Origin: Synechococcaceae bacterium WB9_2_112
GTDB taxonomy: Bacteria > Cyanobacteriota > Cyanobacteriia > PCC-6307 > Cyanobiaceae
Assembly (NCBI GenBank): GCA_010027605.1
Contig: RGUW01000006.1
Span: 1 to 33,351 of the forward strand
DNA: 33,351 bases
Direction: 5' to 3'
Positions 1 to 33,351 of the stretch are shown here, piece after piece. The number at the start of each line of letters is the position of its first letter. The first letter of the stretch is position 1. A program made the position numbers and the translations under genes. The notes beneath the pieces were generated by a model. It saw nothing but the letters and a program-made list of their open reading frames with translations. It was not told the origin of the DNA and did no database searches.

Positions 1-87
1 CGATCCATCTCGAACTCGGTTGTGAAACGCTGCAGCGGCGACGATATTTGGGGGGTAGCCCCCTGAGAAAATAGCTCGATGCCAGGT
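1..87 (+). rRNA. rrf: 5S ribosomal RNA, 3' part
   Basis: The first bases match the 3' two thirds of a cyanobacterial 5S rRNA. The block reading CCATCTCGAACTCGGTTGTG near the start and the closing AATAGCTCGATGCCAGGT are the hallmark conserved segments of loop B/C and the terminal stem. The gene is cut by the left edge, so the rest of the rRNA operon (23S, 16S) should lie upstream. The 3' end near base 87 is set by the family consensus and could be off by one or two bases. Confidence 0.93.
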
Positions 88-165
88 AAAACTTTTTAAC
101 CTCAATTTTAAGAGTCTGCTGATGAGTTTTCCAGCGATTGGAGAGCTCCAGACAGCAGACCCGTG

Positions 166-195
166 AACAGCCACCCCCTCGGGGGTGGTTGTTTT
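166..195 (+). terminator. Rho-independent terminator of the rRNA operon
   Basis: A 12-bp stem (166-177 with 182-193, one G-T wobble, core CCACCCC/GGGGTGG) closes on a four-base loop, and its 3' arm ends in a short T tract. It lies about 80 bases after the 5S rRNA and before the next gene, where an rRNA operon terminator is expected. Confidence 0.8.
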
Positions 196-280
196 GTGCA
201 CGCTGACCGCTAACTGCGCTGTTGTGTGCTTCGATACGGTTCAGTCATTGCGGCGCACCACAGTGATTCACCTCCTGTCG

Positions 281-1192
281 ATGCGCCGATGGATCCGTCT
301 GTTCTGGCTCAGCGGCCAACTGTGGCTGCGGCTTGACTGTGTTGACCTCAGTGCAGCATTTGCCTATCACGCCTTGCAGTCGGTGTTGCCTGCATTGCTG
401 ATTGCGTTGTCGGTTGCTTCACGCATTCTTGGTCACGATGATGGCCTGATCGAATCGCTTCTGGATGCGGGCGAGCGTTGGTTGCCTGCCAGTGCCATCG
501 ATGCTTTTCAGGCGGTCGTCAAGCGTTTCCTGCAGCAGGGTCTTGGTGCCGGCTTGTTTGGCGTTGCCGTGTTGTTGCTCACGGCCAGTAATGCCTATCT
601 CACCCTGCAGCGTGGCGCCGACCGCATCTGGTGGCGTCGTCCGTTCAGCGAACGCAGGCTGCCATGGCGCCAGCTGGTGGTGCGGTACCTGCGCCTGAGA
701 ATCAAGGGCATGGCCTGGGTCGCCCTGATGGGTCTGTTCATCGCCCTGGATCAGCTGGTCAGCAGTTGGCGCCTGCTGGGCTCTCTTGATCTCAGGGCAG
801 CCCTGCTGCAGGCGTTTCCCCAGTCGCTGGTGTGGCAACGTCCGGTATCGCTGGGTCTGGATCTGACGGTTTCGTTAGCGCTGACCTTTGTGGGTTCACT
901 GCTGTTTCTGTGGTGGCTGCCGTCGCGGCGTCTGCCCTGGCGACCTTTGATCCCGGGCGCCGCCCTGTGCGCTCTGGCACTGACCCTGTTGAACCTGCTG
1001 TTGGGTCGCGTTCTCCTCGCGCTGGGGCTGCGGTTTCAGGCCTATGGCGTTGTCGGCGGCATCCTCGTGCTGACGCTCTGGGTCTGGCTGGTGGGTGTGA
1101 TCCTGTACTACGCCCAGTGCTTCAGTTTTGTGTGTGCAGCCCGTGGTCTCGGCCGGCGCCCGGTCTTGCAACCGGTTTCTGATCGTCTCTGA
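281..1192 (+). CDS. YihY/virulence factor BrkB family membrane protein
   Basis: A polytopic inner-membrane protein of about 303 residues in the UPF0761/YihY (BrkB, once called RNase BN) family, whose transport role is not settled. About six hydrophobic segments are visible. The first surrounds the conserved AAFAYHALQSVLPALL region, and later ones contain VALMGLFIALDQLV, a long Leu/Val-rich stretch near residues 190-215, and the closing GGILVLTLWVWLVGVILYYA helix typical of the family. I chose the ATG at 281 because the reading frame upstream (from 185) overlaps the terminator hairpin and has no family-like sequence. It is the first gene after the rRNA operon and stands alone. Confidence 0.85.
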   Translation: MRRWIRLFWLSGQLWLRLDCVDLSAAFAYHALQSVLPALLIALSVASRILGHDDGLIESLLDAGERWLPASAIDAFQAVVKRFLQQGLGAGLFGVAVLLLTASNAYLTLQRGADRIWWRRPFSERRLPWRQLVVRYLRLRIKGMAWVALMGLFIALDQLVSSWRLLGSLDLRAALLQAFPQSLVWQRPVSLGLDLTVSLALTFVGSLLFLWWLPSRRLPWRPLIPGAALCALALTLLNLLLGRVLLALGLRFQAYGVVGGILVLTLWVWLVGVILYYAQCFSFVCAARGLGRRPVLQPVSDRL

Positions 1193-1222
1193 CCCTGACG
1201 CGGCGGTCTTGTAGCCGCCAGG

Positions 1223-1597
1223 ATGGGTTGGCCGTCCTATTCCATGCCGATGCAAGGTCGCCTGCCCTGGTGGTGGTTCCTCGTGTTGGCGCTGTTGCTG
1301 CTGGCCCCCGGGCCCGCCGCTCGGGTGTTGCTCGACGTCGTCGGTGGCTTCACCCTGTTGATGGTCATGGGGCCGTTGCTGCTGGGCGGGGTCGGCTGGC
1401 TGGGCTGGGTGTTGCTGCAACGGCGACTGCGCACCTGTCCAGCCTGCGGATTTCGCAGCATTGGCAGCGAGGTGTGTCCCGCCTGCGGCACCCTGTTTGC
1501 CCAGGATGGGCCAGGTTCTGCATCGGCGCCGTCCACGTTTGATGCCAGTGACGTGACGATCGATGTGACCGCCACTGACGTCGGGCAGGACCGCTGA
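1223..1597 (+). CDS. Small membrane protein with C-terminal zinc ribbon
   Basis: A 124-residue protein I cannot name. Two hydrophobic helices (about residues 16-34 and 41-65) are followed by a four-cysteine zinc-ribbon motif, CPACG then CPACG with ten residues between the two pairs (about residues 72-91), and by an acidic, threonine-rich tail of about 30 residues. The ribbon is expected to face the cytoplasm after two membrane passes. The stop lies 12 bases from the end of the convergent DUF2834 gene. The start is uncertain: an ATG at 1244 would remove seven residues, and neither start has a well-spaced ribosome-binding site. Confidence 0.65.
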   Translation: MGWPSYSMPMQGRLPWWWFLVLALLLLAPGPAARVLLDVVGGFTLLMVMGPLLLGGVGWLGWVLLQRRLRTCPACGFRSIGSEVCPACGTLFAQDGPGSASAPSTFDASDVTIDVTATDVGQDR

Positions 1598-1609
1598 ACC
1601 CAGATCCGT

Positions 1610-2059
1610 TCAGTGTCTTTGGGCAGCCAGTTCCTGGAGACGCCGTTCGCGCAGATAGAGAAACAGTGGGCATCCAAACGCAAACGCGATGGTCAAGCAG
1701 CTCAGCAACACCCAGCCCAGCCCTTTGAGCCGCAGTCGTCGCGCTTCGCTGACCATCCAGATGCTGACGGCCGTTGCGCCAATGGCCAGGTCTCGCGAGA
1801 GCGACTGGGCGGCGGGGTTGGCATTGGCCAGCTGAACAAACAGGCCGAGGTCAAAAGCGGCGCCATGGCTGCGAATGAAATCCAGATTGGCCAGCCAGGG
1901 CAGCACCCCGCCGGCAATGGCGAGCGCCAGATAGATCCAGCGCAGCCAGGGCTGCCGGGTTGCTGGCTGGGTGGCATCAGGACCTGAGAGCAAGGACGCT
2001 GAAGCGGTCGGGCTTGAAGCCTTGGGCTCAGAAGCTGGGTGGTCAGAACCAGTGGTCAT
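1610..2059 (-). CDS. DUF2834 family membrane protein
   Basis: A protein of about 149 residues matching the DUF2834 pattern: a Ser/Ala/Thr-rich N-terminal tail and then three hydrophobic segments. These contain LALAIAGGVLPWLANLDF, the conserved ANPAAQSLSRDLAIGATAVS stretch, and a last helix ending in FGCPLFLYLRERRL. The function is unknown. I prefer the ATG at 2059, since the frame upstream lies inside xseB and looks like shadow sequence. The start is 10 bases after the xseB stop, so it probably belongs to the same leftward transcript. Confidence 0.75.
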   Translation of the reverse strand: MTTGSDHPASEPKASSPTASASLLSGPDATQPATRQPWLRWIYLALAIAGGVLPWLANLDFIRSHGAAFDLGLFVQLANANPAAQSLSRDLAIGATAVSIWMVSEARRLRLKGLGWVLLSCLTIAFAFGCPLFLYLRERRLQELAAQRH

Positions 2060-2069
2060 GGCGTCGGAT

Positions 2070-2348
2070 TCAGGGTTCGAACCGTGTCGGTGCTGTGTCG
2101 GGCTGCTCAGGATCCCAGAGCTCGACCGTGTGCTCGATCTGCTGGAGCACCTGCTCGCAGCGCTCGGCATAGCCCCGAGCGCGCTGGTAGAGCTCGGCCA
2201 TGGCTTCTACCGCCAGGTCGCTCGACTGCAGCTGGGCCAGGGCCAGCTCCAGGGCGGTGTGGGCTTCGCTGTAGCTCAGCTCCTGGGGCAGGGCGGGCTC
2301 ACCCGTGCCGCGGCTGGCCGAGCGTCGGTTGGAACCGGCAGGAGTCAT
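2070..2348 (-). CDS. xseB: Exodeoxyribonuclease VII small subunit
   Basis: A 92-residue protein with the XseB core: LSYSEAHTALELALAQLQSSDLAVEAMAELYQRA matches the family pattern of a helical pair with alternating hydrophobic residues, followed by an ERCEQVLQQIE helix. XseB is the small subunit of the single-strand DNA exonuclease VII and wraps around the large subunit in several copies. Its ATG overlaps the xseA stop (ATGA on the minus strand), which implies translational coupling. The N-terminal 20 residues (Ser/Arg/Gly) are variable in the family. The gene is intact although its partner xseA is broken. Confidence 0.88.
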   Translation of the reverse strand: MTPAGSNRRSASRGTGEPALPQELSYSEAHTALELALAQLQSSDLAVEAMAELYQRARGYAERCEQVLQQIEHTVELWDPEQPDTAPTRFEP

Positions 2349-3470
2349 GGCCCTGGCGTCACTGTGGTGATCCGGGCGTCGAGAACGCCGTCGGTCAACT
2401 GCACGCGCACCGCGTCTCCCGGCTCGGTCTGACCCACGCTAGAGATCAGCTGCCCGTTGCTGTCGCGGAGCAGCACAAAGCCCCTGGCCAGCCAGTGGTG
2501 CGGCGCCAGGGCTTCCAGCAGGCGTCGCCGGTGCTCCAGGTCCTCGCGTCGGCGTTGGATCAGCCTGCTGGGATGGAGCTCGGCGAGTTGCCGTCTGCAT
2601 TGCTGCAGCGTCCGCCGTTCGCTGCTCAGTCGCCACTGCAGTTGCTCCTCGAGGTGGGCGCGCAACCGCGCCAGGGTGTCGAGGCCGCTTAGCCGGTCGG
2701 GCAGCAGGGCCACCATCGCTGCGGTGGGTGTGGCGGCCCGGCGGTCGGCCACCAGATTGGCCCAGGCCGCTGACCACCGGCACCGTACAGGCCGCCACCG
2801 CCCGCGCCACGGCTTCGCCGTCAAAGACGGCCAGGTCTTCGCGGCTGCCCCCGCCCCGGGCCAGCACCACCGCTTCGATGCCCCAGGATTGAGCCCGCTG
2901 CGACACCGCTGTGAGCGCTGCGACGATGGCGCCTTCAACGGGTCCCTGCACGGGGATCGGCACCACCAGCACGGCGGTGGCCGGCCAGCGTTCGGCGGCG
3001 GTGCGCAGCAGGTCGGCGAGCGCTGAACTGGGCACGCTGGTGAGCACGGCGATGCGGCCTGGTGCCTGGGGCAGGGAGCGTTTGCGGGCCGGATCCAGCA
3101 GCCCCTCATCGGCAAGGCGGCGGCTCACCTGTTCGAACTGGCGCAGCACGGTGCTCAGGCTGGGCCTGACCTCGAGCACCTGGACCGACAGGCTGGCCCG
3201 GTTGACCCAGAAGTTGAGCTTGCCGACGATCACCACCCCGTCACCGTCGCGGGGCTCATGGCTGAGCCGGGCCCGCTGGGATGCCCAGACCACAGCACCG
3301 ATCGTGGCTTCGCCGTCGCTGAGGGTCATCCACAGATGGCCTTTTTTGAGCTGCGGTCTGATGACGGTGGCGTCGAGCACAAAGCGCGGTGCGAAACCCC
3401 GTTCCAACAGGTTTCCGACCGCTTGGTTGAGCTCGGTGATGCTGTAGCGCGGAATCGGCGTTGAGGTCAC
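2345..3470 (-). pseudogene. xseA: Exodeoxyribonuclease VII large subunit, frameshifted
   Basis: XseA is the catalytic subunit of exonuclease VII. The N-terminal OB-fold (ITELNQAVGNLLERGF onward) and the start of the exonuclease domain (GRIAVLTSVPSSALADLL, VLARGGGSREDL) read in one frame from 3470. The rest (NLVADRRAATPTAAMVALLP through the coiled coil and the C-terminal ARGFVLLRDSNG region) reads in another frame down to 2345. At the switch (about 2759) the protein goes from SGLG straight to NLVAD, whereas the family has a GHExD motif plus about four residues in between. So about 23 bases seem to be missing, including the conserved His and Asp of that motif. The uncorrected frames would give a 343-residue product with a nonsense tail. 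This is either a real pseudogene or an assembly error. Confidence 0.85.
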
Positions 3471-3480
3471 GGCCGCGGGG

Positions 3481-3657
3481 TCAGGCCTTGAGCTGGCGAT
3501 AGCAGAGCCACCAGTACAGGCTGACCAGACCCCCCAGCACAGCCACCAGCTGACCGGCGGGATGGTCGATGCGCACCAGGCCGATGGCCGTGATCACCAG
3601 GGCACTGCTCAGCAGGCGGGCGCCATCGCGGCGGTTGTGGACATAGAAACGGGCCAA
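3481..3657 (-). CDS. Small membrane protein upstream of xseA
   Basis: About 58 residues reading LARFYVHNRRDGARLLSSAL, then two hydrophobic stretches (ALVITAIGLV and LVAVLGGLVSLYWWLCY) and a basic end. No ATG exists in frame close by, so a TTG at 3657 is the most likely start. The frame stays open further upstream, but that part overlaps the opposite-strand phosphatase gene and has shadow character. It ends 10 bases before xseA starts and may be co-transcribed with it. The function is unknown. Confidence 0.5.
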   Translation of the reverse strand: MARFYVHNRRDGARLLSSALVITAIGLVRIDHPAGQLVAVLGGLVSLYWWLCYRQLKA

Positions 3658-3744
3658 TGGGCGGGCAGGGCTGGATGCCAGGACGCTGTGCCCACCATTT
3701 AAGGGCGGCTGCACCGTAAGGTCCGCTGCAGCGACGCCAGTCTG

Positions 3745-4545
3745 ATGGCCACCCTTCGCCAGCGTCTGCAGCAGCAACTGGCCGCCCCGTTGCCGGCCGA
3801 CCCGCAACTGGTGCTGGTCACCGATCTCGATGGGACTCTGCTGGGAGGCTCCCTGGACTGGCGTCGCCGTTTCTATGGCTGGCTGCAACGCCGCCGTGAG
3901 CAGGTGCTGCATGTGTTCTGCACCGGTCGTGATCTGCGTTCGATCGCCCGGTTGCTCGAGCAGGACGCCGACCATGGACTGGTGGCTCCCCATCTGGTGA
4001 TCGGCGACGTGGGGTGCACGGTCGCCTGCGGCCACAGTCTGGAGCCGGTGCCGCTGGCGGTCGAACCGATCGATCGTCTCTGGGCCGGCAAAGCCGAGCG
4101 CCTGCAGCCTCTGCTCGACGGGGCCGAGGGCCTGTCGCCCCAGCCGCTGAGCTCGGACCGGCGACTCGCCTATTACTACGACCCGGAGACCTTTGCGGTC
4201 GATCTGGTGGCCGAGCTCGAGGCCCATGGGGTTGATTGCCTGTTTTCAGACAACCGGTATCTCGATCTGCTGCCGGCGGGCATCAACAAGGGCAGCACCC
4301 TGCTGGCGCTCCTGGAGCTGCTCGAGTTTGACCGGTCCCGGGTGGTGACCGCCGGAGACACGCTCAACGATCTGGCCATGTTTGAGACCGGTCTGGCGGG
4401 TGTGATGGTGGGCAATGCCGAGCCGGCGCTGCTGGCCGAACTGCCCCGGTTGCCGGGCACCTATCTGGCCCGATCCACGGGCTGTGAGGGGATCGTCGAG
4501 GGCCTGCGGCACTTTGGCTTCGGCGCCCTGCTCGAGGATCTTTAG
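3745..4545 (+). CDS. HAD-superfamily phosphatase, sucrose-phosphate phosphatase-like
   Basis: A 266-residue cytoplasmic hydrolase of the HAD IIB class. The nucleophile motif DLDGT is at residues 27-31, a TGR motif follows at FCTGRDLRS, a Lys lies in the INKGSTL stretch, and the metal-binding motif GDTLNDLAMF is near residue 212. This order matches sucrose-6F-phosphate phosphatase and related sugar-phosphate phosphatases that finish synthesis of compatible solutes. The exact substrate cannot be told from sequence alone. Glucosylglycerate-phosphate or mannosylfructose-phosphate phosphatase are alternatives, and no matching synthase gene lies nearby. The C-terminal half of the usual plant-type enzyme is absent, as in other bacterial forms. 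Confidence 0.75.
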   Translation: MATLRQRLQQQLAAPLPADPQLVLVTDLDGTLLGGSLDWRRRFYGWLQRRREQVLHVFCTGRDLRSIARLLEQDADHGLVAPHLVIGDVGCTVACGHSLEPVPLAVEPIDRLWAGKAERLQPLLDGAEGLSPQPLSSDRRLAYYYDPETFAVDLVAELEAHGVDCLFSDNRYLDLLPAGINKGSTLLALLELLEFDRSRVVTAGDTLNDLAMFETGLAGVMVGNAEPALLAELPRLPGTYLARSTGCEGIVEGLRHFGFGALLEDL

Positions 4546-7032
4546 CCCCTGTTGAGCTGGCGTTTGGTCAGTGCGGTGGCGACCGCCTCGGTCGGGTCGC
4601 TCGGCCAGGGGTGTTTGGGGTAGCGGCCGCGCAACTCGCGCCGCACCTGCGGATAGGTGTGCTGCCAGAAGTGTGTCAGGTCTTCGCTGATCGCAGTGGG
4701 CCGCCCTGCCGGGCTGAGCAGCTCCAGGCGAACCGCCAGGCGTCCATCGAGCACGGTGGGGTGGCTTGTGGTGCCGAACAGCTCCTGCAGTTTGACGGCC
4801 AGCACCGGTCGGCCCTGGCTGTAATCGAGACGGGCTCGGCGCCCGGAGGCGATCGGAAGAGTGACTGGCAGCCGCTGCTCCAGCTCCTGCCGCTGCTCCC
4901 AGGGCAGCTCGCCCCAGAGGGCTTCGCAGAGATCGAGCTGCCGCAGCCCCTCCAGGCTGCGCACACCCAGCAGCCTCGGCCCAAGCCAGGTGTCCAACGT
5001 GTGCATCAGGGTGGCGTCATCCCGCGGCGGCCAGGGTGCGCCGCAATGGCTGTGCAGTAGCTGAAGGCGGTGTTGCAGCTGGCGGCTGTCCTCAGACCAG
5101 GGCAGCAGGGCCAGACCGCGATCGCGGAGCATCGCCAGCAGCACTGCCGCGACTGCCTCCGGATCGGCATCGCTCAGCGGCCGGCGGCTGAGCACCAGGG
5201 CGCCCAGCCGCCGCTGCTGCTCGCAGCGCACCCGTTGGGCCTGGTCGTCCCAGCTGATCAGGGGCTGGTCGTGTCCCTGTTCCTCGGCGAGTGCCTGCAG
5301 ATGCTGTTCGCTCAGGGGCAGGGCCAGCAGGATGCGGGCGTCACTGCCCTGGCCGTCGACGCTGGCCACGGCCAGAGCCGGTTGGCCGGCAAGGGGGTCA
5401 TGGGCTGGCACGATCGCCCCGATGCCATTGCGCAGCAGAAAGCGGCCCCGTCCGTCGCCGCGGTTGAGGGCCACCCGCTCGGGGTAGGCCCAGCTCAGCA
5501 TCAGGGCAGCGGTGCCGGGGTCGGCTGCGGGGTCGACGTTCACGGCTGCGCTGGCCGTTGCGGCGCCGTTGAGCTGCCGCACGAGGGTGTCCCGTTGCTG
5601 CCGCAGCCGCTGCCGCACGCGAGCGTTGTCGCCCCCGTGGTCGTGATCGCGCCCGTGGTGCAGCCAGGCCAGCCGCCAGGTCGGCGGCCTGCTGCTGCCA
5701 GCCGTGGCCGGCCGCCAGCAGCAGCATGTGGGCCAGCCGGGGATGGACCCCCAGTCGGCCCATGGCCTGGCCATGGGGGGTGAGGCGTCCATCGTCATCG
5801 AGTGCACCCAGCTGACTCAGCAGCTGGCGGGCTTCGCGCAGGGTCGTCTGGGGTGGGGGTGTCAACCAGTGCAGCCCTTCACCCAGGGGCGCTCCCCACA
5901 GGGCCAGCTGCAAGGCCAGCGGCACCGGATCGGTTTCGAGCAGCTCGGGCGGGTCAAAGGCCGCTCGCCGCTGGTGCTCCGCTTCGGACCACAGGCGCAC
6001 ACACCGGCCAGGGCCAAGGCGCCCGGCCCGGCCCTGGCGCTGGGTCGCGCTGGCCTGGCTGGCGGCCACGGTCACCAGGGCATCCATGCCGCTGACCGGA
6101 TCAAAGCGGTTGCGGCGGCTGAGTCCGCTGTCGATCACCAGGTCCACCCCGGCGATCGTCAGCGAGCTCTCGGCGATGCTGGTGGCCAGCACCACCTTGC
6201 CTGTCGAACTGCGGGCCGGCCTGATCGCCTGACTCTGTTCAGCCAGACTCAGGTCGCCATGCAGGGTGGTGATCTCAGCCTGGGCGCCCCAGCTGGTCGC
6301 CTCCAGGGTTCGCTGGCTGGCTGCGATCTCCCGCCTGCCCGGCAGAAACACCAGCACGGTGTTGCGCGGGCCGGGCTGGGGCAGCCAGTGTTGCTCCAGG
6401 GCGCGCAGCAGCTGGGCGCTCAGGGGCTCGTCGCGCCTCGGCGGTTGATGGCTGACGCTGACCGGATGCTGGCGGCCGCTGCTGCGCAGCACCTGGGCCT
6501 GGGGCCAGTGGTCGGCCAGGTCGTCGACCTGGAGGGTGGCCGACATGACCAGAAGGCGCAGGTCGGGATTGAACAGATCCCGGGCCTGACGCAGCAGCAC
6601 CAGGGCCAGCTCGGTGTCGGCTCCCCGTTCATGGAATTCATCCACGATCACGCAGCGCAGCCCTGCCAGTTCCGGGTCGGCCTGGAGCCGCCTCAGAAAC
6701 AGGCCGCTGGTGAGCACTTCCAGCCTGGTGGCCGCGCTGGTGCGTGATTCGAGCCGCACGCTGTAGCCGACCGTGCCCCCCACCCTGTCGCCCAGTTCGG
6801 CGGCCAGTCGCTGGGCGGCGGCCTTGGTGGCCAGCCGGCGCGGCTCGAGCATCCAGATGCCACCGCCCAGCTCGTTCAGCAGGGCGATGGGGACCCGCGT
6901 CGTCTTGCCGGCCCCGGGAGGAGCCTGAAGCAGCAGGGTCGATCCGGGTCGAGCCAGGGCTGCGCAGATGGCCGGCAGCCGGCCATCGATCGGCAGCTCC
7001 AGGGGCGCCTCAGCGCACGTGACGGGCCCCAT
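4542..7032 (-). pseudogene. hrpB: ATP-dependent helicase HrpB, frameshifted
   Basis: HrpB is a DEAH-type superfamily 2 helicase of unsettled role. The N-terminal frame carries Walker A (APPGAGKTT), the HrpB-type DEFH box (VIVDEFHERG), SATLQ and the helicase C motifs (TSIAESSLTI, ATQRQGRAGRLGPG). It ends in a helical region AADLAAGL. From about 5664 the protein continues in another frame (LHHGRDHDHGGDNARVRQRL onward) to the HrpB C-terminal domain with HFWQHTYPQVRRELRGRYPK. The conserved ERDP-type block expected between these parts is missing, and the frame change fits loss of about 14 bases. The ATG at 7032 overlaps the upstream gene by 23 bases. An uncorrected start would make a helicase lacking the C-terminal domain. 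Confidence 0.85.
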
Positions 7033-7393
7033 CGACAGGGTGGTAGGGCTCGCCGGTGGTCTCCTCGTAGACGATCGCGGGGAGGCCCGTCTCAAACATG
7101 GTCTGGAGGGCTTCCTTGAGATAGGGGTTCCAGCCCCCGGTGCTCACCTTGCCGTGGCGCACGGTCCAGTCCCAGGTGCCTTGCAGATCTCTTGGAATGC
7201 GCCCTTCGCGGTCGCGTCGGGCGACCAGATCCTGCGATTCCACCAGGCCCACCAAAATCGGATCCTTGCCGTAGGCGGGAGTGAGGCTGAGCTCGAGCCT
7301 CACGGGATCCTCCTTGATCAGTTTCAGCCGAAAACGCGGCGGCAACTTGAGATTGCGCAGGACGGCACCGACAATTCTTGTCCTCTGATCCAC
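7010..7393 (-). CDS. Conserved cyanobacterial protein of unknown function
   Basis: A soluble 127-residue protein with no membrane segment and no motif that I can tie to a function. The sequence is rich in charged residues and includes GTWDWTVRHGKVSTGGWNPY and LKEALQTMFETGLPAIVYEE, a pattern I associate with a family conserved among cyanobacteria. The ATG start at 7393 has no competing upstream start. The 3' end overlaps the hrpB start by 23 bases, so the two are likely co-expressed. Confidence 0.75.
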   Translation of the reverse strand: MDQRTRIVGAVLRNLKLPPRFRLKLIKEDPVRLELSLTPAYGKDPILVGLVESQDLVARRDREGRIPRDLQGTWDWTVRHGKVSTGGWNPYLKEALQTMFETGLPAIVYEETTGEPYHPVDGARHVR

Positions 7394-7432
7394 CGGCGAA
7401 CTCCGCGGAATGACTGGGTCTCGTCAGCGAGC

Positions 7433-7693
7433 CTATTCAGTGGGGGCTGAGTCGCCATCAAATCGGACGGTGAGCAGGTCTTCGCGGGTGAGCTGGCCGT
7501 CCCCATCGAGCAGCTCAGGATGGATGGTGAGCCTGCCGGTGCGGTCGTCCGGCGAAGTGCCGCGGTTGGCGGGAGGCACGGCCCGGTAGCCCTGTCCCAT
7601 CACCCGAAAGGCCTGCCAGAGCAGAAACACGAAGCAGGCGCCATAGAGGAGAGGAAACACCGTCAGCAAGCCATGGCCGGCACTCCCCATCAT
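7433..7693 (-). CDS. DUF2973 family protein
   Basis: An 86-residue protein with one N-terminal hydrophobic helix (LLTVFPLLYGACFVFLLWQA) and the C-terminal signature TGRLTIHPELLDGDGQLTRE followed by DLLTVRF. This signature identifies the cyanobacterial DUF2973 family, whose function is unknown. It starts at tandem ATG codons (7693 and 7690). The first ATG overlaps the stop of the tiny upstream ORF, which suggests translational coupling. The longer frame running upstream to 8149 overlaps htrA and is a shadow. Confidence 0.8.
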   Translation of the reverse strand: MMGSAGHGLLTVFPLLYGACFVFLLWQAFRVMGQGYRAVPPANRGTSPDDRTGRLTIHPELLDGDGQLTREDLLTVRFDGDSAPTE

Positions 7694-7815
7694 GGCTCGC
7701 CCCGACGCGCCTGCTGGCCCGTGGTGGCGAGCATCCAGGCCCACAGGGTTGTGCAGGCTGCGCCAAAGGCGAGAAACGCCAACAGCAGGGAAACGGAGCT
7801 CATGATCGTCCGCAT
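7690..7815 (-). CDS. Tiny single-pass membrane protein coupled to DUF2973
   Basis: A 41-residue ORF (37 residues from the second ATG at 7803). A hydrophobic segment, SVSLLLAFLAFGAACTTLWA, is followed by a polar, basic tail ending QQARRGEP. Its TGA stop overlaps the DUF2973 start (ATGA). It has no recognisable family. Support rests on the clean membrane-helix composition, the two in-frame ATG codons and the overlap with the downstream gene. Confidence 0.55.
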   Translation of the reverse strand: MRTIMSSVSLLLAFLAFGAACTTLWAWMLATTGQQARRGEP

Positions 7816-7901
7816 GTTTACAAATCTTAGTCTTGTGCGGCTTCCTCTGCCGTGGCCGGCCCTGCAGGGTCCCTAGCGTGCACCCAGATGGTTGAACGCT
7901 G

Positions 7902-9036
7902 ATGGCAGTCCTGCGCGCTCCTTCGCTGGCGGCAGCGGGTTCGCTGCTCCTGCTGTTGCCCCCGGCTCTGATGCCGCCGGGTCTGGCGGCAGCGGCTTTG
8001 GTGCCACCGGTGGGGGCCCAGCCTCGGACGTCGCTGCAGGCTGCCGCTCCCGCCGGGGCGGCGGGCCTGGGGCGCCAGTCGTTTGTGGCGGTCGCGGTGC
8101 GTCGCGCCGGGCCCTCGATCGTGACCATCGACACCGAGCGCACGGTCATGGTCCGAGGTGGGGCCGCCGGCCTGCCGGCGCCGTTGATGAATGACCCCTT
8201 CTTCCGGCAGTTCTTCGGCTTGCCTCAGTTCGTGGTTCCGCCGTCGCAGCGCACCGAGCGCGGCCAGGGCAGTGGCTTCATCTTCGATGCCGGCGGGCTG
8301 ATCCTCACCAATGCCCATGTGGTCGAGAAGAGCGACAAGGTCACCGTCGGTCTGCAGGACGGCCGGCGGGTTCAGGGCACCGTGGTGGGTCTTGACCCCA
8401 TCACCGATCTGGCGGTCGTGCGACTGGCCGGTTCTGGCCCCTGGCCCCTGGCGCCGCTGGGCAATTCCGATGGGCTGCAGGTGGGCGACTGGGCCATTGC
8501 GGTCGGCAATCCCTTCGGTCTCGACAACACCGTGACCCTTGGGATCATCAGCAACCTCAACCGCAACGCCAGCAAGCTCGGCATCACCGACAAGCGCCTT
8601 GATCTGATTCAGACCGACGCGGCGATCAATCCCGGCAACTCGGGTGGGCCGTTGCTCAACGCCGATGGTGAGGTGATCGGGATCAACACTCTGGTGCGCT
8701 CGGGGCCGGGGGCGGGCCTGGGGTTTGCGATTCCGATCAACCGGGCCCGCGACATCGCCGGCCAGCTGATCAGCAAGGGTCGGGCCAGTCACCCGATGAT
8801 CGGGGTGGGGGGTGGTATCGGTTGCCCCGGGTGGCCCGGCGGCCCAGGCCGGTCTGCAGCAGGGTGATGTGATTGTGGCCGCCGGGGGGCAACCCATCGA
8901 CAGCGCCAGCCAGCTGGTCAACGCCGTGGAACGCACGGGCGTGGGCAACGGCCTGGCCCTCACGGTCAACCGGGCTGGCCAGGTGCTGCAGCTGCAGGTG
9001 ACCCCTGCCGATCTGGGCAGTCTCAACCGGGGTTGA
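7902..9036 (+). pseudogene. htrA: HtrA/Deg-type serine protease, frameshifted before the PDZ domain
   Basis: A periplasmic or lumenal quality-control protease. A signal-like hydrophobic N-terminus (about residues 9-40) precedes the trypsin-like domain. The catalytic residues are all visible: His139 in TNAHVV, Asp169 in DPITDLAVV and Ser247 in GNSGGP. The first frame stops at 8867 after [11 protein letters not shown]. The PDZ domain ([20 protein letters not shown] onward) continues in another frame from about 8812 to 9036. The linker expected between IGV and the PDZ start is shortened, so a block of unknown length has been lost at a G-rich run near 8802-8812. Without correction the product would be a protease domain with no PDZ domain. 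It overlaps the convergent gene at 9023 by 14 bases. Confidence 0.85.
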
Positions 9037-9253
9037 TCGGCTGCATCGCGGTGGCGCCGCTGCCGGGCTGAACAGGTCCAGACAGCTGTTGGCGCATCAC
9101 CCATTGGGTGGCGGCCTTCTGGCTGTGCCAGGCCTGCAGGAGCTGTTTGGCCAATGTCTGCAGGGTCTGGGGGTCGTCGGTCGCATCGATCGCCCGGCTC
9201 ATGCGCTCCAGCTCAAACTGCTGGCCCAGGCTGAGGCTGAGGGGTTCGCTCAT
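9023..9253 (-). CDS. Conserved small helical protein
   Basis: A 76-residue soluble protein. A helical central part (LGQQFELERMSRAIDATDDP, LAKQLLQAWHSQKAATQWVM) is followed by a short Gly/Pro-rich tail. I associate this pattern with a small protein conserved in Synechococcus-type genomes. No functional motif is seen. The ATG at 9253 is clear, and its 3' end overlaps the end of htrA by 14 bases in convergent orientation. Confidence 0.65.
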   Translation of the reverse strand: MSEPLSLSLGQQFELERMSRAIDATDDPQTLQTLAKQLLQAWHSQKAATQWVMRQQLSGPVQPGSGATAMQPINPG

Positions 9254-9360
9254 GGCGTTGCGGGGATGCGCAGTGCCCCAATGCTAAAAAATGTTTCGAG
9301 CGTTCCCGTCGTCGATGCGACCGTGCATCGGGATTGTCTTGGATCCCTGTTGGCCTGGGA

Positions 9361-9558
9361 TCAGCCTTGTTCGCGCAGCTGGTCGACACAGCGGGTCACG
9401 CATTCGCCGTCGTCGAGGGAGCAGGTGGTGATGCACTCGAAGTAGGACTCCATGGCATCCCAGGTCTGGTGCTGGTGCTCAGCGTGGCCGGCGGGCCGCA
9501 CCGCAGCGGCGGCGCCACCGAGCTCCATGCCGCTCTGGCCGAACTGTGCTTGTGCCAT
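9361..9558 (-). CDS. Small twin-CX3C protein
   Basis: A 65-residue protein. Its N-terminal half is Ala/Gly/Gln-rich and variable-looking, and its C-terminal part is MESYFECITTCSLDDGECVT followed by RCVDQLRE. The four cysteines form two CX3C pairs separated by six residues, which would allow a disulfide-linked helical hairpin or binding of a metal. There is no signal peptide. The ATG at 9558 is the only start, and there is no neighbour in the same transcript. Confidence 0.65.
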   Translation of the reverse strand: MAQAQFGQSGMELGGAAAAVRPAGHAEHQHQTWDAMESYFECITTCSLDDGECVTRCVDQLREQG

Positions 9559-9674
9559 GGAACATGCCGTGCGAAGTCCTTGAAGTCAGCCTATGCACAC
9601 AGAACTCTTGACACCAGCAGAATGAGTCTCAATGCCTAATGGTCTGTGAAGTTTCTTGACGGCATGCCGTGTGG

Positions 9675-11399
9675 TCAGGATTTTCCCTGGCGCTGCAGCT
9701 GTTTGGACTTCTGCTTCTCGCGGTTGGCGGCCCGTTTGGCAGCGCGGGCCTGCTCCTCTGATGCGGCCCGAAGTGCTTCGGCCTCCTCCTCTTTTTTCTG
9801 CAGGTAGTAGGCGTAATCGCCGCGGTAGCGCACCAGCTCGCCATCGCGCAGCTCGACGATGGTGTTGGCGACCCGCGAGATGAAGTAGCGGTCGTGGCTC
9901 ACCAGCAGGGCGGCGCCCTCGTACTCGATCAGGGCGTCCTCGAGCATCTGCTTGGCCGGAATATCGAGGTGGTTGGTGGGCTCATCGAGCACCAGCAGGT
10001 TGCAGGGCTGCAGCAGCATCAGGGCCAGGGCCAGGCGCGCCTTCTCGCCGCCGGAGAGCTTGCCGGCCTCCTTGAACACGCTCTCGTTGGAGAAGCAGAA
10101 GTTGCCCAGCAGGCTGCGCACCTGGGTCTGGGTCCAGTCGGGAACGGCCTCGAAGATCGTGTCGATGACGGTCTTGGAGAGATCCAGGGCCTCGGCCTGG
10201 TTCTGCTCGAAGTAGCCGGCGATCACGTTGTGCTCGCCCAGGCGGGCGACCCCCTCATCGGGGGTTTCGCTGCCCATGATCAGCCGCAGCAGTGTGGACT
10301 TGCCGGCGCCGTTGGGGCCCACAAAGGCGATGCGGTCGCCCCGTTCGATCTCGAGCCCGGCCCCCAGAAACAGGATCTGCTCGCCATAGCTGTGGCTCAG
10401 GTCCTTGATCTCGGCCACCAGGCGGCCCGAGCGCGGCGGCTCGGGAAAGCGGAAGCGCGGACCCCCCAGGGTTTCGATCGGGGCTTCGACGCGCTCGACC
10501 TTCTCGAGCAGCTTCTCGCGGCTCTTGGCCTGGGTCGAGCGGGTGGCGCTGGCCCTGAAGCGGTCGATGTAGGCCTGCTGCTCGGCCAGTTCCTTTTGCT
10601 GGCGCTCGAACGCTGCCTGGGTCGCCTCGCGCTCGAGGGCTTTCTGCTCGAGGTGCTGGCTGTAGTTGCCCAGGTAGGTGCGGGAGATGCCGCGCTCGGT
10701 CTCGACGATCTGGTTGCAGACCCGATCCAGAAAGGTGCGGTCGTGGCTGATCACCACCAGGGCAGCGCTCTGCTCGAGCAGGTAGCCCTCCAGCCACTGG
10801 ATCGTCTCGACGTCCAGGTGGTTGGTGGGTTCGTCGAGCAGCAGCAGATCGGGCTCCTGCAGCAGGATCTTGCCCAGGGCGATGCGCATCTGCCAGCCGC
10901 CCGAATAGTCGGCCACCAGCTGCTCGGCGCCTTCAGGGGTGAAGCCGATCGTGGGCAGCAGCTTGTCGATGCGGGCGTCAAGCTCGTAGCCGTGCAGCGC
11001 TTCGAAGCGCTCATGCAGGTGGCCCAGCTCGTGGATCAGCTCTTCGAGGTGATCGGGGTCTGCGGCGGCTTTGTCGCTGGCCATCTCGGTTTCGACGGCG
11101 CGGGTGCGGTTGAGCACGTCGGCCGCCTCGCCGAAGGCCTGAAACAGCTCGGCGCGCACCGTGCGCTGGGGGTCGACGTCGAACTCCTGCTGCAGGTAGG
11201 CGATGCGTGGGTTGCCCTGCCGCACGATCTGACCGCTGCTGGGCTCCTCGAGGCCTGCGATAAGACGCATCTGGGTCGATTTGCCGGCGCCGTTGACCCC
11301 CACCAGGCCGATGCGATCGCCCGCCTTGACCTCCCAGGTCACGTCGCGCAGCACCTCGCCGGTGGGATAGATCTTGCTGATCTTTTCGAGGCGCAGCAC
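9675..11399 (-). CDS. ABC-F family ATP-binding protein (Uup/EttA-like)
   Basis: A 574-residue protein with two ABC ATPase domains and no membrane segments. ABC-F proteins act on ribosomes rather than in transport. Domain 1 has Walker A GVNGAGKST, signature YSGGWQMR and Walker B LLLLDEPTNHLD. Domain 2 has GPNGAGKST, LSGGEKARLA and LLVLDEPTNHLD. The charged ABC-F linker (residues about 235-320) lies between them, and a Lys/Arg/Gln-rich coiled tail ends the protein. The start is a GTG at 11399, immediately before the LRLEKISKIYPTGEV strand that opens the first domain. The subfamily (Uup, YfmR or EttA) cannot be fixed by eye. Confidence 0.9.
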   Translation of the reverse strand: MLRLEKISKIYPTGEVLRDVTWEVKAGDRIGLVGVNGAGKSTQMRLIAGLEEPSSGQIVRQGNPRIAYLQQEFDVDPQRTVRAELFQAFGEAADVLNRTRAVETEMASDKAAADPDHLEELIHELGHLHERFEALHGYELDARIDKLLPTIGFTPEGAEQLVADYSGGWQMRIALGKILLQEPDLLLLDEPTNHLDVETIQWLEGYLLEQSAALVVISHDRTFLDRVCNQIVETERGISRTYLGNYSQHLEQKALEREATQAAFERQQKELAEQQAYIDRFRASATRSTQAKSREKLLEKVERVEAPIETLGGPRFRFPEPPRSGRLVAEIKDLSHSYGEQILFLGAGLEIERGDRIAFVGPNGAGKSTLLRLIMGSETPDEGVARLGEHNVIAGYFEQNQAEALDLSKTVIDTIFEAVPDWTQTQVRSLLGNFCFSNESVFKEAGKLSGGEKARLALALMLLQPCNLLVLDEPTNHLDIPAKQMLEDALIEYEGAALLVSHDRYFISRVANTIVELRDGELVRYRGDYAYYLQKKEEEAEALRAASEEQARAAKRAANREKQKSKQLQRQGKS

Positions 11400-11497
11400 G
11401 GCTTCAGGGGTACAGGAGCAGTCGGCGCCTGAGTGTCGCCGGACGCCATCATCCCGCTCGGCCAGACTGCCGGTTGCTGCACGTCACGGCGCCCCGA

Positions 11498-11763
11498 TGA
11501 TCAAACGGCTCGAGCAGGTGGCGGCGCTGGTGGTGGCCGCGGGCCTGGCGATCGTCAGCTACTGGCTGTTCTTCAGCTGGGCCCAGGGCGGTGGTTCGCA
11601 GCGGCGTGATCTGCCCAGCCGTTCACAGGCCTCCCCTGGCCTTGAGCAGCCACTGCTTGCTGGCCGCATCGTCAAGCGAGGCGATATGGCTGCGCACCTC
11701 GTCGGCGCTCACCGGCAGGTCGTGGTCGTCGCCCAGGGCCACAATGCGGGCCAGGGCGCCTGA
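11498..11763 (+). CDS. Small single-pass membrane protein
   Basis: An 88-residue ORF divergent from the ABC-F gene. A membrane helix (VAALVVAAGLAIVSYWLFF, about residues 8-26) follows a short basic N-terminus (MIKRLEQ) and precedes a Gly/Arg/Ser tail. The first 45 residues look like a genuine small membrane protein. The remaining part overlaps the opposite-strand Nif11-like gene by 141 bases and has shadow character, so a frameshift or readthrough of the true stop is possible. The function is unknown. Confidence 0.5.
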
Positions 11764-11865
11764 GGGGTCCTGCAGGGCCTGGCGAAACAGCGATTGCGTC
11801 AGCTCTCCGTCTGCACGGATCAGCTCATAGAGCGCTGCGGCATTGCCGCTGCTGCTGGCGGTCAT
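11623..11865 (-). CDS. Nif11-like protein
   Basis: An 80-residue protein whose pattern fits the Nif11 domain: a helix ALYELIRADGELTQSLFRQA, a second helix with ARIVALGDDHDL, and a closing VSADEVRSHIASL segment. Nif11 proteins occur with nitrogen-fixation genes and as leader peptides of ribosomal peptide natural products. This one ends KARGGL with no peptide core after the Gly-Gly, and no modification enzyme is nearby, so a leader role is not supported. The ATG at 11865 is preferred, because the frame upstream is low in family-like features. Confidence 0.55.
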   Translation of the reverse strand: MTASSSGNAAALYELIRADGELTQSLFRQALQDPSGALARIVALGDDHDLPVSADEVRSHIASLDDAASKQWLLKARGGL

Positions 11866-11956
11866 GGTGCTCAGCCGTTGTGCTTCGACCTTATGGGGGA
11901 TCGGGGCGGTTGACCAACACCTGTTGCAGCTTGGCGCAAGGGTTGCCCTGGCTTGC

Positions 11957-12253
11957 TCAGGCTGCCTTGGGGTGTTCGGTCTCGGGGTCGCCGCAGGCTG
12001 AGGCATCCTCCATGCTGCGGGCGTCAAGGCAGAGCACCTTGCGCAGCTGAGCGTAGTTGCCGGCCAGGGCTTTGTTGCCGTCCTGCTGGGCGCCGTACTC
12101 GGCCCGTTGCAGCACGTGGTGCAGGTGGGTGAGCAGGTAGGTGCTGATCACCGCCGAGACGAGGACGTCACTGCGATCGGGGGTGCGCCGCTTGCGGCTG
12201 GCTCTGCTGGGGGATGCCGAGGTCGGGCGGGCCTGTCTGGAAAGGGTGGCCAT
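11957..12253 (-). CDS. Conserved hypothetical protein
   Basis: A 98-residue soluble protein from the ATG at 12253 (an ATG at 12289 would add 12 residues). A basic, Ser/Arg-rich N-terminus is followed by a helical region, DVLVSAVISTYLLTHLHHVL, then GAQQDGNKALAGNYAQLRKV and a Cys-containing acidic tail. I do not recognise the family. It is divergent from the ribbon-helix-helix gene, with about 100 bases between that could hold promoters for both. Confidence 0.5.
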   Translation of the reverse strand: MATLSRQARPTSASPSRASRKRRTPDRSDVLVSAVISTYLLTHLHHVLQRAEYGAQQDGNKALAGNYAQLRKVLCLDARSMEDASACGDPETEHPKAA

Positions 12254-12349
12254 GGGGACGGTGAGACGTCGTGCCCCAAGCATAGTCATGGATACTACCC
12301 TTGCGCATCTCTGTACACTTGCGGGTATCTCGAGGCATTCAGGCCGGCT

Positions 12350-12631
12350 GTGGCTACCCGCCAGAACTCCTCCAGTGGCCGGCCCAAGTCGCCTCGCATC
12401 CAGGTGGTGTTGCCTGAGGATCTCTGCCAGCGCCTGGCCGATCTGGCCGAGGGTGAAGCCCGCACGGTCAGCAACATGGCCAGAGTGCTGATCCAGCAGG
12501 GTGTGGAGCGCCTGGAACAGCAGCTCCAGCCCACCGATCGCTTCAGGGCTGCCCTGGAACAGCAGCAGCAGGGTCGGCCCCAGCGGTTGCGGGGGGCGCC
12601 CCGCCGCCTGCGCCTGCGCCCACCCCGATGA
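12350..12631 (+). CDS. Ribbon-helix-helix DNA-binding protein
   Basis: A 93-residue protein with a basic N-terminal arm (ATRQNSSSGRPKSPR) followed by a ribbon-helix-helix fold: strand RIQVVLPEDL, helix CQRLADLAEGEA and helix VSNMARVLIQQGVERLEQQL. The fold resembles CopG/Arc-type repressors that bind DNA as dimers through the strand. No toxin gene is adjacent, so I do not call it an antitoxin. The start is a GTG at 12350, since no ATG lies near the fold. Its Gln/Arg-rich tail overlaps the 3' end of the convergent anmK gene by 89 bases. Confidence 0.65.
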   Translation: MATRQNSSSGRPKSPRIQVVLPEDLCQRLADLAEGEARTVSNMARVLIQQGVERLEQQLQPTDRFRAALEQQQQGRPQRLRGAPRRLRLRPPR

Positions 12632-13754
12632 CGCGGCCGGCCGGATCGGCCCGCAGGCCCAGCACCGCAGACGCTGCGGCTCCGGTCACGCTGATCGCGT
12701 TGCCGGGATGGTGGCGCCAGTGCCACCAGGCCAGCAGGGCAAAGGCCAGGGCCTCCCGCTGCTGATCGGCAATGCCCAGATCCGCCAGGGGGCGCACAAT
12801 CGTGCCGCGGCAGCGCCGGCGCAGCTCCGCCATCAGGGTCTGATTGCGCGCTCCGCCGCCTGCCACCAGCAACTCGAGGGGCCGGGGCTGCAGGTCCTGG
12901 GCCACGCAGGCTGCGGCAAACCCCGTCAGGGTGGCCAGCACATCAGCAGGGTCGCGGTCGCCCATCTGGGCCAATCGGCGCTGCAGGTCGCTGCGGCCAT
13001 AGAGCTCGCGCCCGGTCGATTTGGGTGGTCGCTGTTGTGGATACGGCTCCTGCAGCCAGGCGTGGATCAGGGATTCATCGGCGGTTCCGCGACCCGCCCA
13101 GGCCCCTCCCAGGTCGTGCTTCAGGCTGCCGCCGCTGAACCGCTGCACCGCCAGATCGATCAGGCTGTTGGCCGGGCCGCAGTCCCAGCCCCGCAGGCAG
13201 GCGTCCTGCTCGGGGCCTGCCCGCGGCGGGATCAGGGTGATGTTGGCGATCCCGCCCAGGTTGAGCACCCCACGCCAGCCGTCGGTGCGGCCGAGCAGGG
13301 CCAGATCGGCCGGCGGCACCAGCGGAGCTCCCTGGCCGCCGAGGGCCAGGTCGGCGGCCCTGAAGTCAAACACCACCGGCTGCCCCAGCAGGGTGGCCAG
13401 CAGGGGGGCCTGCAGCAGCTGCAGGCTGGCGCCCCGTTGCTGGTGCTGTGGTGGCCTGTGCCACACGGTCTGGCCGTGGCAGCCCACCAGCTGGGCCTGC
13501 TGATCGGGGTCGCACGCCTGGGCGGCCAGGGCCTGTTGCTCGGTGACCGCCTCGGCCAGGGCCAGCAGCGCGGCGGTGTCCAGCGCTGCACCCTGTCCCG
13601 CTTCGATGAGCCGCTGTTGCAGTGCCGCTGGATAGGGCCTGCTGGCGCTCGCCAGAATCTGCCAGCGGGGGGCGGCGCAGGGGCCGCTGAAGCGGACCAG
13701 CACCGCATCGACGCCATCGGCGCTGGTGCCGCTCATCAACCCCAGCACCCGCAT
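12543..13754 (-). CDS. anmK: Anhydro-N-acetylmuramic acid kinase
   Basis: AnmK phosphorylates 1,6-anhydro-N-acetylmuramic acid released during peptidoglycan turnover, giving MurNAc-6-phosphate for recycling. The 403-residue protein has the N-terminal phosphate-binding MSGTSADGVDAVL (residues 7-19), GCHGQTVWH, LNLGGIANITLI, WDCGPANSLIDLA and the C-terminal LLVAGGGARNQTLM. These are in the order of the ASKHA kinase fold. The ATG at 13754 places the Met two residues before the first strand. The gene begins 4 bases after the ktrA stop. The C-terminal 30 residues are Gly/Ala/Pro-rich and overlap the convergent regulator gene. Confidence 0.93.
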   Translation of the reverse strand: MRVLGLMSGTSADGVDAVLVRFSGPCAAPRWQILASASRPYPAALQQRLIEAGQGAALDTAALLALAEAVTEQQALAAQACDPDQQAQLVGCHGQTVWHRPPQHQQRGASLQLLQAPLLATLLGQPVVFDFRAADLALGGQGAPLVPPADLALLGRTDGWRGVLNLGGIANITLIPPRAGPEQDACLRGWDCGPANSLIDLAVQRFSGGSLKHDLGGAWAGRGTADESLIHAWLQEPYPQQRPPKSTGRELYGRSDLQRRLAQMGDRDPADVLATLTGFAAACVAQDLQPRPLELLVAGGGARNQTLMAELRRRCRGTIVRPLADLGIADQQREALAFALLAWWHWRHHPGNAISVTGAAASAVLGLRADPAGRVIGVGAGAGGGAPPATAGADPAAAVPGQP

Positions 13755-13758
13755 CGGC

Positions 13759-14463
13759 CTAGCCCGTCGGCAGCGACTCAAGGGCTTCGCTGGTGCCCAT
13801 CACCACCAGCAGTTCGTTGGCCTGCAGGATCTGGGAGGCCGGTGGGTTGACCCTGAGCTTGTTGTCTGGCCCTGCCGCCAGCACGCTCACATTGAAGTTC
13901 TTGCGCAGGTTGAGATCCCGCAGTGACTGGCCGACGAAGGCGTTGGGCACCCTGATCTCCTCGATGCTGTTGCGGTCATCGAGCCGCAGGCGTTCGAGCA
14001 GGTTGGGGCGCACCAGCTCCATGCCCAAGCGGGTGCCCTGCATCTTCGAGGGAAACACCACCTTGTCGGCACCGACGCGGCGCAGCATCTTTTCGTGCAG
14101 GTCGCTGGTGGCCCGGGCGATCACCTGCCTGACCCGGCTTCCCTGACCGTCCTTGACGATCAGGGTGGCGGTGATGCTGGCTTCGATCGGTTCGCTGATG
14201 GCAACCACCACGGTGCCCACATCGAGCACGCCGGCTGCACGCAGGGCTTCTTCGTCGGTGCAGTCGACGACCCGGGCCTCAAGCGAGGACGCCTGTTGGC
14301 GCAGATCGTCGATGGCCCGATGGCTGGCGTCAATGGCCAGCACCTCGGCGCCAAAACGCAGCAGTTCCATGCAGACGGCGCTGCCGAAGCGTCCGACGCC
14401 GATCACCGCAAAACCTTCGCTGGCTTCGGGCGTGCCGCCCTGCCATTGCCACCATTGCGTCAT
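13759..14463 (-). CDS. ktrA: KtrA/TrkA-type potassium channel regulatory subunit
   Basis: A 234-residue cytoplasmic RCK protein that gates a KtrB-type potassium/sodium channel. The N-terminal Rossmann motif GVGRFG (residues 22-27), with Asp45 at the end of the second strand, indicates NAD(H) or ATP/ADP binding. The C-terminal RCK-C part (IEEIRVPNAFVGQSLRDLNL onward, about residues 165-230) is present. No ktrB is next to it: upstream on the same strand there is a 64-base gap and then a peroxiredoxin gene. It precedes anmK by 4 bases and may share its transcript. Confidence 0.9.
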   Translation of the reverse strand: MTQWWQWQGGTPEASEGFAVIGVGRFGSAVCMELLRFGAEVLAIDASHRAIDDLRQQASSLEARVVDCTDEEALRAAGVLDVGTVVVAISEPIEASITATLIVKDGQGSRVRQVIARATSDLHEKMLRRVGADKVVFPSKMQGTRLGMELVRPNLLERLRLDDRNSIEEIRVPNAFVGQSLRDLNLRKNFNVSVLAAGPDNKLRVNPPASQILQANELLVVMGTSEALESLPTG

Positions 14464-14527
14464 CGGTTCAGGAATGCCGGAGGAGCCAGCGGTGCTGATT
14501 CTGGCGCCACCGGCAGGTCCTGGGGCC

Positions 14528-15163
14528 TCAGCGGTTGGGCTGGGGCGTCATGCGCAGGTAGGGCCTGATCTCGGTGACGCCCTTGGGGAATTTGCCGCGG
14601 GCTTCATCGGTGGGGATCGAAGGCACCACCACACAGTCGTCGCCGTCCTTCCAGTTGACCGGGGTGGCCACCTGGTGATGGTCGGTGAGCTGCAGTGAGT
14701 CGATCACGCGCAGGATCTCGTCGAAGTTGCGGCCGGTGCTGGCGGGGTACGTGATCTGCAGACGCAGCTTCTTGTTGGGGTCGATGATGAACACCGAGCG
14801 CACCGTCAGGTTGTTGAGCGCGTTGGGATGGATCATCCCGTAAAGGTCGCTGACCTTCTTGTCTTCGTCGGCCAGGATCGGATAGTCGACGGTGGTCTTC
14901 TGGGTCTCGTTGATGTCGCAGATCCAGCCCTGGTGGCTCTCGGCTGAGTCGACGCTGAGGGCGATGGTCTTGACGTTGCGCTTCTCCCACTCGGGCCGCA
15001 GGCGTGACACCTCGCCCAGTTCGGTGGTGCACACCGGGGTGTAGTCAGCGGGGTGGGAGAACAGCACCACCCAGCTGTCGCCGGCGAAGTCGTACAGGTT
15101 GATGGGGCCCAGCTGGGAGTTCTGGGTGAAATCGGGCACGGTGTCGCCCAGTTGCAGAGCCAT
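14528..15163 (-). CDS. 1-Cys peroxiredoxin (Prx6 type)
   Basis: A 211-residue cytosolic peroxidase that reduces hydrogen peroxide and organic hydroperoxides. The peroxidatic Cys45 lies in the Prx6-type motif HPADYTPVCTTE. The C-terminal extension (VATPVNWKDGDDCVVVPSIP, GVTEIRPYLR) is typical of the 1-Cys class, and no resolving Cys is apparent at the 2-Cys position. The length fits the family. The ATG at 15163 starts directly with the MALQLGDTVPDF strand. No regulatory site was recognised upstream. Confidence 0.92.
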   Translation of the reverse strand: MALQLGDTVPDFTQNSQLGPINLYDFAGDSWVVLFSHPADYTPVCTTELGEVSRLRPEWEKRNVKTIALSVDSAESHQGWICDINETQKTTVDYPILADEDKKVSDLYGMIHPNALNNLTVRSVFIIDPNKKLRLQITYPASTGRNFDEILRVIDSLQLTDHHQVATPVNWKDGDDCVVVPSIPTDEARGKFPKGVTEIRPYLRMTPQPNR

Positions 15164-15216
15164 GGCAGGAAGGGTGTTGACGCGGGAGAAACGAGGGAGC
15201 CGGAACAGCTGTCGAC

Positions 15217-15915
15217 CTATCTTGACATAGTCGATCGGGAATTGGAGGTACTTGCGCGTTCAAGCAGCAGGCAGGGCAGGCCTGCGGCCCTGGCGCCGGC
15301 GAGATCCTCGGGGCTGTCGCCCACGTGCCAGGCCTGATCGCGGCTGAGCTGCAGGGCCTCCAACGCGAGCGAAAACGGGCGGGGGTCGGGCTTGGCGGCG
15401 CCGGCCACCGAGGACACCACCACCGCATCGAGCAGCGGGCTCAGCCCCAGACCCTCGAGCAGGCCGTGGAGCCTGCGATCAAAGTTGCTGACCACGGCCA
15501 GGCGCAGCCCCGCCTCACGCCACCGGATCAACTGGGCTTCCACATCGGCGTAGACCTGCCATTGGCCGGGATCGGCAAAGTGCTCGAACAGGGCCCGCTG
15601 CAGCTCGGGTTCGGCGGCGGGTGCCTCAACGGCGGCAAAGGTCGCGTTGATGCGTTCACCCCACCAGTTGCGCTCTGCTTCGAGCAGAGTCTCGTCATCG
15701 AGGTCGCCGAAAGCCAGGGGCGGCGCCTGGCGGTAGATGGCGGGGAAGACTGCATCGATGGCGGCGGCCTCAACGCTGACGCCGTGCCGTTCGGCCACGG
15801 CGGCATAGCTGCTGCCGACCGATTGGCGCAGGTCGATCAGGGTACCCATGGCGTCGAGCAGCAGACCCCTGGGTCTTGGCCAGGCCGGCTGCTGCTGGGT
15901 TGAAGGGGTCTGCAT
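15217..15915 (-). CDS. HAD-IA family hydrolase
   Basis: A 232-residue HAD hydrolase (245 if it starts at 15954). The nucleophile motif reads DAMGTLIDL in place of the usual DxDGT. Thr/Ser in VVSNFDRR, Lys in AGAAKPDPRPF and the acidic pair in GDSPEDLAGA are present. A Met replaces the second Asp, which normally acts as general acid, and this resembles the HDHD3-like group. Phosphoglycolate phosphatase-like activity is possible but cannot be claimed. The 15954 start overlaps the upstream oxidoreductase gene by 19 bases; I chose 15915 for its position closer to the fold. Confidence 0.78.
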   Translation of the reverse strand: MQTPSTQQQPAWPRPRGLLLDAMGTLIDLRQSVGSSYAAVAERHGVSVEAAAIDAVFPAIYRQAPPLAFGDLDDETLLEAERNWWGERINATFAAVEAPAAEPELQRALFEHFADPGQWQVYADVEAQLIRWREAGLRLAVVSNFDRRLHGLLEGLGLSPLLDAVVVSSVAGAAKPDPRPFSLALEALQLSRDQAWHVGDSPEDLAGARAAGLPCLLLERASTSNSRSTMSR

Positions 15916-15935
15916 GGTCGCTGGCCGCTGCACAT

Positions 15936-17102
15936 TCACCAGTCCGTCAGCCATCCTGCCGCCACCTTGACCTGGTGACGTCGGCCGGGGAGCCTGGTCA
16001 GGTAGGCCAGCCGGCGCAGCTCATAGGCCGCCCGGCCTGCCAGGGTCAGGCCGCCGCCGGTGATGCTGGCCTCCTGGCGGCCCAGGCTCATCATTTCGCC
16101 CAGATCGTTGTAGCTGAAGGGCTGCAGGGGTTCGCCGCTGGCGGCGCGGCGCAGGTTGGCCGCCAGGCAGGTGGCCTGCTGGAAGGCCACCTGGGCGTTG
16201 CAGGGCAGGGTGTGGCCTGCGGCATCGGGCACCTGGGCCACGTCACCGAGGGCAAACAGATGGTCGGCACCGATCACGCGCAGATCGGCGCTGCAGCGCA
16301 GCTGGCCGCGGCCCGCTCCGTTGCCCCAATCGCTGGCGGCGGTGAGCGCCGGCGGCTGGGCGCGGATTCCGGCGGTCCAGATCGTGCCGTCGACGGGCAG
16401 GGTCTCGCCTGCGGGGCCGATGCTGAGGTGATCGGCGCCGACGGCCTGAACCGCCGTCGCGGTGCGTACCCGCACATCGCGTCGCTGCAGGGCGAGCAGA
16501 GCCTGCTCACGGTTGAAGCTGCGGGCCTGGGGAAGCACCGTTGGCCCCTGCTCCAGCAGTTCGACCACGGCACTGCCGTCGAGTTCGTCGGCCAGCTTGC
16601 AGGCCAGTTCGACGCCGCTGGCTCCGGCCCCCACCACCGCCAGGCGCTGCAGTGGGCGCCGGCGCTGCCGCAGTGTCGTGATCAGCTGCTGCAGCCTCTT
16701 CACATCGGCAAGGCTGCGAAACGCCAGACAGTGTTCAGACGCGCCAGGGATGCCAAAGGTCTGGGTGGTGGAGCCGGTGGCGATCACCGCCTGGCTGTAG
16801 CTCAGCCGGCGGCCGCTGGCGGTGGTCAGACTGCGCTGATCGGGATCGATGGCCGTGACGCGATCCTGCAACCAGGCGATGCCTCGGCCGGCCAGCACGG
16901 CGTCGTAGCGCGGCGCGACCTCCCAGCTGCGCAGCTCGTGGCTGAGCAGTTCGTAGAGCAGGGGCAGGAAGACGAACCGTTCCTGGGGTTCGATCAACAG
17001 GATCGGTTCGTGGTGGCGCACCTCGGCGAGGGCAAGGGCGGTGTAAAGCCCCCCGAAGCCGCCGCCCACGATCACCACGGGTGCGGCTGGTTCTGTTGCC
17101 AT
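15936..17102 (-). CDS. Type-2 NAD(P)H dehydrogenase / NdbB-like FAD oxidoreductase
   Basis: A 388-residue peripheral membrane flavoprotein. An N-terminal FAD-binding GGGFGG motif (residues 13-18) and a second Rossmann motif, VVGAGASGVELA (about 156-167), give the two-dinucleotide pattern of NDH-2 enzymes. The FAD-binding motif GADHLFALGDVAQVPD and a C-terminal GRAAYELRRLAYLTRLPG membrane-association segment follow. NDH-2 enzymes pass electrons from NAD(P)H to a quinone without pumping protons. In cyanobacteria the NdbB branch reduces demethylphylloquinone in vitamin K1 synthesis, and the two roles cannot be separated by eye. It is divergent from cysH. Confidence 0.85.
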   Translation of the reverse strand: MATEPAAPVVIVGGGFGGLYTALALAEVRHHEPILLIEPQERFVFLPLLYELLSHELRSWEVAPRYDAVLAGRGIAWLQDRVTAIDPDQRSLTTASGRRLSYSQAVIATGSTTQTFGIPGASEHCLAFRSLADVKRLQQLITTLRQRRRPLQRLAVVGAGASGVELACKLADELDGSAVVELLEQGPTVLPQARSFNREQALLALQRRDVRVRTATAVQAVGADHLSIGPAGETLPVDGTIWTAGIRAQPPALTAASDWGNGAGRGQLRCSADLRVIGADHLFALGDVAQVPDAAGHTLPCNAQVAFQQATCLAANLRRAASGEPLQPFSYNDLGEMMSLGRQEASITGGGLTLAGRAAYELRRLAYLTRLPGRRHQVKVAAGWLTDW

Positions 17103-17169
17103 GGTGCAGCCCTTGCGGCAGCGACCGGAACCCTAACGGCAGGTGCGACTCAGGGGCGATGATGGCCCG

Positions 17170-17937
17170 ATGTTGAGTGCCCCTGCCGCAACCCTGCCCT
17201 GCGATCGCCGCGGTGAACCGGTGGATCTCGAGGCTGCCCGCACGCTGCTCACACCGTTGTCGGCGCAGGAGCGTCTGGCCTGGGCCCAGAACGCCTTCGG
17301 CCCGGGCCTCGCCCTGACCACCAGTTTCGGGATTCAGTCGGCGGTCTTGCTGCACATGGTGAGCGAGCTGGCGCAGCGCAGCGGCCAGCCCGTGCAGGTG
17401 ATCTGGGTCGACACCGGCTATCTCCCGCCGGAGACCTATCACTACGCCGATCAGCTGAGCGAGCGCCTCAGCCTCAGCGTGCATGTGGCCCAGGGAGCGA
17501 TCAGTCCGGCCCATATGGAAGCCCGTTATGGCCGTTTGTGGGAGAGCGGCGAGGTGGGGGATCTCGAGCTGTATCACCGACTCCGCAAGGTGGAGCCCCT
17601 CGATCGGGCCTTTCAGGATCTGCAGGTGCGCTGCTGGGCCAGTGGCGTGCGGGGCAGCCAGACCGATCTCCGCCGCGCCATGCAGACCCTGGATCCGGTG
17701 CGCGGGCTGTGGTCGCTGCGCCCTCTGCTGAGCTGGACCAAGCGCGACGTCTACTACTACATGCAGGAGCACGCCCTGCCCCAGCATCCCCTCTTCGAGC
17801 AGGGGTATTCAACCGTTGGCGACTGGCATTCCAGCGGCCCCGACGACGGTGGCATCAGCGGTCGGGCCACCCGCTTCGGCGGGCTCAAACAGGAGTGCGG
17901 CATCCACCTGCCAGGGCTCATGGGCGAGGGCATCTGA
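17170..17937 (+). CDS. cysH: Phosphoadenosine phosphosulfate reductase
   Basis: CysH reduces PAPS to sulfite with thioredoxin during sulfate assimilation. The 255-residue protein has the nucleotide-binding loop TTSFGIQSAVLLHMV, the VIWVDTGYLPPETYH motif, RCWASGVRGSQTDLR, and the catalytic Cys243 in the C-terminal ECGIHLP motif. It lacks the paired Cys motifs that mark the iron-sulfur APS reductases, so PAPS is the expected substrate. I chose the ATG at 17170; an ATG at 17143 would add nine residues. The coaX start follows the stop by one base, so the two genes form an operon. Confidence 0.92.
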   Translation: MLSAPAATLPCDRRGEPVDLEAARTLLTPLSAQERLAWAQNAFGPGLALTTSFGIQSAVLLHMVSELAQRSGQPVQVIWVDTGYLPPETYHYADQLSERLSLSVHVAQGAISPAHMEARYGRLWESGEVGDLELYHRLRKVEPLDRAFQDLQVRCWASGVRGSQTDLRRAMQTLDPVRGLWSLRPLLSWTKRDVYYYMQEHALPQHPLFEQGYSTVGDWHSSGPDDGGISGRATRFGGLKQECGIHLPGLMGEGI

Positions 17938-17938
17938 G

Positions 17939-18634
17939 GTGGCAGGCGGGGCATCCCGCTGGCTGTTGATCGGCAACAGTCGCTGGCACTGGGCCGAAGA
18001 CGTCCAGGGCGAGCGTCGCTACTGGAGCGATTCCCCCTCCATGACGCTGCCGCATCAGCCCCGCGGTTGGGCAGCGGTGGGGACCGTACCCCAGGGATTG
18101 CCGCCAGCAGGGCGACTGGAGCTGGCCCACATTCCCCTGCAGAACCTGCCGCCCTGGCTGGGCATCGACCGGGCCCTGGGGGGCTACGAAGCCTGGCAGC
18201 GTTGTGGCCGGCCTGTGTTGGTGGCTGATGCCGGCACCGCCCTGAGCCTGACCTGGGTCGACGGTCAGGGCCGTTTCTGCGGTGGGCGGTTGCAGGCCGG
18301 TGCCGCCCTGCAGCTGCGGGCCCTGCACCAGGGCACCGCTCAGCTGCCTGCGGTCCAACAGGCGGCTCTGGGCGCGCTGGCTCTCACCAGCCGTTGGCCT
18401 GCAGAGACCGAAACCGCCATGGTCGCCGGGGTGCTCGAGGGTCTGGCCGGAGCCCTGGATCGCGCGGCCTGCCAGCTGTTGCAGCGGCAAACCGACCTGC
18501 AGTTGTGGCTCACCGGGGGAGATGCCCAGGCGCTGCATGGCCTCCTGGTCGCCAACGGCCAGGGGGCATCAGGCTGGCAGCTGGCACCAGGCCTGTGCCT
18601 TGACGGGCTGGCCCGGGCCGCGGCGCTCAGCTGA
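17939..18634 (+). CDS. coaX: Type III pantothenate kinase
   Basis: CoaX phosphorylates pantothenate in the first step of coenzyme A synthesis, using ATP and a monovalent cation. The 231-residue protein has the N-terminal phosphate-binding LLIGNSRWHWA, the substrate region IDRALGGYEAWQRCG, VADAGTALSLTWVD and GRLQAGAALQLRALHQGTAQL, all in family order. The start is a GTG at 17939, one base after the cysH stop; an ATG at 17816 in this frame lies inside cysH and is unlikely. The stop overlaps the convergent peroxiredoxin gene by 8 bases. Confidence 0.88.
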   Translation: MAGGASRWLLIGNSRWHWAEDVQGERRYWSDSPSMTLPHQPRGWAAVGTVPQGLPPAGRLELAHIPLQNLPPWLGIDRALGGYEAWQRCGRPVLVADAGTALSLTWVDGQGRFCGGRLQAGAALQLRALHQGTAQLPAVQQAALGALALTSRWPAETETAMVAGVLEGLAGALDRAACQLLQRQTDLQLWLTGGDAQALHGLLVANGQGASGWQLAPGLCLDGLARAAALS

Positions 18635-19094
18635 GGCCCAGGTCAGCCAGGATGGTGTCGGCCATGGTCTCGGCCTTGACCTTGGTGTAGGCCTTTTCGA
18701 TGCGGCCTTCGGGGTCGACCACAAAGGTGTGGCGCATCATGCCCATGTATTCCTTGCCCATGAACTTCTTGAGCCCGTAGCTGTCGTAGGCCGCGGCCAC
18801 GGCGCAGGGTTCAGGATCTGTGAGCAGGGTGAAGGGCAGCTCGTATTTGGCGATGAACTTGCTGTGGCTGGCGGCGCTGTCCTTGCTGATGCCAAGAACA
18901 GCAATGCTGTGCTCGGCCAACACGCTCCACTGGTCGCGGAAGTTGCAGGCCTCCTTGGTGCAGCCAGGGGTGTCGTCTTTCGGATAGAAGTAAATGACCA
19001 CCCGCTGCCCCTTGAACTGACTCAGACTCACGGGCTGACCGTTCTGGTCGTTGAGGCTGAAATCGGGTGCGGCATCGCCGACCTGCAGGGCCAT
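18627..19094 (-). CDS. bcp: Peroxiredoxin Q (bacterioferritin comigratory protein)
   Basis: A 155-residue thioredoxin-dependent thiol peroxidase. The peroxidatic Cys45 and resolving Cys50 lie in the PrxQ signature DDTPGCTKEACNFRD. MALQVGDAAPDFSL opens the fold, and RHTFVVDPEGRI closes it. I chose the ATG at 19094, since the 62 residues upstream in frame are shadow sequence over the opposite transferase gene. A second peroxiredoxin of a different class lies at 14528-15163. Confidence 0.92.
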   Translation of the reverse strand: MALQVGDAAPDFSLNDQNGQPVSLSQFKGQRVVIYFYPKDDTPGCTKEACNFRDQWSVLAEHSIAVLGISKDSAASHSKFIAKYELPFTLLTDPEPCAVAAAYDSYGLKKFMGKEYMGMMRHTFVVDPEGRIEKAYTKVKAETMADTILADLGLS

Positions 19095-19149
19095 GGTGTG
19101 GCGGGGGCAACAATGGCGAGAGCCTAAGGGCGCCGTTGGCGCGATCGCC

Positions 19150-19756
19150 GTGCAGCCCAAGTCGCAGCTGTGGTTCGTGCCACCGGGGCCAGGGCCCGAA
19201 GGGGGCTGCACCGACCAGGAGCTGCGCTGGGGTGCGGCACTGCCCCAGTCGCGCCGGCAGCAGTACTGGCGCAGTCGCACCGCCCTGCGCCAGCTGGTGG
19301 CTCCGCTGCTCGGCCACGACCCCCGGCAGCTGCCGTTGCACAGCCCGCCCGGGCTGGCGCCGAATCTGCCGGCCGGGCTGGGCTGGGTGAGCCTGAGCCA
19401 TGCCGGCGGGGCGCTGCTGATCGCCTGGTCGCCGCAGCCGGTCGCTGATGCAGCGCTTCTACCCCGAACCCGAGCAGCGTCAGCTTGCAGGTTGTGACGG
19501 GGAGCCCCTGCGCGCGGCCGTGCTGCGCAGCTGGCTCATCAAGGAGGCCATCATCAAGGCGCGCCACAGTTCCCTGGCGCGGGAACTGCCGCTCTGGTGG
19601 CTCGACCATGCCGGCGGCACCCTGCACCATGTGGCGACCAACCATGTGGTCAGGCCGTTGGAGGGTGCCCTCATGGGATGGCGCTGGGCCGCCGTGGGCG
19701 AAGCCCTGGAACTGCCGCAACCCGCCCCCTTAACTTGGCACTTTGACGGCGGTTGA
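19150..19756 (+). pseudogene. Sfp-type 4'-phosphopantetheinyl transferase, frameshifted
   Basis: Sfp-type enzymes load acyl carrier proteins with phosphopantetheine from coenzyme A. The N-terminal half (QYWRSRTALRQLVAPLLG, LGWVSLSHAGGALLIAWSPQ) reads from a GTG at 19150. The C-terminal half (LMQRFYPEPEQRQLAGCDGE, AAVLRSWLIKEAIIKARH) reads in another frame from about 19445 to 19756. The frames meet at SPQPV/LMQRF. There the family has the magnesium-binding GVDLE-type motif and about ten more residues, and these are missing. The loss would be about 44 bases by family spacing. The second signature, SWLIKEAIIK, is intact. A cell normally needs this activity, so sequence error is a serious possibility. 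Confidence 0.82.
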
Positions 19757-20318
19757 GCCGGTGGCAGGGGTGGTGCGTCAGGTGCTGCGGGTCTGGTTGC
19801 CGCTGGGGGCTGTGCTGTTGCCCTTGCTGCTCGAGCCGCGCGTTCATGCTGCGGGCCTCGACGATCGCCCGGCCCTGGAGCAGTTCGTTGCCAGCGGCCA
19901 GATCACCAGCCGTCGCCTCAAGGTCGACCTGGCCCGCTCGCAATGGACGGTCCAGGAGCTGCGGGCGGCAATCGCCCGGGCCTATGGGCTCAAGACCGGT
20001 GCCATGGCCCGATTCCTGGCCACCCCTGCGGGCCGGGCCCTGGTCGAACGGCAGCTGGGCTGGTGGTCGACCGATCTGAGCGATCCGGTCAAGGCCGCGG
20101 CCCTGCGGGCGGCCATCGTGGCCGACAGCAGCGATGGGGCGATCTCGTTGCTGGGGGTGCTGCAGCGCCTGCCGGTGCGTTTTGAACTGGCCACCGGAGC
20201 CGGGCTGTCGGCGGCGCCCGACGGCAGCTGCGGTTGCCCCCCCGGGTGCGGAGGCTCGGCCCTGGCCCATCTGTCGTTTCTGATCGCCTGCCTGCAGGCA
20301 GGGGCAACCGTTCGCTGA
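19743..20318 (+). CDS. DUF1400 domain protein
   Basis: A 191-residue protein with a hydrophobic signal-like N-terminus (LRVWLPLGAVLLPLLLEPRV), then the cyanobacterial DUF1400 pattern: LEQFVASGQITSRRLKVDL, TVQELRAAIARAYGL, MARFLATPAGRALVERQLG, ALRAAIVADSSDGAISLLGV and RLPVRFELAT. DUF1400 usually sits before an alpha/beta hydrolase, but here no hydrolase follows. The C-terminus instead has a cysteine cluster, CGCPPGC. It starts at a TTG (19743), 14 bases before the end of the transferase gene. The GTG codons just inside are alternatives. The role is unknown and probably periplasmic. Confidence 0.7.
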   Translation: MTAVEPVAGVVRQVLRVWLPLGAVLLPLLLEPRVHAAGLDDRPALEQFVASGQITSRRLKVDLARSQWTVQELRAAIARAYGLKTGAMARFLATPAGRALVERQLGWWSTDLSDPVKAAALRAAIVADSSDGAISLLGVLQRLPVRFELATGAGLSAAPDGSCGCPPGCGGSALAHLSFLIACLQAGATVR

Positions 20319-20333
20319 GTTCAGCCCTTGCGC

Positions 20334-22442
20334 TCAGCCCTTGTGCCTGGCCTGGATCAGCGTGTGTCTGACCCGTTGGGGCAGCGCTTTGCCCAGGGCC
20401 TGCTGAAACTGCTGCTCCAGCCAGCGGCGCTGGTCTGCGGACTTGAGCGTTCGCTTCAGCAATGCCCCAAAGGGCTGCTCGGCCCCGAACCAGCGCGCCA
20501 GCATCGGCGGCTGCAGCAGCAACTGCAGGGGTTCCTCCCAGCTCTCGCGGCTCAGCTGCCAGGGCGGGTCGCCCAGCAGGCTGGCTGGATCGATCATGTC
20601 TGCCTGCAACCAGTCGGTCTCGGCGGCAGCCAGCTGGGCAAGGTTGCGCTGCAACGGGGCATCGGCGCTCAGGCCCCCCAGCTCCAGCAGGCCGCCCACC
20701 GGACCCAGCAGGGGAGTGCTGTGCAGCAGCCGCAGTTCGGCCTGGGGTGCCAGCAGGGCGCTGATCTGCTCCAGCCACTGCTGCTGGGCCGCTGGTTCGC
20801 CGGGTAGCTGGATCTGGCGGCCCGCCAACCGTTCGAAAGGGCCTTCGAGCCCCGCCAGGCCCACCACCACCTCGGGCTGGCGCAGGGCATCCAGCACCTG
20901 CAACTGGGCCCGCAGCCGCTGTTGGTCTTCAGGGGTGTTGACGCTGATCACCACCTGGCCTTCCGGGGTCTGCTCGAGGGGATCCAGGGCCCACAGCAGG
21001 GAGCGGGCGCCAAGAATCAGCACCCGCTCGTGGCGGCGCCAGGTGCCCGTCTGCCAGAACCGGCGGCGCAGCCGATCGAGCCGCTCGCCCTCGGCGACGG
21101 CGCTGCGCGCCAGCCAGCGCTGCAGCTCGGGCTCGGCGGGGCTGTGGCTCAGCACCTCGGCCTGGTCGGCGGCTGTCTCGGCGGCTGCCGCCAGCTGGGC
21201 CGCCCGGCGTTGCTGCAGGCGCTGGCGCAGCTGTCCTTCCCAGTGCTCGGCGTAGGCGTGGGGGTAGCGGTAGCCGACCCCATCGCCAAAGGCCGCGCCG
21301 TCGCGGTTGGCGTCGCGCAGGTGGCTGGGCACCTGCTGCCTGCTGCTCTGCCGAACGGCCTTGAGGGCATCGAAAAAGCCCAGCACGCTGTTGCTCTTGT
21401 CGGCGCCGGCCAGATACAGGGCCGCCTGGGCCAGGGGGTAGAGGCCCTCGGGCAGGCCAACCCGCTCAAAGGCGGCGGCGCAGGCTTCGACCACCACAAT
21501 CGCCTGGGGGTCGGCGAGGCCGATGTCTTCGCCCGCGGCGATGAGCATGCGCCGAAAGATGAAGCGCGGGTTCTCGCCCGCTTCGACCATGCGGGCCAGC
21601 CAGAACAGGGCCGCATCGGCATCGCTGCCCCGCAGCGATTTGATGAAGGCGCTGATGGTGTCGAAGTGGGCATCGCCCTGCTTGTCATAGAGAACCGCAC
21701 GCTGCTGAATCGACTCTTCGGCGATGGCCAGGTCAATGGCGATCACGCCGTCGTCGTTGACGGGTGTGGTCTCGACCGCCAGCTCCAGGGCATTGAGCAG
21801 GCTGCGGGCATCGCCGCCGGCCACGTCGATCAGGTGGTCGACGGCTTCGTCGCTGATGGCGACCTGGCGGTTGCCGTAACCCCGTTCGTTGTCGACCAGC
21901 GCGCGCTGCAACAACTGCCGCAGATGCACCGCTTCGAGCGGCTGCAGCCGAAACAGACGCGAGCGGCTCACCAGGGCCTTGTTGACTTCAAAGAAGGGGT
22001 TTTCGGTGGTGGCGCCGATCAGGTTGACGGTGCCGTTCTCAACCCACGGCAGCAGGGCATCCTGCTGGGCGCTGTTGAAGCGATGCACCTCGTCGATGAA
22101 CAGGGTGCTGCGCAGACCGTGACGCTCAAGCCGCGCCCGCGCGGCCTCGACCTCGGCCCGCAGGTCCTTGACCCCGGCCAGCACGGCATTGAGGCTGCTG
22201 AAGTGGGCCCGGGTACTGCCGGCGATGATGCGGGCCAGGGTGGTCTTGCCCACGCCCGGTGGGCCATGCAGGATCAGGTTCCCGACCCGGTCGGCGGCGA
22301 TGGCCCGTCGCAGCAGGCGCCCCGGCCCCAGGATCGCTTCCTGGCCGACAAAGTCGTCGAGGCCGCGTGGCCGCATGCGATCGGCCAGGGGGGCAAGGCC
22401 CTGCAGCAGGGTGTCGCCGTGGTGGCTGAACAGATCGCTCAC
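20334..22442 (-). CDS. rarA: RarA-type AAA+ ATPase with C-terminal extension
   Basis: A 702-residue protein. Residues 1-430 are a replication-associated recombination protein A (MgsA/RarA), related to clamp-loader ATPases, which acts at stalled replication forks. Walker A GPPGVGKTT is at 60-68, Walker B LFIDEVH at 114-120, sensor 1 IGATTENPFF follows, and the tetramerisation part includes LYLAGADKSNSV and GYRYPHAYAEHW. Residues 430-702 form an extra domain that begins like a Rossmann fold (RVLILGARSLLWALDPLEQT) and continues with LVGLAGLEG-type repeats and an ARWFGAEQPFG stretch. This fits the RarA/unknown-domain fusion known in cyanobacteria. It is divergent from the efflux operon, with only 41 bases between starts. 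Confidence 0.88.
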   Translation of the reverse strand: MSDLFSHHGDTLLQGLAPLADRMRPRGLDDFVGQEAILGPGRLLRRAIAADRVGNLILHGPPGVGKTTLARIIAGSTRAHFSSLNAVLAGVKDLRAEVEAARARLERHGLRSTLFIDEVHRFNSAQQDALLPWVENGTVNLIGATTENPFFEVNKALVSRSRLFRLQPLEAVHLRQLLQRALVDNERGYGNRQVAISDEAVDHLIDVAGGDARSLLNALELAVETTPVNDDGVIAIDLAIAEESIQQRAVLYDKQGDAHFDTISAFIKSLRGSDADAALFWLARMVEAGENPRFIFRRMLIAAGEDIGLADPQAIVVVEACAAAFERVGLPEGLYPLAQAALYLAGADKSNSVLGFFDALKAVRQSSRQQVPSHLRDANRDGAAFGDGVGYRYPHAYAEHWEGQLRQRLQQRRAAQLAAAAETAADQAEVLSHSPAEPELQRWLARSAVAEGERLDRLRRRFWQTGTWRRHERVLILGARSLLWALDPLEQTPEGQVVISVNTPEDQQRLRAQLQVLDALRQPEVVVGLAGLEGPFERLAGRQIQLPGEPAAQQQWLEQISALLAPQAELRLLHSTPLLGPVGGLLELGGLSADAPLQRNLAQLAAAETDWLQADMIDPASLLGDPPWQLSRESWEEPLQLLLQPPMLARWFGAEQPFGALLKRTLKSADQRRWLEQQFQQALGKALPQRVRHTLIQARHKG

Positions 22443-22483
22443 CGGGGCAGCCAGACTGCGTCCATCATCAACGCGTTGGGCCG

Positions 22484-23608
22484 ATGCCTGCCGGTAAGCC
22501 AGGGTTCTCCGGACTCGGGCCGCTCGTCGTGACGGCCCTGATCCTGACGGCCTGCTCGGGTCGGGGTGAGCAGGCCGGTCGTCGACCCCTGCCGGTGGCC
22601 ACCCAGCCGGTGACGCCGGCCACGTTCACCGACAAGGTCGAGGCGATCGCCACCCTTGAGGCCGAGCGCGAGGTGCAACTGGCCGCTCAGGTCAATGGAC
22701 GGGTGATCCGGCTGCTGGTTCGCCAGGGTCAGGTGGTGCAGAAGGGGCAGTTGCTGCTGGTGCTTGATCAGAGCCAGTTGCAGGCCGAGCTGGCCACGCT
22801 GCGGGCCCAGATGCTGACCGACAAGCTCAACTTCGAGCGCTATGAGCGCCTCGTGCGCGAGGGTGCGGCCAGCGCCATTCAGCGGGATCAATTCCGCCAG
22901 GCGGCGATCGCTTCCCGCCAGGCCCTGTTGGCCAGGCAGGCCGATCTGGCTTTTCGTTATGTGCGCGCTCCCCAGGCGGGCACCGTTGGCGAGATCAATC
23001 TCAAGCCCGGCGATGTGTTGCAGGCCGGCGTGCCGTTCACCCGGTTGGTGAGCAACAGCGCTCTCAATGCCGAGATTGAGCTGCCCGCCAATCTGGTAGG
23101 CACCCTGCGGGTCGGGATGCCGGTGGAGCTCCATGCCCCAGGCAGCAGCGCCGCTGAGCTGCGCACACGCATCAGCGCCATCGAGCCGTCGGTGGCGACG
23201 ACGACGCAGTTGTTGATGGCGCAGGCCCCGGTGCGTGATCCGTCGCCGCAGTGGCGCAACGGTCTGCGGGTGCGGGCCGATGTGCTGCTGGGCAACCGCC
23301 AGCATCTGGCGGTTCCCTTTGCCGCGGTCACCCGGCTCGCCGATCAGAGTTTCGTGTATGTGGTCGGTAACCGCGAGCAACTCAGGCGTCGCCCCGGCAG
23401 GGCCGATCTGAGTGCGCTGGCGGCCCTGCCCCCCGCCACCCGTTTTGCGCTGCAGATCCCTGTGCAGCTGGGACTGCTGCAGGACGGGCGCTACCCGGTG
23501 CTCGCAGGCCTGACGGCTGGCCAGCGGGTGATCACCTCAGGTCTGCTGCAGTTGCGTCATGGCATGCCGGTGAAACCGCGTCGACCAGGTAAGGCGGTTT
23601 CGAAGTAA
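22484..23608 (+). CDS. RND efflux periplasmic adaptor lipoprotein (first of two)
   Basis: A 374-residue membrane fusion protein. A lipoprotein signal ends in LTAC with Cys24 as the lipid attachment site. The lipoyl half-motifs (VQLAAQVNGRVIRLLVRQGQ and VRAPQAGTVGEINLKPGDVL) flank a helical hairpin with LERYERLVREGAA-like sequence, and a beta-barrel and membrane-proximal domain follow. It links an inner-membrane RND pump to an outer-membrane channel. It ends 24 bases before a second adaptor gene and is the first gene of the operon. Confidence 0.88.
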   Translation: MPAGKPGFSGLGPLVVTALILTACSGRGEQAGRRPLPVATQPVTPATFTDKVEAIATLEAEREVQLAAQVNGRVIRLLVRQGQVVQKGQLLLVLDQSQLQAELATLRAQMLTDKLNFERYERLVREGAASAIQRDQFRQAAIASRQALLARQADLAFRYVRAPQAGTVGEINLKPGDVLQAGVPFTRLVSNSALNAEIELPANLVGTLRVGMPVELHAPGSSAAELRTRISAIEPSVATTTQLLMAQAPVRDPSPQWRNGLRVRADVLLGNRQHLAVPFAAVTRLADQSFVYVVGNREQLRRRPGRADLSALAALPPATRFALQIPVQLGLLQDGRYPVLAGLTAGQRVITSGLLQLRHGMPVKPRRPGKAVSK

Positions 23609-23632
23609 CTTGCGGCCAAATGCCCCGCAGTT

Positions 23633-24760
23633 GTGCGTCATTCGCCCATCAAGCTGGTTCCGCTGCTGCCTGTGTTCGCCCTGTCGGCCTGCGCACCTCA
23701 AAGCCAGGGACGTGCGCCGCTGGTGGTGCAGGTTGAGCAGGTCGGCGATGCCACCTTCATGCCCGGCATCGAAGTGGTCAGCCGACTCGAATCGACCACC
23801 AACGTGGCCCTGCGCCCCGAAGTGGATGGCCGGGTGGTCAAGATCCTGGCCGTGCAGGGGCAACAGGTGAAGGCCGGCCAGCCGATCCTGGTGCTCGACA
23901 ACGTGCAGCAGAGCGCCAACCTCAATGCCAGCCAGGCCCAGGCCCGCCGCGATCGCATCAATGCCGAGCGTTACATCTTCCTGAATCAGCAGGGAGCCGT
24001 CTCGGCCCTGCAGCGCGACTATTACGTGACCGAGGCGATCCGCAGTGCCGATCAGGTCAAGGCCAATGCGGCGAACCTTGGCTACAAATATGTGACTTCG
24101 CCGATCGCCGGGGAAATCGGTGACCTCGACACGGTCAAGCTGGGCGATTACGTGCGCCAGGGCCAGGCGATCACAGGAATCGTCGACAACAGCAACCTCT
24201 GGACCCTGATGGATGTGCCGGCCACCCAGGCCTCCCAGGTCCGCCTGGGCCAGACAGTGCAGTTGAAGACCCAGGGCAATCCGCCGGTGACAGGCAACGG
24301 CAAGGTGGTCTTCATCTCGCCTTATTTCGGGGTGAGCGGCGATCAGTCTTCGCCCAACACGGTGCTGGTCAAGGCGGAATTCCCCAATCTCACCGGCAAG
24401 TTGAAGACCGGGCAATTCGTGCGCAACCGCATCGTCACCAGCACCACCCGGCAGCTTTCGGTGCCGGTGCAGGCCGTGATGATGCAGGCCCAGCAACCCT
24501 TCGTCTACCGGATCGTGCCGTTGTCGGCAGCGTTGCCGAAGATCAAGACCTCGACCCAGATCCCCGACGCGACCAAGGCCAGACTCGAGAAGCTGCCGCC
24601 CAACACCCCCATCGTGGTCCAGACCGCCGTGCAGCTTGGGGCCCTTCAGAACAACCGTTACCCCCTGATTTCAGGCCTGAGCACCGGGGAGCGCATCGTG
24701 ATCAGCAACACGGCGCTGTTGCGTTCGGGCATGCCGGTCCAGATCGCCAACGCCAACTGA
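23633..24760 (+). CDS. RND efflux periplasmic adaptor lipoprotein (second of two)
   Basis: A 375-residue membrane fusion protein related to, but clearly different from, its upstream neighbour. The lipobox is LSAC with Cys20. The lipoyl half-motifs (VALRPEVDGRVVKILAVQGQ and VTSPIAGEIGDLDTVKLGDY) flank a short hairpin containing DRINAERYIFLNQQGAVS. The beta-barrel and membrane-proximal parts are complete. It starts with a GTG at 23633 and ends 10 bases before the pump gene. Confidence 0.88.
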   Translation: MRHSPIKLVPLLPVFALSACAPQSQGRAPLVVQVEQVGDATFMPGIEVVSRLESTTNVALRPEVDGRVVKILAVQGQQVKAGQPILVLDNVQQSANLNASQAQARRDRINAERYIFLNQQGAVSALQRDYYVTEAIRSADQVKANAANLGYKYVTSPIAGEIGDLDTVKLGDYVRQGQAITGIVDNSNLWTLMDVPATQASQVRLGQTVQLKTQGNPPVTGNGKVVFISPYFGVSGDQSSPNTVLVKAEFPNLTGKLKTGQFVRNRIVTSTTRQLSVPVQAVMMQAQQPFVYRIVPLSAALPKIKTSTQIPDATKARLEKLPPNTPIVVQTAVQLGALQNNRYPLISGLSTGERIVISNTALLRSGMPVQIANAN

Positions 24761-24770
24761 GGACCGCTCG

Positions 24771-27700
24771 ATGTCTCTTTCCGACAATTTCATCAAGCGG
24801 CCCGTTCTGACCACGGTCTGCAGCATCCTGATCGTGCTGATCGGCATCATCGCGATTCCGACGCTGCCGATCGAAAACCTTCCCAATATCGCCCCGCCGT
24901 TGATTCAGGTGACCGCCAATTACGGCGGTGCCAACTCGGTCGTGACCGAGCAGGCCGTCACCAACCCCCTGGAGCAGCAGATCAATGGTGTGCCGGGGGC
25001 GGCCTATATCTCTTCGACCAGCTCCAATACCGGTCAGAGCACGATTCAGGTTTATTTCGACGAAGACACAGATATCAGTATTGACCAGGTGAATGTGCAG
25101 AACCGGGTCTCTCTGGCGATGCCGCAGCTGCCCCAGCAGGTGTCGGCCACGGGTGTCTCGGTGATGCAGAGCACCCCATCGATTCTGCTGGCTTATCAGG
25201 TCACATCGAGTCATGGCCAGTTTGATGCCTCCTATCTCAACGGTCTGATCTACGAGCAGCTCTACTACCAGTTGGAGCGGGTGCCCGGAGTCGCCCAGGT
25301 CAACCTGCTGGGTGGCAGCAACCCAGCCTTCTGGTTGTTTGTGGACCCCGACCGCCTGACCGCCAACCAGCTCACCGCCGATCAGGTGGTGTCTGCTGTC
25401 AAAACCCAGAACAGTGTTGCTGTCGGTGGTTTGGTGGGCGGACCGCCAGCGGGTGGAGATCAGAAATTTGCCTACCCCATTCTCGTCACCGACAACGGCA
25501 ACCTTGTTTCGGTCGAACAGCTCAACGATCTGATCGTCGGCAAATCACCCCAGGGCAACCTTCTGCGCCTGCGCGACGTGGGGCAGGCCACCTACGGCTT
25601 CAACACCTTTGCCCAGCAGGCCGTCAGTGTTGATGGTTATCCATCGATCACCGTTGGAGTCTTTCAGACGCCCGAGAGTAACGCGCTTGATGTGTCTCAA
25701 GCCGTTGTGAGTGTGATGAACCAGTTCGCCCAGACGGTGCCGCCTGGGGTGCAGGTCACTGAGATCTACAACATCGGTCAGTTCATCGAATCGGCCGTCG
25801 ACGGTGTAACCGATGCACTCGGTCTGGCGATCGTTCTGGTGCTGGTCATTCTGTTCCTCTTCCTGCAGAACTGGCGCGCCACGGTCGTGCCCAGCCTGGC
25901 CATTCCCATTTCGCTGGTCGGCACCTTTGCTTTCATCAAGGTCTTCGGATTCTCGATCAACCAGCTGACCCTGCTGGGTCTGGTGCTCGCCACCGGCCTG
26001 GTGGTGGACGACGCCATTGTTGTGATCGAGGCCGTCTCCAAGAACCTTGAGGATGGCATGAGTCCGCGCAAGGCCGCCCTCGAGTGCATGGGCACCCTGA
26101 TCGGCGCCATCATTGCCACTTCGCTGGTGCTGATGGCGGTCTTTGTGCCGGTCGCGTTCTATCCGGGTGGCATCGGCATCATCTACAAGCAGTTTGCGCT
26201 GACGATCGCCTTCTCGATCGCCATCTCAACCTTCAATGCCTTGACGTTCTCGCCGATGCTGTCGGCCCTGATCCTCCGATCTGAGAAACCCCCCAGGCCC
26301 CAGGGCTGGGGCTGGACGGTGGGTGGTGTCGTCGTCGGTCTGGCCTTCGGCAGGTTCAGCGCCGCCTCCTTCGGCATCGGTGCCTATGTCTTCGGCGTGC
26401 TGCTGTTCGGTTTCGCCGGTAGCCGCCTGGCCCTGATCTTCGATCGCTTCAACACGTTCTTCGCCTGGTTGCAGAGCAGCTACATCAAGCTGCTCCACGT
26501 GCTGATCCAGAAACGGCGTTACATCCTCGCCGGTCTGGCCGGCGGCATCGTGCTCACGGTGATTGCCTTTTCGGCGCTACCAACGGCCTTCATCCCCGAG
26601 GAGGATCAGGGTTATGGCCTTGGCATTTTTCAGTTGCAGAATGGCGCTTCCCTCAGCCAGACCCAGAAGACCGGGCTTGAGATCGCCAAGGTGCTCAAGA
26701 CTGAAGACGACATCGTCGCTGCTTCGGTCATCAGTGGTTATGGATTCAATGGCGCGAGTCCTGACCAGGGAGTGTTCTTCTTTGGTCTCAAGCCGTTGGA
26801 AGAGCGCAGCGGCACCGACCAGAAGGCACCGGCCATCGTCGAACGCCTCAACGCCAAGCTCTCCAAGCTGAGCAGCGGCCTGGCGGTCGCCGCCCAACCC
26901 CCTGCCATCCCCGGATTCTCAGCCCAGGGCGGCTTCTACTTCCAGTTCAACGACCTCAGCAACGGCGCCTATACCTTCCCCCAGCTTGACGGTCTGGCCC
27001 AGGAGCTGGTGGCCGCAGGAACTGCCTCCGGGCAATTCTCCAGTCTCTACACCCAGTTCATCCCCAGTGCGCCGGCGTTCGGTCTCAAGGTTGATCGCTC
27101 GATCATGGGGGCCCTGAACATCGACTTCCAGCAGGCGATGCAGACCATTGCCGTGCTGGCCGGCGGCAACTATTCGGGACTCACTTATGAGAACGGCCAG
27201 GTGCGCAACATCTATGTTCAGTCAGAAGCATCGGGCCGCAGCACGTTGGATGACGTGTTGTCCTACTACGTGCGCAACAAGGACAACAAACTGGTTCAGG
27301 TGAGTGAGTTCGCCTCCACCGAGCTCACCAGCGCGCCGCCTGTCATCAGCCACTACAACCTCTACCGCACCGTTCTCGTGCAGGGCGCCGAGGCGATCGG
27401 CAAGAGCTCAGGTCAGGCCCTCACAGCGATTCAGCAGATCTTCAAGCAGCAGAACTTCAACAACATCGGCTACGCCTTCACCGGTCTGGCGGCGCTGCAA
27501 CTCTCGGCCGGAAGCGCCAGCGTGCTGGTCTTCGGTCTTGGTGTTCTGATTGTCTACCTGGTGCTCTCGGCCCAGTACGAGAGCTATGTGACCCCGGTGA
27601 TCATTCTGATGACCGTGCCCCTGGCCATGCTCGGAGCTCTGGTGTTTCTGGCGTTGCGCTCGATCGATCTCAACATCTATGCCCAGGTGGGTCTGGTCAC

Positions 27701-28052
27701 GTTGATCGGTCTGGCCGCCAAGAACGGCATTTTGATCGTCGAGGTGGCCGAGCAGCACCTCGAGGCCGGCATGACGATCACCGAGGCCGCCATCGCAGCA
27801 GCGGAATCGCGCATGCGACCGATCCTGATGACGGCCATTGCCTCGTTGGCCGGTTTCCTGCCGCTGGTGGTCGCCACCACCGCCGGTGCCAATAGCCAGC
27901 AGTCTCTGGGCACCGTGATCTTCGGTGGTCTTCTGGTCGCCACGGTGCTGTCACTCGGGGTGGTCCCGCCGTTCTATGTGGCGATCAAGACCCTTGAAGC
28001 CCGTTGGTTCCCCGAACAACCGGAAGAGCAGCCCCAGCTGCCGAGCGCATGA
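24771..28052 (+). CDS. RND efflux pump inner-membrane permease
   Basis: A 1093-residue AcrB/HAE1-family proton-driven drug exporter. TM1 starts at FIKRPVLTTVCSILIVLIG. The proton-relay Asp pair is at 413-414 (VVDDAIVVIE in TM4), and the Lys of TM10 is at 984 (IGLAAKNGILIVE). The two large periplasmic loops are present (after TM1 and after TM7). Between TM6 and TM7 an extra hydrophobic stretch (about residues 515-555) is longer than in AcrB. The start is an ATG with an AGGA ribosome-binding site that overlaps the adaptor stop. No outer-membrane channel gene lies in the window. Confidence 0.93.
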   Translation: MSLSDNFIKRPVLTTVCSILIVLIGIIAIPTLPIENLPNIAPPLIQVTANYGGANSVVTEQAVTNPLEQQINGVPGAAYISSTSSNTGQSTIQVYFDEDTDISIDQVNVQNRVSLAMPQLPQQVSATGVSVMQSTPSILLAYQVTSSHGQFDASYLNGLIYEQLYYQLERVPGVAQVNLLGGSNPAFWLFVDPDRLTANQLTADQVVSAVKTQNSVAVGGLVGGPPAGGDQKFAYPILVTDNGNLVSVEQLNDLIVGKSPQGNLLRLRDVGQATYGFNTFAQQAVSVDGYPSITVGVFQTPESNALDVSQAVVSVMNQFAQTVPPGVQVTEIYNIGQFIESAVDGVTDALGLAIVLVLVILFLFLQNWRATVVPSLAIPISLVGTFAFIKVFGFSINQLTLLGLVLATGLVVDDAIVVIEAVSKNLEDGMSPRKAALECMGTLIGAIIATSLVLMAVFVPVAFYPGGIGIIYKQFALTIAFSIAISTFNALTFSPMLSALILRSEKPPRPQGWGWTVGGVVVGLAFGRFSAASFGIGAYVFGVLLFGFAGSRLALIFDRFNTFFAWLQSSYIKLLHVLIQKRRYILAGLAGGIVLTVIAFSALPTAFIPEEDQGYGLGIFQLQNGASLSQTQKTGLEIAKVLKTEDDIVAASVISGYGFNGASPDQGVFFFGLKPLEERSGTDQKAPAIVERLNAKLSKLSSGLAVAAQPPAIPGFSAQGGFYFQFNDLSNGAYTFPQLDGLAQELVAAGTASGQFSSLYTQFIPSAPAFGLKVDRSIMGALNIDFQQAMQTIAVLAGGNYSGLTYENGQVRNIYVQSEASGRSTLDDVLSYYVRNKDNKLVQVSEFASTELTSAPPVISHYNLYRTVLVQGAEAIGKSSGQALTAIQQIFKQQNFNNIGYAFTGLAALQLSAGSASVLVFGLGVLIVYLVLSAQYESYVTPVIILMTVPLAMLGALVFLALRSIDLNIYAQVGLVTLIGLAAKNGILIVEVAEQHLEAGMTITEAAIAAAESRMRPILMTAIASLAGFLPLVVATTAGANSQQSLGTVIFGGLLVATVLSLGVVPPFYVAIKTLEARWFPEQPEEQPQLPSA

Positions 28053-28146
28053 CTGCTGTGCTGGTGCTGAGGTGTGCGGGTTCTCGGCGTGAAGGCTTGC
28101 TCGCTGCCTCGGCGACGGGCGATGCGCCGATCGGCTGGTGTTGACG

Positions 28147-28572
28147 ATGGGGTCTGGGGTGAGCCGCGCAAAACCCTTCGGCTTTGATGCCTTGGCGCGC
28201 ATTGTCTATGTTCACGCGGCGATGTCGTTGGTCGTTCTGACATCAGTGCTGCAGCACGCCTTGCAGCGTGGTGGCCAGGCTGCTGCTGTATCTGCCGGCG
28301 TTGGACTCGTGATCGCGGTTTCTGGCTGCGCGGCCATGGTGGGCGTCGCCAGGAATCGGTCCTTGCGCGCACTGGTGATGCTTCGTTGTCTTCTCTGGGT
28401 CACGGTTGCCAAGGTTGGGCTTGGCTTGATCACCGTTCTCAGGACCAGTGACAGTGCAACAGCGGAATCGTTGCGCGCAATCCTCCTGAATGAAGCTGTT
28501 CTGATTCCCCTGGCGATCTACTGGTCGAGGCGCATTCACACCACGTACCTCGCTGCAGTCGCGAAGACTTAG
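28147..28572 (+). CDS. Four-helix membrane protein of unknown function
   Basis: A 141-residue protein with about four hydrophobic segments: ARIVYVHAAMSLVVLTSVL, AAVSAGVGLVIAVSGCAAMV, LVMLRCLLWVTVAKVGLGLI and LLNEAVLIPLAIYW. No family is recognised. The ATG at 28147 is chosen; a GTG at 28138 would add three residues. It follows the pump gene by 94 bases on the same strand. Its Asn-Glu-Ala and Arg-Cys pairs inside helices are unusual but not diagnostic. Confidence 0.6.
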   Translation: MGSGVSRAKPFGFDALARIVYVHAAMSLVVLTSVLQHALQRGGQAAAVSAGVGLVIAVSGCAAMVGVARNRSLRALVMLRCLLWVTVAKVGLGLITVLRTSDSATAESLRAILLNEAVLIPLAIYWSRRIHTTYLAAVAKT

Positions 28573-28614
28573 CCCCCGCTGGCGATCCATCGGCGTTGTG
28601 TTGCGCTGCAGAGC

Positions 28615-30285
<1,671 letters not shown>

Positions 30286-30328
30286 TCAGAAACCTGGACG
30301 CCTGCCCAAACTAACCCCGCTTTTCGGA

Positions 30329-30808
30329 TCAGCGGCCCTCGCCGGTGTTGCCGGTGATGCCCTTGAGAAAACCGCCCAGGCCGCCCTGGCGCTGCGTGTT
30401 CTGTTGGCTCTGGCTGTTGCCGCTTCCCAGGGGTTTGGTCGCCGGTCTGCAGAGCACGGTCACGTCGGCGGCCTCACGGTTGAGACGTTCGCGCCGCTCG
30501 TAGCTGTTGGTCGGGCTCACCACGGCCCGCTCACGAATGTTCCAGAGGTTGTCCTTGCATGAGGCCGGCAGCAGCGGGTGGTCCAGCAGGGGATCGGCGA
30601 CCCCGCGCGCCTTGTTGCAGGTGGCGGCGGTGTTCTCGCGCCCGCAGGCCAGGATGTCGAGCTGCAGCTGCCGAAACAGCTCAGCCGGCGGAAACACGGT
30701 CGGGTTGAAGCTGCTGGCCTGCTGGGCCTGGGCCAGTGGGCTGCACAGCACACCCAGAACGAGCGCCACCGTGTCAAGCAGCAGCAAGGTACGAAGGGGC
30801 CTTGGCAT
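30329..30808 (-). CDS. Secreted four-cysteine protein of unknown function
   Basis: A 159-residue protein with a clear signal peptide (MPRPLRTLLLLDTVALVLGV, cleavage expected after AQAQ near residue 30). The mature part has four cysteines (ILACGRE, ATCNKAR, ASCKDNL, VLCRPAT), which suggests two disulfides in the periplasm. The C-terminal end is Gly/Gln/Asn-rich. The ATG at 30808 is preferred over 30862, because it places the basic residues right before the hydrophobic core. No family is recognised. Confidence 0.65.
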   Translation of the reverse strand: MPRPLRTLLLLDTVALVLGVLCSPLAQAQQASSFNPTVFPPAELFRQLQLDILACGRENTAATCNKARGVADPLLDHPLLPASCKDNLWNIRERAVVSPTNSYERRERLNREAADVTVLCRPATKPLGSGNSQSQQNTQRQGGLGGFLKGITGNTGEGR

Positions 30809-30867
30809 GGTGGGAGGGTGCGTGGCGGTTCCTGCGGGCTGGACTGGGCTAACCGACTGCATGGCTC

Positions 30868-31137
30868 CTATAGAAAGGAGTTGTAGTTGCGCACGGCCTC
30901 GTTGGGGCTGGGGCCTTCGACCCCCAGCAGGTGGCGTTTCTTGGCCAGCAGGTAGTCGACCAGCTCCTGCTGGACCTCCAGCAGCTCCTTGGTGCAGCCA
31001 CGAAACGCCGCGCGGTGGCGGATTTCATCGTGGCGGGTGTGCAGATCGCGCAGCATCAGCTGAATGGCATCCAGGGTGGCGCCATGCAGGCGGGCGGCTG
31101 TCTGGGAATCCACAGCGGTCAGCAAGCCAGGTGTCAT
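30868..31137 (-). CDS. Conserved helical protein of unknown function
   Basis: An 89-residue soluble protein that is mostly helical: AARLHGATLDAIQLMLRDLH, RGCTKELLEVQQELVDYLLA, then a basic KKRHLLGVEGPSPNEAVRNY end. No functional motif is seen. The ATG at 31137 is chosen because the 35 residues upstream in frame look like shadow. It is transcribed in the same direction as the secreted protein gene, 59 bases upstream of that gene's start, and may share its transcript. Confidence 0.6.
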   Translation of the reverse strand: MTPGLLTAVDSQTAARLHGATLDAIQLMLRDLHTRHDEIRHRAAFRGCTKELLEVQQELVDYLLAKKRHLLGVEGPSPNEAVRNYNSFL

Positions 31138-31235
31138 GGGCTCAATCTGACACAACTGCCCGTGCCCAGAGCCGGCACAACAGGGCTGGACAAGCCCATC
31201 ACGGTTGGTTTCATGGGCGCACCTGCACGAAATCC

Positions 31236-31373
31236 TTGGCATTCCTCAAGGCAATCGGTGGATTCTTCAACCGTCTGCTGAGCCAGCGCGAGTCGCAACC
31301 CGGGGCTGAACCTGCTGATCAGGGTTCAGCACCCCAGCCTGATTCCTCCTCGGGCATCACGATCCTGGGCTGA
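31236..31373 (+). CDS. Possible 45-residue protein
   Basis: A short ORF beginning at TTG (31236), reading LAFLKAIGGFFNRLLSQRES and then an acidic, Ser/Pro/Gln tail ending SSGITILG. The N-terminal part would form an amphipathic helix. There is no ATG in the frame near here. An ATG at 31213 is in another frame, which may indicate a one-base slip. Its composition is better than expected for a shadow ORF. Confidence 0.35.
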   Translation: MAFLKAIGGFFNRLLSQRESQPGAEPADQGSAPQPDSSSGITILG

Positions 31374-31416
31374 TGCCTCCGGTTGGGAGACGCTCTGAAG
31401 CCATCCAGTGATGGGT

Positions 31417-32750
31417 TCACCAGCTCCCGTAGCTGTTGACCTGATTTGCCATAGCAGCAGCAGAGGCATCACCAGAGGTCATCTGGGTGATCTGGTTGAT
31501 GGTGAGGTCTCCACCTGTGTAGAGCGCCTCCAGGGCGCCTTTGCCATAGATGCCGATGCCTGTGAGTCCTTTGGCAGTCACGTTGGCAGCAAAGGTGATG
31601 TCACGGGTGTCAACACCAATGATCTTGATCTTGTCGATGGCATCAAGACCTTCAATGATGTCGCATTTCGATCCATCAGCATTGTTCCCTGCTTTGCCGT
31701 AGATCCAGTTGACCAGGTATTGGTCTGACTTGATGGCGATCAGGTCGGATGCTCCATCCTTTTCGGATTTGTAGGTGTTCCATCCGAAATCACCGTGGAG
31801 TTCGTCCGCACCGAGTCCACCCATGAGGATGTCACGTCCATTGCCGCCGTGAATCAGGTCGTTACCAGCACCGCCATCGATGATGTCCCAGCCAGCCAAG
31901 CCCTTAATCACATCATTGCCGTTTCCGCCTTGTAAAACGCTTCGAGGGTATCTGAAGAATTGAAATCAATCTGTTTGCCAGTTAGTATATCGCCGTTGTC
32001 GGACGCTTTGGCGGCAAGGTTGATTTTGATAGACCCCGACCAAGAGGAGGCATTGATAGTAAGGGTTTTATCTGAAATTTCTAAGGAGATGGTGCTGGAT
32101 GGAGCGCTGGTGCCAAGCAAGCTATTGATGACACTGGTTGCAGAATAGTCCTTGTTGATGGATAGACTATTAGTACTTCCGGATGAGCTGGTTGTGCTTT
32201 GGGTAGAGGCGTTGCCATTGAAATTCAGGCTGAATGGATCATTCCACCAGCCGAGCGGAAAAGCCGATGAGTCTGGGAAGTTTGCGATGGAGTCTCTTGA
32301 GTGCGATGTTGGAAAACTTCCATAGCGAGAACCTTCCCCTATCCAGTCTGAATATTTATTGTATTTGGTGTCTGAGCTGTAAAAGCCAGTCAGGCTTGCT
32401 CCAGCCGCTTCAAGAGTTGTTGCTACAAGAGTGCTGGCACTAAATGAATATCCTCCTCCGCTGAAGCGCCAAAACTGGTTGTTTTCTTGTTGTGTTGAAT
32501 AGTTATACAAATATACGGCGGCCTCGGTAATGGCGCCGCCTGTAAGCTGTCCGCTGGCGTCATAATTCATGCTTCCTTTGTAAACTGTAGCGGCAGCGGT
32601 TGTATCATTTTCAAGGCTAAGTTTCCAGATGGAGACAAATTCGGTCTTGTCCATCAGGACTTTAATTGTTGTTTCTCTTCCATTTGATGATATGGATTTC
32701 GTTTCGCCCGATGATTGATAGCCGGCGGGGCCAATAAACCAGTTGACCAT
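31417..32750 (-). pseudogene. RTX calcium-binding protein, split by a frameshift
   Basis: Two ORFs belong together. The upstream one (from the ATG at 32750) is a Ser/Thr/Asn-rich protein with aromatic clusters and stops at 31908. The downstream one carries six RTX nonapeptide repeats of the GGxGxDxLx type (codons 31929 to 31768), which bind calcium in a beta-roll, then a C-terminal region ending ANQVNSYGSW that may hold a type I secretion signal. The repeats run seamlessly upstream of the GTG at 31911, so that codon is not the real start. Adding one T to the run at 31934-31937 (minus strand) joins DTLEAF to LQGGNGND in frame. GC content is clearly lower than in the rest of the window, strongest in the N-terminal part, which suggests transfer. 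No secretion system genes are nearby. Confidence 0.75.
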
Positions 32751-32947
32751 TGAAAGCTTAGGATTTTTTTGATATTAGCATTTGCCGCCCTCCTGGGTTG
32801 TATTCGGTTGACGCATATTCCGTTGCTCTCCAAATAGCCTCTTGCCTTCCCCTGCACGCAGACCAGCTGCTACCTCCATCAGGTGCGAGGACCAACCAGT
32901 CCGATTCACAGGCCACCCCCATAGCCAATAAGCCACCCAAGGCCTCC

Positions 32948-33194
32948 CAGCCCTTCCACCATGCCTTCTTCGCCCGTCCCGTGGAATTGGTTGCCCCTAG
33001 CCTCATCGGCAGCCTGCTGGTCAAGCGCCAACCCAAGGGCGATCTGCTGTGGGGCGTGATTGTGGAAACCGAGGCGTATGGCTAACCGAGCCCGCCAGCC
33101 AGAGGTAGAGGTGCCCGGCCCAACCAAAGAAACCCTCCTTGGAGGGCCTTGGCGATTGTATGTCTATGTGAGTTATGGCATTCACTGTTGCGTG
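32948..33194 (+). pseudogene. 3-methyladenine DNA glycosylase, degraded
   Basis: The start matches the N-terminus of the MPG/AAG-type base-excision glycosylase: [20 protein letters not shown], then [14 protein letters not shown], which includes the conserved ETEAY motif with its catalytic Glu. A TAA stop at 33082 ends this frame. The family-like GGPWRLYVYVSYGIHCCV resumes in another frame from about 33123. The middle (EPACHGYRR-type region) is degraded. After 33194 no further similarity is visible up to the window end at 33351. No credible start codon is seen. It is a remnant, not an active gene, unless the sequence here is wrong. Confidence 0.7.
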
Positions 33195-33351
33195 ATGAGA
33201 ATGGCCTCAACGATTTCCAATCTCTTCTGCAGCCACTCCGAAAGACACAAATACCATCTGATCTGTCTCTCAATTCTGCGCGAAACCTTTCATGCCCGCT
33301 ACGCCCGCCGCACCACCCCACTGCCGCACAGCTGGCGCTGCCGCTCAAGTT
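33195..33351. other. Unassigned right edge
   Basis: No feature can be supported. The frame of the glycosylase remnant stays open to the edge (reading through CLSILRETFHARYARR), but the residues do not resemble the glycosylase family. It may be the start of an unrelated sequence joined to the remnant, or the edge of a gene running out of the window. Confidence 0.3.

Follow-up and report, generated by a model that had tools for sequence, protein, structure and literature searches.

The tandem adaptor locus of Synechococcaceae bacterium WB9_2_112 probably combines an ordinary efflux pump, MFP2-RNDA, with a working adaptor, MFP1, that mainly serves the unlinked pump RNDC, much as AcrD borrows AcrA. 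The window, the whole stretch of 33,351 nucleotides that was analysed, is carried by contig C406 of a 73%-complete assembly of 460 contigs, and its nearest named relatives are picocyanobacteria. The features of the locus are as follows.

20334-22442, minus strand: MgsA-type AAA ATPase, left border of the site (profile match; same border in many relatives)
22484-23608, plus strand: MFP1, first RND-type periplasmic adaptor lipoprotein, 374 aa (ORF, profile match, model, Foldseek)
22544-22555, plus strand: putative MFP1 lipobox LTAC, Cys24 (read off the translation)
22772-22957, plus strand: MFP1 alpha-hairpin, residues 97-158, tip R119-L123-S130 with RLS spacing (model, alignment)
23633-24760, plus strand: MFP2, second RND-type adaptor lipoprotein, 375 aa, GTG start (ORF, profile match)
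23681-23692, plus strand: putative MFP2 lipobox LSAC, Cys20 (read off the translation)
24771-28052, plus strand: RNDA, HAE-1 type RND permease, 1093 aa (profile matches, invariant residues)
26307-26423, plus strand: RNDA insertion, predicted extra helix pair, residues 513-551, between the permease halves (model, hydropathy)
28615-30276, minus strand: phosphoglucomutase, right border of the site (profile match; same border in many relatives)

The three ORFs of 374, 375 and 1093 aa lie on the same strand with intergenic gaps of 24 and 10 bp, and the two lipoboxes can be read from the translations, in agreement with the earlier description of two lipobox adaptors preceding one RND permease in a tight cluster. 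Both adaptors scored above the RND_mfp (TIGR01730) cut-off of 94.9 bits (MFP1, 196.8; MFP2, 166.1) and are paralogues with 35% identity (124/358), and RNDA matched ACR_tran (PF00873) with 931 bits. The suggestion that the outer-membrane channel is encoded elsewhere was borne out by an OEP profile search of the 73%-complete genome, in which all eight TolC-type matches lay on other contigs and none on C406. Behind RNDA, a hydrophobic 144-aa ORF (28138-28572, plus strand) had no Pfam or NCBIfam match; relatives with 36-41% identity occupy the equivalent place in some genomes, and none was seen in the close relative L043.

Three further working labels are used for the pumps of relatives. RNDB is a second RND pump, approximately 48% identical to RNDA, which many relatives encode behind an MFP1-type adaptor; RNDC, a third one with approximately 38% identity to RNDA, is located elsewhere in the genome; and A' denotes a variant of the A-type pump, 54% identical, that occupies the same position on the chromosome. 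A locus with the order MFP1-MFP2-pump is called tandem. Among relatives, the arrangements were MFP1-MFP2-RNDA, MFP1-RNDB-MFP2-RNDA, MFP2-RNDA-MFP1-RNDB, MFP2-RNDA alone, and an MFP1-type adaptor directly behind RNDC. The three-gene order, whose conservation across picocyanobacteria the earlier note had proposed to check, recurs in many relatives and is conserved in several picocyanobacterial lineages. This recurrence, together with the pN/pS of 0.055-0.301 for MFP1 in seven close tandem pairs, indicates that the tandem gene order is not due to chance. The MFP1-MFP2 distance was 21-125 bp in 29 of 30 tandem loci and 491 bp in the other, and the RNDB-MFP2 distance was 335-499 bp in 28/28 loci; these counts cover A-type loci only, with gene starts assigned from the homologous genes of the window and with overlap between named and unnamed loci. 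The short MFP1-MFP2 gaps look as if co-expression with RNDA were kept, which counts against borrowing.

Tandem loci fell on both sides of the midpoint root in the border-gene tree. In the MFP1 tree they formed a basal clade, and the deep lineages g33, g25 and g45 were also tandem; judged from these trees, the tandem arrangement may be ancestral. Tandem genomes also clustered in the RNDA tree, where one clade of 10 spans two genera; RNDA recombines, which limits this tree as a test of partnership, and the clustering partly opposes the borrowing reading. Exact duplicates were removed before counting, as were up to nine near-identical named loci for the MFP1 tree. The MFP trees leave out proteins shorter than 300 aa, and the RNDA tree leaves out A'-type pumps and pumps shorter than 950 aa. 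Some loci appear in both the named and the unnamed sets (L043 and G127, for example), and locus counts are therefore not genome counts. The no-MFP1 class of the pN/pS analysis includes loci cut at contig ends and was not used for counts. A further RND type with an opposite-strand MFP1-type adaptor (L192, L206, L207) was seen in G082, G030 and G113. Locus L119, from a record titled as a Bifidobacterium breve MAG, has the cyanobacterial pump and the phosphoglucomutase and probably comes from a mislabelled or contaminated assembly.

The earlier note had suggested a possible mixed-adaptor pump similar to TriABC. In a pump of this kind, MFP1 and MFP2 would jointly make up RNDA's adaptor ring and play separate roles in it. 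The compact three-gene cluster with its short gaps agrees with such a pump, as do the purifying selection on MFP1 and the identity between the adaptors, which is close to the 36% given for TriA and TriB (PMC4338810). The tandem is also kept in several genera, even where RNDB has its own adaptor (8/21 tandem genomes). However, the distribution of the genes across genomes and their exchange, described below, make this reading unlikely.

To examine co-occurrence, 151 genomes of the family were searched and read from four match tables, and all family counts hold among the matches listed. At least one of the four components (A-type pump, RNDB, RNDC, MFP1-type adaptor) was present in 79 genomes; G002 and G128 stand outside these with only partial or unlisted RND matches each, the best adaptor match being 34% identical to MFP1 in G002 and only a weak one in G128. 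Each of the 70 genomes that carry an MFP1-type adaptor also has RNDB, RNDC or both. Conversely, the adaptor was found in 0/6 genomes with an A-type pump and neither RNDB nor RNDC; these comprise five genomes of genus g19 and G022 (62% complete) and are not independent of one another. The g19 pumps are close RNDA orthologues (85-86% identical), and no MFP1-type adaptor was found in their genomes. Where RNDB or RNDC occurred without an A-type pump, the adaptor persisted in 6/6 firm genomes (G076, G089, G112, G124, G131, G147); a seventh genome with RNDB/RNDC and MFP1, G125, has an unsure A-type status, its A-type matches being unlisted. RNDB/RNDC without a full MFP1-type match, which counts against borrowing, was seen in three fragmented assemblies (G074, G103 and G144; 76-88% complete, 270-520 contigs). 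Fisher's p was 3e-7 when MFP1 was compared with RNDB/RNDC and 1.0 when it was compared with the A-type pump, both values being descriptive and ignoring relatedness. Across orthologues, MFP1 thus follows RNDB/RNDC and not RNDA. Both the RNDA orthologues without any MFP1-type adaptor and the adaptors without an A-type pump argue against a two-adaptor ring. Of the 21 tandem genomes, 13 lack RNDB and eight have it separately; RNDC was present in 20, although it is so widespread that finding it in a tandem genome carries little weight by itself. It was not detected in G087, which counts against borrowing.

A second set of 40 named genomes is not independent of the family set, with which it shares the tandem genomes G151, G152, G154, G155, G156 and G168 in addition to G171, G172, G173, G174 and G182; G185 is the same genome as G029, as judged, like the other overlaps, by contig numbers and coordinates. 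The absence of RNDB in this set was judged from the listed RNDC matches, among which RNDB shows approximately 46-49% and RNDA approximately 39-41% identity. RNDC was present, in three cases only in part, in all 18 named genomes that carry MFP1 at the RNDA locus; they include L049, whose MFP1 is frame-split. No MFP1-type adaptor was seen beside RNDC in these 18 genomes, the side behind RNDC being off the contig in G162 and G166. When MFP2-RNDA stood alone with RNDC and no RNDB was among the matches listed, the adaptor lay directly behind RNDC in 7/10 genomes (G175, G176, G177, G179, G180, G181, G183), and six of these pairs were also observed at the DNA level. Both genes are located at contig ends in the remaining genomes (G169, G170, G184), and one G170 match to RNDC was unlisted. 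No MFP1-type adaptor was found in the five genomes in which neither RNDC nor RNDB was seen (G171-G174 and G182); these are the g19 genomes of the family set. The remaining seven have a complete or partial RNDB. In six of them (L084, L086, L091, L093, L097, L108), which are Synechococcus or Prochlorococcus strains, the MFP1-type adaptor is adjacent to RNDB; the seventh is L062.

In the genome of the window, RNDC is split over two contigs: C427 ends with its front part, and C335 begins with the remainder; neither fetched piece had an MFP match, and the assembly is broken at this point. Neither RNDB nor a second MFP1-type adaptor was found, with approximately a quarter of the genome possibly missing. 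Because RNDC is present while RNDB and a second MFP1-type adaptor were not found, MFP1 most likely serves RNDC. Adaptor sharing is known in that AcrD works with AcrE as well as AcrA (PMC8446912), and an alternative is that MFP1 is promiscuous, serving RNDC and also RNDA in mixed or separate rings. The tight position of MFP1 upstream of MFP2-RNDA would suit this alternative, and RNDC is mostly without an adjoining adaptor; for instance, no adaptor match was found in 9.2 kb around the intact RNDC of G045 (one contig, 99% complete). This alternative supposes a contact between MFP1 and RNDA, and we give it a low probability.

Two adaptor-pump cassette types swap at one site within genera (L322 v L317, L318 v L232, L320 v L230, L217 v L304); the swapped pumps are 54% identical and the neighbouring genes stay. 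For G035 and G102 of genus g36, identities were 97% for MFP1 and 90% for RNDB as opposed to 45% for MFP2 and 54% for the pump. Similarly, the pairs of g48 and g31 had 85 and 83% for MFP1, 78 and 89% for RNDB, 45 and 44% for MFP2, and 54 and 55% for the pump, respectively. In the tandem genus g59, G087 and G059 were 75% identical in MgsA, 62% in MFP1 and 43% in MFP2. Differences at 4-fold sites were compared in 11 close pairs. Between L223 and L225, the differing share was 0.02-0.04 in MgsA, 0.11-0.24 in MFP1, 0.40-0.48 in MFP2 and 0.50-0.58 in RNDA, and between the window and L043 it was 0.21-0.23, 0.23-0.28, 0.20-0.37 and 0.34-0.55, respectively. Exceptions were L103 v L120, with a weak contrast, the RNDB-linked pair L226 v L229, with none, and L113 v L122, in which the jump sits in MgsA and the front of MFP2. 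By this comparison, MFP2-RNDA tends to behave as one unit and MFP1 as a separate one. The exchange of MFP2-RNDA apart from MFP1 therefore argues against close co-adaptation of MFP1 and RNDA, and hence against the TriABC-like pump, although contact between them would still be possible.

The AlphaFold2 model of MFP1 (mean pLDDT 85.9, pTM 0.62) has helices at residues 97-126 and 131-158, and its best Foldseek matches were the TMexCD1 adaptor and AcrA and MexA chains. R119 and L123 were invariant across 43 sequences, S130 falling under the 90% list, and the R-L-S spacing of the hairpin tip can be read off the translations of both adaptors; an "RLSD" signature is named in PMC6975555. D413, D414, K984, R1014, R1016 and T1021 of RNDA were invariant in 30 sequences, and those at D413/D414/K984/T1021 appear, matched by eye, to be the proton-relay residues of AcrB. 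The insertion at residues 513-551 of RNDA was modelled with a mean pLDDT of 70 (m5afcee7deb8f), and hydropathy agrees. RNDB (L088:899-4354) has a longer hydrophobic insertion between the permease halves, and hydropathy revealed no such stretch at this position in RNDC.

MexJ was the best solved-structure match for both adaptors. Chain 6vej_P, taken here as TriABC, ranked behind MexJ and a MacA-MexA chimera as the third match of MFP1 (8.8e-14), and MFP2 had no match to it at E<=0.001; the MFP1 match counts for a TriABC-like pump. The tight gaps, the deep tandem lineages, the RNDA clades and this match fit either selection for co-expression or a two-adaptor pump. At the 16 columns that separate MFP2 from the RNDB/RNDC-linked adaptors, 34 tandem MFP1s had the RNDB/RNDC-type residue in 438/544 cells, the MFP2 residue in 49/544 and another residue in 57/544, a pattern much of which shared ancestry alone would yield. 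No column was fixed differently between tandem MFP1s and RNDB/RNDC-linked adaptors. Tandem MFP1 showed no drift toward MFP2 residues, which again disfavours a joint ring. Contact residues have been tied to adaptor-pump choice (PMC6975555).

The low pN/pS values given above indicate that MFP1 has been kept. This bears on a further explanation, that MFP1 is a decaying remnant of a four-gene MFP1-RNDB-MFP2-RNDA cluster in which RNDB has been lost. Four-gene clusters do occur at the same site in relatives, one tandem clade (L221, L082, L103, L113, L120, L122) is nested among RNDB-linked adaptors, and in the MAG locus L049:1721-4827 MFP1 is split across two frames, as a pseudogene or an assembly error. 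Nevertheless, given the purifying selection and the retention of the hairpin tip residues and the fold, decay is very improbable. RNDB loss as the whole story was rejected, as it fits only the nested clade and is opposed by the deep tandem lineages and by three genomes with both a tandem locus and a separate adaptor-RNDB pair (G082, G087, G062). Faster MFP1 evolution after RNDB loss was also considered. At 75-80% MgsA identity, the median MFP1 identity was 65.5% in 18 tandem pairs and 85.3% in two RNDB-linked pairs; the tandem pairs look less constrained, but two RNDB-linked pairs are too few, and this candidate was dropped.

Taken together, we favour the reading in which MFP2-RNDA would be an ordinary tripartite HAE-1 efflux pump using a TolC-family channel encoded elsewhere. 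MFP1 would be a functional adaptor of a different subfamily, with RNDB and RNDC as its partner pumps in this cyanobacterial family, and here it would most likely serve the unlinked RNDC, having stayed clustered with MFP2-RNDA. Gene content, arrangements, co-occurrence, cassette exchange and purifying selection were observed; the partnership of MFP1 with RNDC, the co-transcription of the genes, their assembly into pumps and the export of substrates are inferred. The mixed-adaptor pump of the earlier note is thus possible but not favoured, as the g19 genomes have RNDA without MFP1, MFP1 tracks RNDB/RNDC, and MFP2-RNDA is replaced as a pair; the comparison points instead toward an adaptor that belongs to another pump, an outcome that the note had itself set against its proposal. 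A combination of readings, which we consider rather unlikely, is that one operon with two adaptors lets the unlinked RNDA and RNDC be expressed or assembled together: MFP1 would serve RNDC and could enter the RNDA ring, adaptor supply would set which pump is active, and MFP2-RNDA cassettes would recombine beside a resident MFP1.

Tandem adaptors are easily annotated as TriABC-like, and the comparison across one family points to another pump's adaptor kept in the cluster; complexes should accordingly not be inferred from gene order. These results suggest adaptor borrowing and adaptor-pump cassette exchange as a picocyanobacterial pattern. Among the titles listed from an open-licence library, none dealt with tandem RND adaptors of picocyanobacteria, and neither the borrowing nor the TriABC-like reading is categorically new, asymmetric assemblies such as MdtABC or TriABC being described as broadly represented in bacterial genomes (PMC4338810).

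Compared with known systems, MFP2-RNDA resembles HAE-1 pumps of the MexAB/AcrAB type in its adaptor-permease pair, its ACR_tran family and the TolC-type channels in the genome, and differs from them in the predicted extra helix pair of RNDA. TriABC-OpmH of Pseudomonas aeruginosa likewise has two distinct adaptors before one RND gene and an unlinked channel, with a similar adaptor identity (35% here and 36% there). However, both of its adaptors are required (PMC4338810), whereas the MFP1-type adaptor was not found in the g19 genomes, which have close RNDA orthologues, and accompanies other pumps. The likeness to AcrAB plus AcrD of Enterobacteriaceae lies in a pump that is encoded without an adaptor: AcrD uses AcrA (PMC6975555; PMC8446912), and RNDC would here borrow the adaptor of another pump's cluster in the same way. 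AcrA serves both AcrB and AcrD, whereas the cluster described here carries two different adaptors, the one that belongs to its pump and a further one.
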